64,000 nucleotides of DNA from Cyanobacterium aponinum PCC 10605 (GTDB lineage Bacteria > Cyanobacteriota > Cyanobacteriia > Cyanobacteriales > Cyanobacteriaceae), in contig NC_019776.1 of the NCBI RefSeq assembly GCF_000317675.1, positions 434,001 to 498,000 on the forward strand. Direction: 5' to 3'. The notes beneath the pieces are model-generated. The model did no database searches, was not told the DNA's origin, and worked only from the letters and a program-made list of their open reading frames with translations. The first letter of the stretch is position 1. The number at the start of each line of letters is the position of its first letter. The translations under genes and the position numbers were made by a program. Positions 1 through 64,000 of the stretch are shown here, in pieces.

Positions 1-21
1 CAGAAAAGGTGACAGAGATTA

Positions 22-332
<311 letters not shown>

Positions 333-353
333 TAAATAAATATATCAAAATCA

Positions 354-394
354 CCACTGTTGTCTTTTTTTTTGACGGCAGTTGGTTTTTTTTT
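354..394 (+). terminator. Rho-independent terminator of psaC
   Basis: An inverted repeat (ACTGTTGTC paired with GACGGCAGT, allowing G-U pairs) surrounds a run of nine T. It is followed by a second run of nine T at 86 to 94 past position 300. It lies about 20 bases after the psaC stop codon. Confidence 0.7.
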
Positions 395-433
395 GCTTAA
401 ATATTTTTTTATAATCATTAACCAAATTTTATT

Positions 434-823
434 ATGAGTCAGAAAAAAGTTATTTTTACAGAGAATGCTCCTTTTCCCCTCGGTCCTTATAGTCAAGCCA
501 TCTCAGCTACAGGGGAATTAATTTTTCTTGCGGGGCAAATTCCCTTAAATCCGGAAACAGGAGAAATTGTTGGAGAGGGAGACATAAAGGCACAAACTAG
601 ACAAGTGATGAAAAATATTGAAGCCATCTTAATCGAAAGTGGTGTTAATTGGTCTAATGTTGTTAAAACAGGAGTTTTTCTCAGTGATTTAACTAATTTT
701 GTCCCAATGAATGAAGTTTATGCTGAATATTTTAAAGAACAACCTCCCGCTCGTGCTTGTGTAGAAGTTTCTCGCTTACCCAAGGATGTTTTAGTAGAAA
801 TTGAGTGTATTGCCGTAAGATAA
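434..823 (+). CDS. ridA: RidA family enamine/imine deaminase
   Basis: Rid proteins hydrolyse reactive 2-aminoacrylate and other enamine/imine intermediates released by PLP enzymes, protecting the cytoplasm from PLP-enzyme damage. The 129-residue length and trimeric-fold signature fit: an N-terminal [11 protein letters not shown], then [11 protein letters not shown], and a C-terminal [20 protein letters not shown] that carries the conserved Arg and Glu of the active site. The gene follows psaC after about 100 bases and a terminator, so it probably has its own promoter. No unusual feature is seen. The subgroup (RidA proper rather than another Rid class) is likely from the RACVEV motif. Confidence 0.93.
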
Positions 824-910
824 CAATAAATCAGAAAATATTTATCTTGTTGACGTAAGACTCCCATTAAATAAAGAATTTGAGTAGAATTACCGTAGGT
901 GGCGGTAGGA

Positions 911-952
911 AAAGGGCAAACCCCTCTGTGTCTCCCCTTTTAAGGGGAGAAG
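911..952. repeat. GC-rich palindromic dispersed repeat (CCCCTCTGTGTCTCCCC type)
   Basis: The sequence reads GGGCAAACCCCTCTGTGTC followed by the palindrome CTCCCCTTTTAAGGGGAG. A near-identical unit occurs at 27876-27915, and related palindromes at 4640, 33228, 41819, 51450 and 62868. It lies in the convergent spacer between ridA and glpD. It could fold as a transcribed hairpin, but it lacks a T-tract. Confidence 0.7.
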
Positions 953-1071
953 AGGAACAGAGAAAAGTATTCGTAATTAATATAAACTACGATTAAAATG
1001 GTTTTAAATACATTTTTTCTCAATTTAATAATTGTTTCAGAGAAATTTTGTCAAATACAAGTCTCCACTCT

Positions 1072-2655
1072 TTATTTTTCAATTGGGACTTGTTGAAGAT
1101 TGCTAATAATTTCTGACACCCTTTCTTTCAATTGTTGGCTGGTTTGAGAATCTAAGAAACTAAGCCTAAATCTTCTTGCTAGTATATCTTCTGGTTTTTG
1201 AGCCATTTCATAGCGGTAAACATAAACAACTTCTGCCGTAATAAAAGGATATTTGGGGGTCAATCTCTCAACGCCTAATTCTTTTGTTATTTCCTGAATT
1301 ATCAAACTTCTTGAACCGTAGTAATTGATTAAATGACTTCTTATCTGCTCATCATCAACATTAGTGGCTAATTGTTTGTCTAATTCATTTCTGTCAAAGT
1401 CTTTCCCCCCCACAACAGGAATTAAAGATAGAGATGAATTGGCAGTGGAAGAAAAAGATAATTGATTAAACACCTTATTAATAGTATCTTTTGCCATTTT
1501 GCGGAAAGTAGTCCATTTTCCGCCAGTGATAGTAATTAAACCAGATTTAGAGGTTATTATAGTGTGATCTCGTGATAATTTTGCTGTGGATTTAGCCGCC
1601 GCATGGGTAGGGGAAACTAATGGTCGTAACCCACACCACGCAGACAATACATCTTCTCGTTTGACAGTTTTGTCTAAAAATTGATTCGTATATTTAAGTA
1701 GATATTGAATTTCGGCTTCGGTGGCTTGAGGATTATCTTCTACTTTTGCTGGTTCATCTGTTGTGCCAATTAAAGTAAAACCTCGCCAAGGTACGATGAA
1801 AATAACCCTACCATCTTCAGTCTTAGGTATCAATAATGCACCTTCTCCGGGAGCAAAAGATTTATTTATAACTATATGCACTCCAGAACTAACTTTCAAC
1901 AATTTTTCTGTGGTGGGTTGATCTAATTCCCTAATAGAATCAGTATAAGGACCAGTGGCATTAACAATGATTTGAGCTTTTATTTCAAAGGTTTCTTGGG
2001 TTAAAGTATCTTTCACTCTAACTCCTCTACATTTTTCTCCTTCTTTGATAATTTCCGTAACTTCTACATAATTTGCGATCGCAGCTCCACATTCAATAGC
2101 TGTCATAGCAACTTCTACATTCAAACGAGCATCATCAAATTGACCATCATAATACATGACACTACCAATCATCCCCTCTGTATTGAGAGTGGGGAATAGC
2201 TCTAAAGTTTGTTTGAGACTCAATAACTTGCTTCTACCTAAACTTTGTTTTCCAGATAAAAAATCATACATTAATAGCCCAGAAAAATAATAAGGCATTT
2301 GCCAAAACTGATAAAGAGGAATAATCAGAGGTAGGGGCTTTGCTAAATGTGGAGCCATTTGAATGACATTTTTTCTCTCTGCTAAAGCATCTCGTACCAA
2401 ATTAAATTGATTCCAATCAAATTTTTTGAAAGCCTGTTCTAAATAACGCACTCCCCCATGAAGTAATTTAGTGCTTTTACTACTTGTACCTTGTGCAAAG
2501 TCAAAACGCTCTACCAAACCAGTCTTTAAGCCTCTTCTTGTAGCCTCTAACGCCGATCCAACACCCGTTGCACCACCGCCAATAATCAGACAGTCAAACT
2601 CTTGTTGCTTTAATTTTTTGATTTGGGCTTGTCTTTCGATTAGCTGTGTTTTCAT
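1072..2655 (-). CDS. glpD: FAD-dependent glycerol-3-phosphate dehydrogenase
   Basis: GlpD oxidises sn-glycerol 3-phosphate to dihydroxyacetone phosphate at the membrane and feeds electrons to quinones. The 527 residues match the usual size. The N-terminal dinucleotide-binding loop CLIIGGGATGVG starts near residue 22. GTSSKSTKLLHGGVRYLEQ, a strongly diagnostic GlpD block, follows at about residue 57. The DAO domain and the C-terminal DAO_C region (about residues 395-515) are complete. It is encoded opposite to ridA and diverges from the HdrB-like gene at 2806. The two are not an operon, although both could feed the quinone pool. No defects are seen. Confidence 0.95.
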   Translation of the reverse strand: MKTQLIERQAQIKKLKQQEFDCLIIGGGATGVGSALEATRRGLKTGLVERFDFAQGTSSKSTKLLHGGVRYLEQAFKKFDWNQFNLVRDALAERKNVIQMAPHLAKPLPLIIPLYQFWQMPYYFSGLLMYDFLSGKQSLGRSKLLSLKQTLELFPTLNTEGMIGSVMYYDGQFDDARLNVEVAMTAIECGAAIANYVEVTEIIKEGEKCRGVRVKDTLTQETFEIKAQIIVNATGPYTDSIRELDQPTTEKLLKVSSGVHIVINKSFAPGEGALLIPKTEDGRVIFIVPWRGFTLIGTTDEPAKVEDNPQATEAEIQYLLKYTNQFLDKTVKREDVLSAWCGLRPLVSPTHAAAKSTAKLSRDHTIITSKSGLITITGGKWTTFRKMAKDTINKVFNQLSFSSTANSSLSLIPVVGGKDFDRNELDKQLATNVDDEQIRSHLINYYGSRSLIIQEITKELGVERLTPKYPFITAEVVYVYRYEMAQKPEDILARRFRLSFLDSQTSQQLKERVSEIISNLQQVPIEK

Positions 2656-2805
2656 GATAATACAATTCTGATCGTCTCTTTCAGTATAAGCTAAGACTCA
2701 TTTAACTTACATTTTTAATTCATTTCTTACTCGATTATCTGGTGTTGCAAAATTTAGTTATGATTAAAATACTAATCTCTAAACCACTCATTTTTCTATT
2801 TACTT

Positions 2806-3699
2806 ATGCTTCGCTATGCTTATTTTCCCGGATGTGTTGCTCAAGGGGCTTGTCATGAGTTACATCAATCTACTATAGCCATATCTCAGGCTTTAGATAT
2901 TGAATTAATCGAATTAAAAAAAGCGGCTTGTTGTGGCTCTGGAACTTACAAAGAAGACTCACAGTTATTAGAAGATACTGTAAATGCAAGAAATATTGCC
3001 CTTGCAGAATCGCTAAATTTACCTTTGCTTACCCACTGTAGTACTTGTCAGGGAGTAATTGGTCATGTGGATGAGAGATTAAAAGAAGCAAAAGAAAATG
3101 ATGTGGAATATTTTAACCAAGTCAATGGTTTTTTAAAGAAAGAAAATTGCTCACCTTATCAAGGTACAACAGAAGTAAAACATATTTTATGGGCTTTAAT
3201 TAGTGATTATGGTTTAGATGCACTACAAGCAAAAGTGGTCAAATCCCTTAAAGGTTTAAAGTGTGCCGCTTTTTATGGTTGTTACTTATTAAGGGCTCAA
3301 AAACATCTTCCTTTTGATAATCCTTTCAATCCTCAATCATTAGAACAAGTATTTTCAGTATTAGGGGCAACTCCTGTATTTTATGAGGGTAGAATCAAAT
3401 GTTGTGGTTGGCCTCTTTCTAGCTATGCCACAGAACAATCTTTTAAAATGGCAGGAAAGAATCTTTTGGATGCAATCAACAATGGTGCAGACTGTATTGT
3501 AACTCCTTGTCCTTTATGTCACCTTAATCTCGATTCTCGTCAACCAGAAGTTGCGAAAGTTATACAAAAAAAATTAGATTTACCGATTTTACATTTACCC
3601 CAATTAGTTGGTTTAGCTTTAGGCATTGAGCCTGAAAAGTTGGGTCTGAATAATCATGTGGTTTCCACCGCAAAAGTTTTACATTTATTGGGATATTGA
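2806..3699 (+). CDS. HdrB-like heterodisulfide reductase subunit B family protein (two CCG domains)
   Basis: Members have two cysteine-rich CCG domains that bind non-cubane iron-sulfur clusters or act as succinate-dehydrogenase-C-like membrane adaptors. Here the first domain shows CCGSGTY then CSTCQG, and the second CCGWPLS then CPLCHLN, with an N-terminal YFPGC. The 297 residues fit the family. Cyanobacteria are not methanogens. The homologues are commonly annotated as CoB-CoM heterodisulfide reductase subunit B or succinate dehydrogenase subunit E, and the true role in this lineage is uncertain. It is divergent from glpD with a 150-base shared upstream region. Family assignment is firm; substrate is not. 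Confidence 0.85.
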   Translation: MLRYAYFPGCVAQGACHELHQSTIAISQALDIELIELKKAACCGSGTYKEDSQLLEDTVNARNIALAESLNLPLLTHCSTCQGVIGHVDERLKEAKENDVEYFNQVNGFLKKENCSPYQGTTEVKHILWALISDYGLDALQAKVVKSLKGLKCAAFYGCYLLRAQKHLPFDNPFNPQSLEQVFSVLGATPVFYEGRIKCCGWPLSSYATEQSFKMAGKNLLDAINNGADCIVTPCPLCHLNLDSRQPEVAKVIQKKLDLPILHLPQLVGLALGIEPEKLGLNNHVVSTAKVLHLLGY

Positions 3700-3886
3700 T
3701 ATAAAATTAACAAAATGGTGTTGCCGAATTAAGGTTTAATTAAAAGATACGATCGCACTTATTAATTTCAAATATCAACAGTTTTTACTGTTTCCTATTC
3801 TCTTCCTTCACCAGTGCATTTTTGGCTAGATGCAAGCAAAATCTGAGTGAAACCTGACACCTTTTTCTAAACTCCGAACTTTGAAC

Positions 3887-4564
3887 TCAAGAAAAAATTG
3901 GTTGCCATTGTTGTATCTCTTGGAAAAGAGTTTCATAGCCTTTAACATTTGGATGTAGCCCATCTGGTGACATTTGAGATTTTCGCCAGTTTTCACCTCG
4001 ACTCATCCATAAATCGAAGGTATCAAGGTAAGGTATATTTCTTAGTTGACAGGCTTGTTTCGTTATTTCTTTATAGTGATATTGGTCTCTAAGATTGAAG
4101 TAAAAACAGTCGAGAAAGGGCATTTTATCCTCATCAACGGGAATCATGCCGACAAACATGACAGGAGCTAATTCTTGGGCTTGATCTAACAAGCTATTTA
4201 TCTCTACACTAAACTGCTCGTAACTGGTTTGATTTCGTCCTTGATTATGTCCCAAACGAGGGGTATCATTGACCCCGACAGACATTATTATTAGGTCAGG
4301 ATATTTATTTCTGATTTCTCCTCGGTAGCTAAATTCTAGGCTTAATCTTTTTTTTACTTGAGAAGTGCGATCGCCTCTTATACCCAAATTATACAATACA
4401 TGATCTTGAGGACTATTCATCCAGTGACGGCGCAATCTTTCTACCCATCCTCCCCCTTCTTTATCTCCATAACCATATACCAAACTATCTCCAATGGCAA
4501 TAATGCGCAATGGTTGTGAAGACAGTACCTGATTATTCAGAGTCAAGTTATCAAGTGTTTGCAT
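3887..4564 (-). CDS. SGNH/GDSL-family esterase or lipase
   Basis: SGNH hydrolases use a Ser-Asp-His triad with Gly and Asn in the oxyanion hole. Block I is IAIGDSLVYGYGD, block III is VGVNDTP and block V is SPDGLHPNVKGY, so all catalytic positions are present. The reading frame opens at a TTG at 4588, but the ATG at 4564 gives a 225-residue protein beginning MQTLDNL and is preferred. There is no signal peptide, so it is probably cytoplasmic. Substrate is unknown; relatives include thioesterase/arylesterase enzymes. It is flanked on both sides by repeat-rich spacers and has no obvious operon partners. Confidence 0.85.
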   Translation of the reverse strand: MQTLDNLTLNNQVLSSQPLRIIAIGDSLVYGYGDKEGGGWVERLRRHWMNSPQDHVLYNLGIRGDRTSQVKKRLSLEFSYRGEIRNKYPDLIIMSVGVNDTPRLGHNQGRNQTSYEQFSVEINSLLDQAQELAPVMFVGMIPVDEDKMPFLDCFYFNLRDQYHYKEITKQACQLRNIPYLDTFDLWMSRGENWRKSQMSPDGLHPNVKGYETLFQEIQQWQPIFS

Positions 4565-4639
4565 TTTGTCAATTAGTAATCTATTCAATTAGTAAGCTAG
4601 TTTGAGTCTAATTTTGCTGGTTAGCTTAGGGAAGAGAAA

Positions 4640-4674
4640 CCCCCCTTTATCCCCCCTCGAGAGGGGGGAGGGGA
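4640..4674. repeat. GC-rich palindromic dispersed repeat
   Basis: The core at 4651-4668 is the near-perfect palindrome CCCCCCTCGAGAGGGGGG, preceded by the typical AAACCCCCCTTTAT. The same unit recurs at 33228-33268 and 41819-41865, and in two copies split by mobile elements at 51450 and 62868. It lies in a 370-base spacer that also holds 7 bp tandem repeats at 4870-4908 and nothing recognisable as a gene. Confidence 0.8.
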
Positions 4675-4869
4675 AAAGGGAAAAGGTTTTTTAAAATATT
4701 CAAACCATGATATTTTTCAATGTCGTCGATAGTTAATTTTTAATTCTTAATTTTTAAGGCTCTTCTAAAGTAGTCATAATAAATTATTAGAAAATAACTG
4801 TTATAAACCTTATAATATATGGGACAAATTATAACGAAAATGTATTTTTTATAAATTAAAAGTTTGTAT

Positions 4870-4908
4870 TTGACCTGACACCTGACACCTGCAACCTGAC
4901 ACCTTTTC
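4870..4908. repeat. 7 bp tandem repeat (CCTGACA type)
   Basis: Successive heptamers of the form CCTGACA / CCTGCAA run through this stretch. The motif recurs in at least ten other spacers of the window, in both orientations. It belongs to the short tandemly repeated repetitive (STRR) class known in cyanobacteria. Confidence 0.75.
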
Positions 4909-4958
4909 CTAAGCAATAATTGACACGACGAGAAGTAAGAGAGCCATTCTTAATTTAT

Positions 4959-7457
4959 TTACCGTTGTTTTAATAGTAATAGAGTAAGGTCATCTTCGAT
5001 TTTTTGCAAACCAATAAACCTTTTTACATCATCAATAATAATATCTCTTATTTGCTCACAACTTAAACTCCAATTTTCACTCACAACCTGACACAAACGC
5101 TCAATACCGTATTGATTTTTATTAACATCCCTTGCTTCAGTGATACCATCTGTATAAAGCACTATACCATCTCCTTTATCTAAAGTAATTTTGTGATAAT
5201 TTATAAACTCTTTTATATCTTCATCAATACCGATAGGTAAACCTAAATCAATAGTATCAATTAACTCTATTTCTCCATGATTTCTCACAATAATTATTTC
5301 CTCATGTTGTCCAGCGATACAAACTTCTCCCTGACAATAATTAATAATAGCTAATGATAAATTTTTTTCTGACTTCATTCGACGAACATTAAAAAAAATC
5401 GCCCGATTTAATATGTCTAAAAAGTCAATAGGATTTGTATCTCCTAAATGTTTTAAAGTGCATATTGCCGCCTGAGTCATTACCATTAAAATACCACTTT
5501 CTAAACCATGACCAGTGACATCTCCTATGCCAATAGTGACACTATTATCATCCGCTAAAATATCGTAATAATCTCCTCCTAATTCGTCAGTAGGTTCACT
5601 ATAACCCGCAATATCTAAACAATGTATTTTTTCCAATTCCTCTTTTTTTGGTAGAATTAATTGTTGCATTTGATGGAGTAATTTTAGTTTGCCTGTTAGT
5701 TGCAAATTTTCAGAGCATAATCGTTGATTTAGTAAGGTAATTTCTTCATTGGCTTGGGCAAGTTCGTGAGTTCTGATTTGTACTATTTGCTCTAAATTTT
5801 TCTCTAATTTTTTTCTTTCTGTAATTTCTGTTTGAATAGATAAATATTGTAAGATATTTCCCTTTTCATCAGTTAAAGGAACAATAGTTGTATCTACCCA
5901 ATAAAAACGATTATTTTTAGTTTTATTTTTTATTTCTCCTCTCCAAACTTTTCCCTGAGAAATCGTTGTCCATAATTGATGATAAAATTCTTGACTATGA
6001 CAACCTGATTTTAATTTTTTTGTTTTTGTGCCGATTAATTCTTCATAAGAATAACCGGATACTTCTACTAATTTATCATTACTATAAATAATAATTCCTT
6101 CTGGGTCTGTTATCGTAACAATAGCGGATTGATCTATAGCATACTTTAGATTAGAAACGTCTTGTAAAGATTTATTGAGGTTATTAAAAATAGACTCTAA
6201 CATCTCACTCATGTGATTAAAATATTGTGCTAAAGAGTCTAATTCTTGTATTCCTTGAGAGGGAATTTTTTGATTAAATTTGCCTTGGGATATTTTTTGA
6301 GACGCATTTTTTAGGTTAATAATTGGTTGAATAATTACTTTGGATGTGATTAAACCGCTTATGGTTGCAATAATAATAGCCAAGATAGATAAACTTAGAC
6401 TAACACGGGTATTTGCTCGAATAAATCCTGTGAAATCTGATTCGGGAATAACTAAAACAATCAGCCAATCAATACCTTCTTGATTATTAAAGGGAATGAC
6501 ATCTATTAATATTTTTTCTTGATTAATAGCTAAATCTATAACCAAGCTATTTTCTAATGATTTAGAGAATAAATTTTTTTTCTTTAAATATTCTGCTATA
6601 TTGCGAATATAAGGATTGTTGTTAGTAGTGGCAGGGGTAAATAAAAATCTTTCTTCTTCTTCTAATGTACCTTGAGAAAATTTAACCGAATCTGCAATTA
6701 ATCTACCTTTTCTATCAAGAATAAAAGCCGCTCCTGTTTTACCTACTTTTAATTGATTTAAAAATAAACTCAATTCTCCCAAGCGAATATTATTAGTTAA
6801 AACACCGATAAATTCTTGATCTGAATTATAAATTACTCGACTACTAGCAATAACTAATTGATTGGTTAATTTGGTTTGATAAATATTCTGCCAACCGCTT
6901 GGATTGTTTTTGACTGTTTCTTGATACCATGAACTTTCACGTGGGTCAAACTCGCTGTTTTTTTCAATACTAAGGGTTTTTAAAATATCACCTTTGGCAT
7001 TAATCAAATATGTCGATAATTGATTTGATTGCCCCTCTTTTTGTTCTAAAATAACTAAGTGAAAATCCCCTGATGGTTGGCGAGAAACTTCTACATAGCT
7101 ACCATCTTGACGGGCAAATCCAATAATATTAGCGGTATTATTCCAGCGATATTGGTAAACAAAAAACCTTCCTAATTCTTGCAAATTATTAATTAATGAA
7201 GGATTAAAAATAATATTATTATTATTTACTTGATTGAGATGATTTCCTTCTTCTAAATAACCATTTATATTACTATCAATACGCAATATTATCTCTTGTT
7301 GTAGATTATTCGTTATTTCTTGCAGGGCTTTTTGAGAACTACGATAAGATAAATAGCTAACTACTCCTAAAACGATAAGTATTTGACACACAAAAGGAAA
7401 CACAAGCAGCGATCGCAGATTTGTTCGACAATTAAGCTGATTGAATAACCTAAGCAT
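4959..7457 (-). CDS. Sensory PP2C/SpoIIE-type protein phosphatase with Cache, HAMP and PAS domains
   Basis: This 832-residue protein looks like a transmembrane stress sensor. It has a first membrane helix at about residues 17-38, an extracytoplasmic double-Cache ligand-binding region to about 345, and a second helix near 350-372. HAMP, PAS (about 435-555), coiled-coil and a C-terminal PP2C/SpoIIE Ser/Thr phosphatase domain follow. The phosphatase metal-binding motifs are visible: GGDYYD, GDVTGHG, YTDGITEA and EDDLTLL. Such proteins dephosphorylate anti-anti-sigma-like (STAS) partners in response to signals. No STAS or anti-sigma kinase gene is adjacent, so the partner is elsewhere. The start ATG at 7457 is followed by a short polar stretch and then the signal-anchor helix. 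Confidence 0.92.
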   Translation of the reverse strand: MLRLFNQLNCRTNLRSLLVFPFVCQILIVLGVVSYLSYRSSQKALQEITNNLQQEIILRIDSNINGYLEEGNHLNQVNNNNIIFNPSLINNLQELGRFFVYQYRWNNTANIIGFARQDGSYVEVSRQPSGDFHLVILEQKEGQSNQLSTYLINAKGDILKTLSIEKNSEFDPRESSWYQETVKNNPSGWQNIYQTKLTNQLVIASSRVIYNSDQEFIGVLTNNIRLGELSLFLNQLKVGKTGAAFILDRKGRLIADSVKFSQGTLEEEERFLFTPATTNNNPYIRNIAEYLKKKNLFSKSLENSLVIDLAINQEKILIDVIPFNNQEGIDWLIVLVIPESDFTGFIRANTRVSLSLSILAIIIATISGLITSKVIIQPIINLKNASQKISQGKFNQKIPSQGIQELDSLAQYFNHMSEMLESIFNNLNKSLQDVSNLKYAIDQSAIVTITDPEGIIIYSNDKLVEVSGYSYEELIGTKTKKLKSGCHSQEFYHQLWTTISQGKVWRGEIKNKTKNNRFYWVDTTIVPLTDEKGNILQYLSIQTEITERKKLEKNLEQIVQIRTHELAQANEEITLLNQRLCSENLQLTGKLKLLHQMQQLILPKKEELEKIHCLDIAGYSEPTDELGGDYYDILADDNSVTIGIGDVTGHGLESGILMVMTQAAICTLKHLGDTNPIDFLDILNRAIFFNVRRMKSEKNLSLAIINYCQGEVCIAGQHEEIIIVRNHGEIELIDTIDLGLPIGIDEDIKEFINYHKITLDKGDGIVLYTDGITEARDVNKNQYGIERLCQVVSENWSLSCEQIRDIIIDDVKRFIGLQKIEDDLTLLLLKQR

Positions 7458-7505
7458 AGTAAGGAATTTTTAATTAGGAGTTAATTAGGACAAGGCAATA
7501 GGCAA

Positions 7506-7719
7506 TAATTAAGAATTAAGAATTAAGAATTAAAAATTAAGAATTAAAAACCCCGAACACTTATTACTAATTTATCACGAATACTTATTACTAATTTATT
7601 ATTTATTACTTGTTTCCCCCTTTCCCCTCATCACCTCATCCCCCCATCTCCTCATCACCCTAACACCTGCAACCTGCCACCCGAAACCTACCCTTATCCG
7701 ATATTCTTAAACCGAATTG
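7506..7719 (-). repeat. Composite repeat spacer: 7 bp tandems plus AACCTCAG-type unit
   Basis: Reading the minus strand from the dapL stop, the unit begins AACCTCAATTCGGTTTAAG (the consensus end of the element seen intact at 37576). It passes into CAGG-heptamers, a GATGAGG/GGGGAAA polypurine tract that is almost the same as 37520-37575 and 41700-41760, and ends in TTAAGAA heptamers at 7506-7550. No gene is present in the 265-base spacer. Confidence 0.75.
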
Positions 7720-7722
7720 AGG

Positions 7723-8949
7723 TTATTTACCGTTAATTCTTCTCATGGCTTCGATGACGTTTTCACGACTGTTGAAAGCACTAAGACGAAAATAACCTTC
7801 CCCTGCGGCACCAAAACCAGATCCGGGAGTGCCAACTACATTATCATTGTGTAAGAGTTTGTCGAAAAAGTCCCAACTAGATAAACCATCGGGGGTTTTT
7901 ACCCATACATAAGGTGCATTAACACCACCATAAACGGTTAAACCAGCTTTAGTGAGTTCTTCTCGAATAATCTTAGCATTTTCGAGGTAAAAGTTGACTA
8001 ATTCTTTAATTTGTGCTTTTCCTTCGGGAGAATATACTGCTTCTGCTCCTCTTTGTACGATGTAAGATACACCGTTAAATTTTGTGGATTGGCGACGATT
8101 CCAGAGTTTCCATAACTCTACTTCACTGCCATCATTCGCTTTTCCTTTGAGGGTTTTAGGTACAACGGTTAAAGCACAACGAGTTCCTGTAAATCCTGCA
8201 TTTTTGGAAAAAGAGCGAAATTCGATCGCACATTCTTTTGCCCCTTCTATTTCATAAATGGAATGAGGTAAAGTAGGATCGGTAATAAAGGCTTCATAGG
8301 CGGCATCGAATAAAATAATAGAATCGTTTGCCTTGGCATAGTCCACCCATTTTTGTAAATACTCTTTAGTAGCTGTTGCACCGGTAGGATTGTTGGGGAA
8401 ACAAAGATAGATTAAATCAACTGCTTCGTTAGGTAATTCGGCGGTAAAATCATTTTCGGCACTGATGGGGAGGTAAACTAAACCCTCATACTCTCCTTTC
8501 TCGTTGGCTTCTCCTGTATGACCAGCCATGACATTTGTATCAACGTAAACAGGATATACTGGGTCTGTAACGGCAATTTTATTATCTTTGCCAAAAATGT
8601 CTAAAATATTGCCTGTATCGCACTTAGAACCGTCAGAGATAAAGATTTCATCTGGGGATATATCACACCCTCTAGCTTGAAAATCATTAGTTGCGATCGC
8701 CTCTCTTAACCATAGGTATCCTTGTTCAGGTCCATAACCTTTGAAATTAGCGCGATCGCCCATATCTTCCACTGCTTTCACCATCGCATTACGACAGGCT
8801 TGGGGTAAAGGTTCAGTAACGTCACCAATGCCCAATTTGATAATTTTAGCGTCGGGATTTGCTTGAGCAAAAGCGTTAACCCGTCTAGCAATTTCAGGAA
8901 AAAGATAACCAGCTTTTAATTTTAAGTAATTATCGTTAATTCGTGCCAT
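7723..8949 (-). CDS. dapL: LL-diaminopimelate aminotransferase
   Basis: DapL converts tetrahydrodipicolinate directly to LL-diaminopimelate using glutamate, the one-step route of lysine and peptidoglycan synthesis used by cyanobacteria and plants. The 408 residues match the family. Diagnostic blocks are the N-terminal [43 protein letters not shown], and the PLP lysine in [12 protein letters not shown]. It is a fold-type I class I/II aminotransferase. It is a single gene, with a dispersed repeat starting immediately after its stop codon, which may supply or replace the terminator. Confidence 0.97.
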
Positions 8950-9048
8950 TATTAATAAATGTAAAGATTAATCATCTCAGTTTATCATTAATTAGGTTCT
9001 GCTGAAATAGTTGGATTCATTACATATAATCACTACTTTGCTAAGTTT

Positions 9049-9807
9049 CTATGGTAAATGTAACTTTTTAGCAATATATACACCATAACTATAATAATTT
9101 TTATATTTCTTGTATAATTCTATTTCCTTATTTTCAGCTTCGACTATTGCTCTAGCATCTTCACTATTACCATTTCGCATAAGGAAATCTTGAAAGTTAT
9201 TCTGCATCGGTTGATAGTAATTATCTAACCAACAATGTTCTGGTAAAACAAAGTAGCCAATGGGAGAATAACCGTTTTTCTCTAATATCTTAATCTTGGA
9301 AGATGACACATCTATTTCTGGATATTCTTTTTCCCAATATTGCTGAACCTCTAAAGGGCGAGAATTACTAATCCAAGTAATTTCTGAAACTACTAATAAT
9401 CCACCCACTTTTAAATAACGATTCCAGTCTATTACTCCTTTTTCAAAACCCATATTGTATATTGCACCCTCAGACCAAATAACGTCATATTCTTCGTCTT
9501 CAAAGGGTAAATTTTCCATGGAACAACAAAGAGTACTTATTTTTTCTGCCAATCCAGAATTTTTTGCCCTAGTGTTAAGTATGTCGAGAAAGTCTTGAAG
9601 AAAATCCACCGCCGTAATTTGAGCATCTAAAAGATTCCCTAATAATAGAGTAGAAGCCCCTGTGCCACAGCCTATATCGGCAATCTTCAAAGGTTGGGAT
9701 TTATCTAGCATTCCTAAATCAAGTGCCTTTTTTGACTCAGTATCACCTCCAGGACCTTGTCTATAGGCATTTTTATGAAGATCTATTAAAAGTTGATAAT
9801 CTTCCAT
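9049..9807 (-). CDS. Class I SAM-dependent methyltransferase
   Basis: The 252-residue protein has the Rossmann SAM-binding signature ADIGCGTGASTLLL near residue 43, an acidic motif ITAVDF, and the later DVIWSEGAIYNMGFE and GGLLVVSEITW blocks. The family includes small-molecule methyltransferases, and the substrate cannot be read from sequence. It lacks the paired cysteines expected of the arsenite methyltransferase ArsM, so the nearby ArsS-like gene (11020) is not good evidence for an arsenic role. The next genes on the strand are a tRNA and a HAD hydrolase. Its upstream region is a dispersed repeat (9829-9916). Confidence 0.85.
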   Translation of the reverse strand: MEDYQLLIDLHKNAYRQGPGGDTESKKALDLGMLDKSQPLKIADIGCGTGASTLLLGNLLDAQITAVDFLQDFLDILNTRAKNSGLAEKISTLCCSMENLPFEDEEYDVIWSEGAIYNMGFEKGVIDWNRYLKVGGLLVVSEITWISNSRPLEVQQYWEKEYPEIDVSSSKIKILEKNGYSPIGYFVLPEHCWLDNYYQPMQNNFQDFLMRNGNSEDARAIVEAENKEIELYKKYKNYYSYGVYIAKKLHLP

Positions 9808-9828
9808 TTTTTCTTCTTATGTACAGGG

Positions 9829-9916
9829 TTAGTGAATTAAGCTATGCTTTTTAGTTTAGATCGGGAATGGGCAACGAAGCACTCTTGCAATGGTAATAAT
9901 ATTTTGAGTGTTAGAT
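9829..9916. repeat. Dispersed repeat, copy A (partner at 56199-56297)
   Basis: It begins TTAGTGAATTAAGCTAT, continues TTTTTAGTTTAGATCGGG, then GGAATGGGCAACG, and ends GGTAATAATATTTTGAGTG TTAGATA. Copy B shares all these blocks in the same order, with an internal length difference. This copy lies between the methyltransferase start and the 3' end of tRNA-Ala. Confidence 0.8.
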
Positions 9917-9923
9917 AAATAAA

Positions 9924-9996
9924 TGGAGCATAGGGGATTCGAACCCCTGACCTCTGCGGTGCGATCGCAGCACTCTACCAACTGAGCTAATGCCCC
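9924..9996 (-). tRNA. tRNA-Ala(CGC)
   Basis: A 73-base cloverleaf fits fully. The acceptor GGGGCAT pairs with ATGCTCC, the discriminator is A, and the D-arm is GCTCAGTTGGTAGAGT. The anticodon stem CTGCG/CGCAG closes the loop ATCGCAC with anticodon CGC, and the T-arm contains GGTTCGAATCC. CCA is not encoded. The HIP1 octamer GCGATCGC falls exactly on the 5' anticodon stem and loop (9961-9968). Confidence 0.95.
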
Positions 9997-10010
9997 GAAT
10001 CAACCTTCCA

Positions 10011-10721
10011 TTATAACGTAAAATTAGCTTTCATAGTATCATTGATCCAATCTAAATCTAATTGCATCAGATTATCCACACACCAATTAGCTTGTCGTTG
10101 TAACAGATGTAAGGGATAGGTGTTTGCGACTCCAACCACTGCCATACCAGCATTTTTTCCAGCTTCGATTCCTGCGGGGGTATCTTCAATTACTAAACAT
10201 TCCGATGGTTTTAATTCTAGGGAGGGATTTTGTTGATTGATTTTTTCCACTGCGAGCAAGTAACCATCACCAGAAGGCTTACTGGTTTTGATGTCATCTC
10301 CTGCCACAATTACGGAGAAGTATTGACAAATGTTCATTTTTTCTAGTATATATTCTGTTTCTGTGCGTAATGCCCCTGTAACGATTCCGAGGGATAAATG
10401 ACGAGATTGTAATGATAAAATAAATTCAGTGATGCGATCGCAACTTGGTAATTTTTCCATTTCCTCAAGGATTCGCCGATAATCTTGAGCTTTTCTTTGA
10501 ATCAATTTGTCTAAATATTCTTCACCTATAACTCTACCTCTTGCTTCTAATATATCTTTAATACAGGCGCGATCGCTTCTTCCTAGGCAAAATTTCTGAT
10601 ATTGATTACCCGATGGCGGTAAATTTTCCCTCAATAATAACTCATCAATTAGTTTTTGGTGAATTATCTCATCATTAACAATAACCCCATTAAAATCAAA
10701 TAGAATCGCTTTCAACACCAT
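10011..10721 (-). CDS. HAD-superfamily hydrolase, beta-phosphoglucomutase-like subfamily
   Basis: The 236-residue protein has the HAD motifs: motif I LFDFNGVIVNDE (nucleophile Asp9), motif II SLGIVTGALRTE, motif III lysine in KPSGDGYLLA, and motif IV VIEDTPAGIEAGKNAGM. The helical cap between motifs I and II is of the C1 type found in beta-phosphoglucomutase and phosphoglycolate-type phosphatases. The usual second Asp of DxD (general acid/base) is replaced by Asn11, which would lower or alter phosphatase chemistry. The substrate is unknown. Only 14 bases separate it from the upstream-oriented tRNA-Ala, and a repeat-rich spacer lies behind its start. Confidence 0.87.
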   Translation of the reverse strand: MVLKAILFDFNGVIVNDEIIHQKLIDELLLRENLPPSGNQYQKFCLGRSDRACIKDILEARGRVIGEEYLDKLIQRKAQDYRRILEEMEKLPSCDRITEFILSLQSRHLSLGIVTGALRTETEYILEKMNICQYFSVIVAGDDIKTSKPSGDGYLLAVEKINQQNPSLELKPSECLVIEDTPAGIEAGKNAGMAVVGVANTYPLHLLQRQANWCVDNLMQLDLDWINDTMKANFTL

Positions 10722-10839
10722 ACAATAACCCCTTAAAGCATCGATTAATAAAACCTAAGCACTGACATCACTACAATTAATTATAATAACCCGAGTTCAT
10801 GATAAATTTTTCTGACTATGGTCAAAAAAAGGGCAAAGG

Positions 10840-11019
10840 TAAGTAGTGAATAGTGAATAGTGAATAGTTGATAATTACTCGTTACTCGTTACTCATTACT
10901 TTTTTCTGAAACCTGATACCTGCCACCTCTCCTTCCATCCCCTCATCCCCCTATCCCCAACACCTGCTACCTAACACCTAGAAACTACCTCAATTAAATA
11001 TTTTTAAGCCAAACTGAAG
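10840..11019. repeat. Composite spacer of 7 bp tandem repeats
   Basis: TAGTGAA heptamers (10843-10870) are followed by CTCGTTA/CTCATTA heptamers (10877-10900), CCTGATA/CCTGCCA heptamers, and finally a degenerate AACCTCAG-type unit on the minus strand that abuts the stop codon of the next gene. No coding potential is seen in the roughly 300-base gap. Confidence 0.75.
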
Positions 11020-12009
11020 TTACAATAAAGCACCCCCACAACTAGAACCACTCCCTGCAGTACAACCATAACAATAATCTTCCGTTCTGATTTGAGAAAT
11101 TAGATCTAAACTATTGCTATCTAAAATATCATCTAAGGTTAGTTTTTTTCCTTGATGATTGACAGCATTAAGACCACTCATTTGATTAAAATCACAATCA
11201 TAAATATTTCCCAAATAATCAATAGATAACTGATTTCTACACATTAAAAAAGGTAAGGTCGCACTATTAAAATTAGCTTCTAAAAATCTTAAATAATCCT
11301 GTGTTAAATTAAATTTATCTAAGTAGAATTTAGTCCTTCCAATGGGTAAATTAGTAATAGTAAATAGATTATTGAATTTAATTTGAAAATTGTCTTTTAA
11401 ATATTTTTTATAATTCTCTTCTAAGTTATCTTGTCTAGGAGTTAAATTAAATTTTTTTTCTTGTGGTAAAACAGGATTATAAACTAAGTCTAAAATTAAG
11501 TTAGGATCATAGCCATAGCCTAGCTGATTTAACTTTTGTAAAGCTAATACTGACTTATTATAGACTCCATTACCTCTTTGTTTATCAACATTACCCTCTA
11601 AATAACAAGGTAGAGATGCAACTACTCTTAATTGGTTATCAGCAAAGTATTCAGGTAAATACTCATAATTATTTTCAAAAAATATGGTCAGGTTAGTTCT
11701 TACTATTACTTCTTTATTAAATTTTCTAGCTACTCTAACAATCTCAGCAAAACCATAATTCATTTCTGGAGCTCCCCCCGTTAAATCTACTGTTTTTATT
11801 TGGGGGAACAATTCAATAATTTTTAATATTTTTTGACAGGCTATTTCACTTAATTCTTCTGTTCTTTTTGGGGATGCTTCTACATGACAATGAGTACAAC
11901 TAATATTACATTTTCTTCCTAAATTAATTTGCAGAATATCAATTTTCTCTTTGGGTAAATTATGCTTAACTCGCTCAGAAAAACTCATAATGCTGTCAGA
12001 AAAACTCAT
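11020..12009 (-). CDS. arsS: Arsenosugar biosynthesis radical SAM protein ArsS-like
   Basis: ArsS-family radical SAM enzymes are proposed to attach the 5'-deoxyadenosyl group to dimethylarsenite in arsenosugar synthesis. The 329 residues contain the radical SAM cluster motif CNISCTHCHVEASP near residue 33, LTGGAPEMN, MCRNQLSIDYLGNIYDCDF, and a C-terminal CYGCTAGSGSSCGG, which is a family hallmark. The 5' end carries a 14 bp direct duplication with a 21 bp period that repeats the start context (MSFSDS then MSFSER). Translation could therefore begin at 12009 or 11988. No arsM, arsenic regulator or transporter is adjacent. Family membership is likely; the arsenic role is inferred from the family. 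Confidence 0.82.
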   Translation of the reverse strand: MSFSDSIMSFSERVKHNLPKEKIDILQINLGRKCNISCTHCHVEASPKRTEELSEIACQKILKIIELFPQIKTVDLTGGAPEMNYGFAEIVRVARKFNKEVIVRTNLTIFFENNYEYLPEYFADNQLRVVASLPCYLEGNVDKQRGNGVYNKSVLALQKLNQLGYGYDPNLILDLVYNPVLPQEKKFNLTPRQDNLEENYKKYLKDNFQIKFNNLFTITNLPIGRTKFYLDKFNLTQDYLRFLEANFNSATLPFLMCRNQLSIDYLGNIYDCDFNQMSGLNAVNHQGKKLTLDDILDSNSLDLISQIRTEDYCYGCTAGSGSSCGGALL

Positions 12010-12143
12010 TGTTGCTTCTTAAATTTGATATTATTTTCTTATTTTTAACTATTATTTAAGTTATAACAACTCATAATTGATTATGAAGGCAAAAGTCAGT
12101 AGGATCAATTATCATGGTTTTCCTGTTAGTAAATTGAATATTC

Positions 12144-12467
12144 ATGAATAGCGATTATAATTATAGTGCGATCGAACCCAAAATTAAAGAATTAGTTAAA
12201 CAGATTTGGGATATAGCCGAAGAATCCCAAGAAAATCTTTTTGCAGTACTCTTTATCTTAAGGGAATTAGAAACATTGCACCGCAACATTCAACAACAAA
12301 TGTTTGAACCAGCTTTGCCAGATACTCGTCATCGCCTCTATTTACTTTTAAGACATTTAGAAGAAGTAGGAGGATGGCCTTACATAGAAAGAATGCGACT
12401 TAGAGATATTTGTGCCAAATTAATCCTCTCGGAAAATAACTCAACACAGACAACAGAAGAAATTTAA
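12144..12467 (+). CDS. Conserved cyanobacterial hypothetical protein, 107 residues
   Basis: I do not recognise a named domain. The protein is soluble, predicted mostly helical, and rich in Leu/Glu/Arg. It includes LFAVLFILRELETLHRNI and a conserved-looking YLLLRHLEEVGGWPYIERMRLRDI. The tail is polar and threonine-rich (NNSTQTTEEI). Codon use and AT content match the neighbours. It is divergent from arsS and followed by tRNA-Leu on the other strand, so it is a single-gene unit. The ATG at 12144 lacks a strong ribosome binding site. It resembles small helical proteins widely kept in cyanobacteria, and no function should be assigned. Confidence 0.7.
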   Translation: MNSDYNYSAIEPKIKELVKQIWDIAEESQENLFAVLFILRELETLHRNIQQQMFEPALPDTRHRLYLLLRHLEEVGGWPYIERMRLRDICAKLILSENNSTQTTEEI

Positions 12468-12618
12468 ATTAATAAATTTATAATGAAATATAGTCAATTT
12501 TGTAAGCAAAGATAAATGTCAGACATTTATTTTATCAGTTATAAACTATTCTCCTTTGTTCCTTGCCCTTTTCTCCATCACTCATAGATAAAATCTCGAA
12601 CTTAGGTTAATTAATAAA

Positions 12619-12702
12619 TGCGGAACCCGGGACTTGAACCCGGAAGTTCTTGCGAACACTAGAACCTGAATCTAGCGCGTCTACCAATTCCGCCAGTCCC
12701 GC
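12619..12702 (-). tRNA. tRNA-Leu(CAG)
   Basis: An 84-base type II tRNA fits. The acceptor GCGGGAC pairs with GTTCCGC, the discriminator is A, and the D-arm is TGGCGGAATTGGTAGACGCG. The anticodon stem CTAGA/TCTAG encloses TTCAGGT with anticodon CAG. A long variable arm TGTTCGCAAGAAC and a T-arm with GGTTCAAGTCC are present. CCA is not encoded. Confidence 0.96.
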
Positions 12703-12748
12703 CCTGATAATTTAACAATTCTAGCGTATTTAGCAATTATCTGGGAAA

Positions 12749-13459
12749 TTATTTCAAAATCCATTCTAAACCAATATTAAGTTGGGAGTCTTCCTGCTTA
12801 ATAGAATTTTGCCAACTAATACCACTCGATAAGCGTAAATGTTTATTAATCGCATATCCTGCTTTGATTTCTGTAACCCCCACTTCATCATTGCTAGTAG
12901 GAGCGATAAAACTTTGAATTAAAGATATATCCGCCGCACCTTGAGGAGAAAATGCCAATTTGACTTTAACACCAACATTAACACCATCACTATGATAACC
13001 ATTGGTTTCAATGTACCGATAACCAACCACAGGAGCAATGTTAATATAACTACCTAAAGGTAAAAGATAATATTGTATCGTGCTACCGACAGAGAGACGT
13101 TGCCCTTGAGAATTATTACTTAAATCACTGCTGTAGTCGGCACTAAAAGTTAGAGGAGTATCACCTACAAATAAATCTTCAATGCCAAAATAAACGCCAC
13201 CAGAATGATGATTAGAGGGAAACTGACTATATCCAATGCGAAATAAGGTAGGAAAACTAGGCTGATTGCGAATTTCGTCACTAACATCGGGAATTTCTTT
13301 AATCCATTTTTGAATAACTGGACTATTTTCTATTAGGCTAGGATCAACATCTAAGTTTGAACTATCACCGACTGTCTCGCCACAAACTTGGGAAATAGAC
13401 AATGAATAAAAAACGAGGGTAAGAACAAAAACAGGTAAAGACAAAAAACGAATATTCAC
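12749..13459 (-). CDS. Exported hypothetical protein, probable beta-barrel
   Basis: The open frame reaches 13591, but its first 45 residues are highly charged and unlike a secreted protein. A GTG at 13459, with CAGG seven bases upstream, begins V(M)NIRFLSLPVFVLTLVFY and then a signal-peptide-like segment ending near SQVCGE, giving 236 residues. The mature part is rich in alternating aromatic and polar residues (for example FRIGYSQFP, SVGSTIQYYLLP, IAPVVGYRYIETNGYH) and ends in a strand plus aromatic-rich NIGLEWILK. This suggests an outer-membrane barrel of the cyanobacterial exported type. It lies directly downstream of hmpF. I do not recognise a named family. Confidence 0.65.
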   Translation of the reverse strand: MNIRFLSLPVFVLTLVFYSLSISQVCGETVGDSSNLDVDPSLIENSPVIQKWIKEIPDVSDEIRNQPSFPTLFRIGYSQFPSNHHSGGVYFGIEDLFVGDTPLTFSADYSSDLSNNSQGQRLSVGSTIQYYLLPLGSYINIAPVVGYRYIETNGYHSDGVNVGVKVKLAFSPQGAADISLIQSFIAPTSNDEVGVTEIKAGYAINKHLRLSSGISWQNSIKQEDSQLNIGLEWILK

Positions 13460-13594
13460 AAAAACCTGAATATATTTAACAAGGTCATAATTAGGGTATT
13501 TAAAATAACCCTTTTCCCTCTCTTCTCTTTCCTTTTCTCTAACCTCACTACTATCTTTTATTCCCTCACAGAGTACAGTTAAAATATTCACAAT

Positions 13595-15159
13595 TTATAA
13601 TATAGATTGGATTTGTTGTAAGAGATATTCTATTTTTTTGTTTGCGGGTTCTAAGGTTTGAAGTTGATTTCTTGCAGAATTTAATTCCTGTTGCAAAGGA
13701 TTGATATTTTGTTCTAAAAGTTCCACCTCAACCTCAATTTTCGCAACTTGTTGATATAAATTCAACCACTCTTCTTCTAAAATTTCCGTTTGAGCTTGTT
13801 TTTGTTCATACTGTTGTCTAACTTGATTTAATTCTTGTTCTAAATGGGGGCGAGTTTGTCGTAAATTATTCATCTCATTTTCTACTCTTTCTTTATTTCT
13901 GGCAATAATATCTTTTTGCACCTCTATTTCATCCTTTAAAGGGCGAAGGCTAACTGTTTCAGAAAATTCCACATCTGCTAAACCCTTACGACGACTTAAA
14001 ATTTTCAAATGCTCATTTAAAACTTTCTGTTGCTTTTTGAGGTTTCTTCTTTGTCCTACTAAGGTTTCATTTAACAGTTTCATGGCTTCCTGAGCATCTG
14101 CTAGTTCTGTTTCTAGGGAAAATTTTTCCACTTCACTAGCTTGAGAAAGTTTATGTTGAACTTCCTTCACTTCATTACTTTGTAAAGATAATTCTTCTTC
14201 TTGCATATTGACGAAATTAACCAGCTTGGAAGTTTCTTGTTGTAAATTATTAAAAACTTCCTCTAATTCCCCTAAAGGCATAGATTCAAGTCTTTGGAAA
14301 TCAATATCAGTTTCATCACTGTCATCCATTAAAAAACTAACCTCATCATCAAGACGTTGAACAGCTTGAAAATTATGATTAATACGCTCAAAAGCGCTTT
14401 CTTTTTCTTTCAGTAAATGTTCTTGTAATTCTAAATTGATAACGGCTTGTTGCAATTTTTCATGCAATACCCTCACCTCTTGCCTATGTTGTAATAAACT
14501 TTGCTTTTTAGAACTTAGTGCCTGTTGCTTTTGTTGCAAGGTGGTTTTTTGAACTTCTAGCTGTTGCCAACAATTATCTAATAATGCTTGTTGATTATCT
14601 AAGGCTGATAGTGCTTGGGGTAATAATTCTCTGTTATAGCCACTTTGACTAAATTCTTGGATAACGTTAGCTAAATTTTCTTTATTTTGATTGGAACGAG
14701 CCTGTTCTTGTCTAACTTGTTCCCATGCACCACTAAGTTTTTCTTTCTCCTCTTCTAGTCTGGCTAGTTCTTGTTGCTGTTGCTGTAATAATTGTTGTTG
14801 CTGATCTAGTTCTGCTTGACGACGACCAATTTCTTCCCCTTGAAGTTGCAAAGATTCTTTCCACGTTTCTATTTCCTCTTCTTGAGCCTTTGACTTCTCT
14901 AAGGTTCTGGAAAGATGACGTAAATAATTAACTATTCTTTGACCTGCCAATTCAGGATTGGATTGTAATTGTTTATTTCCATCTAAATTGAGAATATAGA
15001 GAGTACCTTTTCCTGTTTGATCGTTATGGTAACGATGTCATCTCCGGAAACAATATTCCATGTTTGATCACTGGCTTGTACTGCTAACAGTTTTAATTCT
15101 GTTTTATAGCCACCAACAAAACCTCTATTTTGAACTTTTACCTCTGCCAGATATAACAC
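13595..15159 (-). pseudogene. hmpF: hmpF: pilus motility/taxis coiled-coil protein, frameshifted near the N-terminus
   Basis: HmpF is a cyanobacterial coiled-coil protein needed for type IV pilus-driven motility and phototaxis. The long frame (13595-14950) starts MAGQRIVNYLRHLSRTLEKS, a family-specific block, and continues as about 430 residues of Gln/Glu/Leu-rich coiled coil. Upstream, the missing N-terminal domain is still encoded. A GTG at 15159 with AGGA five bases ahead gives V(M)LYLAEVKVQNRGFVGG and runs to about 15030, after which the next frame supplies TGKGTLYILNLDGNKQLQ and joins the coiled coil. One base appears to be missing near 15027-15031. This is either a real one-base deletion or a sequencing error. 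Without the shift the protein would be about 521 residues. Confidence 0.8.
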
Positions 15160-15338
15160 AAATCCTGATCCCTACTTATGGTTTACCTTTTTATAATATA
15201 TTCCTCTAATCATAAATGATAATAGCTCATGATTGGATTTTGCCACTAAATGATTGAGGTTGTTTGTATCCTAATTGACCATGATTATCCTAATTTTTTC
15301 TCCCCTCACTCGTTGATTTTAAGTCCTTGGAGTTTCTA

Positions 15339-15494
15339 TTAAAGACAAAGTTGTTCTTGACGTACAAAACTATCAGCTTCTGAACGTGCTAAGGGGTCTA
15401 TTTGTCTTGCCGCTCTCAATCCTGATTCGATCGCACCTTCTACCTTGAAATCGGGGTGGGTAGTAAAATCTCCAGCAAATTGACGACTCTCACC
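15339..15494 (-). pseudogene. C-terminal remnant of a FAD-dependent amine oxidase-like oxidoreductase
   Basis: Fifty-one codons plus stop remain. They read GESRQFAGDFTTHPDFK, VEGAIESGLRAARQI and a short tail to a TAA. The FAGD..(N)..EGAIESG pattern is the C-terminal FAD-contacting segment of amine oxidase/phytoene-desaturase-like flavoproteins. An in-frame stop precedes it, and the rest of the gene is absent: the ABA4-like gene begins only 26 bases upstream. It is a deletion remnant rather than a functional small gene. Confidence 0.75.
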
Positions 15495-15519
15495 ATTAAA
15501 TCAGAGAAAGAAACTCTAA

Positions 15520-15966
15520 TTAGACCGTTTCTGCTTCTGTTTTTTGGATGAGACTTAATTGAATAAAACGGGTAATTATGTGGGATAAAAACCCAATAGG
15601 ACCAGCGAATAAACAAAGAATTAGGGAGTGAATCGTCCAGATTTTTTCAGTTTGTCCTTGCCAATAAATATATCTACCTAAAAATAAGTCTAAAACAAGA
15701 AAGTGAACCCAACCAGCAAAAGTAATATTTGGATTACTGAAAACTTGTGCTAAATCTGTCAATTTAGGATTTGATAATATTTCAATTGATTCAGAATTTA
15801 AGCCAGTAATAAATAAATATATATAGACAAATATTAAGGGCAAAAAGATCACATAAGATTTCATTATTTTTTGTGTCCACTGCCAATTAGGAAGAAAAAC
15901 CATCATTGTCCAAAATGGTAAAACAAATAAATTGGTTAAATTAAATAATTGGTTTAGCTCGATCAT
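15520..15966 (-). CDS. ABA4-like (DUF4281) membrane protein
   Basis: ABA4 in plants is required for neoxanthin formation. The bacterial relatives are integral membrane proteins of unknown chemistry, often linked to carotenoids. The 148-residue protein has four hydrophobic segments (NLFVLPFWTMMVFLPNW, a helix near 38-55, WVHFLVLDLFLGRYIYW, and SLILCLFAGPIGFLSHII) with the family motifs AGWVHFLVLDLF and GPIGFLSH. It lies next to a decayed FAD oxidoreductase remnant on the same strand, which may once have been its partner. Family assignment is firm, but biochemical role is not. Confidence 0.85.
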   Translation of the reverse strand: MIELNQLFNLTNLFVLPFWTMMVFLPNWQWTQKIMKSYVIFLPLIFVYIYLFITGLNSESIEILSNPKLTDLAQVFSNPNITFAGWVHFLVLDLFLGRYIYWQGQTEKIWTIHSLILCLFAGPIGFLSHIITRFIQLSLIQKTEAETV

Positions 15967-16058
15967 TGATTTCTATTTTTTCTAACTCCAAATATGAAAA
16001 TGATACAATAAAAACAATTTTTTCTGTACTTTAATCAAACCTTACCCAATTAATTATT

Positions 16059-17303
16059 ATGAATATTTATTCTAATTTTATTAAGTTTTCTTGTTTATTA
16101 TTATTTCTTCTTCCTCTGGCTAGTTGTGGAAATCCGCCTGAAACTACTGCCCAAGAAGAGGAATCTTTACCTCCATCTGCTCGTATTCCTTCTGTGGATA
16201 TTCAGGCAGTTTCTAGGGAATTTTTGACTCCTACAAGGGAATATATCGGTACAACTGAACCCTTAAAAGAGGTTATCATACGTTCTCAAGCGGAGGGGCA
16301 ATTATTGGAGTTAACAGTAGATGTAGGCGATCGCATCTTGAAAGGTCAAACTATCGCATCCTTGGATGATACTTTACTCAATGCCTCTTTAGCAAGGGCG
16401 CAAGCGGAATTAATTTCCCTTAACTCTGCCGTTACCGAAGCTCAATCTGATGTTATTTCTGCTCAAGCGGAGGTGGAATCTGCGAGGGTGCGTTTTCAAC
16501 AAGCTCAAGTTGATGCCAATAGATTACAACAGTTATACGAAGAAGGTGCGATCGCAAAAAGAGAAGTAGAATTAGCTCAAACAGAAGCGAAAACCGCAGA
16601 ACAGACTTTAAAATCAGCACAATCTCAAGTAAAGGTGAGAGAAGCGGCAGTAGAAACCGCTAAGGGAAGAATTACCAGTCAAAAAGCGGTTATTGCTGAG
16701 GAAAAAAAGAGATTAGCATTTACAAAAATAAAATCTCCCTCTGATGGTTATGTTTTAGAAAGATTAACGGAAGAAGGTAACTTAATTCAAACAGGGGGGG
16801 AAATTATTAGTATCGGCGATTTTAGCCAAGCCATTGTCAATGTAGCGGTATCGGAATTGGATTTAGCGAAAGTGGCATTAGGTAAAACCGTTAACGTCAA
16901 ACTAGATGCGTTTCCTAATCAAACATTTACAGGTATTATTAATCAAATATCCCCTGCCGCCCAAGGTGACTCCAGACAAATTCCCCTAGAAATTCTTTTA
17001 AGCAATCCCGAAGGGAAAATCAAACAAGGCTTACTTGCAAGGGTTAAATTTACCGCCGATAATCCTTCTCTTACGATTCCTGAATCAGCTTTACAGGTGG
17101 GAGAGCGAGATAATATAGTATTTGTGGTTAATAATCAATCTTCAGAAACAAAAGTTATTGCCAAAGAAGTAACACTAGGAAAAAGAAGAAACGGTAAGGT
17201 AGAAGTTTTAACGGGTTTAAATGAAGCAGATAAAATAGTTTCCCGTAGTAGTAACTCTTTAAAAGATAACCAGAAAGTAAAACTCAGTGCTATTAGCAAA
17301 TAA
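16059..17303 (+). CDS. RND-type efflux periplasmic adaptor (HlyD/MFP) lipoprotein
   Basis: Adaptor subunits bridge an inner-membrane RND pump and an outer-membrane channel. The 414 residues begin with a lipoprotein signal (LLLFLLPLASCGN, Cys at about residue 23). There follows the split lipoyl domain halves (EGQLLELTVDVGDRILKGQ and IKSPSDGYVLERLTEEGN), an alpha-helical hairpin rich in Ala/Gln (about 95-215), a beta-barrel domain, and a membrane-proximal domain ending near residue 414. All parts are present. No RND pump or TolC-like gene lies next to it: the following gene is on the other strand. It therefore either serves a pump encoded elsewhere or is an orphan. Confidence 0.9.
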   Translation: MNIYSNFIKFSCLLLFLLPLASCGNPPETTAQEEESLPPSARIPSVDIQAVSREFLTPTREYIGTTEPLKEVIIRSQAEGQLLELTVDVGDRILKGQTIASLDDTLLNASLARAQAELISLNSAVTEAQSDVISAQAEVESARVRFQQAQVDANRLQQLYEEGAIAKREVELAQTEAKTAEQTLKSAQSQVKVREAAVETAKGRITSQKAVIAEEKKRLAFTKIKSPSDGYVLERLTEEGNLIQTGGEIISIGDFSQAIVNVAVSELDLAKVALGKTVNVKLDAFPNQTFTGIINQISPAAQGDSRQIPLEILLSNPEGKIKQGLLARVKFTADNPSLTIPESALQVGERDNIVFVVNNQSSETKVIAKEVTLGKRRNGKVEVLTGLNEADKIVSRSSNSLKDNQKVKLSAISK

Positions 17304-17317
17304 GCAATAAGTTACCC

Positions 17318-17480
17318 GAGTCGGGATAAATTTTCATCTATGAGTGATGGCGAAAAGGGCAATTAGTGAATAGTGAATAGTTGATAATTAAAAATTAAGA
17401 ATTAAAAACTCTGAACACTCATTACTTTCTTCTAAAACCTAAAACCTGAAACCTGACACCTCTTTCATAACTCCGAACTC
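17318..17480. repeat. Composite spacer of 7 bp tandem repeats
   Basis: A variant AACCCGAG..GGGATAAATTTTC unit (also at 10785 and 33165) is followed by TAGTGAA and TTAAGAA heptamers and then CCTAAAA/CCTGAAA/CCTGACA heptamers. No gene is visible in the 220-base convergent gap. Confidence 0.7.
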
Positions 17481-17526
17481 GTTTCTCCCCAATACCCCAA
17501 AATTTTGAACTCCAAATTCCAATCTT

Positions 17527-18546
17527 TTATTTTTTTGTTGCTTCTAAAATGCAGACTTCCTCGGATGTAGTAACTATCCGATGGAGAGTTAAACCAGCTA
17601 GAGAAAAAAGTTCTTCAAATTCGATTTTACTTCTTTCTTTCCCCCCCGGACACATTACCAACATATTCAAATCCAACATCTTTGCTGATGAGGGTGTATC
17701 TCCTTGAGGTACAATCATTTCCATCACAAGAATTTTACCATGTTCTGGTAGCACTTCACGACAATTTTGCAAAATTGCGATCGCACTTTCGTCACCCCAA
17801 TCATGAATAATATGCTTAAGTAAATAAGCGTCACCTCCAGAAGGTATTTTCTCGAAGAAACTGCCACTAATTGCCTGACAACGGTTATTAATGTTATGTT
17901 TTTTCAAGGTTTCCTGACAATGGCTAATAACATATTCCTCATCAAAAAGAATACCTTGACATTGAGGATATTTTTCCAGAATTGAGCCTAACATTTCCCC
18001 ATAACCACCTCCCACATCAACAATGGTAGTAAAATCAGAGAAATCATAAGCCTCTAAAATCGCCCTTTCCTCACTGAAAGAAAAACTACTCATAGAATTT
18101 TCAAAAATTTCTGCATCTTCTGGATGAGACTTAAAATATTCAAAAACTCCCATGCCAAATACATCATCAAAGGCTGGTTTTCCTGTTTTCACGCTGTGAA
18201 ATAAATTACCCCATGCCTGATAATGAGGGGCTTCTCCTAACATAATCGCTGTTGCTTTTACCGATTGGGGATGATTTTCACATAAATATTCCCCCAAAGG
18301 AGTTAGACTAAAACGTTGAGATTCAACTTCAGAAAAAATTCCCACACTAGCTAAGGCTCTCATCACACGATACAGTGCGGAAGAGTTAATATTCTTTAAA
18401 CTAGCCATTTTTTCGCAAGTCTGAGGGCTATTTTGCAATAAATCAGGAATACCTAATTTGCTAATGACATAAATAGATTGAGATAACCAATAACCAGAAA
18501 TCATCTGAGTTAATTGAATATGAGGCGGTAAGAGATGATTATTCAT
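17527..18546 (-). CDS. SAM-dependent O-methyltransferase (plant/acetylserotonin type, dimerising)
   Basis: The protein has the two-domain layout of class I O-methyltransferases: an N-terminal winged-helix dimerisation domain (YVISKLGIPDLLQ, ALYRVMRALASVGIF) and a C-terminal SAM domain with TTIVDVGGGYGEML, FDEEYVI, and KHIIHDWGDESAIAIL, where the His-Asp pair includes the expected catalytic His. The frame also opens at a GTG at 18591, but the ATG at 18546 is preferred, giving 339 residues. Relatives act on small phenolics, polyketides or tetrapyrroles, and the substrate here is unknown. It is the last gene of a tight three-gene cluster with 18627 and 19349, suggesting a shared but unidentified pathway. 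Confidence 0.88.
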   Translation of the reverse strand: MNNHLLPPHIQLTQMISGYWLSQSIYVISKLGIPDLLQNSPQTCEKMASLKNINSSALYRVMRALASVGIFSEVESQRFSLTPLGEYLCENHPQSVKATAIMLGEAPHYQAWGNLFHSVKTGKPAFDDVFGMGVFEYFKSHPEDAEIFENSMSSFSFSEERAILEAYDFSDFTTIVDVGGGYGEMLGSILEKYPQCQGILFDEEYVISHCQETLKKHNINNRCQAISGSFFEKIPSGGDAYLLKHIIHDWGDESAIAILQNCREVLPEHGKILVMEMIVPQGDTPSSAKMLDLNMLVMCPGGKERSKIEFEELFSLAGLTLHRIVTTSEEVCILEATKK

Positions 18547-18626
18547 CAATTTAACGATATTTTTTCTAGGTTTATCTTGATTGTAAATCACAATTTACTG
18601 ATCAAATTAAAAATTTAAATCCTTTT

Positions 18627-19328
18627 TTAATGGGTATCAAAAACATAAATTTGTTTAGCAACTAAAAAACGAATAGGCAAATAATCTGTTAAGCTATTGG
18701 CAATAAATATAGCTTCTTCATAATTATTAGTTGTAGTTACTGTTAAAGATAAACCATAATTTACCCCTAAAGGATCAATTAAAATAAAATAACGATTATC
18801 CGTTTGTAAGTATTGTTGAGAATAACTAGATTTGATTTCATCCAAACAGTTTGTTATTACTTCATTATCATTGATATGAACTTGTGTTTCTTGTTGAGTT
18901 GTATAAAGTTTTTCTAAGGTATAAACAATAAAACCATAGTCTAAACAAGGACAATAATAAGGGTCAAAAGGTACATTTTTATACAATAAAGAGAATTTAT
19001 TATTACTATAAAAAAAATATAAATTTTCTGTCGTTTCAGCAAAATCAAAAGGTTTTTCTTTTAAAAATAAAGGAGAGTTATTAGTAAAATTGCCTTCTTT
19101 CATCCAATAGCGAGAATCATCTATCAATCCTTCTTCAACATCAATAAAATATTCTGGTTGTTCTACCAATTCTTCCAAATGAGCAATTAAAATTCTAGCC
19201 TGTCCTCGTCTGCTTAAAAAATTTTTTTCCTTAATTAACTCATCACAGTTTTTTTTAATTAACCATAAAATTTCTTCAATTTCAGGATTTAAGCGAGGTT
19301 GTAAAGGATCATATTTTTTGTCCATCAT
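18627..19328 (-). CDS. Hypothetical protein, 233 residues
   Basis: I do not recognise this family. The protein is soluble, rich in Asp/Glu/Tyr and aromatic residues, has no signal peptide or membrane helix, and has a Cys pair in PYYCPCLDYGF. The N-terminus (NPEIEEILWLIKKNCDELI, GQARILIAHLEELVEQPEYF) looks helical, and the C-terminal half looks mixed alpha/beta. Two adjacent ATG codons start it. It begins 20 bases after the TPR gene stop, and about 80 bases (or 35 if the upstream GTG is used) separate it from the methyltransferase, so the three are very likely co-transcribed. No function is assigned. Confidence 0.75.
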   Translation of the reverse strand: MMDKKYDPLQPRLNPEIEEILWLIKKNCDELIKEKNFLSRRGQARILIAHLEELVEQPEYFIDVEEGLIDDSRYWMKEGNFTNNSPLFLKEKPFDFAETTENLYFFYSNNKFSLLYKNVPFDPYYCPCLDYGFIVYTLEKLYTTQQETQVHINDNEVITNCLDEIKSSYSQQYLQTDNRYFILIDPLGVNYGLSLTVTTTNNYEEAIFIANSLTDYLPIRFLVAKQIYVFDTH

Positions 19329-19348
19329 AAATTTTTTTAATCACTATA

Positions 19349-20968
19349 TTATCTTGGTTTCGTATTCCAAGGATCTATGGATATTTTATCAAAATTGTTT
19401 TCTTTTTGTACTTTAATAATATCATTATTAACTACTATTTTTTTCTCATCTTGATGATGTTCCTTTTCTGGTAACAAATCTGATGTTATTTCTGGAGTGA
19501 ATTGTTCGGGTTTCTTAAACTTACTTTTACCTTCGCTATTTTGATTATATTCTGGGTTATATTTATTTTGTTTTTCTTGTCTTAAATATTCTAGTAAAAA
19601 TTGTTTATTATATTTAGCTTGTATAAATTCGTTATCTAATTCACAGGCTTTATCATAGTGAATAATCGCCTGTCTATATTTCCCTAAATCTACATAAATA
19701 ATAGCTAAATTATAATAGGCTTTTACATAATTTGGTACTAAATTAATGGCTGATTTATAGTTATAAATTGCTTGGTTTATTTCTCCTAAATCATTGTATA
19801 TAATAGCTAAATTATAATAGGCTTTAGCTAGGGAAGGATTTAACTGTAAGGCTTTTCGATAGTCTTCTAATGCACCCTCTTTATCGCCTAATTCGTAGCG
19901 AATATTTCCCCTATTATAAAAGCCTTGGTAAAGATTATTATTTAAAATAAGCACTTGGGAATAGTCTTCAAAAGCCTTTAATAAACTATTTGTTTTTTCA
20001 TAACATAACGCTCTTCTATAGTAAGCATAAATTGAGAGGGGATTAATTTTTATTTCCTCTGTATAGTCAAATATTGCTTCTTGATAACTTTGTATTTTAT
20101 ATTTTATATAACCTCGCCAATGGTAAGCTAAGTCATACTTAGGATATATAATGATAGCTTGATTAAGATCTGCTAATGCTCCTTGTTGACTCCCTATTTT
20201 CCATTTTGCGATCGCTCTTAATAAATAAACTTTATAATCGATAGAATTATTTTTTAAAACTTGATCATAGCAGTAAATAGCACTTAAATAATCACCATGA
20301 TTGTTATGTAAACTAGCTTGTTTTAAATAGTCATATTTTTGATCTAAATAAGATGTTAAATAAAATTTTAACCCCCCCATATATAAGAGATGAGAAAAAG
20401 AAAAAGTGAATCTATTTTGTCTTTTGGAAATATTTAAAGTGTAGGTAGGTAAAAATCCGGCAAAAATAATTTTATATTGACTTTTATTTAGTGTTAAATC
20501 TTCCCCAGAAAAAGCACATAATACAATTTGATTACTTTTTACTTCTTCTGGGGTAAAAAACCATTTTACATCAGCAAAATCAGCAATATTTGCAGAATCA
20601 GCTATGACTAATTTGACGATAATGCGAAAGTTATGATTATCCTTCAATGCAAGAATCAAAAAATCATCAAGAAAATGTTGCTCAGGATTTACTTCCACTA
20701 GCAAATCGCCAAAACTTAAATTAACACAGTATTTTATCAGTTTATTTTTAAAGATATTTTCTGTTAATTGATTATCATGATTATCTAGGGTTTCTTGTAA
20801 TTTTTCTGCTAATTTTTCGGAAGATTGAATCAGAGGAATAGCTTTATTTTTATTAACAACAAAAGACTCTCCAAATACACCCTTAAAACGATGAGACAAA
20901 AAATGTTCTGATTTAAGGCGATAAATGAAGTCTTCTTGTTGATTTTTGAGTAGAGCAACCCAATCCAT
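19349..20968 (-). CDS. TPR-repeat protein with a novel N-terminal domain
   Basis: The 539-residue protein has an N-terminal domain of about 220 residues that I do not recognise (beginning MDWVALLKNQQEDFIYRL, with FSGEDLTLNKSQYKIIFAG). At least seven tetratricopeptide repeats follow (about residues 225-460), with clear examples in AYHWRGYIKYKIQSYQEAI, GFYNRGNIRYELGDKEGAL and AYYNLAIIYNDLGEINQAI. Two neighbouring units share the exact phrase KAYYNLAIIY. The tail is charged and disordered. TPRs mediate protein-protein contacts; it heads a cluster with an unknown protein and an O-methyltransferase. The N-terminal region could be an effector or sensor domain. Confidence 0.85.
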   Translation of the reverse strand: MDWVALLKNQQEDFIYRLKSEHFLSHRFKGVFGESFVVNKNKAIPLIQSSEKLAEKLQETLDNHDNQLTENIFKNKLIKYCVNLSFGDLLVEVNPEQHFLDDFLILALKDNHNFRIIVKLVIADSANIADFADVKWFFTPEEVKSNQIVLCAFSGEDLTLNKSQYKIIFAGFLPTYTLNISKRQNRFTFSFSHLLYMGGLKFYLTSYLDQKYDYLKQASLHNNHGDYLSAIYCYDQVLKNNSIDYKVYLLRAIAKWKIGSQQGALADLNQAIIIYPKYDLAYHWRGYIKYKIQSYQEAIFDYTEEIKINPLSIYAYYRRALCYEKTNSLLKAFEDYSQVLILNNNLYQGFYNRGNIRYELGDKEGALEDYRKALQLNPSLAKAYYNLAIIYNDLGEINQAIYNYKSAINLVPNYVKAYYNLAIIYVDLGKYRQAIIHYDKACELDNEFIQAKYNKQFLLEYLRQEKQNKYNPEYNQNSEGKSKFKKPEQFTPEITSDLLPEKEHHQDEKKIVVNNDIIKVQKENNFDKISIDPWNTKPR

Positions 20969-21064
20969 AGTTTTTATCTAAACATCATTTTTCCTAGTTA
21001 ATAAGTAATACGATTAGATGGAGGATGAGGAGGAAACGAATTCGGAGTTTTGAGGGTTTGGGGT

Positions 21065-21195
21065 GTTGGGGTATTGGGGAGAAACAAGTAATGAGTAATG
21101 AAGATGAGAGTTAGGAGTTTTTAATTCTTCATTCTTCATTTTTAATTCTTCATTCTTCCTTTGCCCCTTGCCTTTACTCTTTGCCCTTTTAACCT
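21065..21195. repeat. Short tandem repeat spacer
   Basis: The stretch holds GGGGTGTTGGGGTATTGGG, then several TTCTTCATTCTTCATTTTTAA-type iterations and the CCTTTGCCC/CTTTGCCC phrases seen before several genes. No gene is seen in the 250-base gap between ftn2 and the TPR gene. Confidence 0.55.
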
Positions 21196-21220
21196 TTTTA
21201 TATGATAGCCAACACCTGAA

Positions 21221-23368
21221 TTATAAAACTTTAATTTCTTGAATCAACCATTTATCGCCCTCTTTTACTAAAGAATACTCTACTAATAATCGTTCTTCAT
21301 AAGAAAATCTGGGTTTTAATGCACCGTTTTGATAATATTGAGACTTTTCCCACACTTCGGCTTTAATAATTGCTTCTGTTGTATTCTGAGGGTTAACTTC
21401 TGCTGACTGTATCTTAATATCATGTTCATAACGTCTATAAGCATTAATTCTTCTTAAAGCATTACCATTAGCAATCCATACGGAAGCAAGGGGTTGAGAA
21501 AGCACCTGATTGAGTGGGATAAAATTATAATTAGGCCCCGTGGCTTCTTGTTTTGCATTTAGCCATCCTGCAATAATTTCTGAGGCTTTTTCTGGAGTTA
21601 ATTGATTTTGCAGATTCTCTTTGATTAGCTCTTTTTCTGGGGATGGTAATTGAATTAAAGGTTCTGACAAAGGTATATTCAAGGGTTCGGGTTTTGGTTT
21701 AAATAAGATTTTAACCGCTAAAAATGCGGTCACTGAAAGTGCGGCTACGCCGAGCGCAGTTGAAATAATTAAGCCAATTAAAGGAACAAAAACAGGACTT
21801 TTATACCAAGGAGATAAATTTCGGGGGGTTGACTTAGCAACAGATGGCGTATCTTCCTCCGAATCTGTTTCTATTTCCGCATCCAGAAAATCGCCAAAAC
21901 CAATTAAATCTTCTGATGGGGATAATTCATCCTCTACCAACAAAGATGTGGTTTGCTTTTCTTCTTCTGCTTCTACTACTTGAGTATTGATAATATGAGA
22001 TTGGTTTTCTTGTCTGTTATCATCAATAATTTTTTCTTCCTCACTGATAGGTAAGTTTGATGCAGAATAGTTAATTTGTGAAATATTGTTAACTTCTACA
22101 GAAGGAGAAGATTCGTTTAAGACTTCTGTTTCACTGATTAAAGGAGGAGAGATACTTTCTAAATAATTTTGCACTTTCTCATCCGCAAAGTAGGCTTGTA
22201 AGGAAGAATCCACATTTCTTAAACCTTTAAATTGGGGAAAAACTTCTGTTTGTAACCATTTTTCCGTATAAACACACAATCCGGGTAATAAATCGGGAGA
22301 ATTAGCCGATATTTCTTGAATACGTGCGATCGCATCTTTTTCCTTACTCTGACTTAGGGAAAACTCTGCCTCGGTAGTCTGTCCTAATAATAAAGCACAA
22401 ATAGACTGTTCTAAATAAACATCTTGATGAATAGTTAAAGAAATTAAATTATTTTTTGCCTTAATAATTAAATCTGGTTTTCTTTCAGTAAATCCTCTCG
22501 CCAAACAAGCATAAGCAGTTAAATAAGCCGCCGCAGGAGAGGGTCTTTTTGCCTCATTTTCAAATAAAATTTGTTGCTCTTCTGCTGTTAAATAAACTCT
22601 GATTTGTTGTATAAAACGTAAAAAACTATCAACATTTAATCCAGAATCATCAATTTTTTGACTCTCAATGCCTCCCCTAATATTTAAAATTTCTTGAAGC
22701 AAATTAAGAGCTTTTTCTCGATCTTCTTTTATTTCATTTTCTCTAGTTAATAATTCTAAAATTTCATAAGGTTTTAACTTTCCTAAATCTTGCTTAATTT
22801 CTTTTTTTAAAGGTTGAAATAAATCTTCTTGATTCAAAAGATTATAAGACTTTTGCAAATAATTAGCCGCTAATTCATATTCTTTATCTTGCCACTTCTC
22901 CCTTGCTAATTCTAAATAGGCTAAAACCGCCGTTAAAATTAAATCTTGCCAAATAAAATCAATTTCTTCCTTATTATCTGTTAAATCTTCTAGGTTATTT
23001 TTATCTTCAAGGTAGGGTGTTGCTAATCTTAAAACTAATTCAAAATCTCCTAAATCATAAAGAATAATTAACGCCCCTACTAACAAATCATTGGTAATTT
23101 CTACCGTCACTTCTTCCGATGTTTCAAGAAAAATATCCTCTTGGGATTCTTTCGTAAATAGAGAAGACTCATATTCTAGGCGAGATTCTTCATCTTTTAG
23201 GACATCATAAGCAACTTTAAGTAAGTTCTGACGAGAGGTGATGCCATATTCACTATAACCCTCATGGGGTAACTGAAGCAAACGATCTTCATAGGCTTGA
23301 TTAATTAAATCTGAATCCGCCTGAAGGGGGACTCCGAGAATACGAAAGTAATCTAAGGATATTTGCAC
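21221..23368 (-). CDS. ftn2: Cell division protein Ftn2/ZipN (ARC6 homologue)
   Basis: Ftn2/ZipN anchors the FtsZ ring to the cytoplasmic membrane in cyanobacteria and is the ancestor of chloroplast ARC6. The 715 residues show the expected order: a DnaJ-like N-terminal domain (SLDYFRILGVPLQADSDLIN), a long helical repeat region, an acidic linker (about 440-530), one membrane helix (FVPLIGLIISTALGVAAL, about residue 545) and a C-terminal IMS/DUF4101 domain from about 600 to the end. It starts at a GTG. A short palindromic-repeat-like sequence encodes part of the membrane helix (21728-21766). It is a stand-alone gene followed by repeat spacers. Confidence 0.92.
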   Translation of the reverse strand: MQISLDYFRILGVPLQADSDLINQAYEDRLLQLPHEGYSEYGITSRQNLLKVAYDVLKDEESRLEYESSLFTKESQEDIFLETSEEVTVEITNDLLVGALIILYDLGDFELVLRLATPYLEDKNNLEDLTDNKEEIDFIWQDLILTAVLAYLELAREKWQDKEYELAANYLQKSYNLLNQEDLFQPLKKEIKQDLGKLKPYEILELLTRENEIKEDREKALNLLQEILNIRGGIESQKIDDSGLNVDSFLRFIQQIRVYLTAEEQQILFENEAKRPSPAAAYLTAYACLARGFTERKPDLIIKAKNNLISLTIHQDVYLEQSICALLLGQTTEAEFSLSQSKEKDAIARIQEISANSPDLLPGLCVYTEKWLQTEVFPQFKGLRNVDSSLQAYFADEKVQNYLESISPPLISETEVLNESSPSVEVNNISQINYSASNLPISEEEKIIDDNRQENQSHIINTQVVEAEEEKQTTSLLVEDELSPSEDLIGFGDFLDAEIETDSEEDTPSVAKSTPRNLSPWYKSPVFVPLIGLIISTALGVAALSVTAFLAVKILFKPKPEPLNIPLSEPLIQLPSPEKELIKENLQNQLTPEKASEIIAGWLNAKQEATGPNYNFIPLNQVLSQPLASVWIANGNALRRINAYRRYEHDIKIQSAEVNPQNTTEAIIKAEVWEKSQYYQNGALKPRFSYEERLLVEYSLVKEGDKWLIQEIKVL
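21728..21766. repeat. Candidate small dispersed repeat within ftn2
   Basis: The sequence GGTCACTGAAAGTGCGGCT followed by ACGCCGAGCGCAGTTGAA is much more GC-rich than the gene around it. It resembles the GC-rich CACTGA..GCGGCTACGCCGAGCGCAGTCGAA repeats common in cyanobacterial spacers. It is read in frame as STALGVAALSVTA. Confidence 0.4.
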
Positions 23369-23486
23369 GACTAACTATAATTAAGATTGCAGAAGGACAT
23401 TAATTTACTAACTTGAGATTTTAGCATTGACTATTTGAATTAGAAATTGATTTACATTACGATTAAGAAAACTTGTTAACAAAACC

Positions 23487-23545
23487 TCAATTTTGGTTTA
23501 AGAATATCGGATAAGGGTGGGTTTCAGGCTTCAATTGATTATTAA
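23487..23545 (+). repeat. AACCTCAG-type repeat fragment
   Basis: It begins AACCTCAATTTTGGTTTAAG, then AATATCGGATAAGGGTGGG and TTTCAGG. It matches the left end of the element at 37576 and lies between ftn2 and the broken nucleotidyltransferase. Confidence 0.75.
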
Positions 23546-23628
23546 TTACTAAATACTAAAAATACTATCGCCATTGTCTTGCACTAAGTTACTTGATAGT
23601 TGCTAAGTAATAATACTACAGTAAAAAA

Positions 23629-24079
23629 CTAAGGTAAATTTTCTAAATCGTTTAAATCTTTAAATCTTCCACTAGCCTGTTTATTCAATTTTAAATGTTT
23701 TAAGCTAATTAAATTGACATCAATATCGTCAATTTTTGTTATTAATCTTTCAGCAAAACAATCTGAAAACTTAACTCCTGAAATGGTGGTTAATATTTCT
23801 AATCTCAGTGGTGGATTTCCCATTCTAATAATTTTATTTTCCTGCAAAAATAATTTAGGTGATAAATTCAGGTAAATCAAATCCAAATTCTTTTAATACT
23901 TCCACTACTTTTTCGGCATTATCTGGATTAATTGCGATCCAAATATCCATATCTCCTATTGAAAGAGGATAACCATAATAGCTAACCGCATAACCTCCTA
24001 CCAACAGATATTCAACTTGTTTTAAATTCAGCAATTTCAAAAAATCTCTGAAGTCTAGCGGTAGTTGCATCTTCGCCAT
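23629..24079 (-). pseudogene. MNT/AbiEii-like nucleotidyltransferase gene, split by a one-base frameshift
   Basis: The first part (23855-24079) encodes DFRDFLKLLNLKQVEYLLVGG YAVSYYGYPLSIGDMDIWI, with the GG and DxD motifs of a minimal nucleotidyltransferase, and stops after FDLPEFIT. The second part (23629-23886) continues in another frame with LSPKLFLQENKIIRMGNPPL, then DVNLISLKHLKLNKQASGR and DLNDLENLP, the normal end of this family. Reading GAATTATCACCT instead of GAATTTATCACCT (one T fewer at about 23862) restores a protein of about 150 residues. The start ATG is at 24079 or 24070. It overlaps the small gene 24012-24215, suggesting a former two-gene toxin-antitoxin-like module. Sequencing error remains possible. 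Confidence 0.72.
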
Positions 24080-24215
24080 AATTAATTACTCTCATCATTT
24101 CTAACGCTTTTAACCTATCTTCTGGTTTCTTCTTTAACCAATAAGTTTTTTCGTCTGTTTCATCTGTTAAACTGGTGATGTTTATTACTGATTTATCTAT
24201 TCTTTTTTTTGTCAT
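24012..24215 (-). CDS. Small antitoxin-like protein, 67 residues, paired with the nucleotidyltransferase
   Basis: The charged 67-residue protein (MTKKRIDKSVINITSLTDE, then KTYWLKKKPEDRLKALEMMR, then GEDATTARLQRFFEIAEF) is encoded just before a minimal nucleotidyltransferase and overlaps its 5' end by 68 bases. This gene pair, small Lys/Glu-rich protein plus nucleotidyltransferase, is familiar in cyanobacteria and looks like a toxin-antitoxin-type arrangement. Which partner would be toxic is not known. The partner is frameshifted here, so this gene may be a left-over. Confidence 0.6.
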   Translation of the reverse strand: MTKKRIDKSVINITSLTDETDEKTYWLKKKPEDRLKALEMMRVINYGEDATTARLQRFFEIAEFKTS

Positions 24216-24338
24216 TATTATTAGCTATTGTTAATTATTTTTATTTATTTTAACATATTAATTCTTTTTGTAATAGTTTTATTTTAAATAATTTTAATGT
24301 AGAATTAGTTAATTTTCATTGAACTAGCTTACCAAATT

Positions 24339-25214
24339 ATGACATCAGAAATGTGGTCAGAAATTATCTCAAAAATTAATCAAAATATTGAGCAAAAATT
24401 TGAAATGTGCGATCGCCGCTCTATTGGAGGGGGTTGTATTAATCAAGCCTATCAATTAATTGGCACTCAAGAAAGTTATTTTATTAAATTAAATAGTGCC
24501 TCTAGTTTAGATATGTTTATGGCGGAGGCGTTGGGATTAGAAGAAATGTACTCAACCCATACCATTTTAGTGCCGAAACCAATTTGTTACGGTATTGCGG
24601 GAAATAATAGCTATATTGTTTTGGAGTATTTTGAATTAGGTAGAGGTAGCAGTCAATCATGGCAACTAATGGGGAAAAAACTAGCACAACTCCATCGCTA
24701 TCAAAAAGAAACCCGTTTCGGTTGGAAAATAAATAATACGATTGGTTCAACTCCTCAGATTAATGATTGGGGGGATAATTGGTCAGAATTTTTTGCAGAA
24801 ACGAGAATTGGCTATCAACTGAAACTAGCTAATCGTAAAGGGGCAAATTTTTCAAATATTGGGGAAATAGTGGCTCAAATTAAAGATATTCTTAGCCATA
24901 GAAACCCGCATCCTTCTTTACTTCACGGTGATTTATGGTCTGGCAATGCCGCTTTTACTGCTGATGGCACACCTACTATTTTTGATCCTGCTTTTTATTA
25001 TGGCGATCGAGAAGCTGATATAGCTATGACGGAATTGTTCGGCGGTTTTCCCTCTGACTTCTATCAAGGCTATAACCAAGAATACCCCCTAGATAGTGGC
25101 TACCAACAAAGAAAAACTATCTACAACCTCTATCATATTCTTAATCACTTTAACCTCTTTGGAGGTGGTTATTTATCTCAAGCAAAATCGATGATTAACA
25201 GAATCATTAAGTAG
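24339..25214 (+). CDS. Fructosamine/ketosamine-3-kinase family protein
   Basis: Fructosamine-3-kinase relatives phosphorylate ketosamines formed by protein glycation, which destabilises them and allows deglycation. The 291 residues show the aminoglycoside-phosphotransferase-like fold: SIGGGCINQAYQLIG near the N-terminus, YFIKLNSA for the ATP-binding lysine, the catalytic LLHGDLWSGNAAF (Asp of the HGDxxxxN motif), and TIFDPAFYYGDREADIAMTE. Length and motifs agree with intact bacterial FN3K. It is a single gene divergent from the nucleotidyltransferase module and convergent with the next gene. Bacterial substrates are usually ribulosamines or erythrulosamines. Confidence 0.92.
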   Translation: MTSEMWSEIISKINQNIEQKFEMCDRRSIGGGCINQAYQLIGTQESYFIKLNSASSLDMFMAEALGLEEMYSTHTILVPKPICYGIAGNNSYIVLEYFELGRGSSQSWQLMGKKLAQLHRYQKETRFGWKINNTIGSTPQINDWGDNWSEFFAETRIGYQLKLANRKGANFSNIGEIVAQIKDILSHRNPHPSLLHGDLWSGNAAFTADGTPTIFDPAFYYGDREADIAMTELFGGFPSDFYQGYNQEYPLDSGYQQRKTIYNLYHILNHFNLFGGGYLSQAKSMINRIIK

Positions 25215-25310
25215 CGAATATATTTCAAAAGGACAACGGCAATTAGTAATTAAGACAAGGTAAAAGGCAAAAGGCAAAAGTCTTTTAACTTCTCCCAACA
25301 CCCCAATACC

Positions 25311-25338
25311 CTGAAACCTGAAACCTGAAACCTGAAAC
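25311..25338. repeat. 7 bp tandem repeat (CTGAAAC)4
   Basis: Four perfect copies of CTGAAAC stand in tandem at 25311-25338. They are the cleanest heptamer array of the window and lie in the convergent spacer of the kinase and glycosidase genes. Confidence 0.85.
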
Positions 25339-25376
25339 CTCTTTTATCACCCCTAACTTTGAACCCAGATCCAGTA

Positions 25377-27251
25377 TTATCTTTGTCTTAGGAATACTCC
25401 TATTCCGTTATGAACTCTGGCAACAGTGGCGGGAGAGCGGTCTATAATTGCCCCGCCGAGGTAAATTTGAGTAGAACTTCCTCCATCTAAATTAAGGGCG
25501 GAAATAGCCCCCATTCTTTGGAGAATTTGAGCCATTTCGGCAAGGGTTGGACCTGCTCCACCGATTCTACTATGTACGGCAACTAAGAGAATTTTACCTT
25601 GATTGTTAACTGCGATCGCACTTCTGGAGGCTTTTTGGGTATTAAAGGCTTTACTGAAATTTTCCGCTTCCCCATTTAAAACAATTTGACCATTAAGAAG
25701 CAATAGAGGACCCGCCCCCATAATATAAGGATAACTAGCGAAATCCGTAGGATTAGTATATGTATTGACGGTAACAGAGTCATTAAGACTAAATTTGTCT
25801 GCTCCTGTCCTAAATTTACGAAACACTAACAGATAACCTTTAGGGGGAATATTAATACTGTCTTCTCCTGCTTTAACTCCCACAATTTTGTCTCTGATAA
25901 TGCCATTTTCCACCACTGCAACGATTTCTCCATCACTAAGAGTAGTATAATTGAAACCCCAATTTTCCGTATAACGGGCTAATCCTGCTTGTATATATCC
26001 ACTATTAACATAATTATTGATGATGCGATCGCCTCTACCCGTTGTAATAGTTTCTTCTAATTTAATGCGATCAATTTTTACCTCTCCTAAATCATTCCAA
26101 GCAATAACCCCTCGATTTAAAATTGGACTCGATAGCCAGTTTTCTCTATCTTTAATCGCTCCCAATGGCAATTGATTATTACGATTGAAAAATCCCCCAT
26201 TGATTCCCGCCATTGCCCCTGAATTTTGAGCTGTGGTTTTTAAAGGTGCTATACCAATGACAGTATTATTATTCGTCAAAATAGGACGTAAATCTAAATT
26301 ATAGCTTTTTGTATTTAAGGTAAGAGAGGATACTAAAAACTGGTCTTTGTTATTATTTATACCAACATACTTTCTACTATAAATAACATCATCATTCCAT
26401 AATATATCCCTAGGATTAATAGCAGTTGCATTAATATCAACAAATAATATATTCGGATTAGCAGAAGTTACTTTTAAATTAGAAAAAGCAGGTAAATTAA
26501 TATTAACTAAAGTTTTATTATCTTTACTAGAAATAGTAAATAATTTACTATTATTAATATTTATATTTTCAGGAATTTCGTCCCCTTCTTCCTCTTGAAT
26601 AACGGGGTTATTATTATTAGACGGGAGACTGGGAAAAAGAGAATTATCCGCTTGACTATCAAGGGAAATTATCCCCACATCTTTACCTTGACTTACTTGA
26701 AAAAAACTAGGTTGATTCAGTTCAATAATAATTTTTTTACCCTGAGTTTCTGACACCTCATAAATCTTATTAACTCTACTAGGGGGCAATTTTAAAGCTA
26801 AATAAGGATTAATATTCTCTATCTCTAAAGAAGTATTTTTAACTAAATCTGTTATGTCTAAATAACGATAAGGATTGAGAAATTGAGTTGGTAAAATATT
26901 ACTATAAGCGAACCATTGCACAGGTTGTTTATCTTTATTCGTTGTACTTAATAACTCTATTCCTAAATTAGCTTCTGCGGCAAAATCTGCTAAACCTGTA
27001 TGAATTTCCCCTCCTTGTTGCCATTGTATCCAAGGTAAATTAACATTTTTATCATTAATAATTACCTCATTACCTTTATTAACTACGTTTAAAACCTCAT
27101 CTTGTGTAACTTGAGGGACAACATCTTGAGCAAAAACATCTTTGAAAAATTTTCCTTGAACTAAAAGAGGAAATGCACTAATTAAATTTACAAAAAAAAG
27201 AGACGCAATAAAAAGAATTAAAAACTTAGATTTTATCAAAGTTAATTTCAT
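25377..27251 (-). CDS. Phosphodiester glycosidase (NAGPA-domain) family protein, exported
   Basis: NAGPA-type domains hydrolyse sugar phosphodiester bonds (the uncovering enzyme in animals); bacterial members act on cell-envelope polymers. The frame is open from 27284, but the ATG at 27251 is preceded by AGGAAGG and starts MKLTLIKSKFLILFIASLFF, a signal peptide or anchor. This gives 624 residues. The N-terminal half (to about 330) is an unassigned beta-rich region with AMIN-like strands. The C-terminal half carries GAMAGINGGFFNRNNQLPLG, YLLVFRK, YIMGAGPLLLLNG and the hallmark SALNLDGGSSTQIYLGG. It should act in the periplasm. It has no operon partners. Confidence 0.87.
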   Translation of the reverse strand: MKLTLIKSKFLILFIASLFFVNLISAFPLLVQGKFFKDVFAQDVVPQVTQDEVLNVVNKGNEVIINDKNVNLPWIQWQQGGEIHTGLADFAAEANLGIELLSTTNKDKQPVQWFAYSNILPTQFLNPYRYLDITDLVKNTSLEIENINPYLALKLPPSRVNKIYEVSETQGKKIIIELNQPSFFQVSQGKDVGIISLDSQADNSLFPSLPSNNNNPVIQEEEGDEIPENININNSKLFTISSKDNKTLVNINLPAFSNLKVTSANPNILFVDINATAINPRDILWNDDVIYSRKYVGINNNKDQFLVSSLTLNTKSYNLDLRPILTNNNTVIGIAPLKTTAQNSGAMAGINGGFFNRNNQLPLGAIKDRENWLSSPILNRGVIAWNDLGEVKIDRIKLEETITTGRGDRIINNYVNSGYIQAGLARYTENWGFNYTTLSDGEIVAVVENGIIRDKIVGVKAGEDSINIPPKGYLLVFRKFRTGADKFSLNDSVTVNTYTNPTDFASYPYIMGAGPLLLLNGQIVLNGEAENFSKAFNTQKASRSAIAVNNQGKILLVAVHSRIGGAGPTLAEMAQILQRMGAISALNLDGGSSTQIYLGGAIIDRSPATVARVHNGIGVFLRQR

Positions 27252-27309
27252 AATGACCTTCCTGAGTCTAACTAGGTGGCTCAAACTAAATAAATAAAAG
27301 TTTGTAGTT

Positions 27310-27357
27310 ACCCCTTTAGGGGTTTTAAAGAATTGATATATAAGGGCTAAAGCCCTA
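27310..27357. repeat. Two short palindromes upstream of the glycosidase gene
   Basis: CCCCTTTAGGGG (27311-27322) and AGGGCTAAAGCCCT (27343-27356) stand close together. The second is a common cyanobacterial spacer palindrome, and a related AAGGGCTTCAGCCCTT occurs at 61558. The remaining bases of the 290-base spacer show nothing else. Confidence 0.6.
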
Positions 27358-27573
27358 ACTATGAAAACTGTATCATTGATATTTTTTATGGAGTAGAATG
27401 ACTTATAAATCTCTTCATTTTTAGACCCAAATTTAGCTCCTTAGTTCCATCTTTTTATCCTTATCACTAAATTTTTTCCAAGCTAAATATTATTTGGACA
27501 ACAAAAAAAAATTAGTATTTTTTACCCGATGATTAATCAATAAAATAAGTCAAATGGGTCTTACTTTAAATGG

Positions 27574-27765
27574 TTAATTTTGATTTTTTAAAGTCAAAGA
27601 GGCAATTAAACCAAAAGTACCTGCAACAGTACCTATACCTAACCATAAAGGAAAAGAGTAACCTTTAATATCTGCAACGATTCCCGCACTTAATCCAATA
27701 ATACAATGCAACAGCATCAACCAAAATACAGTATTAGGATCTGGATTAGTCAATATTTCTATCAT
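27574..27765 (-). CDS. Small hypothetical membrane protein, 63 residues
   Basis: The protein has two hydrophobic helices (FWLMLLHCIIGLSAGIVADI and FPLWLGIGTVAGTFGLIASL) separated by a short KGYSF turn, and a polar C-terminus. It starts from an ATG with no strong ribosome binding site. I do not recognise a family, and the size and hairpin topology are like many uncharacterised cyanobacterial small membrane proteins. It lies alone between repeat-rich spacers. Confidence 0.6.
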   Translation of the reverse strand: MIEILTNPDPNTVFWLMLLHCIIGLSAGIVADIKGYSFPLWLGIGTVAGTFGLIASLTLKNQN

Positions 27766-27875
27766 TTGATATTAGTTTAACTTATTCGATTATTTTCAAT
27801 AATTATAATATCTGTTTTTATTCATACATTAGTTTTACCTGAGTTCCATATAAAATTTTCAGTTAAGGTAGGCAA

Positions 27876-27915
27876 AAGGGGAAACCCCTCTGTGTCTCCC
27901 CTTAAAAGGGGAGAA
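27876..27915. repeat. GC-rich palindromic dispersed repeat (CCCCTCTGTGTCTCCCC type), second copy
   Basis: It reads AGGGGAAACCCCTCTGTGTC followed by the palindrome CTCCCCTTAAAAGGGGAG and closely matches 911-952. The surrounding 430-base gap (27766-28196) also contains CCGAACCCCGAACCCCG at about 28080 and no gene. Confidence 0.75.
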
Positions 27916-28196
27916 AGAGAACCGGGAAAAGTGATAAAAATTAATGGAAAATATTACTCTATGGATTTTAGCTGATTTTTAACTGAATTCAATTACTGTT
28001 TCAGCTTTCTTGAGATAGGTATTACCTCAATATATAATCAATTTATCTACTTTTTTCGTCCATATCTAGTTACTTTTACTCCGAACCCCGAACCCCGTTC
28101 ACGACTGAAAGGAGTGTAATAGTGCAGCGAACTCTCTGAACTCAGATAGTTTTAGTTTTACTCCTCTGTTATGTGGAAATTTAACGTGATATGTGT

Positions 28197-29129
28197 CTAG
28201 GAATTTTGATTTTTCATGGCTTTAGCATAATCATAAACTAAATTGAAAAAGTCTTTAACTGTGGGAATTTGTAAACGATCTTTTGTGGTAATTAAAACAA
28301 CTTCTCTGGTTAACTGTTGGATTTGAGATTGATGGGATTTTAAGGTAATGGGAATAATGCTCAAAGAGGGGTCAGATTTTGATTCTTGTAGGGCAGATTC
28401 TGGTAAAAGGGCGATAAAATTACCTTGACGAATAACTCCCCGAAAAGCATCAAGGGTATTTAATTCCATTGCCACTTCTAAATCAAAACCATGTCCGGCA
28501 AATACTTCTTGAACAATTCTTTGCATTCCATAACCGTCTTTAAATATTACTTGGCTATAGGGGGCTAAATCAACTATGGTAACGCTGTCTTTTGTGGCAA
28601 GGGGATGGGTGCTAGAAACTAACACTTGTATCGGTTCATAATATAAATGTTTGCAAACCATTTCTGAGGTGGAAGTGAGATATTTATTATTCATCACTAC
28701 TGCAACGTCCACTAATCCATCTCGTAATACTTTTAAAGCGCGATCGCTTCCTAGGGCTGTAACTCTAAGTTGTACTTGGGGATGACTTTGACAAAATGAT
28801 TGAAGGATAGGGGGGAGAAAATAAGCACAAACAGAGTGAATTCCTGCAACGCATAATTCTGGTTGTTCTCCCTGTAACAGTTGTTGAATTTTATACTCGA
28901 TTTTATCCCATTCTTGACAAATGCGTTTGGCATGGGGTAGCAGTTTTTCTCCTGAAACGGTTAATTTTGCTTGTGCTTGTCGATGGAATAAAGCTGTATT
29001 TAGATGACTTTCTAAACCCTGTACTTGACGGCTAATAGTTGATTGAGTGACACCACAAAGTTTTGCCGCTTGTCCAAAACTCCCTGTTTCACTAACGGCT
29101 ACAAAAGCTCTTATTTGTTCAATTCTCAT
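28197..29129 (-). CDS. ntcB: LysR-family transcriptional regulator, probable NtcB
   Basis: NtcB activates nitrate/nitrite assimilation genes in cyanobacteria when nitrite is present. The 310 residues have an N-terminal LysR winged helix (QIRAFVAVSETGSFGQAAKL, GVTQSTISRQVQGLE) and a LysR substrate-binding domain. Blocks such as ELCVAGIHSVCAYFLPPILQ, LRVTALGSDRALKVLRDGLV, VIFKDGYGMQRIVQEVF and ELNTLDAFRGVIRQG are what I expect of NtcB rather than CmpR/RbcR. No nitrate-assimilation operon is in the window, which does occur in unicellular species. Assignment to LysR is certain and to NtcB likely. It is transcribed towards the repeat spacer. Confidence 0.78.
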   Translation of the reverse strand: MRIEQIRAFVAVSETGSFGQAAKLCGVTQSTISRQVQGLESHLNTALFHRQAQAKLTVSGEKLLPHAKRICQEWDKIEYKIQQLLQGEQPELCVAGIHSVCAYFLPPILQSFCQSHPQVQLRVTALGSDRALKVLRDGLVDVAVVMNNKYLTSTSEMVCKHLYYEPIQVLVSSTHPLATKDSVTIVDLAPYSQVIFKDGYGMQRIVQEVFAGHGFDLEVAMELNTLDAFRGVIRQGNFIALLPESALQESKSDPSLSIIPITLKSHQSQIQQLTREVVLITTKDRLQIPTVKDFFNLVYDYAKAMKNQNS

Positions 29130-29222
29130 AGATTAGACTTTTTTCCTGCCCACTGCTTTTACTCCACAAACTATTAAGTTACAGAGGAGGGTACTTTTGA
29201 TTCTGTTAAAATCAATACGAAA

Positions 29223-30866
29223 TTATAAATTACAGTCCATTGTTCGAGAAATCAGAGTGTAGATACCTTCTAACAATCCTGACATTGCAAGACTTGGTAA
29301 ATGTCCTTGAGGTGCGTTTAAATCATAGTTGAGATCTTCGGTGAATAGCCATAAACCTTTATTTCTCCAACCAACGCGATCGCCCATACTCTCCCAAACT
29401 TTTTTATCATGGGATCTTTTTCCACCTAAACTGAGATAAATTCTTTTTTGTACGGAAAAACCAAATTTGCCTTGACTGTATTTAGTCCATAAGCGATCAA
29501 TCGAGTGTAAATCTTCACAGGGAAACTCCTGCATGGCATGGCGATCGATCCAACCAAAATCTTCTTTATTAACAGCTTTGAGCATTAATTTTTGTGTTTC
29601 TAAGTCTGCTTCTTGCCATTTTTTTTGACTCAGTAATTCTTCTAAATGATGATAGTCTATACCCACTGCAGACATTTTGGGTTTCTTTTGCGGTTCAATT
29701 ACAGTTTCAGAGGATGATATTTCGGTTTGGGAAACGATTTCTTCTAAATGGGTATCAATGATGGACTCTTGATTGTCATAGTTAGATTTTACAGGAATAA
29801 TGGGATTATTTTCAAAACGAGTGGGAGAAAGGGGATCATAAGTATATTCTTGGGGAGGTTGATTGGTTTGATGAGGTCTAGCTTTAATTCTCCTTACTTT
29901 TTTCTTTTTGGGTACGGGAATGATGGGAATAATGGGTAGAGGATGATGAGTGTTAGCTCTGTTATTTTTCGATGGTTGTGAGGTTTCGGGCGTGGTGGGA
30001 ATGATAGGGTAATTGGGGGTCGGGGTATTATTTGTCAAGTGAATTTCAACATCTTCGGTAAGCATATTTAACCACTCTGCTACTGACTCAGGACGATTTT
30101 CTGGTAACAATTCCATGCCCTTTAAAATGGCTAAATTGGTGCGATCGCTTATTTTGGAGTTGTGGGTTTGAGGAGAAATTAAATTAATACCTTGTTGGCG
30201 AAATTGAGCAGGAAAAGGTATTTGTAGGGTTAAGATGTAGTATAAAGTTGCAGAAAGAGCATAAACATCGGTATAAGCTCCTCTTTTCGCATTTCTCTGA
30301 TATTGTTCAATGGGTGCAAAACCTTCTGTACGGGAATTAGTATGAATCTGGGTTTTATCTTCTATAAAATCTCTTGCTAAACCAAAATCAATCAATACCG
30401 CCTCGTTATTTTCTATGCGACGCATAATATTAGCTGGTTTAACATCACGGTGTAAAATTCCTTGCTTGTGAATATAAGTTAAAGCACTGCCTACTTGGTA
30501 AATGTAGCGAATAGCCTCAAACTCAGAAAATCCCCCCTGTTTTTTCACTAAGGTTTCTAAATTACCACCATCAATGTATTCCATTACCATACACCACAAA
30601 TCTTCTTCCTGACAGACATCATCCACCCGAATTACATGAACATGACTACACTTTGCTAAACGAAAAGCCTCTTGAATAAATCTTTCCTGATGCTTGGCAA
30701 AATTGGGTAGAGCTTGAATATTGGCGTTGAGGGTTTTAATGGCAACTATATTCTCATTAACAACATCTTTTGCTTTATACGTAATACCTGCACCCCCTGC
30801 CCCTAATACTTTTTCTATAACATATCTTCCCTTTTGAATAATTTTCCCCGCTTTCCAGTAACTCAT
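29223..30866 (-). CDS. Serine/threonine protein kinase with C-terminal GUN4 domain
   Basis: The 547-residue protein starts with a Hanks-type kinase domain (about residues 10-280): glycine loop VLGAGGAGITYKAK, ATP lysine in VAIKTL, HRDVKPANIMRR and VLIDFGLARDF. A Pro/Thr/Ser-rich linker of about 130 residues with basic PVPKKKKVRRIKARP follows. A GUN4 domain fills about 405-547 (LEELLSQKKWQEADLETQKL, FPCEDLHSIDRLWTKYSQGK FGFSVQ, and GDRVGWRNKGLW). GUN4 binds porphyrins and stimulates Mg chelatase. In cyanobacteria many kinase-GUN4 fusions exist and may sense tetrapyrroles. All kinase catalytic motifs are intact. No substrate gene is adjacent. Confidence 0.93.
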   Translation of the reverse strand: MSYWKAGKIIQKGRYVIEKVLGAGGAGITYKAKDVVNENIVAIKTLNANIQALPNFAKHQERFIQEAFRLAKCSHVHVIRVDDVCQEEDLWCMVMEYIDGGNLETLVKKQGGFSEFEAIRYIYQVGSALTYIHKQGILHRDVKPANIMRRIENNEAVLIDFGLARDFIEDKTQIHTNSRTEGFAPIEQYQRNAKRGAYTDVYALSATLYYILTLQIPFPAQFRQQGINLISPQTHNSKISDRTNLAILKGMELLPENRPESVAEWLNMLTEDVEIHLTNNTPTPNYPIIPTTPETSQPSKNNRANTHHPLPIIPIIPVPKKKKVRRIKARPHQTNQPPQEYTYDPLSPTRFENNPIIPVKSNYDNQESIIDTHLEEIVSQTEISSSETVIEPQKKPKMSAVGIDYHHLEELLSQKKWQEADLETQKLMLKAVNKEDFGWIDRHAMQEFPCEDLHSIDRLWTKYSQGKFGFSVQKRIYLSLGGKRSHDKKVWESMGDRVGWRNKGLWLFTEDLNYDLNAPQGHLPSLAMSGLLEGIYTLISRTMDCNL

Positions 30867-31165
30867 AATAATTGCGATAGTCTTATGCTTTCTATTCTCT
30901 GCAATTTTATTTTATCCCTAATCTTTGATTCAGCGATGAAGAGTTTATGGAGATACGTGCTATAAAGCAGATCCTTAATATGTTTAGCTCCACTCAGGAA
31001 CAGCTCCTTTCGATGAATGCACTGTGTTACTTTGTTTTTGGCGTTTTGAGGGCTTGGGATTGGAGGTGATGGGAAAAAAGAATAAGGGAGAATAGTTTGG
31101 CAAGAAAGTTCAAGCACTAGTTTTGCAAACGGTACAGAGTTTTAATTATTAATTATCAACTATTA

Positions 31166-31271
31166 GACCTCTTGCAAAATAAAAATTAAGATAAAATTAG
31201 TGCAGTTTAAAACCAATTTTGTCATTGTTGCTTCTACTCTATTCTCTGTTCCCTGACTTCTGCAAGAAGTC
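31166..31271. mobile_element. MITE-like element with TA flanks
   Basis: A 106 bp segment begins GACCTCTTGCAAAA and ends TTCTGCAAGAAGTC, an 11 bp terminal inverted repeat with one mismatch. TA dinucleotides lie immediately on both sides (31164-31165 and 31272-31273). TA duplication is typical of IS630/Tc1-mariner-type elements. There is no coding capacity. The rest of the 475-base spacer (30867-31342) holds no convincing gene. A related palindrome GACTTCTTGCAGAAGTC is at 43568-43584. Confidence 0.65.
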
Positions 31272-31342
31272 TATTTATTAAACCACCAATTCCTAACCGA
31301 ATAACAGACATCTTCAAACAAGCAATTATATTTTGCGTAACA

Positions 31343-32911
31343 TCAGTTATTATCAAATCTTTCGAAAATGAGTGCTGTATTAGCTATAAGACCAATAATT
31401 TGAGCAAAGGGATCTAACACCTGTGATGTAGCATCAGAAACCACCGCAAATCCTGAACGTTCAATGAAAACAATATCATTGTTAAGCAAAGGTGGATTAT
31501 TTTCCTTATTCAAAGGAGCAGAAAAGTCGATTTTGACCATTCTTTCTGTAACTGTGCCATTGGGATTGAGTCTAATTAATTTTGCTGTTGCTTCATTGGC
31601 ACGACGATTATTAAAACCTCCTGCCTGAAGTAGTGCTTGTTGTAAGCTAACATTCGGCGGTAGTTGCTTTAAACCGGGGTCTTTAACTTCGCCAATCACG
31701 CTAACATTAATGGTATTAGGGGAAAAACTAGCTACTGCCACTTGACGCACTTCACTATCATCAATAGATTCCGCTGTAGGAATAAAAACTCGATCGCCAT
31801 TTTGTAAAATTGCATCTTCTGTGAATTTACCCGTTTGTAAGATTTCCCAGAGATTAACTTTTATTGTTTGGTCTTCTCCAGAAGGTAATGTTCTTCTTAC
31901 TTCTATGTTGCGAATGTCGGCTTTAGCTGTTAATCCCCCTGCGGTTTTAATTGCCCTAGTGGCGGTAGGAATACCTGCTAAACTTTGTTCGCTGTTAATT
32001 ACTCGATTACTGTCAAATGACAACTCATCGGTAAGGTTATTAGCTTTTACGTCGTCACCAGTTAAGGTGTATGGCCCTGGGCGGTTAACCTCTCCCACAA
32101 TACTAATAGAAATTGGTAGGCTAAGATTCGCACTAAAATTGGCAGTCGCTGTTCTCAATACTTCTGCTGGATCGATATTTTGGGCGCTAGGTATAATGAT
32201 GCGATCGCCATCTCTAAGGACAATATTTTGCTGTAAATCACCATTTTGAAGGAAATCCCATAAATTAACGGGAATAATATACTCTCTGCCCTTAAAATTA
32301 CGCTCTACCCTGAGATTACGAATATCCGCCGAAGCATTAATACCATTACCCAATTGTAAAGCACTAATTAAAGTGGGAAACTTTTTACCAGAAGTTTGAC
32401 TGCTACCTCCCCCACCGCTTCCTCCCGTTTCAAAGGGAATGGAATAAGAGCCTGGAGTGCGGATTTCACCTACCATAGCAATAGTAATAGGACGAGGAAT
32501 AGTTAAATCAATACTAACAATAGGATCTCTCAATAAACCTTGGGAGACATACTCTTGACTAATAAGAAGTTCAGCTTCTGCCAATGTTAAACCAGCTACA
32601 GTAACACGATTAATTAAAGGTAAATTCAAAGTACCATCAACTAACACTTGATATTCTCTGCTATACTCAGGCACATTGAAAATATTTAGTGAAACAACAT
32701 CGCCTGCATCTAAAGTATAAGGAAATCTCTGAGCTAAACTGTCTTGTGAAGCAGATATAGGATAGTCACTATTAACTGTGTTGGGGTTGTTATTGCCCGT
32801 TAAAGGTTTTAAAGGCTGACGTTGTGCTAATTCTTGAGCAAACACATTGCAACTCAGTAAATTAAACATCAAAAGCACTAATGCTGTAGTGGAATAGTAG
32901 ATCTTTTGCAT
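31343..32911 (-). CDS. Polysaccharide export protein, Wza-like, with three SLBB domains
   Basis: Wza-type proteins form the outer-membrane/periplasmic channel for capsular or exopolysaccharide export. The 522-residue protein has a signal peptide (ALVLLMFNLLSCNVFAQE, with a possible lipobox Cys at about residue 21) and a poly_export domain beginning FPYTLDAGDVVSLNIFNVP. Three SLBB units follow (IAMVGEIRTPGSYSIPF, SIVGEVNRPGPYTLTGDD, SVIGEVKDPGLKQLPP). The C-terminus SQVLDPFAQIIGLIANTALI contains a hydrophobic stretch that could cross the outer membrane as in Wza. Two SLBB units each carry long inserts, making it larger than E. coli Wza (about 380). No tyrosine autokinase or glycosyltransferase is adjacent. 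Confidence 0.9.
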   Translation of the reverse strand: MQKIYYSTTALVLLMFNLLSCNVFAQELAQRQPLKPLTGNNNPNTVNSDYPISASQDSLAQRFPYTLDAGDVVSLNIFNVPEYSREYQVLVDGTLNLPLINRVTVAGLTLAEAELLISQEYVSQGLLRDPIVSIDLTIPRPITIAMVGEIRTPGSYSIPFETGGSGGGGSSQTSGKKFPTLISALQLGNGINASADIRNLRVERNFKGREYIIPVNLWDFLQNGDLQQNIVLRDGDRIIIPSAQNIDPAEVLRTATANFSANLSLPISISIVGEVNRPGPYTLTGDDVKANNLTDELSFDSNRVINSEQSLAGIPTATRAIKTAGGLTAKADIRNIEVRRTLPSGEDQTIKVNLWEILQTGKFTEDAILQNGDRVFIPTAESIDDSEVRQVAVASFSPNTINVSVIGEVKDPGLKQLPPNVSLQQALLQAGGFNNRRANEATAKLIRLNPNGTVTERMVKIDFSAPLNKENNPPLLNNDIVFIERSGFAVVSDATSQVLDPFAQIIGLIANTALIFERFDNN

Positions 32912-33164
32912 AATACAGTAATAGTAAAAAGATTTTAATTATGAAAGCTATTAAATTATAGTTTGATTGAAAAATCTGACTTCATTAAGAATTTATACAT
33001 ATTCTATTGATAGTGATATGTTTTGAGAAATAATCACAAAAATATTTTCTAGCATTGTATCTCATTTTCTGCCAAAGTTTGTCATTTTTAGTAATTTTGA
33101 AAAGATAAATAGTTTTTTTGCGCCAAAGCGAACTAAGGGGGAAGAATTTAAGATAAAATAACCT

Positions 33165-33355
33165 GAGTTTGGGATAAATTTTTCTTGTTACTGTGGGAAA
33201 AGAGTAATGAGCAAAGTTAAAAAAGCAAGGGGTAAACCCCCCTTTATCCCCTCTAAATAGGGGGAGGGCAGTTGAATATATTCAACCCCTACCGCCCCAA
33301 CACCCTACTACCTGCAACCTAAAACCTGACAACTCTTTCCTAACTCTGAACACTC
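33165..33355. repeat. Composite repeat spacer including a GC-rich palindrome
   Basis: A variant AACCTGAGTTTGGGATAAAT unit is followed by the CCCCCCTTTATCCCC..GGGGGAGGGC palindrome (33228-33268) and CCTGCAA/CCTAAAA/CCTGACA heptamers. The earlier part of the 457-base gap (32912-33164) is AT-rich without visible features. Confidence 0.7.
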
Positions 33356-33368
33356 TATCTTCTAACAC

Positions 33369-34070
33369 ATGGACTATCGAAGACTGGAAAAAATAAAGCG
33401 AATTCTCCAGCGAAGACAACCTGATTTAACCTTAATTACCGATAATGTCAATAACTTTCGTAATTTATCCGCCATAATACGCAGTTGTGAAGCGGTGGGG
33501 ACGATGGAAGTTCATTTAGTTAATAATCAACAAGAAAAACTATACTTAATCAATAAAGTAACTGCAGGTGCAGAGCGATGGTTAACACAAACTCGGCATT
33601 CTAGTATTGTGACTGGGATTAACCACTTAAAAAAAAGGGGTTTTACTATTTATGCAACTCATTTGGGTGATCCCGAAGGGATCTGCTGCGCAGTACGCAC
33701 CCTAGATTATCGTAAGATGGATTATACAAAACCCACCGCCTTTGTTGTAGGTTCAGAAAAAAAAGGTATTAGCGAAGAAGCCTTAGAAAATGCTGACTAT
33801 CATATTAGTATTCCAATGATGGGCATGACACAATCATTAAATGTTTCGGTTGCCACTGCTATTATTTTGTTTGAGGCACAAAGACAAAGAGAAGAAAAAG
33901 GGTATTATCAACAGCTAAGAACGTCTCAAGAAATTTATGAGAAAACTATTTTTGAGTGGGCTTATCCGGAAGCCGCACTCGCTTACAGAGCCAACAAAAA
34001 ACCCTATCCACCACTAACGGAAACTGGAGAAATCAAGCGAGATTATAAATCCAGTAAAGCATCTTCTTGA
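33369..34070 (+). CDS. trmH: tRNA (guanosine-2'-O-)-methyltransferase TrmH
   Basis: TrmH methylates the 2'-OH of G18 in the tRNA D-loop with SAM. The 233 residues belong to the SPOUT class: NVNNFRNLSAIIRSCEAVG (motif 1 with catalytic Arg), FVVGSEKKGISEEAL (motif 2), and IPMMGMTQSLNVSVATAIIL (motif 3, trefoil knot). A stretch of about 10 residues, PEGICCAVRT, interrupts the usual GD..DYR junction after ATHLGD. It is encoded by a 31 bp palindromic repeat (33669-33699) inserted in frame. The insertion lies in a surface region between motifs, and the gene is otherwise intact. Its 3' end overlaps the convergent ferredoxin gene by 28 bases. Confidence 0.94.
   Translation: MDYRRLEKIKRILQRRQPDLTLITDNVNNFRNLSAIIRSCEAVGTMEVHLVNNQQEKLYLINKVTAGAERWLTQTRHSSIVTGINHLKKRGFTIYATHLGDPEGICCAVRTLDYRKMDYTKPTAFVVGSEKKGISEEALENADYHISIPMMGMTQSLNVSVATAIILFEAQRQREEKGYYQQLRTSQEIYEKTIFEWAYPEAALAYRANKKPYPPLTETGEIKRDYKSSKASS
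33669..33699. repeat. 31 bp palindromic repeat inserted in trmH
   Basis: The repeat begins GATCCCGAAGGGATCTGCT and ends CGCAGTACGCA. Twenty-nine of 31 bases match the repeat at 55871-55901 read on the opposite strand. It contains two palindromic parts (GATCCCGAAGGGATC and a GCTGCGCAG core), as in cyanobacterial small dispersed repeats. Confidence 0.85.
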
Positions 34071-34348
34071 TGGGTTTTGATTACACCGTCAGAAGTAGCA
34101 TAAGCCTTACAAGTAAGGAAAAATCCCGCTTCAATTTCCTTATCTTTAAGGAAGTCATAATCGTGATTAACGGTACCTTCAACTATTTTTGCTGTGCAAC
34201 TGACACAAACACCAGCACGACAAGAGTAAGGTAAGTTAAAACCCTGTCTTTCGGCGGCATCTAAAATATACTCATCTGCATTGACTTCAATCACGTTATC
34301 AATGCCTTTTTCTTCATTTATTAATTTTATTTTATAACTATTTGCCAT
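34043..34348 (-). CDS. Plant-type [2Fe-2S] ferredoxin
   Basis: A soluble one-electron carrier of 101 residues. The cluster ligands are in LPYSCRAGVCVSCTAKIVEG (three Cys) and FFLTCKAYATSDGVIKTH (fourth Cys), and the fold matches PetF, but sequence features differ from the main photosynthetic ferredoxin. VSC replaces STC, and the N-terminus is MANSYKIKLINEEKGIDN. It is probably a minor isoform with its own partners, not the major PetF. It ends inside the convergent trmH gene (28-base overlap). Function beyond electron transfer cannot be told from the context. Confidence 0.93.
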   Translation of the reverse strand: MANSYKIKLINEEKGIDNVIEVNADEYILDAAERQGFNLPYSCRAGVCVSCTAKIVEGTVNHDYDFLKDKEIEAGFFLTCKAYATSDGVIKTHQEDALLDL

Positions 34349-34474
34349 CGCAATAACAATGATTATTTTCTTAAAACTCGATATTTTATCTTAATGCTCA
34401 TTGATCCCCTAATTTCTAATTTACTTGATAATATTAAGTAATCTTTACAATATTTCACTTGATTTTAAATATAA

Positions 34475-34693
34475 TCAACTAATTTCAATAATTTTTTTAG
34501 GGCTAGATAAACCTGATTTGATGATTACTTGGGATTTTTTTACCCCAAATTGTTTCGCAATGACGGTAATTAACTCCTGATTAGCTTTACCATCTACGGG
34601 AGGAGATTTAAGGTTAACAATCCAAGTATCATTGTCTTTTTTTTCAATGGTTTGTTTTTTTGATCTTGGTTTTACTTGGACACTAATTTTCAT
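34475..34693 (-). CDS. DUF167 (YggU) family protein
   Basis: A 72-residue conserved protein of unknown biochemical function. The signature VNLKSPPVDGKANQELITVI and VIIKSGLSSPKKIIEI covers almost the whole chain, typical of the family (structures show a small alpha/beta fold). It begins 24 bases after the pentapeptide protein stop codon and is the last gene of a probable yifB / pentapeptide / DUF167 transcript. Confidence 0.92.
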   Translation of the reverse strand: MKISVQVKPRSKKQTIEKKDNDTWIVNLKSPPVDGKANQELITVIAKQFGVKKSQVIIKSGLSSPKKIIEIS

Positions 34694-34717
34694 AGAGATA
34701 CTCAGATGTTGATAGTA

Positions 34718-35437
34718 CTAATCGTGAATTGAGCCATCTGGCATAATTGCACCATGTAAAATAGCATCGTCAAAAATTGTACCTGTTATATCTGCTCCCG
34801 TTAAGTCGGCATTAATTAAAATTGCCCCTGTAAAATCAGCATAGCTGATGTCTGCATTACGAAAACTAGCAGAAGTTAAATCCGTTAAAACCTCGTCATT
34901 ATCAATTCTACGACAAAGATGCGATCGACATAATTTAGCACCGTCAAAATTAGCTTTGTACAATAATGCTTGAGAAAAATTTGCATAGCATAACAGTGCA
35001 TCTTTAAATATTGCTTCGGTTAAATCTGTACGATGATCATAGGAAAAACGAAAATCTGCATCAACTGCGATCACATTTGAAAAATCAGCTTTTTGTAAAT
35101 TAGCACCGCAAAACATCGTTTTAATTATATTTGCATTATGTAAATTTACCCCCTGTAAGTGAGCATTACTTAAATCTGCATCCCTCAGAATAGTTTTTGA
35201 TAAATTACTATGGCTTAAATCAGTACCCCATAAAATAGCTTCACTTAAATTTGCCCCTGAAAAATTGCTGTGAGAGAAATTGCTCAACCCTAATCTTGTT
35301 TGTCGAAAATCTGCCCCTGAAAAATCAATCTCCCTTAAATCTTCTTTTAGTATCTCTCCCTCAATGAATTTTATCCCTTGAAAATCCCTTACTCCATGTT
35401 TATATTGGTCTAAAATTTCCGAAATTTCAATGGTCAT
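34718..35437 (-). CDS. Pentapeptide-repeat protein
   Basis: The 239-residue protein consists almost wholly of A(D/N)LXX pentapeptides (for example DFSGADFRQTRLGLSNFSHS, LRDADLSNAHLQGVNLHNAN, ADISYADFTGAILINADLTG). These fold as a right-handed quadrilateral beta-helix. The first 30 residues form a cap. No signal peptide is seen, so it is probably cytoplasmic. Cyanobacteria have many such proteins, mostly of unknown role; some in other bacteria mimic DNA and inhibit gyrase, but nothing here supports that. It lies between yifB and DUF167 on the same strand. Confidence 0.93.
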   Translation of the reverse strand: MTIEISEILDQYKHGVRDFQGIKFIEGEILKEDLREIDFSGADFRQTRLGLSNFSHSNFSGANLSEAILWGTDLSHSNLSKTILRDADLSNAHLQGVNLHNANIIKTMFCGANLQKADFSNVIAVDADFRFSYDHRTDLTEAIFKDALLCYANFSQALLYKANFDGAKLCRSHLCRRIDNDEVLTDLTSASFRNADISYADFTGAILINADLTGADITGTIFDDAILHGAIMPDGSIHD

Positions 35438-35510
35438 AATACGAAATTATATTTTCTTAATCTGCTTATCTATATATCTTACTCAGATCTTGAGCATTTA
35501 TTTTACTCAC

Positions 35511-37034
35511 TTATTGCATCCTGTCAATGGTTCGATACTGAATCGCTTCAGCAATATGAGGTGGTTGTATATTATTTTCTCCTGCTAAATCGGCAATGGT
35601 GCGAGAGACTTTAAGAATTCTATCCATCGCCCTAGCGGATAAACCTAGTTTTCTAATCGCATTTTCCAATAAGGTTCGACTGGTATCATCGAGGGAACAA
35701 TATTCCCGTAAATGTTGCGATCGCATCTGTGCATTACAGGAAATTTTAGCATTGTGAAAACGATTTTGAGCTTTTATTCTTGCTTTTGCTACTCTTTCTT
35801 TAACTACCTCTGAGTCTTCCCCTACTTTTTGTTGAGTCATTTCTTCAGGCTTTAGACGACTAACTACAACTTGTAAGTCGATGCGATCAAGTAGAGGTCC
35901 AGATAATTTTGCCCAATATTGCTCTCGTTGACGTGGGGAACAAGAACAAGGTTGAATAGTATCACCGTAGTACCCGCAGGGACAGGGATTGGTACTTGCG
36001 ACTAGGGTAAATTGAGCAGGAAAAGCAACAGATTGACGGGCGCGAGAAATAGTCACAAATCCATCTTCTAAGGGTTGACGTAAAAATTCTAAAACACTAC
36101 GCTTGAATTCCGTCAGCTCATCAAGAAACAAGATCCCTCTATGTGACAATGAAATTTCTCCCGGTTTAGGAAAAGACCCCCCTCCCACTAAAGCAACTCC
36201 ACTAGCTGAGTGATGAGGACTGCGAAAAGGACGTTCTTGAATTAATTTTCCTTGATTTTTCAGCAATCCTGCCACCGAATAAATCTGAGAGACCTCCAAA
36301 GCCTCCGAGAAGCTCAAAGGCGGTAAAATGGAAGCCATACGCCTTGCTAACATGGTTTTTCCTGCCCCCGGAGGTCCTACAAAGATGAGATTATGTCCTC
36401 CTGCCGCCGCAATTTCCAAAGCCCGACGCGCATGATGTTGTCCTTTAACATCTCTCAAATTATAATTACTTTGGTGAAAACTATCATCAAAATTAAGTTC
36501 GGGAATAGTCGGAGAAAAAGCAGAAGGATTTTGTAAAAAATCTGCTACTTCATTAATGTTATTTAAGCCATAAACTTCTATCTGTTCCACTACAGAGGCT
36601 TCTTGGGCGTTATCTTTTGGCACAACAATACCCTTAAAACCTAATTTAGAAGCTGTTACCGCCATTGGTAATACTCCCGCGATCGCTCTTAAGCTACCAT
36701 CAAGGGAAACCTCCCCCAAAAATAAAAATTGCTCTAAATAGGTAGGATCAACCTGTTCTGAAGCCGCTAAAATACCAATACTGATGGGTAAATCAAAAAT
36801 AGGTCCTTCTTTCCGCAAATCCGCAGGACTCAAATTAATCGTTATTTGCCTCACAGGAAAAGCAAAACCAGAATTTTTAAGAGCGGCTTTGACTCTTTCC
36901 CTCGATTCTTGGACTGCGGTATCAGGCAAACCGACTACTGTTGTTTTTGGTAACCCCCCCGATACATCCACCTCAACTCCTACCTTCACTCCCTCAATAC
37001 CTATAATTGTTGCACTCCAAACCCGACTAAGCAT
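35511..37034 (-). CDS. YifB-family Mg-chelatase-like AAA ATPase
   Basis: The family (YifB/ComM) contains an N-terminal Lon-like domain and a Mg-chelatase-type AAA+ core. ComM promotes branch migration during natural transformation. The frame is open from 37106, but the conserved start MLSRVWSATIIGIEGVKVGV corresponds to the ATG at 37034, giving 507 residues. Visible are Walker A GPPGAGKTMLAR, Walker B ILFLDELTEFKR, the zinc-like CPCGYYGDTIQPCSCSP and the C-terminal LSARAMDRILKVSRTIADL. It heads a probable three-gene transcript with the pentapeptide and DUF167 genes. Assignment is firm; a transformation role is plausible by homology. Confidence 0.93.
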   Translation of the reverse strand: MLSRVWSATIIGIEGVKVGVEVDVSGGLPKTTVVGLPDTAVQESRERVKAALKNSGFAFPVRQITINLSPADLRKEGPIFDLPISIGILAASEQVDPTYLEQFLFLGEVSLDGSLRAIAGVLPMAVTASKLGFKGIVVPKDNAQEASVVEQIEVYGLNNINEVADFLQNPSAFSPTIPELNFDDSFHQSNYNLRDVKGQHHARRALEIAAAGGHNLIFVGPPGAGKTMLARRMASILPPLSFSEALEVSQIYSVAGLLKNQGKLIQERPFRSPHHSASGVALVGGGSFPKPGEISLSHRGILFLDELTEFKRSVLEFLRQPLEDGFVTISRARQSVAFPAQFTLVASTNPCPCGYYGDTIQPCSCSPRQREQYWAKLSGPLLDRIDLQVVVSRLKPEEMTQQKVGEDSEVVKERVAKARIKAQNRFHNAKISCNAQMRSQHLREYCSLDDTSRTLLENAIRKLGLSARAMDRILKVSRTIADLAGENNIQPPHIAEAIQYRTIDRMQ

Positions 37035-37186
37035 CTCTTTTTCTATCTCATTAGTCCTGATATTCTTTGCTATCTGTAAGATATTACAACAACAGAAAAA
37101 TAACAACCCTAAAATTTTTTTTTAAATTCCCTTGCAATTTTTTAAATCCTAAGTTATATTAGTTAATGTCGTGAAAAACGGCGAAC

Positions 37187-37258
37187 GGGTCGCTAGCTCA
37201 GTGGTAGAGCACTCGGCTTTTAACCGATTGGTCCTGAGTTCGAGTCTCAGGCGACCCA
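37187..37258 (+). tRNA. tRNA-Lys(TTT)
   Basis: A 72-base cloverleaf is complete. The acceptor GGGTCGC pairs with GCGACCC, the discriminator is A, and the D-arm is GCTCAGTGGTAGAGC. The anticodon loop is CTTTTAA with TTT, and the T-arm is CTGAGTTCGAGTCTCAG. CCA is not encoded. A T-run follows directly and may terminate transcription. Confidence 0.97.
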
Positions 37259-37469
37259 TTTTTTTGTGAAAAGCATTGAATAATAAAAAGTAATGCTTGT
37301 AGGTCAATTCGTATTAGTGGTTTGATTTATTTGAAATTGATTTAGGATCTAAAATATTCGTAACTACCAGCACTAGTTTAATCTAATTTAAATCAACTGT
37401 TTCATATTAACCGAATATATTGCGAGTGTCATCTCAAGATTATTCGTAATTACTCTGGTGTCATTAACC

Positions 37470-37575
37470 TTAGTTCGGTTTGAGAATATTAAATAAGGGT
37501 AGGTTTCAGGGTATTTAAGGGATGGGGGATGGGGGGATGAGGTGATGAGGGGAAAGGGGGAAACAAGTAATAAAT
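37470..37575 (+). repeat. AACCTTAG-type unit plus polypurine tract
   Basis: It begins AACCTTAGTTCGGTTTGAG, continues GGTAGGTTTCAGGGTATTTA, and then has a GGGATGGGGGATGGGGGGAT purine tract ending AAACAAGTAATAAAT. The segment is almost identical to 41652-41768 and resembles the reverse complement of 7600-7718. The next element (37576) is inserted at its end. Confidence 0.85.
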
Positions 37576-37792
37576 AACCTCAGTTCGGTTTAAGAATATC
37601 TGATAAGGTTAGGTGTTAGGTGTCAGGTTGCAGGTTGCAGGTGGTAGGGGTTTTTAGCAAGGGGCTTAAGCCCCTTGTTTAAGTCAGTTCGGATTAAGGC
37701 AATTTTATCGTTATTTCTAAGTTATTTCTAAGAAGCTATAAGGTTTTTTGACTACGAGTTGGTCTGCTTTCAGCTTATCCAAAACTCAGGTT
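37576..37792 (+). mobile_element. AACCTCAG MITE-like element, full copy A (217 bp)
   Basis: The element starts AACCTCAGTTCGG, contains the 20 bp palindrome CAAGGGGCTTAAGCCCCTTG, and ends AAAACTCAGGTT. AAAT lies on both sides. The uninterrupted version of the flanks (GTAATAAATAAGTAGTAAG) is present at 41753-41771, so this is a true insertion. It has no open reading frame. A second near-full copy is at 53780-53985 and a partial copy at 58130-58226. Confidence 0.8.
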
Positions 37793-37859
37793 AAATAAGT
37801 AGTAAGTATTCTTAATTTTTAGTTTTTCCTTTGCCCTTTTAACTTTGCCCATTCCTAAT

Positions 37860-40800
37860 CTAAACCAAGTTACTATTTTCACTGACAAGATAGGTAAACC
37901 AGTTATTGAGGTTTTCTAATTGTTGACTCGGCTTCATTGTACCTAAACCTCTCACAATGACCTTATTTTTTCCATACACAAAGCGGTTGCGTAAATGGGG
38001 AGGTAATTTTTCTGCTAATAGTAGCCATGCGGGTTCTTGCATTGGTGTTTCAATAATAATGTTTTGTTTTCCTTCGGGTTTAATACGGGAAAAACCGATG
38101 GATTTTGCTTTCAATTTCAACTCCGCTACTAATAATAATTCCCTTGCTGATTCGGGTATTTCTCCATATCTATCTTGCCAATCACTTTCGATTTGTTTTA
38201 TTTCTCTCTGAGATGTAACGGTAGCTACAGCACGGTAAGCATCCATTTTTTGTTCCATATCCGCAATATAGCGGTTAGGAATTAAAGCAGTAAGTTTCAA
38301 GTCGATTTGAGTGTCTTCTACTTGGGGGATTTCCTGCCCCTGAATTTCGTTAATGGCTTCTTTTAACATTTCTGTGTACATTTCAAATCCAATAGCCTCC
38401 ATTTGCCCAGATTGTTCAGCACCAAGTAAATTACCAACCCCCCTTATTTCCATGTCACGCATAGCTAAATGATACCCTGAACCGAGTTGCGAAAACTCTT
38501 GTAAAGCCCTTAATCTTTTTTTGGCAACATCTGACAAAATTTCATCATTGGGATAGAGTAACCATGCGTGGGCTTGAATGCCCGATCGCCCCACTCGTCC
38601 CCGTAGCTGATATAATTGAGATAATCCGAATTTATGGGCAGATTCGACGATAATTGTGTTTACTCTTGGAATATCTAAGCCAGACTCCACAATAGTTGTA
38701 CAAAGTAGTAAATCTGCCTCTCCGTTACTAAAGCCTAACATAGTTGATTCTAATTGCCCTTCATCTAACTGCCCATGGGCGATCGCAATTCTTAAACTAG
38801 GTATCATTTGTTCTAGCATGGTAATAATTTTTTCCATACCCTCAATGCGAGGCACAACATAGAAAATTTGTCCTCCCCTATCTAATTCATTACGAATGGC
38901 AGTGCGAATCACCTCTTGATTAAAGGGCATGATATGGGTTTTTATCGGGCGACGACTTGGAGGAGGAGTGGTAATAAGGCTCATTTCCCGCACTCCAGAG
39001 ATAGACATATACAAAGTGCGAGGGATAGGAGTGGCACTGAGGGTTAAAACATCAATAGAAGTTTTTAATGCTTTAATTTTTTCTTTTTGATTAACTCCAA
39101 ATCTTTGCTCTTCATCTACTACTAATAAGCCTAAATCTTTGTATTTAATTTTATTGCTTAATAACAACTGTGTACCGACAACAACATCTAATTCTCCTGT
39201 GGCTAATTTTTGGATAATTTCTTTTCTTTCTGACGCTGTGCGGAAGCGATTTAATAAGCCAATATTGATAGGATAAGGGGCAAATCTTTCCACTAAAGTA
39301 TGATAATGTTGTTGGGATAAAATAGTAGTAGGTGCGAGAAAAACCACTTGTTTATTTCCTGACGTTACTACTTTAAAAATACTCCGAATGGCTACTTCCG
39401 TTTTCCCGAAACCCACGTCACCACAGACTAATCTATCCATGGGGCGATCGCTTTCTAAGTCTCTTTTAACGTCAATAATTGCCTTTAATTGATCTGGGGT
39501 GGCTTGATAAGGAAAAGAATCTTCCAACTCAGTTTGCCAAGGAGAATCAGGGGGATAAGCATAACCTTTTAACTCGTTTCTAGTGGCATATAATTTTACT
39601 AAATCAACGGCTAATTTCTTAATGGATTTTTTGACCTTATTTTTAACATTTTGCCACTCTTTACCTGACATTTTATTTAACTTTGGTGGCTTAGTTTCCG
39701 TGTGTCGATAACGGCTTACTAATTCTAAACTATCGGCAGGAACTCTGAGTAATCCATCAGCATATTTAATTACTAAATATTCCCTCCCTTCATAAACTTC
39801 TAACTCTAAAAATTGCCCAATACCATGATATTTATGGACAATAAAATCTTTTGGTCTTAATTTATCTAAATCAACCTGCTTTGAAGCGGCTTTTCTACGT
39901 TTTCTGATATAAGTAGGAGTGGCTAAATTATGTTGTCCAAAAAATTCTCTATCGGTAACAACTGCTACACGAAAAGTGGGTAAAATAAAGCCTTCTAATT
40001 CTGCTTGCCCTGAATATTTTAAAGCGGTAGAAATACCCTGTCTTTGCAGTTTTTCAATCATCCCAAAATCAAGGGGATTAGGAATAAATTGAGCAGGAAA
40101 GTCATGTTCTTGCAGTAAAGCCACTGTGCGAGAAGGTTGAGCAGAAACCAACCAACTATTATATTGACTTAAATTAATGGTGTTATAAATCTCTTTTTTA
40201 CCCCTTAAAATTTCTGCTAATTTAGCAAATTGATGAGGAGAAATAGGTAGAGGGCGACTGGATAAATTTAAACTATTTTTATTATCTTTATCGGTGTCTG
40301 TATAGATTTCTGAGAGAAAAATTTGAGGGTAATTAATGCTTTCTAAACATTCCCTAAATTCTCTATGAATTTTGATTTCTTTTTGATTTTCATAAGTTGG
40401 TGACAGGCTAGAAGCCTGTCCTACAGAAGCCTGTCCTACAGAAGCCTGTCCTACAGAAGCCTGTCCTACAGAAGCCTGTCCCACATTAGTGTTTTTTAAT
40501 TCTGTTATTAGCTGATATTTTTCTTCTGCTTGTTCAAACCAAATATGGCTATGGGCTTGACACTGTTCCACTTCATCGATCGCAACTATGGTATTGGGGG
40601 GCAAATAGTCCAATAAAGAACAGACTTGATCGCCAAATGCAAAGCCGAGAAAACGAGTCATCCCTTCAGGATAAATATTATTTTCTAAATTCTCTTGCTC
40701 AGAAGTGCTTAAATATGGTTTAATAATTTCTATGCTGGGTAAGTTATGACTAATTAAGCTCTGCCATGTAGTCGGGGTCAGGCTCAAAGACTCGATCGCA

Positions 40801-41453
40801 TCTAAACTTCTTTGAGAAACAGGATCAAATTCCCTAATTTTCTCTAATTCATCACCAAAAAACTCTAATCTAACTGGTAACTCGGCGGATACAGGGAAAA
40901 TATCGATTAAATCCCCCCTTTTACTCCACTGCCCCTCAACTTCCACTAAATTAACTCGCTCATAACCCATTTTGGTTAAGGTTAATTCAATCTCCTGACT
41001 GTCTAAAGTCATGCCCTTAAACAGATAGAGACAATATTCTTTTAAAACTTTAACGGGAGGTAAATGGGGTTGTAAGGCTTTTTCTGTGGTGACGATAGCT
41101 ATTTTTTGTGTAGTATCTTGATTGATCAAACTAGAAAGGGTCTGCAACTGTCCCCAAACCATCTCTGATTCTGGATCAAAAGCCTCGTAAGGACTTGCTT
41201 CTGAGGTAGGATAGAAAAAAGTTTGTTTCCAGCCCATCAGCTCGATATTTGCCATCCAACGAGCCGCTTCTTCAAGGGTTGAGCAAACTACAAGCAAGTT
41301 ATCATTTTCTTGTTGGGCAAGGGCAGAGGTTACTAAACCTTTCGGCAATCTGGATGCACCTTGTAAGTTTAACCTTTTATTTTGGCTTAATTTCTGGCTA
41401 AGTTCTTGGGTTAAGGGAGAAGATGCGATCGCACGAATTACAGAATTTAACAT
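37860..41453 (-). CDS. mfd: Transcription-repair coupling factor
   Basis: Mfd removes stalled RNA polymerase at DNA lesions and recruits UvrA. The frame opens at a TTG at 41480, but the ATG at 41453 begins [13 protein letters not shown] and is preferred, giving 1197 residues. All domains are seen: the UvrB-like N-terminal region, the RNA polymerase-interacting domain ([20 protein letters not shown]), and helicase motifs (Walker [20 protein letters not shown] in [33 protein letters not shown]). The C-terminal TRCF domain is also present. In a loop of the N-terminal part, near residue 340, a 15 bp tandem repeat adds five copies of VGQAS (40411-40485). Otherwise the gene is normal. Confidence 0.96.
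40402..40485. repeat. Palindrome plus five 15 bp tandem repeats inside mfd
   Basis: GACAGGCTAGAAGCCTGTC (40402-40420) is a near-perfect palindrome of a kind common in cyanobacterial spacers. Its right half GAAGCCTGTCCTACA is then repeated five times in tandem (40411-40485), the last copy with one change. Read on the coding strand, each unit gives VGQAS. Confidence 0.92.
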
Positions 41454-41582
41454 GAACAAAGATTCTTTGAAAAAGTACAAGGCAAAAGACGAAGATAGCT
41501 ATTGCAAGTAACTTCAACTATCATTTTCCATAACAATTATATAGGAGTTACGCACCAGTTCGATGGATGAATCTATGATTTA

Positions 41583-41865
41583 GTTAGGTTTCAGGCTTCG
41601 GGTTTCAGGTGTCAGGTTTAACGGTTTTAATTAATTGCTAATGACTAATTAATCTCAGTTCGGTTTAAGAATATTGAATAAGGGTAGGTTTCAGGGTATT
41701 TAAGGGATGGGGGATGGGGGGATGAGGTGATGAGGGGAAAGGGGGAAACAAGTAATAAATAAGTAGTAAGTATTCTTAATTTTTAGTTTTTAATTCTTAA
41801 TTCTCAACTATCTACCTTTGCTCTCCCCCCTCAAGAGGGGGGATAAAGGGGGGTTTGCCCTTTTT
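41583..41865. repeat. Repeat spacer with empty site of the AACCTCAG element and a GC-rich palindrome
   Basis: From 41583 there are GGTTTCAGGCTTCGGG-type heptamers. From 41652 a copy of the 37470 unit follows, running through the polypurine tract to AAACAAGTAATAAATAAGT without the 217 bp insertion found in the other copy. The end is the palindrome CCCCCCTCAAGAGGGGGG with ATAAAGGGGGGTTTGCCC (41821-41862). No gene is present. Confidence 0.8.
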
Positions 41866-41874
41866 TCCCAATTC

Positions 41875-42525
41875 CTAATCGAAACAATCAACTAACTGAT
41901 TAATTGCCGAGGCACATTGAGCTGTAATAGTCTCCAAATTTTCTTTTTTGCCAGAGGTTGGGGGAGGAATAATATCACCAATTTTAAGATGAACTTTCAC
42001 TGATTTAGGTAACTTTTGACCTTTGACCACTATTTTTTCTGTGCCACATAAAGCAACAGGAAGTAACGGAGCTTGGGCTTTAGCGGCGATGAGGGCTGCC
42101 CCTAATTTTGGATTGTGGATTCTACCGTCTGGGGTGCGTGTGCCTTCTATAAAAATCCCTGTTGCCCATCCTTCTTCTAATAGAGAAACCGCTTGACGAA
42201 TGGCTTTGCGATCGAATCCTTCCCTATTGACAGGATAAGCTCCAAGACTTTTAATTAAATTACCAAAAAATCCCTCTGTGAACAACTCTTGTTTTGCCAT
42301 ATAAGAAACAGGGCGAGGAATCCCAGCAGAAAGTAAAGGAGGATCAAAAACACTGGCATGATTACTAACGATAATTAGTTTACCTTCAAGGGGTACTTTT
42401 TCTTTACCTGTCACTTTTCCCCGAAAATAAGTACCAAAAATGGGCTTTACCACAAAAGAGTTGACAAGATGATAAACTGTTTTTTTAGTTTTGACTATTT
42501 GACTATTGGTTTGATCCTGACTCAT
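41875..42525 (-). CDS. plsC: 1-acyl-sn-glycerol-3-phosphate acyltransferase
   Basis: PlsC acylates lysophosphatidic acid to phosphatidic acid at the membrane. The 216 residues contain the LPLAT motif I NHASVFDPP (His56, Asp61), motif II near GAYPVNREGFDRKA, motif III FIEGTRTPDG, and motif IV LLPVALCGTE. There is no clear transmembrane anchor beyond a hydrophobic N-terminal region. The gene is divergent from dacB with a short shared spacer. Cyanobacteria carry several such acyltransferases, so which one is the main PlsC is not decided. Confidence 0.9.
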   Translation of the reverse strand: MSQDQTNSQIVKTKKTVYHLVNSFVVKPIFGTYFRGKVTGKEKVPLEGKLIIVSNHASVFDPPLLSAGIPRPVSYMAKQELFTEGFFGNLIKSLGAYPVNREGFDRKAIRQAVSLLEEGWATGIFIEGTRTPDGRIHNPKLGAALIAAKAQAPLLPVALCGTEKIVVKGQKLPKSVKVHLKIGDIIPPPTSGKKENLETITAQCASAINQLVDCFD

Positions 42526-42596
42526 TCTTTTCTACTCAAATATAAAGATATTGTTAAAATACTGAAAATCTGCGTTTAATTTTTCAATAAAATCTT

Positions 42597-43499
42597 ATGC
42601 CGAAAAAGCGACATCTTCTTAATTGGTTTTCTATTCTCACTCTGACAACAACGAGTTCAGTTTCTGCCCAGACTATATTACCAGAACTGAACAACTTTGA
42701 ACCGATACCTCAATCAGTTCCTGCTTCTATCACCCCTCAATCAATTTTAATACCAGTACCACCTCCACAACAGTCTCAACCCGTGGGGACTTGTAATGCT
42801 TTTATCGCCCCCGCCATTGAAGAAGTAATTAAACGTTATGGTGGTGGTTGGGGGATTTTAGTTGAAAGATTATCTGATGGAGAAGTGCTTTACCATTATA
42901 ATGCCGATCGAGGCTTTATTCCTGCCTCTAACATGAAAATCTTAACCACTGCGGCGGCTTTACAGAGATTAGCCCCCGAAACAAATATTAGTGCCAATAA
43001 ATCTCTCAAAGAGTGGGTTGAGGTAACTAACTTGAGAAGTAATAATTACTATGCAGATACTTTACTTAAACGCATTGGAGGTGGTGCAACGGCTAAACAA
43101 ATTTTAGCTAATATGGGTATTAATCCCAGTGGTTTTCACTTCGCCGATGGTTCTGGTTTATCTCGTCGTAATCTCGCCACTCCCAGAATTTTAGTTGATA
43201 CTTTGCGAGTTATGTATTCTAGTCCCCAACGAGATTTATTTTTCGCCTCCTTACCAACTGCGGGGATGAGTGGCACTTTACGTAATCGTATGAAGCAAAC
43301 CCCTGTACAAGGAATTGTCCATGCTAAAACGGGTACTTTAACTGGGGTTCGGGCTTTATCTGGTTATTTGGATCATCGAGAATATGGTACTTTAATTTTT
43401 AGTATCCTTGCCAATGACTCTCGCCAATCTGGCACTGCCTTAGTACGCGCGATCGATGAAATTGTACTAATTCTTAATACTACTTCTCGTTGTCAGTAA
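42597..43499 (+). CDS. Compact D-alanyl-D-alanine carboxypeptidase (PBP4/DacB family)
   Basis: PBP4-type enzymes trim or cut peptide crosslinks of peptidoglycan in the periplasm. All three penicillin-binding motifs are present in the 300 residues: SNMK (Ser111, Lys114), SNN (Ser148, Asn150) and KTG (244-246), plus DGSGLSRRN. Only about 34 residues lie between the first two motifs, whereas PBP4-family proteins normally have a large inserted domain of roughly 200 residues there. The N-terminus has a short signal peptide (WFSILTLTTTSSVSAQ) and a Pro/Gln-rich linker. The protein may be a compact natural variant or an in-frame internal deletion. Confidence 0.85.
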   Translation: MPKKRHLLNWFSILTLTTTSSVSAQTILPELNNFEPIPQSVPASITPQSILIPVPPPQQSQPVGTCNAFIAPAIEEVIKRYGGGWGILVERLSDGEVLYHYNADRGFIPASNMKILTTAAALQRLAPETNISANKSLKEWVEVTNLRSNNYYADTLLKRIGGGATAKQILANMGINPSGFHFADGSGLSRRNLATPRILVDTLRVMYSSPQRDLFFASLPTAGMSGTLRNRMKQTPVQGIVHAKTGTLTGVRALSGYLDHREYGTLIFSILANDSRQSGTALVRAIDEIVLILNTTSRCQ

Positions 43500-43567
43500 T
43501 CCTTTAATTTTCGGTGTTTGGTGTTTGGTGTGAAATTATAATCTTAATTCTTAATTACTAATTAATA

Positions 43568-43584
43568 GACTTCTTGCAGAAGTC
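43568..43584. repeat. Palindrome related to the TA-flanked mini-element
   Basis: GACTTCTTGCAGAAGTC is a 17-base palindrome preceded by TA. It looks like the two ends of the 31166-31271 element joined together. It may be a solo remnant. Confidence 0.5.
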
Positions 43585-43666
43585 GGGTAATAGGCAATAG
43601 TAAAGATTTTAAACATTATCGGGTGTTTAATTTATTTTAAATTTTATTTTGTAGGAGGTTTAATAC

Positions 43667-44047
43667 ATGAAAGTTTACGTTCTTCTTTATAATGTCGGTA
43701 CAGATAATGAAGGCATCCATACTTTACAAATCGGAAATAAAGATATGGTGTTAATGTTTGAATCAGAAGATGATGCCACTCGTTATGCCCTACTGTTGGA
43801 AGCTCAGGACTTTTATAGTCCGACAGTTGAATCTCTTAATAGCGAAGAAATAGAGGAATTTTGCACAGGGGCAGGATATGAGTGGAAATTAGTAACAGAA
43901 GGAATGTTAGAAATTCCACCAGAAATTAATGTTGAAGATACTGATTGGAAAGAGAGTGCTGATTATCCTGATGATGTCTCCTCCGAAGCCCAAATGTCTG
44001 CTTTTGAATTAGAGAGAATTCGCCGTCAACTTGAGGGTTTGTTATAA
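43667..44047 (+). CDS. DUF3110 domain protein
   Basis: DUF3110 proteins are small, cyanobacteria- and plastid-lineage-restricted proteins of unknown function. The 126 residues begin MKVYVLLYNVGTDNEGIHTL and include MVLMFESEDDATRYALLLEA and PTVESLNSEEIEEFC, which define the family, then an acidic C-terminal half. An unusually strong AGGAGG ribosome binding site lies eight bases before the ATG, suggesting high translation. It is followed after about 110 bases by the nuclease-like gene on the same strand. Confidence 0.88.
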   Translation: MKVYVLLYNVGTDNEGIHTLQIGNKDMVLMFESEDDATRYALLLEAQDFYSPTVESLNSEEIEEFCTGAGYEWKLVTEGMLEIPPEINVEDTDWKESADYPDDVSSEAQMSAFELERIRRQLEGLL

Positions 44048-44155
44048 CTCGCATTCTACATTTAGTTTTTTTACCTATTGCCCTTAATGAAGTATATTTC
44101 AGATGAAATATATAATTGTTTATAGAGAAGATGATTGAAAATACAGAATATAGTT

Positions 44156-44695
44156 ATGACAACCACAGCCGATGATGTTTGGAAAATTCTAGCAGAATTA
44201 GCACAAGCTCAAAAAGAAACAGAGCGCCGTATGCAAGAAACGGATCGCCAAATTGCAAGATTGAGTAAAGAAATAGGCAATTTAGGGGGAAAATGGGGGC
44301 GTTTTGTGGAAAATATGGTTGCCCCTGCTTGTGAGACGATATTTTTAAATCGGGGTATTCCTGTACACCAAGTAAGTCAAAGGGTGAAAAAAAAGCTCGA
44401 CGGTAGAGTTTTAGAAATTGATGTTTTGGGGACAAATGAGAATCATGTTTTAGTGGTAGAGGTCAAAAGTAGTTTAGGGGTGGATAATGTGAAAGAATTA
44501 ATCAAAGATTTACAGAAATTTAAAGAATTTTTCCCTGAATATAATCAAAAACAAGTATATGGGGCAGTGGCTGGAATTGAAATCGAAGAAGGGGCGGATA
44601 AATACGCTTATCGTCATGGTTTGTTTGTTTTAACCCAATCAGGAGAGAATGTTGTGATTGTTAATGGTGCAGAATTTCAACCGAAAACTTGGTGA
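44156..44695 (+). CDS. DUF3782-type protein with PD-(D/E)XK nuclease-like fold
   Basis: A 179-residue protein (ATG at 44156; a TTG at 44135 is less likely). The first 45 residues form a coiled coil (AELAQAQKETERRMQETDRQ). GGKWGRFVENMVAPACETIF follows, and then a PD-(D/E)XK-like core: LEIDVLGTNENHVLVVEVKS, with acidic, EVK and hydrophobic strands. This kind is widespread in cyanobacteria in many copies and is often annotated as a nuclease-like or DUF3782 protein; actual nuclease activity is unproven. It lies between DUF3110 and murQ, all on the plus strand, with 90-110 base gaps. Confidence 0.82.
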   Translation: MTTTADDVWKILAELAQAQKETERRMQETDRQIARLSKEIGNLGGKWGRFVENMVAPACETIFLNRGIPVHQVSQRVKKKLDGRVLEIDVLGTNENHVLVVEVKSSLGVDNVKELIKDLQKFKEFFPEYNQKQVYGAVAGIEIEEGADKYAYRHGLFVLTQSGENVVIVNGAEFQPKTW

Positions 44696-44783
44696 GAAAA
44701 CTGTCTGTTTGTTGGTGCGTGTTGACTTAAAATAGGTGTCACATACTAATTATCCTACAAATTCTTATTTCCTAATTTTTTTA

Positions 44784-45677
44784 ATGAACCGAGGACATCT
44801 TTTAACAGAACAAATCAACCAAGCTAGTGTTAATTTAGATCAACTTTCTCCCCTTGAAATTGTTGACTTATTTAATCAAGAAGACCAAAAAACCCTGGAT
44901 GCGATCGCATCTTCCCGTCAAGAAATTGCCCAAACTATCGAAATCACCGCCCAACAATTAGGCAAGGGAGGACGATTATTTTACATAGGGGCAGGTACGA
45001 GCGGCAGATTAGGGGTTTTAGATGCGGCGGAGTGTCCCCCCACGTTTTGTACTCCCCCCACCATGGTACAGGGCATTCTCGCAGGAGGAAAAGAAGCATT
45101 AGTAAAAAGTTCTGAAGCTCTCGAAGATAGACGGGAAGACGGGGCAAAAGCTATGATTGACCATAATATCAGCAACCTTGATGTGGTAATTGGTATCACG
45201 GCTGGAGGTACAACTCCCTATGTTCACGGAGCATTACAGGAAGCAAAAAAAAGAGGTGCGATCGCAGTTGCTATGAGTTGTGTACCAAAAGAACAAGTAT
45301 CCATACCAGCAGATATTGATATTCGTTTGCTCACGGGAGCTGAAATTTTAGCAGGTTCAACCCGTCTAAAAGCAGGTACAGTAACAAAAATGGCATTAAA
45401 TATTATCTCCACAGGAGTAATGGTACAATTGGGCAAAGTTTACGGTAATCGCATGATAGATGTTTCCGTTACCAATAGTAAATTAGAAGATAGAGCATTG
45501 AGAATTATCTCTGATTTGACAGGTTTAGATAGAGAAAAAGCCCAAAACTTGTTATCTGCGAGTGGATCTAAGGTAAAATTAGCATTATTAATGCACTGGA
45601 CTAATACAAGTAAAGCAGAAGCCGAAACTTTATTAGCCCGAAATAACGGTAATTTACGCCAAGCAATTAACAATTAG
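44784..45677 (+). CDS. murQ: N-acetylmuramic acid 6-phosphate etherase
   Basis: MurQ cleaves the lactyl ether of MurNAc 6-phosphate to give GlcNAc 6-phosphate during recycling of cell-wall sugars. The frame opens at a GTG at 44736, but the ATG at 44784 (MNRGHLLTEQINQAS) fits family alignments and yields 297 residues. The SIS-type domain has FYIGAGTSGRLGVLDAAECP, GILAGGKEALVKSSEALEDR and the acid/base Glu regions. ILAGSTRLKAGTVTKMALN and the C-terminal UBA-like TGLDREKAQNLLSASGSKVK are also typical. No PTS or anhMurNAc kinase is adjacent. Substrate entry is therefore elsewhere in the genome. Confidence 0.95.
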   Translation: MNRGHLLTEQINQASVNLDQLSPLEIVDLFNQEDQKTLDAIASSRQEIAQTIEITAQQLGKGGRLFYIGAGTSGRLGVLDAAECPPTFCTPPTMVQGILAGGKEALVKSSEALEDRREDGAKAMIDHNISNLDVVIGITAGGTTPYVHGALQEAKKRGAIAVAMSCVPKEQVSIPADIDIRLLTGAEILAGSTRLKAGTVTKMALNIISTGVMVQLGKVYGNRMIDVSVTNSKLEDRALRIISDLTGLDREKAQNLLSASGSKVKLALLMHWTNTSKAEAETLLARNNGNLRQAINN

Positions 45678-45846
45678 AAATTAGTATAACCAATTATTGC
45701 TTAAAAAAAGTGTCAGGTGTTAGGTTAAATAAAAAATCTTAAATCCTAAATTTTTTATTGTTAATAGTTAATTTGTAATTGATATAAAAAATCATTTGTA
45801 TAGCTTTTTCCTATATTTTTATTATTACTAAATATTTTAAATAATT

Positions 45847-47433
45847 ATGTTTAATTTATCTGATAACGTTGTTATCATTGTTGTTTCTGTAGTGGCTATA
45901 GCGATCATATTATGGGGATATAATCGGGCTAAACCTTATGGAGAAATTGGTATTTTAGCGTGGTTGCAATCCCTTGCTTTAATGACCCCCTGGTTAGTTT
46001 TTTTCGCACTGTTAACATTAGGAATTTATGTTAATTTAATTGGGGTTATTTTCTTGTTAGTATTGTCTGCAGGTACTTATATATATTTAGGAACTTTGAT
46101 TAGAAATAAAGCAAAAGAACAAATCAAATCTAACATTGATAATATTTTTAAAGCTAATTTAAACTCAGAATCTGATTCCGATAATAATGATAAAAAAGAA
46201 ACAGAAGACCAAGAAAAAAATAATTTATCTTTAGAAAAACAAGAAGATGAAGACGTTAAAGAAAGTAACTTTACTCCAGTAAAATTAGCACAGTTAGAAC
46301 CAGAATTTAATCCTATTCAAGAAGAAGATTTAAAAGAAATAAAAACTATTTTTGGCATCGATACCTTTTTTGCTATTGACACTATTCCCTATCAAGAGGG
46401 AGTCATTTTTAAAGGTAATTTACGAGGAGAAGCAGAATATAGTCACCGCCATTTAACAGAAAAATTAACAGAAAAATTTGGGGATAAATACCGTTTATTT
46501 TTGGTAGAAACTCCAGAGGAAAAACCCGTTGTAATTATTTTACCTAGTGCCAACGATCCAAAACCATTGACTTTAGCTCAAAAAAATCTGGCTTTAGTAT
46601 TATTTTTAGCGACAATTTTCACCAGTATGGAAGCGATCGCACTTTTGTTAGGATTTGACTTAGTAGGGAGTTGGGACCGTTACCCAGAAGTATTACCATT
46701 AACAGGAGGATTATGGTTTATTCTTCTCGCCCATGAAATTGCCCATCGCATTATCGCAGAGAGAAATAAAGTCAAAGTAAGTTTACCCTTCTTCTTGCCA
46801 TCTTTACAAATAGGTAGTTTTGGAGCAATTACCCGTTTTGAATCTCTAATTCCTAATCGTAGTGTTTTATTTGACGTTGCCTTCGCAGGACCTGCCGCCA
46901 GTTTTGTAGTATCTCTGGGTATATTATTATTGGGCTTTATTCTCTCCGCCCCCAACAGCAGTTTTGAGATTCCTACCAGTTTTTTCCGAGGTTCAATTTT
47001 AGTGGGAGGATTAGCAAAATTATTCTTTCAGTCAGGATTAGAAGCCGATACCATTGGAGTTCATCCTTTCACCATTTTAGGATGGTTGGGCTTAGTAATT
47101 ACCGCTATTAATTTGTTACCTGCAGGACAGTTAGACGGAGGTAGAATAATACAAGCTATTTATGGTAGAAAAACTTGTCGTCGTACTACTGTTGGCACAT
47201 TAATCATTTTAGGAATTGTGAGCATTTTTAACCCCGTCAACTCTTTACCCTTTTACTGGGCTATTATTATTCTTTTCCTGCAAAGAGATTTAGAAAGACC
47301 TAGTTTAAATGAACTAACTGAACCCGATGACAGCCGTGCAGGATGGGGGTTATTTTTAATCTTTTTATCTCTAACAACTCTTATTCCTATTACCCCTAGT
47401 CTTGCTTCTCGTTTAGGAATAGGTCTTTTGTGA
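45847..47433 (+). CDS. Site-2-protease (M50) family intramembrane metalloprotease
   Basis: S2P enzymes cut transmembrane substrates such as anti-sigma factors. The 528-residue protein has two N-terminal helices, a charged cytoplasmic stretch (about 95-160), a small soluble domain, and a membrane protease core with HEIAH at 296-300 (zinc motif) and the third ligand motif LLPAGQLDGGRI. The layout matches the EGY/cyanobacterial S2P branch with an N-terminal extension. Its stop codon TGA (47431-47433) lies at the boundary of the TnpB element, so the extreme C-terminus might have been altered, but the protein ends naturally after SLASRLGIGLL. Confidence 0.9.
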   Translation: MFNLSDNVVIIVVSVVAIAIILWGYNRAKPYGEIGILAWLQSLALMTPWLVFFALLTLGIYVNLIGVIFLLVLSAGTYIYLGTLIRNKAKEQIKSNIDNIFKANLNSESDSDNNDKKETEDQEKNNLSLEKQEDEDVKESNFTPVKLAQLEPEFNPIQEEDLKEIKTIFGIDTFFAIDTIPYQEGVIFKGNLRGEAEYSHRHLTEKLTEKFGDKYRLFLVETPEEKPVVIILPSANDPKPLTLAQKNLALVLFLATIFTSMEAIALLLGFDLVGSWDRYPEVLPLTGGLWFILLAHEIAHRIIAERNKVKVSLPFFLPSLQIGSFGAITRFESLIPNRSVLFDVAFAGPAASFVVSLGILLLGFILSAPNSSFEIPTSFFRGSILVGGLAKLFFQSGLEADTIGVHPFTILGWLGLVITAINLLPAGQLDGGRIIQAIYGRKTCRRTTVGTLIILGIVSIFNPVNSLPFYWAIIILFLQRDLERPSLNELTEPDDSRAGWGLFLIFLSLTTLIPITPSLASRLGIGLL

Positions 47434-47600
47434 ACTACCCAACACCAAAATCAAAGATTTATGGTGTGGGCTTCATCCTTCACAGGTTCGTGCCTCAAGA
47501 CAGATTTACGTCCGCCTTTTGGTCTTACCGATCCTCCAGACGCAGAGACGGCTGTTCCATCCGTCTGTATTTTTCTGATGCCTTCTGCTCTAATATTTTT
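47430..47600 (-). ncRNA. Predicted omega-RNA of the TnpB element
   Basis: By analogy with other TnpB loci, the guide RNA is transcribed from the 3' end of tnpB through the right-end hairpin (47438-47470) into flanking DNA. The guide would then start just beyond GTAGTTCAC and read the minus strand of the S2P gene end (AAAAGACCTATTCC onward). The 5' boundary here is a guess of about 150 bases. No promoter for it can be fixed by eye. Confidence 0.45.
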
Positions 47601-48662
47601 ACTTGCGTTCTCATCTCTATCATGATGACTACCACAACTTGGACAAGTCCATTCTCTTATCTCTAATGGCATTTCAGACATTTGATAATGACAATGAGAG
47701 CAAGTTTTAGAGCTAGGAAACCATCTGTCTATCTCTACTAATAACCCACCTTTTTGCTTGAGTTTATAGTCTAGGAAATTGATCAATGTTCCCCAACCGA
47801 CATCAGATATTGCTTTCGCTAAGTTGTGATTCCGAACCATACCCTTGATATTCAACTGCTCAATGACTACCACTTGATTGTTATTCACAATCTTTCTTGA
47901 GAGTTTGTGTAGGAAGTCTTGACGGGCATTGCTTATGCGTTCGTGAACTTTAGCAACTAGCTTACGAGCTTTTTCTCTATTCTTAGAGCCTTTTTTCTTA
48001 CGGGCTAATTTTTGTTGTTTCCGAGCTAAGTTTTTTTCATGTTTTTTGATGTGTCTAGGGTTAGCGTACTTACTGGTTTTCCTGCCATCATGAACAATAG
48101 CAAAATCTTTGATTCCTAAGTCAATACCACAGACTTTTCCCGTAATTGTTACTTCAGGAAATGTTTGTTTGGTATCAAATAATATACTTGCATAGTATTT
48201 ACCAGTAGGAGTTTTGCTTACTGTTACAGTCTTAATCTCACCTTCAAATATCCGATGAATAACTGCTTTTACTAAGCCCAGTTGGGGAATTTTGAGACAT
48301 CCATCAACTATCGAGACATTTTGGGGATATTGGCAAGACTGTCTTCCTTGATATGACTTGTATCTGGGGTATTTGGCTCTACCTTCAAAGAAGTTTTTGA
48401 AAGCCTTAGTCAGATTAAGAGTCGTTGATTGCAGACATTGTGAGTAACAATCCCCTAACCAAGCCGTATCTTCCTCTTTTTTTAACTTAGGGAGATACTT
48501 ATTAAGGGCTACTTGCTTTAATGCCTTACCTGTAGCTTTATAAGTGTCAATGCACAAGTTTAGAGCGTAGTTATACCACCAACGACAACAACCCATAACC
48601 TGAGATAATTTCTTGGCTTGGGTTTTGTTGGGATAGATTCTGACTTTTATTGCTCTGTGCAT
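47451..48662 (-). CDS. tnpB: TnpB RNA-guided endonuclease
   Basis: TnpB is the ancestor of Cas12 nucleases. It uses a transposon-end omega-RNA to cleave DNA next to a transposon-associated motif. The 403 residues are full length and intact: an N-terminal helical/WED region (AIKVRIYPNKTQAKKLSQV, CCRWWYNYALNLCI), RuvC-I VCGIDLGIKDFA (Asp181), RuvC-II VVVIEQLNIKGM (Glu268), and a zinc finger CSHC..CPSC (Cys321, 324, 340, 343). RuvC-III is DRDENASKNI (Asp350). The basic C-terminus GGSVRPKGGRKSVLRHE overlaps the region expected to encode the omega-RNA scaffold. The stop codon lies inside the right-end hairpin. It appears catalytically competent. Confidence 0.95.
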   Translation of the reverse strand: MHRAIKVRIYPNKTQAKKLSQVMGCCRWWYNYALNLCIDTYKATGKALKQVALNKYLPKLKKEEDTAWLGDCYSQCLQSTTLNLTKAFKNFFEGRAKYPRYKSYQGRQSCQYPQNVSIVDGCLKIPQLGLVKAVIHRIFEGEIKTVTVSKTPTGKYYASILFDTKQTFPEVTITGKVCGIDLGIKDFAIVHDGRKTSKYANPRHIKKHEKNLARKQQKLARKKKGSKNREKARKLVAKVHERISNARQDFLHKLSRKIVNNNQVVVIEQLNIKGMVRNHNLAKAISDVGWGTLINFLDYKLKQKGGLLVEIDRWFPSSKTCSHCHYQMSEMPLEIREWTCPSCGSHHDRDENASKNIRAEGIRKIQTDGTAVSASGGSVRPKGGRKSVLRHEPVKDEAHTINL

Positions 48663-48755
48663 TGAGGTTTATTGCTAACTAGGGTTGTCAATAAATTCAT
48701 TATAACTCATTATTTCTGTTTTATGTGGACTCCCTACGGTCGATTTTATTTACTG

Positions 48756-48826
48756 GTCGAAATTCATCCACACGCCGCGTTTAATTGTCTTTTTTGTGGA
48801 AAACTAGGCGTGGAACTTCTTTCGAC
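48756..48826. repeat. Imperfect inverted repeat at the presumed left end of the TnpB element
   Basis: GTCGAAATTCATCCACACGCC pairs with GGCGTGGAACTTCTTTCGAC across a 30-base spacer, with a few mismatches. It lies upstream of tnpB, where IS605-group left ends carry subterminal hairpins. Confidence 0.55.
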
Positions 48827-48832
48827 ATCAAG

Positions 48833-48898
48833 TTAAACCTGACACCTGCCACCTGATACCTAACCTTATCTAATATTCGTAAACCGAACTGAAGTTAT
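48833..48898 (-). repeat. AACCTCAG-type unit abutting the cobM stop
   Basis: On the minus strand it reads AACTTCAGTTCGGTTTACG, then AATATTAGATAAGGTTAGG and CAGG heptamers. It is one of at least nine copies and starts three to five bases past the cobM stop codon. Confidence 0.75.
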
Positions 48899-48903
48899 TT
48901 TCA

Positions 48904-49689
48904 CTATCGAGGTCGAAATAAATGATTATGACTAGGATTATAAAGTTTTGATCTCGATTGGTATGACTCCCCTTTTAAAGATTGTTGCTGAGGAAGTATT
49001 TTTAATGCAGGACTAATAAGATAAAGAGTAGTGCGAATAAAACCATAATCATAGGTAGTTTCAGCCATTTTTGTTAAAGGCACAATAATGATTTTTTCAT
49101 CCTCCCACCCCACCCGGTAACAAATAGCCACAGGAGTATCGGCAGGATAATGTTTTAGTAAATCCTCTTGAGATTTTTCCACATGACGGGCGGCTAAATA
49201 TAGACATAAACTGGCTTCGTGGGCGGCTAATTTCTCTAATTCTTCTTTTTCTGGTACTTGAGAAGCCTTACCACTTACCCTCGTTAAAATAATTGTTTGT
49301 ACTAAATCGGGAATCGTCAATTCACTAGCAATTTTTGCCGCCGCCGCTTGATAGGCACTGATTCCGGGGATTAACTCAAAGGGAATATCTGCTTCTGCTA
49401 ACAATCTCATTTGTTCATGAATGGCACTATATAAACATAAATCTCCTGACTGCAATCGCACCACTGTTAAACCCTGTTTTTCTTTTTTAATCATTAAGGG
49501 TATTATCTCTTCTAAAGTTTTATTGCCCGTGGCGATTAACTCTGCATTTTCTTTAGTATCTTTTAAAATTTGTTTTGGTACAAGGGAATCTGCATATAAA
49601 ATAACATCAGCTGATTGTAGAATTTTGTAGGCTTTTAGGGTTAGCAAATCTGGGTCTCCGGGGCCTGCTCCAATAAAATATACTGTCAT
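48904..49689 (-). CDS. cobM: Precorrin-4 C(11)-methyltransferase
   Basis: CobM adds the C-11 methyl in the aerobic or anaerobic (CbiF) cobalamin pathway using SAM. The 261 residues contain the tetrapyrrole methylase signature: VYFIGAGPGDPDLLTLKAYK, YADSLVPKQIL, VRLQSGDLCLYSAIHEQM, IPGISAYQAAAAKIASEL and TIILTRVSGK. The C-terminus after about residue 235 is a short basic extension. No other cob genes are adjacent, as is common in cyanobacteria, where the pathway is scattered. It diverges from the amine oxidase gene. No cobalamin riboswitch is visible upstream. Confidence 0.95.
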   Translation of the reverse strand: MTVYFIGAGPGDPDLLTLKAYKILQSADVILYADSLVPKQILKDTKENAELIATGNKTLEEIIPLMIKKEKQGLTVVRLQSGDLCLYSAIHEQMRLLAEADIPFELIPGISAYQAAAAKIASELTIPDLVQTIILTRVSGKASQVPEKEELEKLAAHEASLCLYLAARHVEKSQEDLLKHYPADTPVAICYRVGWEDEKIIIVPLTKMAETTYDYGFIRTTLYLISPALKILPQQQSLKGESYQSRSKLYNPSHNHLFRPR

Positions 49690-49835
49690 ACAGTTAAATA
49701 GTTAAGTAAGGTTTAGCTAAAGATAAAATTATTTTCTATTGAATAGTAATTAATGTATTTTGAGAGTAGAAAATAATATTTTGGGTCAAATTTACCATTA
49801 TTCGGTCTTGAATTTTGATAAAAACAGCAAATCAA

Positions 49836-51431
49836 ATGTCTTCGCAAACTACAATCACAAAAACTATTGCTGACTTACTTTCTCTTGTGGAAAATAAGTA
49901 TGGTGTTGGGGTGGGGTTAGAATTATTACGGCAATTAGGGGGACATAATATTGTCTCTGATAAGGGTGAACCTCCTGATATACCTTCTATAAGTAATGGC
50001 AATCATCCTCAAGTTGTGATTGTGGGGGCGGGAATTGCAGGATTAGTTTTGGCTTTGGAGTTGAAGGAAAGAGGTGCGAAAGTTATTCTTTTAGAGGCAT
50101 CATCTCGATGCGGGGGCAGAAATTTAACTATTCGCCCAGGGGAATTAATCCAAGAAGAGAGTTTTCCTGCTCAAAAATGTAATTTACCCTCTGGACAATA
50201 TTTTAATGCGGGGCCGGGGCGGATTTCTCATCATCATCGGGCTGTTTTACATTATTGTCGTCGTTTTGGTTTATCATTACGTCCTTATTTTACTCTGAAT
50301 CGGGGTGCTTTGCTTCACCGTTGGCTACCTCAGACGAATCAGGATATTTTTGTCAAAAATAGACAGGTGCTGTTTGATGGGCTAGGAAGGCTCTCTGAGT
50401 TAGCTTTTAAGGGTTCTACAAGTCTTAATTTACAAGAATCTTTACCGCATGATTTGGCTTTAGCCTTAAATGACTGGTTACAAACTTTTGGGGGAGTTGA
50501 TGAAAAGGGTAATTATCAAGAAGATGGAAAAAATGGCTATCAACTAATAAGAGGGGGGCGCCATGATAAGGGAAAATCTTGCCCTGCTTTGGAGTTGGAA
50601 CAGATTTTGGGTTTGAGATTATGGTATGATGACCCTCGCCGTAGCCCTGATGTAATTGATGAGCAGTTAACAATGTTTGAAATTGAAGGGGGTAATGATG
50701 GTTTAGTTAGCGCTTTAGAGTCGGCTTTGGGGGATTGTATTCGTCTCAATCATGGGGTGGAAGAAATAGTCCAAGATGAAGGGGGAGTAACCCTGAAAGG
50801 TTCACTTACTAATGATTCTGGGCAAACTTTTCAATTAAAATGCGATCGCATCGTGATTACTGCTCAACCTCCTGTTTTAAAAAATATGCGTATTGATGTG
50901 GGAGATGCTTGGCTAGAGGCGTTTCAAGCTCTACCTCCTAGATTTGCCGTAAAAGTTGCAGGATGGATGAAACGACGTTTTTGGGAGGAAGATTTAGGGA
51001 TTTACGGAGGAATTACTTTTACTAATCTACCTATTCAACAAATTTGGTATCCCAATAATGGTTTTTTAGAACAAAATGGAGGCTTATTAGTGTTAGCCTA
51101 TAGTGCGTTGGAATATGGAGAAGCCCTCGGGAAAATCGCTCCTGATATTCGTTGTCTAGCGGTACAAGAATTAGCCAGTCGCATTCATCCACAAATAAAA
51201 TCTGAGTCTAGTCATCTGATGACGATTGCTTGGCAAAATATCCCCTATATTTACTCCCCTTGGATGGCTTGGACTCCTGAAAAATATAACCAATATTTCC
51301 ATCAAATTACAAGGTGCGATCGACGTATTGCCTTCGCTGGGGATTGGTGTAGTCATCTTCCTGCATGGCAAGAAGGAGCGATTCGTAGTGCTTATGATTT
51401 AATTGAGTGGGCTTTATATGGCAAAGAGTAA
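49836..51431 (+). CDS. FAD-dependent amine oxidase (flavin monoamine/L-amino-acid oxidase family)
   Basis: The frame opens at a TTG at 49815, but the ATG at 49836 (MSSQTTITKTIADLLSLVE) is preferred, giving 531 residues. A preceding helical segment is followed by the FAD dinucleotide-binding motif VVIVGAGIAGLVLALELKERG and LLEASSRCGGRN. GPGRISHHHRAVLHYCRRF and the C-terminal FAD-contact AFAGDWCSHLPAWQEGAIRS also fit this family. It has no signal peptide. Relatives oxidise L-amino acids or polyamines with release of ammonia and H2O2. Substrate here is unknown. It is divergent from cobM. Downstream is a mobile-element insertion. Confidence 0.88.
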   Translation: MSSQTTITKTIADLLSLVENKYGVGVGLELLRQLGGHNIVSDKGEPPDIPSISNGNHPQVVIVGAGIAGLVLALELKERGAKVILLEASSRCGGRNLTIRPGELIQEESFPAQKCNLPSGQYFNAGPGRISHHHRAVLHYCRRFGLSLRPYFTLNRGALLHRWLPQTNQDIFVKNRQVLFDGLGRLSELAFKGSTSLNLQESLPHDLALALNDWLQTFGGVDEKGNYQEDGKNGYQLIRGGRHDKGKSCPALELEQILGLRLWYDDPRRSPDVIDEQLTMFEIEGGNDGLVSALESALGDCIRLNHGVEEIVQDEGGVTLKGSLTNDSGQTFQLKCDRIVITAQPPVLKNMRIDVGDAWLEAFQALPPRFAVKVAGWMKRRFWEEDLGIYGGITFTNLPIQQIWYPNNGFLEQNGGLLVLAYSALEYGEALGKIAPDIRCLAVQELASRIHPQIKSESSHLMTIAWQNIPYIYSPWMAWTPEKYNQYFHQITRCDRRIAFAGDWCSHLPAWQEGAIRSAYDLIEWALYGKE

Positions 51432-51461
51432 GGGGCAAGAGGCAAACCCCCCCTTTATCTC

Positions 51462-51673
51462 CAGGGCTGTTTCATTTTCGAGAAAGAAAAAAGAGCGGGA
51501 GATAAGGGGAGAGGGAGATGGGGGGATTTTTGACTTGCAGATTTTAAGTAAGAATAAAAAATCTTGAAATAATCAATTAATCATAATAAATTATCAAAAC
51601 TTATTACTCATTACTCATTACTCGTTACTTATTACTCCCTCTTAAACAAAGATTTTAGTATGAAACAGCCCTG
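51462..51673. mobile_element. CAGGG MITE-like element, copy 1 (212 bp)
   Basis: Terminal inverted repeats are CAGGGCTGTTTCAT / ATGAAACAGCCCTG. A 12 bp direct repeat CCCCTTTATCTC flanks it (51450-51461 and 51674-51685). Removing the element rejoins a GC-rich palindrome of the type at 4640. The interior shares about 70 bp with copy 2 (62894) and contains ACTCATT/ACTCGTT heptamers. There is no open reading frame. The remaining 420-base gap has no gene. Confidence 0.85.
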
Positions 51674-51853
51674 CCCCTTTATCTCTCCTCGAGAGGGGGA
51701 GGGCAAAAGTATTTAATTAACATTAACACTAACCCTAACACCCCAATCCCCCAACACTCTGACATCTGAAACCTGCCTCCATCTTATATTCTTATGCCTA
51801 ACTAAGTTTAAATATTTCTTATAATTACAGGAAATAAAAAAGTAAAGAATAAC

Positions 51854-52330
51854 ATGACAAATTATATAAATCCTGCTCCCACCGTAGATATAATTATTGA
51901 ATTAAAAGACCATGATTCTCGTCCTATCGTTCTTATTGAAAGGAAAAATGAACCTTTAGGGTGGGCAATACCGGGGGGATTTATGGATTATGGAGAGTCA
52001 GTGGAAGAAACAGCGATTAGAGAAGCAAAAGAAGAAACTTGTCTTGATATTGAGCTTCTTGATTTGTTATATGTTTATTCTGACCCTTCCAGAGATGCCC
52101 GTAAACATACTTTGAGTGTTGTTTTTATTGCTGAAGCAGTGGGGCAACCAATACCTGCTGATGATGCCAAAAATTTAGCTATATTTCCCATTGAGAAAAT
52201 ACCTTCTAATCTCTGCTTTGACCATGATTTGATTCTACAAGACTATCTTAATTATCGTCTCAACTTCAATTCTAAAGGAATCTGTTTTCCTACTCGCCCT
52301 CTACCAAAAATTAAAAAAAGTAACACCTAA
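51854..52330 (+). CDS. NUDIX hydrolase
   Basis: NUDIX enzymes hydrolyse nucleoside diphosphates linked to other moieties (sanitation of oxidised nucleotides, ADP-ribose, NADH and others). The box [29 protein letters not shown] fits GX5EX7REUXEEXGU except that the final Gly is Cys. The 158 residues also contain [20 protein letters not shown] and WAIPGGF, resembling ADP-ribose/NADH-type short NUDIX proteins. Substrate is unresolved. The gene is single and precedes a CPBP protease gene by about 90 bases. Confidence 0.9.
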
Positions 52331-52423
52331 CTATAAAATCTGCTGGAGTTAAAAAATAGTAGTTAAAATTCTTTTAATCAATGGATCAAAAATCCATGAC
52401 TATATCATTACCTTTTATTGTTC

Positions 52424-52999
52424 ATGACAGAAAGCAATCAACCAAATTTAAACTCTTTTACTAGGACACAAATATTAGGATTTATGGGCATTACCGCCTT
52501 AATTCTCCTCATCATCTCTCAAATATGGCAACGATTAGGCAAAATAAATCTCATCCCAGTCAAATTTAATCTTCATGACTTTTCCATGGGAGTTTTAATT
52601 GCGATCGCAATTATTCTTGCTAGTAGTATTTTAACTAGAGTATGGGAAGATTATCGTCACAGTGCCGAAAAATACCTAAATTTAATTATTTCTCCCCTAA
52701 TTTTGGCCGATTTAATTTGGGTGGGTTTACTCCCCGGATTAAGTGAAGAATTATTATTCAGAGGAGTTATGCTTCCTGCTTTTGGTTATGATTGGTTAGC
52801 TTTAATCCTTTCTAGCGTCTTTTTTGGAATTTTACACTGGAGTGAAGTTAGCAGTTGGCATTATGTTGTTTGGGCAATTATTATCGGCTTTGTGTTAGGT
52901 TACAGTGCTTATATTACAGGTAATTTATTAGTACCGATTGTTGCTCACAGTTTAACTAATTTTGTTTCTAGTTTGCTCTGGAAATTAAAGCATCCTTAA
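52424..52999 (+). CDS. CPBP-family intramembrane glutamic endopeptidase
   Basis: CPBP (Rce1/CAAX-like) proteases are integral membrane enzymes. The 191 residues start at an ATG at 52424 (a TTG lies at 52418) with at least five hydrophobic segments. The defining motifs are EELLFRG (two catalytic Glu) in LPGLSEELLFRGVMLPAFG, a second motif GILHWSEVSSWHYVVWAIII with the His, and VPIVAHSLTNFVSSL with the last His/Asn. All catalytic residues are present. Cyanobacterial members are numerous, and substrates are usually unknown. Two very small membrane proteins follow downstream. Confidence 0.9.
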   Translation: MTESNQPNLNSFTRTQILGFMGITALILLIISQIWQRLGKINLIPVKFNLHDFSMGVLIAIAIILASSILTRVWEDYRHSAEKYLNLIISPLILADLIWVGLLPGLSEELLFRGVMLPAFGYDWLALILSSVFFGILHWSEVSSWHYVVWAIIIGFVLGYSAYITGNLLVPIVAHSLTNFVSSLLWKLKHP

Positions 53000-53173
53000 T
53001 GGATGTTACTCAAAAATATTTAAGGTGTCACCTCCACCGATAATTTTATGTCGAACTGAGGTGATAATTGATTTTTTTACAAATGATTTAGGAGTGTTAT
53101 ATTAAACTAAAATCTTTAAGCTCAAAACTTCACAAAACGTAATTAAACAATATAACAAAAGGAGAATTTTTCA

Positions 53174-53266
53174 ATGTTTAAAGACTGGAATTTTGATGAT
53201 TGGTTAAATCATATTTTATTTTTTTTCACCATATTGTTATTACTTTACTCGTTCTTCTTTGTTTAG
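53174..53266 (+). CDS. Very small single-pass membrane protein, 30 residues
   Basis: An AAAAGGAGA ribosome binding site (about 53156-53164) precedes an ATG at 53174. The frame encodes MFKDWNFDDWLNHILFFFTI, then a Leu/Phe-rich stretch ending FFFV and a TAG. The acidic, Trp-containing head and a single hydrophobic helix resemble the many tiny membrane subunits of cyanobacteria (photosystem, NDH, cytochrome b6f types). I do not recognise it as a known one. It lies between the CPBP protease and a 70-residue membrane protein. Confidence 0.5.
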   Translation: MFKDWNFDDWLNHILFFFTILLLLYSFFFV

Positions 53267-53346
53267 AATTTATAATGTAAATATACACTTTTATAGAAAA
53301 ATAATAGTTATTCAAAATTTATAAAACTTAAAATAAAAGAGGGAAT

Positions 53347-53559
53347 ATGAATTTAAAAATAATGCTTTTTTCTGGAATTATGACTGCTTTAATTGGCTTA
53401 ATGTTGGGTTTAGCAGTCTCAGAAATTTCTCAACGAGTACATCGTCGTAATATCGTCATTATTGGCGGAGGAGTATTAGGTTTTGTTTTAGGCTTTACCT
53501 ATCAAGGAATTAAGCAGGAAAAAGACGAAAGACAAAAAGAGTATGAAGATACAAAGTAA
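53347..53559 (+). CDS. Small hypothetical membrane protein, 70 residues
   Basis: Two hydrophobic segments (IMLFSGIMTALIGLMLGLAV and IVIIGGGVLGFVLGFTYQGI) flank a basic loop SQRVHRRN. The end is charged (KQEKDERQKEYEDTK). GAGGG(A) bases lie just before the ATG (GAGGGAATATG). The family is unknown to me. It is likely an inner- or thylakoid-membrane helical hairpin. It follows the 30-residue protein by 80 bases and might share its transcript. Confidence 0.65.
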   Translation: MNLKIMLFSGIMTALIGLMLGLAVSEISQRVHRRNIVIIGGGVLGFVLGFTYQGIKQEKDERQKEYEDTK

Positions 53560-53732
53560 ATGGCTGTCTCACGTTGAATACGATAAATTTTTTCTGAAAA
53601 AAAGGGTGTTATGTTTCAAGTTTAATTAAAGTTGTTAATTTATAGCAATTACATTTTTGTTCTGAGCAAAGCCTTGTCAGTTAAAGTTTATAGCAGTTAT
53701 TTTGTAGTATTTTGTCATGCTCACTATAGAAG

Positions 53733-54392
53733 CAGGGTTTTTTCATTCTCAAAAATGTCAATTTTTGAAACTAACAAATAACCTCAGTTCGGTTTAAGAA
53801 TATCTGATAAGGTTAGGTGTCAGGTGTCAGGTTGCAGGTTGCAGGTGGTAGGGGTTTTTAGCAAGGGGCTTAAGCCCCTTGTTTAAGTCAGTTCGGATTA
53901 AGGCAATTTTATCGTTATTTCTAAGAAACCATAAGGTTTTCTGACTGCGAGTTGGGATGCTTTCAGCTTATCCAAAACTCAGGTTAACAAATAGTAACAG
54001 ATACCTTAAGGGGGGACAATAACTCTAAAAACCTTATAGGTAGCAGGTAGCAGGTGTTAGGTGTTAGGTTTTGTCTCCACTAATATTTATCATTATCTCT
54101 ATTTACTCAATGGTTCAAATAATAGGCAAAACTATTGGATTATCAACATTTTGAGATAATATGTCTGGCTATTTATTTCGTAAATATAAAATACTGTTTA
54201 TGTATTTAAAACCTGAAACCTGAAACCTAAAACCTACCCTCACTGCAGTTTCATTGTCTCCCCGTCAGAACAAATACAGGAGTTTTTAAGTATTAATTAA
54301 TCAATTATTAAGAAAAAACGCTCCCCTCTACTGTGGGAGAGGGGTTGGGGGTGAGGGCAAGATAATTTCGCCCTGACTTTGAAAAAACCCTG
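53733..54392. mobile_element. CAGGG MITE-like element, copy 3 (660 bp, with nested repeats)
   Basis: Terminal inverted repeats are CAGGGTTTTTTCA / TGAAAAAACCCTG. The 9 bp direct repeat CTATAGAAG flanks it (53724-53732 and 54393-54401). Inside lie an AACCTCAG element (53780-53985), CAGG heptamers and a GC-rich CTCCCCTC..GAGAGGGG hairpin. It has no transposase. The rest of the 1085-base gap (53560-54645) has no gene. Confidence 0.8.
53780..53985 (+). mobile_element. AACCTCAG MITE-like element, copy B (206 bp), nested
   Basis: The sequence is nearly identical to 37576-37792 apart from a missing 11 bp duplication and a few substitutions. It is flanked by AACAAAT on both sides and lies inside the CAGGG element of 53733-54392, so it arrived later than, or was carried within, that element. 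Confidence 0.8.
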
Positions 54393-54645
54393 CTATAGAA
54401 GAGCTAAATAAATCATAGACTTTTGCGTAAGCTAACCCTTGAGTTAGATGAAAAAAGTGTTGAAAAATAAGGAGTTGAGACCTATAATAGACAAAACTTT
54501 CCACAAAAAAATTATTAAATTTAGGAAAAATATATTTAAAATCAATTTAAATTTAACTGCAGTTTATGTCAATTATAAATACTGTTGTCTGTTCTTTTAT
54601 TGTCTACTCTCCTGACATCACTTTTTCATCAACCCCTAAATACAA

Positions 54646-56202
54646 ATGATGAGTAGAAAAAGAGAAATCATTATTATTGGGAGTGGTTTGGGTGGCTTAT
54701 GTTGCGGTGCAATTTTGGCTAAGTATGGCTATGATGTTTTAGTCTGTGAAAGTCATAATTTAGCTGGGGGATGCGCCCACGGTTTCCGCTATAAGGGTTT
54801 TAAATTCGATTCAGGTCCTTCTCTTTATTCGGGTTTATCTTATTCTCCATCAAGTAATCCTTTACGGCAAGTTTTAGACCTCGTTGGGGAAGATATTGAG
54901 TGGAAAAACTACGACAACTGGGGATGTTGGTTGCCTGAAGGCTATTTTGATATTGCAGTGGGTGCGGATAATTTTCATAATCTATTATTGCAGTTACGGG
55001 GAGAAGAAGCAGGAAGACAATGGCGTAAGTTGCAAGAGGTGATGAAACCTTTGGGAGAGGCTTCTATGGCTATTCCTGTTCAAGCCTTTCGTTATGACTT
55101 AGGGGCAGTTTTTACTCTTTTTCCGCACTTTTCCTCTATGATTCCTTCTCTATTTTCTGCGAAAAAACTAACAGGTAATTTTGGGGCGATTATGGATGAG
55201 GTGGTGGAAGATGAATTTATCCGTAATTGGTTAGATTTACTCTGTTTTATGTTATCTGGCTTACCTGCCCATGGCACTTCGGCGGCAGAAATGGCGTTTA
55301 TGTTTGCGGAATGGTATCGCCCTGATGTCACTCTTGATTATCCAGTGGGGGGAAGTGAAGCCATTGTCGATGCTTTGATTAGAGGTTTGAAAAAAAATGG
55401 TGGTGAGTTAATTTTATCTAGCCATGTGGCAGAAATTATTATTGAAAATAATCAAGCTAAAGGGGTGAGATTAAGCAATGATGAAGAAATTAAAGCAACT
55501 AAGGCTGTTATTTCCAATGCCTCCATTTGGGATACTTTAGCTCTTATTCCCGAAGGGATGTTAGATTCTGAATCTAGAAGCAAAAGCGAAAAAACTCCCA
55601 TTAATCCTAGTTTTATGCACCTTCATTTGGGGATTGACGGAAAAGATATTCCTAATGATTTACCTTGTCATCACATGATTGTTAATGATTGGCAAAGGGG
55701 AGTTACCGCTCCTCAAAATGTGATTGCCGTTTCGATTCCCTCTCTTTTAGATTCTTCTTTAGCACCTCTGGGTAAACACTCTATTCATGTTTATACCCCC
55801 GCTACAGAACCCTATGAATTATGGGCAGATTTGAATCCCAATAGTCCAGAATATCAGGAAATGAAAGAGATGCGTGCTGCGTAGCAGATCCCTTCGGGAT
55901 CGCAACCTATGTGGGAAGCCCTAGCCCGATTTATTCCAGATATAAAAGAGCGATGGGAAGTGAAATTAGTTGGTACACCTTTAACCCATGAACGCTTTTT
56001 AAGACGTTATAGGGGTACTTATGGTGCCGCATGGAAAGCAGGAGAATCTTTATTTGCCCCTGCTACAACTCCTGTAAAAAATCTATATTGCTGTGGTGAC
56101 TCTACTTTTCCCGGAATAGGTGTTCCTGCCGTTGCCGCCAGTGGTATTATGACAGCTAATACTGTGGCAAATATTTTCCAACAATGGAAATTTTGGCATT
56201 AG
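54646..56202 (+). pseudogene. CRTISO/phytoene desaturase-like FAD oxidoreductase gene with in-frame stop from an inserted repeat
   Basis: The gene encodes a FAD flavoprotein of the carotenoid isomerase/desaturase group: N-terminal EIIIIGSGLGGLCCGAILA, GGCAHGFRYKGFKFDSGPSL, and C-terminal LYCCGDSTFPGIGVPAVAAS G. The reading frame is the same on both sides of a 31 bp repeat (55871-55901), but the repeat places a TAG at 55882-55884. The first product ends EMRAA after 412 residues, and the rest (55909-56202, MWEALARFIPDIKERWEVKL) lacks its N-terminal two thirds. Intact length would be about 518 residues. Readthrough or reinitiation cannot be excluded. Substrate in this subgroup is uncertain. Confidence 0.8.
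55871..55901. repeat. 31 bp palindromic repeat inserted in the CRTISO-like gene
   Basis: The sequence TGCGTGCTGCGTAGCAGATC then CCTTCGGGATC is the reverse complement of the trmH repeat (33669-33699) with two differences. In this orientation and frame it contains a TAG stop. Confidence 0.88.
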
Positions 56203-56297
56203 TGAATTAAGCTATAATTTTTAGTTTAGATCGGGGGTAAGGAATAAACAATAGATAATGGGAATGGGCAACGGTAATAATATTTTGAGTGTTAGAT
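56199..56297. repeat. Dispersed repeat, copy B (partner at 9829-9916)
   Basis: It opens TTAGTGAATTAAGCTATAAT, which includes the stop codon of the preceding gene, and closes GGTAATAATATTTTGAGTG TTAGATA. It has an extra 30 bases in the middle relative to copy A. Confidence 0.8.
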
Positions 56298-56355
56298 ATT
56301 TAGAGTAAATCAACAATGTTTCGTGTCACAATTAAGCAATCCCAAAATTTTTTCT

Positions 56356-58038
56356 CTAGCGGAAAATAAGGTCATAGTTGTCCATCAAAAATTGTTTGTA
56401 TTTATCCCTCAACTCAGGTAAAAATTGAGATGTAATTAAAAAGGTTTTAAAATCTTGTCCTTGACTCAAATATTGAGCATAACTAGATTGTAAAAAGACT
56501 CGATAGTCTTCTTCGTTTCTTAAATGCACTTGAAAGAAAGCTAACGTCATGGAGTTAGTATATTCATCCAGTAGGTAAGGAGAAGGTAGAGTTAAATTTC
56601 CCACCGTTTCGATTAAGTCTGTAATACCTGCATCGAGTTGGGAAAAATCAACATGGGCTTGTCCTTCTTGTAGTTGTAAATAAACATTTTGATCTGTTAA
56701 AAAAGGAAATGTCCTTGCCTGTTCAAAAACAAAGGGAGTAGCAGGATCATAGCTACCTGCAGCTACAAACAGGGGAATATCAATATTATTTAATCCGTCA
56801 ATGCCAAAAATAGAAGCATTAACAGGGTTAATAGTAAATACTGCTTTTACCCTTTCATCTCGGAAATTATAATCTTTTCTAGGTAGTTGTAAAGCACGAC
56901 ATTGCAGTAAAAGAGCAGTATTAAGATTACCAATTTCTAAATTACAACTACGTTCTAATTGTTGAAAATTGATTTTTGCCCCCGCCACAGCCAAAGCCGT
57001 ATAACCTCCAAAAGAATGCCCCCCCACTCCTACGCTTTCAAGGTTTAATTTTCCACCAAATTGCTGATTATTTAAACGAGTCAATTCATTTAATACAAAC
57101 GTAATATCTAAAGGGCGATCGATAAACTCATTGAGACGAAATATTTGACGGGAGAAACCAGCTAAGAAATCTTCTGTTTGCTGTGTATCACTGCCCGGGT
57201 GTTGGGGTAAAACCACCACATAACCATAAGAAGCCAAATGAGTTGCCCATCGGCTAAAATCTTCAGGGCGAGAACTTAATCCGTGAGAAAAAATAACTAC
57301 AGGGATATTTTCACCTTTTAATTCTGCTGGTTGGAAAATTTCTACGTATAGTTCTCTATTTCTGGTGGAATCAAGAAGATTTAAACGAGAATTAGTCACA
57401 GAAAATGATCCTAATTGACGAATGTCCGTCAATTTACTAAAGTCAACAGGTTCAGATAATTCAGCTTCTTTTTCACCTAATCTTGCTACTTCATCGACAA
57501 ACAAATCACTACCATTAACTACTAAGTTAATTTGCTCGCTATAGTTAAGAATTCGGGGAATATTAATTTGAATGTCAACCGCTAAATTACGCAAGACATT
57601 TAAAAGGGTTAAACCATCTTCTTCCATTGCGGATTTGATTAACGCCCCTCGCAACAAAAATTTTCCGTTACTTCCTCCTCGGATATTAATGACTGAACCA
57701 AAATAATTAAGTAATCTTTCTGCTTCATCGGTGTTAAGAATACGAGATAATAAAACAGGGTCAACTTTTACGGGAGTAGTTAACGCCCTTCTAAACTCAG
57801 CTTTTTGTTGTTCATTTACCCTTGCTAAATTCAGGTAAAAACCTAAATTTTGATTAACAGTTCCATCTTTCGCAAACTTTTCTAAAGATTCTACTCTCAA
57901 AGAAGCTATTAATGGACTATAAACAAAAAAGATATTGTCGGCAGAATAACTGGTTTTGACGTTAAAGATACCTAAAGACAGAAAACTCAGACTGATGGCG
58001 GTTAATTTTTTTCCAAAAGAAATCCGAGAGAAAATCAT
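56356..58038 (-). CDS. DUF1400-containing alpha/beta hydrolase, exported
   Basis: The 560-residue protein begins with a signal peptide (GKKLTAISLSFLSLGIFNV KTSYSADN) and the DUF1400 domain typical of cyanobacteria (about residues 32-165). An alpha/beta-hydrolase/PAF-acetylhydrolase-like domain follows: VPVVIFSHGLSSRPEDFSRW (oxyanion region), nucleophile elbow VGVGGHSFGGYTALAVAG, and EGQAHVDFSQL with the catalytic His. The role is unknown; homologues are often called lipases or dienelactone hydrolase-like. It is convergent with the CRTISO-like gene and divergent from the ABC ATPase. Confidence 0.88.
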   Translation of the reverse strand: MIFSRISFGKKLTAISLSFLSLGIFNVKTSYSADNIFFVYSPLIASLRVESLEKFAKDGTVNQNLGFYLNLARVNEQQKAEFRRALTTPVKVDPVLLSRILNTDEAERLLNYFGSVINIRGGSNGKFLLRGALIKSAMEEDGLTLLNVLRNLAVDIQINIPRILNYSEQINLVVNGSDLFVDEVARLGEKEAELSEPVDFSKLTDIRQLGSFSVTNSRLNLLDSTRNRELYVEIFQPAELKGENIPVVIFSHGLSSRPEDFSRWATHLASYGYVVVLPQHPGSDTQQTEDFLAGFSRQIFRLNEFIDRPLDITFVLNELTRLNNQQFGGKLNLESVGVGGHSFGGYTALAVAGAKINFQQLERSCNLEIGNLNTALLLQCRALQLPRKDYNFRDERVKAVFTINPVNASIFGIDGLNNIDIPLFVAAGSYDPATPFVFEQARTFPFLTDQNVYLQLQEGQAHVDFSQLDAGITDLIETVGNLTLPSPYLLDEYTNSMTLAFFQVHLRNEEDYRVFLQSSYAQYLSQGQDFKTFLITSQFLPELRDKYKQFLMDNYDLIFR

Positions 58039-58129
58039 AAATGTTAAGAATATAGTGAAGATAAAACTATTTCAAGATAATCTTAAAACTTATTTTTGTT
58101 TTATTTTCAAATCTCATAAAAATTAACAC

Positions 58130-58226
58130 AACCTGAGTTTTGAATAAGCTGAAAGTATTATTTTCTCGTGGTTGGAAAACCTTATAGCTTCTTAGAAATA
58201 ACAATAAAATTGCCTTAATCCGAACT
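58130..58226 (-). repeat. AACCTCAG element, partial copy
   Basis: The 97 bp segment beginning AACCTGAGTTTTGAATAAGC and ending AATCCGAACTGA is the reverse complement of the right half of the 37576 element. It lies in the region between the hydrolase and the ABC ATPase and contains an apparent upstream start codon of the latter frame, which is therefore spurious. Confidence 0.8.
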
Positions 58227-58326
58227 GATGTTGCTAAAAATGTGCAATTTGAAAGGTAAAGTGATATATTTAAGATTGTTGAAAATAATTCTTATTAAAT
58301 ATCAGTTATCATTGGCGAGGCACATA

Positions 58327-59391
58327 ATGGTAGAATCAGTAATTCTTCAAGTTAAAGCAGTAAGTAAAAAATTCTCTGCAAAACAACTTCCTGCGGTAAA
58401 TCAGGTTAGCTTTGACTTAAAACAAGGGGAATTATTAGGTTTGTTGGGTCCTTCTGGATGTGGTAAGACGACTCTATTAAGGATGATTGCTGGTTTTGAG
58501 AGGCTTTCTGAAGGAAGTATTTTTTTAGCAAATAATATTGTGGCGGGGGATTCTATGTGGGTTGAACCCGAAAAGAGAAAAACTGGGATGGTGTTCCAAG
58601 ATTATGCTCTTTTTCCTCATTTAAGTGTTGCGGATAACATTGCTTTTGGTCTAAAAACGAAAAAACCTCGCCCTAACAATCAGGAAATAAAACAAAGAGT
58701 TGCTGAAGTTTTGCAATTAGTAGGTTTAAGTGGTTTAGAAAAGCGTTATCCTCATGAGTTATCGGGTGGCCAACAACAGCGTATTGCTTTAGCTAGGGCA
58801 TTAGCACCCCAACCTGAATTAATTTTGTTAGATGAGCCTTTAAGTAATTTGGATGTACAAGTGCGAGAAAGATTACGTCATGAGGTAAGAAGTATTTTAA
58901 AAAGCACTAACACCGCCGCAATTTTTGTTACTCACGATCAAAGTGAAGCAATGGCGATCGCAGATAAAATTGGGGTAATGCAAGACGGAAAACTATTACA
59001 GTTGGGAACTCCAGAAGATATTTATACTTGTCCTCAATGCCGTTTTGTGGCGGAATTTGTGACTCAGGCAAACTTTGTACAAGCTACGAGACAAGGGGAT
59101 GTGTGGTGTACCGAATTGGGGGAGTGGAGTTTAAATTTACCTGTGAATTATCAAGAAGGAGAACTCATGTTTCGTCAAGAAGATGTGATTTTGCATCCTG
59201 ATGAAGAAGGGGTAACAGTGATACAGGAAAGGGAATTTTTAGGTAGAGAGTATCGTTATTGCTTGGAAACTAAGTCAGGAAAAAGACTTCATGCCCGTAC
59301 GGATGTGAAAACGCAGTTACCTGTGGGAACAAAAGTAAAATTAGATGTTATACCCGAATCTGCCCAAATTTTTCCTCTCATTAAACATTAG
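58327..59391 (+). CDS. ABC transporter ATP-binding protein, Fe(3+)/FutC-type
   Basis: The nucleotide-binding subunit of an importer. The frame is open from 58228, but that part is repeat-derived; the ATG at 58327 (MVESVILQVKAVSKKF), with GGCGAGG upstream, is preferred, giving 354 residues. Visible are Walker A GPSGCGKTTLLR, Q-loop VFQDYALFPHLS, signature LSGGQQQRIALARAL, Walker B LILLDEPLSNLD, the His switch FVTHDQSEAMAIADK, and a C-terminal TOBE domain (VTVIQEREFLGREYRYCLET). Sequence type is closest to FbpC/FutC iron importers. No permease or binding protein is adjacent, so it must pair with components elsewhere. Confidence 0.88.
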   Translation: MVESVILQVKAVSKKFSAKQLPAVNQVSFDLKQGELLGLLGPSGCGKTTLLRMIAGFERLSEGSIFLANNIVAGDSMWVEPEKRKTGMVFQDYALFPHLSVADNIAFGLKTKKPRPNNQEIKQRVAEVLQLVGLSGLEKRYPHELSGGQQQRIALARALAPQPELILLDEPLSNLDVQVRERLRHEVRSILKSTNTAAIFVTHDQSEAMAIADKIGVMQDGKLLQLGTPEDIYTCPQCRFVAEFVTQANFVQATRQGDVWCTELGEWSLNLPVNYQEGELMFRQEDVILHPDEEGVTVIQEREFLGREYRYCLETKSGKRLHARTDVKTQLPVGTKVKLDVIPESAQIFPLIKH

Positions 59392-59479
59392 GTAGAGGTG
59401 GCAGGTTGCAGGTTTAGGAGAGTAATGAGTAATTATCAACTATTCAGTATTGCCCATTGCCTATTCCCTGCCTTAACCA

Positions 59480-59505
59480 GAAAATTTTAGAATAAAACAG
59501 CCTTG
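59480..59505 (-). repeat. Decayed solo end of the CAGGG element family
   Basis: Read on the minus strand, CAAGGCTGTTTTATTCTAAA ATTTTC parallels the right end of copy 1 (CAGGGCTGTTTCATACTAAA ATC). No matching second end is visible nearby. Confidence 0.45.
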
Positions 59506-59564
59506 GGTATTTGGGAAGCAGGGGCGTTGAATATTCACCCCTTGAAACAATCAAACAAGTAAGT

Positions 59565-61313
59565 TTAAGCAGGATAGATACGCAAACGGCGATTTGGTTC
59601 ATCACCAAAACTGTCCGATCGCAGTCTATAATGTTCAATTAACTCATGTTGCATTTTTCTGACTTTGGCACTTCTGGGCAATAACTCCACAGGTTGCCCT
59701 TGAGGAATAACAATTTGTTCCACTGCTAAACGGGCTTCTTCTAAAGCCTCAATTTCATCGTCACTGCCTACTCTTGTCAAAACCCTTATATCTAAAGATT
59801 CAGGCTCATTACCATCCTCTAAACTGACTAATTCTTTTAAAGCACGGCTAATATGGGGAATGCTATTAGATTTGATGCTTTTAATGGGTAATTGACGCTC
59901 TTTTGCTAATTGTACTAACTTTGAATGATGTTTAACTTGCGATCGCAGTGCTAAAACCGCATCCGCCGAATCTAAATCTTTAGTTAACACAATTGGTAAC
60001 TTGAGAATAGAAATAACGTGATCTAAATGACTCTTGCCAATACCATAAGGATAAAGATAAATGGGGAAATCTTCTCCATTAGGACCAGGAGTCCTCATTT
60101 TTTGTCCTGTTTTTTCTAGTTGATACCATGAGTTTGCTAACATCTCCTCAAAGTCATTATGAATGGACTGAGGATGAGGAGCTATCGGTAAAGGAGTCAT
60201 TTTTCCCTGCGCCCTTAAACCAGTGGGTTTATTAGGAATATCAATTAGGGTAGGAGGATTGGTACTAACTTGTTGGGGAGAAGAAAAACTGGGATCTCTG
60301 GTAATAGATACTTCCCCCTCATCATTAACCTGTCTTAACTGAGGTATAGGCTGTTTGCCCCTCAATAAATAATCGACGGTTTGAGCAACATCTTCATGGA
60401 CTACCCATTTTTGTCTTTCCCACATTTCTACCGCAATCTCAAAGGTGGGAGGAGCTTTACGTTCTAAAACGGTTTTTTGTGAACCACGACGACGGGCTTC
60501 TTCATCGCCAAGAGTTACCGATTGAATCCCACCGATTAAATCCGATAAGGTAGGGTTTTTGATTAAATTCTCTAAATGATTACCGTGAGCTGTACCAACC
60601 AACTGTACACCTCTTTCAGCAATAGTTCTGGCGGCAAGGGCTTCTAATTCCGTACCAATTTCATCAATAATAATTACTTCAGGCATATGGTTTTCCACTG
60701 CTTCAATCATCACCTGATGTTGTAATTCAGGCCGTGCCACTTGCATTCTTCTAGCTCTACCGATAGCAGGATGAGGTACATCTCCATCTCCAGCAATTTC
60801 ATTAGAGGTATCAATGATAACCACTCTTTTTTCTAGTTCATCGGCTAAAACCCGGGCAATTTCTCTCAAAGCTGTGGTTTTACCGACTCCGGGGCGACCT
60901 AATAACAGAATAGATTGACCACTTTCAACTAATTCTTTAATCATAAGAATAGTGCCAAACACCGCCCTACCAATACGACAGGTTAAACCGATAATGTCAC
61001 CCTGACGATTACGGATAGCACTAATGCGGTGCAATGTGCGTTCAATTCCTGCTCTGTTGTCGGCACTAAAATTTCCTACCCTCGCCACACAATGAGTTAT
61101 ATCCTCTCTGGTGATTAATTGATCACTTAGATATTCCGTACGATGAGAAAATCTTGCTTCTGGTTTTCTGCCTAAATCCAACACTATTTCTATCAAGGAA
61201 TTTTTTTGAGGATGATTTTCTAATGGTTGTTTTATGTTTGAAGGCAGTATCTCCAACAATTTGTCTAAATCATCGGTAATTTGCATTCTGTGAGGGGGTA
61301 GTTTTAATTCCAT
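59565..61313 (-). CDS. ycf45: R3H-domain AAA ATPase, Ycf45 family
   Basis: Ycf45 is an ATPase related to SpoIIIAA and PulE/VirB11-type P-loops, kept in cyanobacteria and some plastids. Its role is unknown; a nucleic-acid-binding or stress role is suspected. The 582 residues have Walker A LLGRPGVGKTTALREI, VIIDTSNEIAGDGDVPHPAI, Walker B EVIIIDEIGTELEALAARTI, and GTAHGNHLENLIKNPTLSDL. A C-terminal R3H-like basic motif follows: RKMQHELIEHYRLRSDSFGD. The middle region (about 330-420) is Pro/Ser-rich. It is a stand-alone gene. Confidence 0.93.
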   Translation of the reverse strand: MELKLPPHRMQITDDLDKLLEILPSNIKQPLENHPQKNSLIEIVLDLGRKPEARFSHRTEYLSDQLITREDITHCVARVGNFSADNRAGIERTLHRISAIRNRQGDIIGLTCRIGRAVFGTILMIKELVESGQSILLLGRPGVGKTTALREIARVLADELEKRVVIIDTSNEIAGDGDVPHPAIGRARRMQVARPELQHQVMIEAVENHMPEVIIIDEIGTELEALAARTIAERGVQLVGTAHGNHLENLIKNPTLSDLIGGIQSVTLGDEEARRRGSQKTVLERKAPPTFEIAVEMWERQKWVVHEDVAQTVDYLLRGKQPIPQLRQVNDEGEVSITRDPSFSSPQQVSTNPPTLIDIPNKPTGLRAQGKMTPLPIAPHPQSIHNDFEEMLANSWYQLEKTGQKMRTPGPNGEDFPIYLYPYGIGKSHLDHVISILKLPIVLTKDLDSADAVLALRSQVKHHSKLVQLAKERQLPIKSIKSNSIPHISRALKELVSLEDGNEPESLDIRVLTRVGSDDEIEALEEARLAVEQIVIPQGQPVELLPRSAKVRKMQHELIEHYRLRSDSFGDEPNRRLRIYPA

Positions 61314-61520
61314 TCTTGATGTTAATAAAGTAGGTTTAAAAAGAGTTTAAGTATTTTGGTGAATTTGTCAAACATTTATTTGTGTCCATGATAACTATTA
61401 ATATCAGTTTTGTTAGTAAGTTCGCCATTGGATTTCTTACTTTCTTGGACAAGAGGCAAAGGTAAGTAGTTGAGAATTAAGAATTAAAAATTAAAAATTA
61501 AAAACTCCGAACACTCATTA

Positions 61521-61596
61521 GACCTCTCCATAAATTATTTTTCGTTGGCTCGTAGTAAGGGCTTCAGCCCTTAAAATGTCTATTATTGGAGATGTC
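61521..61596. mobile_element. Second MITE-like element with TA flanks (76 bp)
   Basis: It begins GACCTCTCCA and ends TTGGAGATGTC, with TA dinucleotides on both sides (61519-61520 and 61597-61598). It contains the palindrome AAGGGCTTCAGCCCTT. It has no coding capacity. It lies in the 508-base gap upstream of ycf45 (61314-61822), which otherwise holds heptamer repeats (TTAAAAA, CTCATTA, CCTGAAA) and an AACCTCAG-type unit at 61689-61715. Confidence 0.55.
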
Positions 61597-61619
61597 TATT
61601 ACTCATTACTCGTTACTTT

Positions 61620-61717
61620 CTCCAACACCTGCAACCTGAAACCTGAAACCTGACACCTTGTCTCCCTCTCCCCTAAACACCCTGACACCTCACCTATTCT
61701 TAAACCGAACTGAGGTT
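61620..61717 (-). repeat. Heptamer repeats and AACCTCAG-type unit
   Basis: CCTGCAA, CCTGAAA, CCTGAAA and CCTGACA units stand in tandem at 61629-61656. They are followed by a minus-strand AACCTCAGTTCGGTTTAAG unit that ends at 61715. Confidence 0.75.
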
Positions 61718-61822
61718 AAATCATTCTTTTTTCTCTTGAACTGTTTCATGTTGAACAAGTAAAAATCAAGAATTAGAAGTTAACTATTTTTCATTCTTCC
61801 TTTGTCCTTTTCTTAATTGTTC

Positions 61823-62806
61823 TTAATTGCTAATTTCTAGTTCTTTTTTTAGGAGTTGAATCGATTTTTCGCTGATATAGTTATTGGTTGCAATAATTTT
61901 TGGTATTCTGATCAAGTCTGATTGTAGTTTTTGCAGGTTTTTTTTGACAAGGGTGGAACAGTTGCGATCGCACATTATTACATCACTAAAGCGAATAAGA
62001 TGATTAAGTTTTCGCTGATCATGAATAGTAGCGGTAATTGTATTAATTTCATCTCCTCTGAGACTATGAATTAAAATTTCTGCGACTCTTAAAATACCAC
62101 CACTTAAGCTAACGATTCCTAAATTCGTATTTTTGGATAACTGTCTAATAATGGTTAATTCTTTTTTGTAGTCATAAATATCTATAGGGATAACCCTTAT
62201 GGATTCTGGAGAGACAATTTCCAATACTTGAGGTACAAAATAACGACTTGTTACCACTGTGGCGGATGTGGTTTGAGTTAGGATGTGATTTAATTCTTCT
62301 AAAGGCACTAATTGAGTGGGAACTAATAAAGCCTGTTCTAATTCTAGTACCATTAACTGCCCTGCACCGATGTCCACTTTTGGAACTGTTACTAAGATTA
62401 AGGCACTACATCTTAAACGCCATTCAATTTCCTCGAAGAAAAGTTGTTTAATTTGTTCTAGGTTATTACCTTGCTCTAATAATTGATCAATAGTTCTCTT
62501 AATAATGTCTGCCTGAGACGACTCTAATCCGACTAAATGCTTATTTTTTTTTTTGCCTTCATCCCCTTGAGATTTAACATAAATACCTGAACCTGTAATG
62601 GATTCTACCAAACCTTTTTTTTCCAGTTGTCGATAAACCTTACTGATGGTGTTGCGATGTAAATTAGTGATTTGAGCTAGTTGTCTTGTACTAGGTAAAC
62701 GATGACCGGGGGGATATTGACCAGATGCGATCGCAAACTGAATTTGGTCAATTAACTGTTGAGAAGGAGAAATATGACTATCAGCTTGGATGCGAAAATT
62801 AAACAT
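61823..62806 (-). CDS. GntR-family transcriptional regulator with an unusual C-terminal domain
   Basis: The ATG at 62806 (MFNFRIQADSHISPSQQLID) is preferred over the frame's upstream opening. The N-terminal winged helix is plain (IASGQYPPGHRLPSTRQLAQ, TNLHRNTISKVYRQLEKKG, VESITGSGIYVKSQ). The C-terminal 220 residues are neither a FadR/HutC effector domain nor an aminotransferase (MocR) domain that I can recognise; VTVPKVDIGAGQLMVLELEQ and LGIVSLSGGILRVAEILIHS suggest a two-lobed periplasmic-binding-like fold. It may therefore be a LacI-like effector-binding regulator. The target operon is not evident. Total length is 327 residues. Confidence 0.82.
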   Translation of the reverse strand: MFNFRIQADSHISPSQQLIDQIQFAIASGQYPPGHRLPSTRQLAQITNLHRNTISKVYRQLEKKGLVESITGSGIYVKSQGDEGKKKNKHLVGLESSQADIIKRTIDQLLEQGNNLEQIKQLFFEEIEWRLRCSALILVTVPKVDIGAGQLMVLELEQALLVPTQLVPLEELNHILTQTTSATVVTSRYFVPQVLEIVSPESIRVIPIDIYDYKKELTIIRQLSKNTNLGIVSLSGGILRVAEILIHSLRGDEINTITATIHDQRKLNHLIRFSDVIMCDRNCSTLVKKNLQKLQSDLIRIPKIIATNNYISEKSIQLLKKELEISN

Positions 62807-62893
62807 CAGTACAGATGAGTTAAAAATTAAGACAAGGCAACAAGCAAGGGTAAAGGGCAAAGGGCAAACCCCCCTTTATCCCCCCTTTCGAGG

Positions 62894-63056
62894 CAGGGCT
62901 GTTTCATTTTCGAGAAAGAAAAAAGAGTGGGAGATAGGGGGAGAGGGAGATGAGGGGATTTTTGTTCATAAAGTTTTAACTAATAGAAAAAAATCCTTGT
63001 ATATCTTACTTTTACTTAATCTCAGTTAACCTAATTTTTTTTTTGAAACAGCCCTG
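62894..63056. mobile_element. CAGGG MITE-like element, copy 2 (163 bp)
   Basis: Inverted repeats are CAGGGCTGTTTCA / TGAAACAGCCCTG. The 11 bp direct repeat CCCTTTCGAGG flanks it (62883-62893 and 63057-63067). It is inserted in a GC-rich palindromic repeat like copy 1, and its first 75 bases match copy 1. The rest of the roughly 390-base gap (62807-63196) contains heptamer repeats and no gene. Confidence 0.85.
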
Positions 63057-63196
63057 CCCTTTCGAGGGAGGAGAGGAAAGGTAAATAGTTAAGAATTAAG
63101 GATTAAGAATTAAAAACACCTGAAACCCGAAACCTGACACCTGTCAGCCCTTTCCGAACCCCGAACTCCCTCATATCCCAAGCCCTACCACTTAGC

Positions 63197-63631
63197 TTAA
63201 TTGTCAGCTTTACCACCTAAAACTTGTTGCTTTAAGCTATCAAACTCAGAAAATAATTCCTGACGAGTGGACGCTTTGAGTAAATAACGAGTAACAAACC
63301 AAACACTATAACCCAAACCAACTAATTCAAGAATAGAAGAAAGTAAGGGAATATTGTCGATCGCATCTAAAACAGATAAAGTAATATAAACGGTAATCGC
63401 AGATGCAACAATTAAACCAGTTGTGGTAAGGGGTTTTTGGTAATCAGAAAAGAAACTGCCTAATTGTTCAGGAACTTTTGCTAAGAAGTCCACCACCAAA
63501 TCCACATATTCTTGCCAACTACTATCACCAGCAGATTTACCAGTGGTAGTCATCATTCCGGGGACATCATTACTAATTTTCTTTTCCATTGTTTCTTGTT
63601 TAGTTTCCATGTCTTGAACTTTAGATTCCAT
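63197..63631 (-). CDS. CAAD-domain thylakoid protein, CurT-like
   Basis: CAAD/CURT1 proteins oligomerise on thylakoid membranes and bend them; CurT of Synechocystis shapes thylakoid convergence zones. The 144 residues have a polar, Thr/Lys/Met-rich N-terminus (about 1-45), an amphipathic helix (WQEYVDLVVDFLAKVPEQLG), two transmembrane helices (TTTGLIVASAITVYITLSVL and LSSILELVGLGYSVWFVTRY), and a C-terminal amphipathic segment (STRQELFSEFDSLKQQVLGG). This is the canonical CURT1/CAAD architecture. A good ribosome binding site (TAGGAGA) precedes the ATG. Whether it is the CurT orthologue or a paralogue cannot be decided without alignment. Confidence 0.85.
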   Translation of the reverse strand: MESKVQDMETKQETMEKKISNDVPGMMTTTGKSAGDSSWQEYVDLVVDFLAKVPEQLGSFFSDYQKPLTTTGLIVASAITVYITLSVLDAIDNIPLLSSILELVGLGYSVWFVTRYLLKASTRQELFSEFDSLKQQVLGGKADN

Positions 63632-63903
63632 AAAATAATATCTCCTAAAGTAAATTTTTAGATAGTTCTTTTGAGTCTGATTTTGATTAAATTATTGACT
63701 CTTGCTAATATTATCAAAGAGTTTCTCTTTTATGATCCTTAACATTAATTCTCCCTAAGATTAAGTTTAGAATAAGCATTTTTGGATCACTACAGAAGAT
63801 TACCCTCAAGTCTTATAATTGATAATCAATAAACTTAACTTTAAATTTATAGTAATAAATCCCAAAATAATAACTATATTTTTCTCAACAATACTTATAA
63901 TTT

Positions 63904-64000
63904 ATGACCAAATCCTCAGAAACGGTAAAACAAAATTTCAGTCTTCGGACAATAATCAAAGAAAACTTTACTACCATTGCCTTCGGCTTAATTCTTGCCC
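63904..64000 (+). CDS. Partial gene at the window edge, possibly signal peptidase I
   Basis: An ATG at 63904 opens a frame that continues to the window end (MTKSSETVKQNFSLRTIIKE, then NFTTIAFGLILA). The polar N-terminus followed by a hydrophobic segment resembles the start of cyanobacterial leader peptidases (type I, which have ..TIAIALILALLIR..). Only 32 codons are visible, so this is a tentative guess; other single-pass membrane proteins would look the same. Confidence 0.35.
   Translation, partial: MTKSSETVKQNFSLRTIIKENFTTIAFGLILA

Follow-up and report, generated by a model that had tools for sequence, protein, structure and literature searches.

A 24-bp SDR5-type repeat splits a HIP1 octamer and brings a stop codon into a CRTISO-like gene of Cyanobacterium aponinum PCC 10605

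A CRTISO-like flavoprotein gene of Cyanobacterium aponinum PCC 10605 is interrupted by a short palindromic repeat carrying a TAG codon, and the locus raises the question of what exactly was inserted, where, and whether the gene is still in use. A sequence-only reading of the window, i.e., the whole stretch of 64,000 nucleotides that was analysed (NC_019776.1, positions 434,001 to 498,000), had described a palindromic repeat of 31 bp within the gene. The presence of the repeat was borne out by the comparison with orthologues, its length was not: when aligned against the empty site of the closest orthologue (L031, in the same-genus genome G001), the inserted sequence amounts to exactly 24 bp, and a length of 31 bp must be wrong because it cannot preserve the frame, which is the same before and after the repeat as originally stated. 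The outer bases of the 31-mer (55871-55874 and 55899-55901) belong to the host and lie around and in a split HIP1, the cyanobacterial octamer GCGATCGC. The empty site in L031 is ATGCGATCGCA; across it the L031 DNA reads GAGATGCGATCGCAGCC, and the window reads GAGATGCG, then TGCTGCGTAGCAGATCCCTTCGGG, then ATCGCAACC. The alignment of orthologues, proposed earlier as the way to fix the inserted bases, thus placed the 24 bp inside HIP1, between its third and fourth bases, with ends that are ambiguous by one base leftward because of a shared G (Table 1). No target duplication was seen at any of the seven 24-bp sites compared with G001.

An uninterrupted HIP1 stands at this codon in five of the seven same-family orthologues (L031-L034 and L036; not L035 and L038), in the codon phase xxG CGA TCG C. 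Together with the empty site in G001, this indicates that the empty state is ancestral and the insertion derived in this genome. Orthologues readable at the site (some loci were not parsed) keep the spacing without the insert. The occurrence of the same residues in orthologues lacking the repeat had been put forward as a refutation of the insertion; it is indeed true of the orthologues, yet it confirms the insertion.

Table 1. Coordinates in the window of the interrupted gene, the inserted repeat with its target, and the second copy of the repeat.
Feature	Position	Strand	Basis or remark
Truncated CRTISO-like FAD oxidoreductase frame, 412 aa	54646..55884	+	Ends at the insert's TAG; 96% identity to L031 over residues 1-411
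HIP1 target, left part GCG	55872..55874	+	GCGATCGC at this codon in L031-L034 and L036
SDR5-type repeat, 24 bp	55875..55898	+	Alignment with the L031 empty site
In-frame TAG from the insert	55882..55884	+	In frame with ATG 54646
Hairpin GATCCC-TTC-GGGATC, repeat plus three host bases	55887..55901	+	Pair counts over 32 distinct copies
HIP1 target, right part ATCGC	55899..55903	+	Alignment with the empty site
Orphaned C-terminal part with conserved GDSTFPGIGVPAVAASG	55909..56202	+	Matches TIGR02730 positions 403-489
Second window copy of the repeat, 24 bp, one-base end ambiguity	33672..33695	-	In the TrmH-type tRNA methyltransferase gene 33369-34070

The length of 518 codons given for the frame if read through its stop was correct (54646-56199). 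The TAG of the insert shortens the flavoprotein from about 511 to 412 residues, and the lost part holds the invariant G475, D476, S477, F479, P480 and G481 of the alignment. The description of the host gene as CRTISO-like also held, TIGR02730 being its best NCBIfam model, though as a relative of the carotenoid isomerase CRTISO/CrtH: the full-length orthologue L031 scores 289.5 bits, below the cut-off of 586.9, while a different gene, intact elsewhere in this genome, is the true CRTISO (933.7 bits against the same cut-off). L031 is uninterrupted, and wherever an orthologue was found at E 5.5e-164 or better outside this genome, which was the case in 21 genomes, its frame runs unbroken over at least 512 codons. 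An orthologue at E below 1e-200 was present in seven of the 14 same-family or same-genus genomes (one of the seven without it is only 67% complete), which argues that the gene is dispensable in the family.

The course of events that we favor is the following. A hairpin-forming, non-coding mobile repeat of 24 bp would have inserted between HIP1 bases three and four without target duplication; in this orientation and phase it would be read CGT GCT GCG TAG, so that translation would end after residue 412, and the product, deprived of its conserved C-terminal part, would most likely be non-functional, which would make the gene a young pseudogene. The locus most probably represents the recent insertional loss of a dispensable CRTISO-like gene, and we consider the account as a whole, from the HIP1-sited SDR5-type insertion through the truncation by TAG to the young pseudogene, to be very likely correct. 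As noted earlier, the internal TAG is the only lesion seen in the gene; without a second one, either the insertion happened recently or the gene remains in use. The dN/dS values against G001, 0.10 upstream of the insert (19 nonsynonymous and 44 synonymous differences) and 0.05 downstream (3 and 15, respectively), have no power to decide on read-through because the insertion is young; such low values on both sides are also expected of a functional gene, and two genomes cannot date the insertion.

Between the two fates proposed at the outset, a dead gene or one read through, the former fits better, while for the latter no positive support emerged and several points stand against it. Read-through would require that the TAG be passed often enough to give the full 518-residue protein, perhaps aided by the hairpin, and we regard it as improbable. 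The identical frame on both sides, the otherwise undamaged gene and the low dN/dS of the C-terminal part agree with it, as does a stem-loop starting two bases after the TAG; in-frame stops with low dN/dS have moreover been reported as widespread in bacteria, and many of them have been argued not to mark pseudogenes (PMC7918605). Nevertheless, dN/dS cannot inform on this point with so young an insertion, and the local RNA fold is no more stable than that of shuffled sequences (z -0.8). No tRNA with a CTA anticodon occurred among the 43 tRNA genes found and typed (150 of 344 candidates scored), although near-cognate decoding could still take place. TAG is, furthermore, an ordinary stop in the window, where it ends 11 of 41 long reading frames (10 besides this truncated one), and the ancestral last codon of the host gene was TAG too. 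In a structure model of the orthologue L060 (511 aa, 24-sequence alignment, mean pLDDT 83.5, with the C-terminal stretches 438-452 and 478-481 below 50), the site falls in the middle of a predicted helix, 400-417, whose ten-residue blocks have pLDDT of 91 and 95; a read-through product would carry eight extra residues, including Pro-Ser-Gly, inside this helix. Finally, a Cys of the C-terminal part found in G001 and in the five outgroups compared is Trp here, at a position that varies in more distant orthologues.

It is slightly less probable still that the gene has been split into two pieces that assemble, the second being restarted at ATG 55909, 24 bases past the TAG. This ATG opens the downstream frame at the conserved Met-Trp of the family, but it is an ancestral internal methionine, present in L031; the break would fall within the predicted helix, and the frames of the 21 other genomes with an orthologue are all undivided. 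That sequencing or assembly error made the TAG or the repeat can practically be discounted: the insert is an exact 24-bp family member at the usual target of the family, three more genome copies are identical to it over 30 bp, and the two-contig assembly is near-complete (4,176,973 bp).

The repeat that most probably disabled the gene belongs to a family. Its 15-base core, GATCCCTTCGGGATC, has one other copy in the window (33669-33683), so that two were found with up to two mismatches, as compared to a mean of 0.05 in shuffles. In the genome the exact core occurred 10 times and the 30-mer with at most three mismatches 15 times, jointly 17 copies, and the reversed patterns of core and 30-mer gave none. 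The second window copy is read in frame as DPEGICCAV, with no stop, and its host gene scores 223.6 bits to PRK11081, just below the cut-off of 227. Within one window, the copy in the TrmH-type gene is thus open, whereas that in the CRTISO-like gene brings a stop.

Eleven copies of this genome were sought in G001 in one query. The 24 bp were exactly missing there at six of them (L013, L014, L015, L019, L020 and L021; L019 is the second window copy, whose counterpart in G001 is L162), while L012, L016 and L023 are filled in both genomes, L018 gave an unsafe alignment and L022 no match. With the CRTISO-like gene (L011), this amounts to seven exact 24-bp empty sites in G001, showing a perfect HIP1 in five cases (L011, L015, L019, L020 and L021) and an octamer one base off in two (L013 and L014). 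L017 and L025 are also filled in both genomes, at the same places (L150 and L183 in G001); the comparison left out L024, L005 and L006. At the place of L016, a shared copy (L158 in G001) lies in a 307-codon frame in this genome and in no frame of at least 100 codons in G001, where the host gene may be broken.

The distribution of the repeat is narrow: 7 of 100 genomes in a draw of relatives (one mismatch) and 3 of 242 in a draw of the class (slightly different pattern), this genome being counted in both. Plasmid and phage searches with the site returned one weak match each. Over 32 distinct copies, three two-sided changes were counted in the 6-bp stem, together with six broken cells at the same two stem pairs and two at another, the first stem being poorly kept, so conservation of the hairpin is modest. 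Two divergent copies on the reverse strand of their loci, L005:1486-1515 and L006:1486-1515, have TCCTGTGCCGCA and TCCTGTACCGCC in their first half and keep both the hairpin and the DPEGI reading; they perhaps represent a second subfamily of the repeat.

The small dispersed repeat SDR5 offers the nearest likeness. Elhai et al. (2008) reportedly dealt with repeats of 21-27 nt, and described SDR5 as one found only within HIP1; SDR5 is reportedly very small, dispersed, hairpin-forming and recently mobile, with a secondary structure held by compensatory changes. The present family is 24 bp long in all seven differences from G001, dispersed in 17 copies, and inserted between HIP1 nucleotides three and four, given the one-base ambiguity, at the seven empty sites. 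SDR5 has been reported as a very small repeat inserting at this very HIP1 position (Elhai, 2015; PMC4390886). The window element therefore matches SDR5 in target and position, and in size and dispersion it agrees with the earlier description; the two are likened by description, not by sequence, the form for comparison with the SDR5 consensus being TGCTGCGNAGCAGATCCCTTCGGG. The present repeat differs in its narrow distribution. None of the titles listed by literature searches of limited reach dealt with the repeat in this genus.

Rickettsia palindromic elements are about 100-150 bp long. They are thus much longer than the present repeat, and they come from another phylum and have no tie with HIP1. 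Both are nonetheless palindromic and in frame within genes, and the Rickettsia elements are reported from genes likely still functional (PMC3733652). According to the same source, frames flanking GTAG REPs often receive their TAG stop from them, and some of these REPs lie inside genes (PMC3733652); a repeat supplying a stop codon thus has precedents. The likeness to GTAG REPs consists of a short palindrome and of one copy that adjoins a RAYT (REP-associated tyrosine transposase) gene. The present repeat, however, has no conserved GTAG, the second base being T, A, C or G in different copies; REPs are mainly extragenic, whereas 15 of the 17 copies here overlap frames that run from stop to stop over at least 100 codons; and the neighboring RAYT group has another partner palindrome.

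Two neighborhoods suggested that the repeat might itself be a REP moved by such a transposase: in this genome copy L025 follows a RAYT gene at a distance of 57 bp, and stands at the same place in G001, and in G056 a different RAYT has a copy about 33 bp upstream. We consider this origin improbable, as it was not supported by the best 30 homologous RAYT loci and the controls. A palindrome of the form GGGGCG...CGCCCC was found within 300 bp of the gene or inside it at 25 of these 30 loci, while among stretches of other loci the same test picked up none of 29 and none of 136, and this palindrome therefore looks like the partner of this RAYT. The 24-bp repeat, in contrast, occurred at two of the 30, which represent one orthologous place; the variable GTAG and the prevalence of copies over open frames also argue against RAYT as the mover. 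Among 18 Y1/RAYT loci (L025, L183 and L204-L219; gene parsed in 12), the repeat was beside the gene in three, namely L025 and L183, again the one orthologous place, and L212. Searching solved structures with the RAYT returned nothing at E 0.001. Reverse transcriptases, considered with a view to an RNA route of movement, gave three matches each in this genome and in G001 and were present in 11 of the 14 genomes searched; in G011 the repeat is present without any such match, and these results speak neither for an RNA route nor against it.

The RAYT gene next to L025 (L025:868-1446, G000 C1) has a palindrome, GTAGGGGCGAACGGCCGTTCGCCCCTAC, nested in frame within it (L025:1159-1186) and of the type seen at 25 of the 30 homologous loci; G001 has the same stretch in its gene (VGANGRSPLQT). 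At L222 and L223, in two genomes of another family of the order (G050 and G072), the RAYT is 86% and 85% identical to that of this genome, the next best listed match being 66%; judged from these identities, a horizontal transfer is possible.

The length of 24 bp is divisible by three, so that a frame entered by the repeat gains eight codons. One of the six possible readings of the repeat contains a stop. Taking the longest frame over each copy, which need not always be a gene (in L012 the start codon may come only after the copy), nine of the 15 copies in frames are read as DPEGICYAAR-like peptides, three as IPKGSATQH-like, two as ACCVADPFG-like and one, the copy in the CRTISO-like gene, as R-A-A-stop; only the latter brings a stop codon. 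Two copies of G056 (L148 and L156) are in the same stop-prone reading, with AAG where TAG stands here. There is no need to invoke selective avoidance of the stop phase, phase 3: it is in any case a rare phase for HIP1, with 3 of the 32 sites that lie in long frames of the window, as compared to 1 of the 15 copies (Fisher p = 1).

Over 46 copies from all genomes examined, with one orthologous duplicate (L150) dropped, orientation differed between phases: 13 reverse and 1 forward in HIP1 phase 2, 6 and 8 respectively in phase 1 (Fisher p = 0.013; p = 0.002 for phase 2 alone; a post hoc test on small numbers). A bias that is specific to phase suggests that selection acts on the added peptide, not that insertion prefers one strand, and is the most interesting by-product of this analysis. 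HIP1 sites may act as landing pads, the repeat spreading mainly through proteins as eight-residue inserts, with DPEGICYAAR favored by selection and the window showing the rare phase that kills a gene; we put this broader picture forward tentatively, as one with somewhat less than an even chance of being right. Because the genes of many cyanobacteria are very rich in HIP1, a repeat of this sort keeps supplying eight-residue inserts and, in one of its six readings, brings about gene loss. The locus is a clean example of a gene interrupted by one of the smallest mobile repeats: the eight-base target is defined, and two close genomes provide empty and filled sites. Seven exact differences make both the choice of target and the selection at the protein level testable, in a small system for studying how such repeats move.

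The window holds other repeats. At 37561-37794 and 53765-53987 there are repeats of 157 nt (98% alike) and 74 nt (92% alike), with an inverted partial copy at 58165-58228; together they resemble a single mobile element of about 230 bp. A tandem array of about five copies of AGAAGCCTGTCCTAC, with 98% matches, lies at 40410-40485. A heptamer-like family (CCTGAAA and variants) numbers 13 copies in the window, with repeats at 4872-4906, 7664-7698, 25308-25342, 54210-54244, 61633-61667 and 63117-63151.
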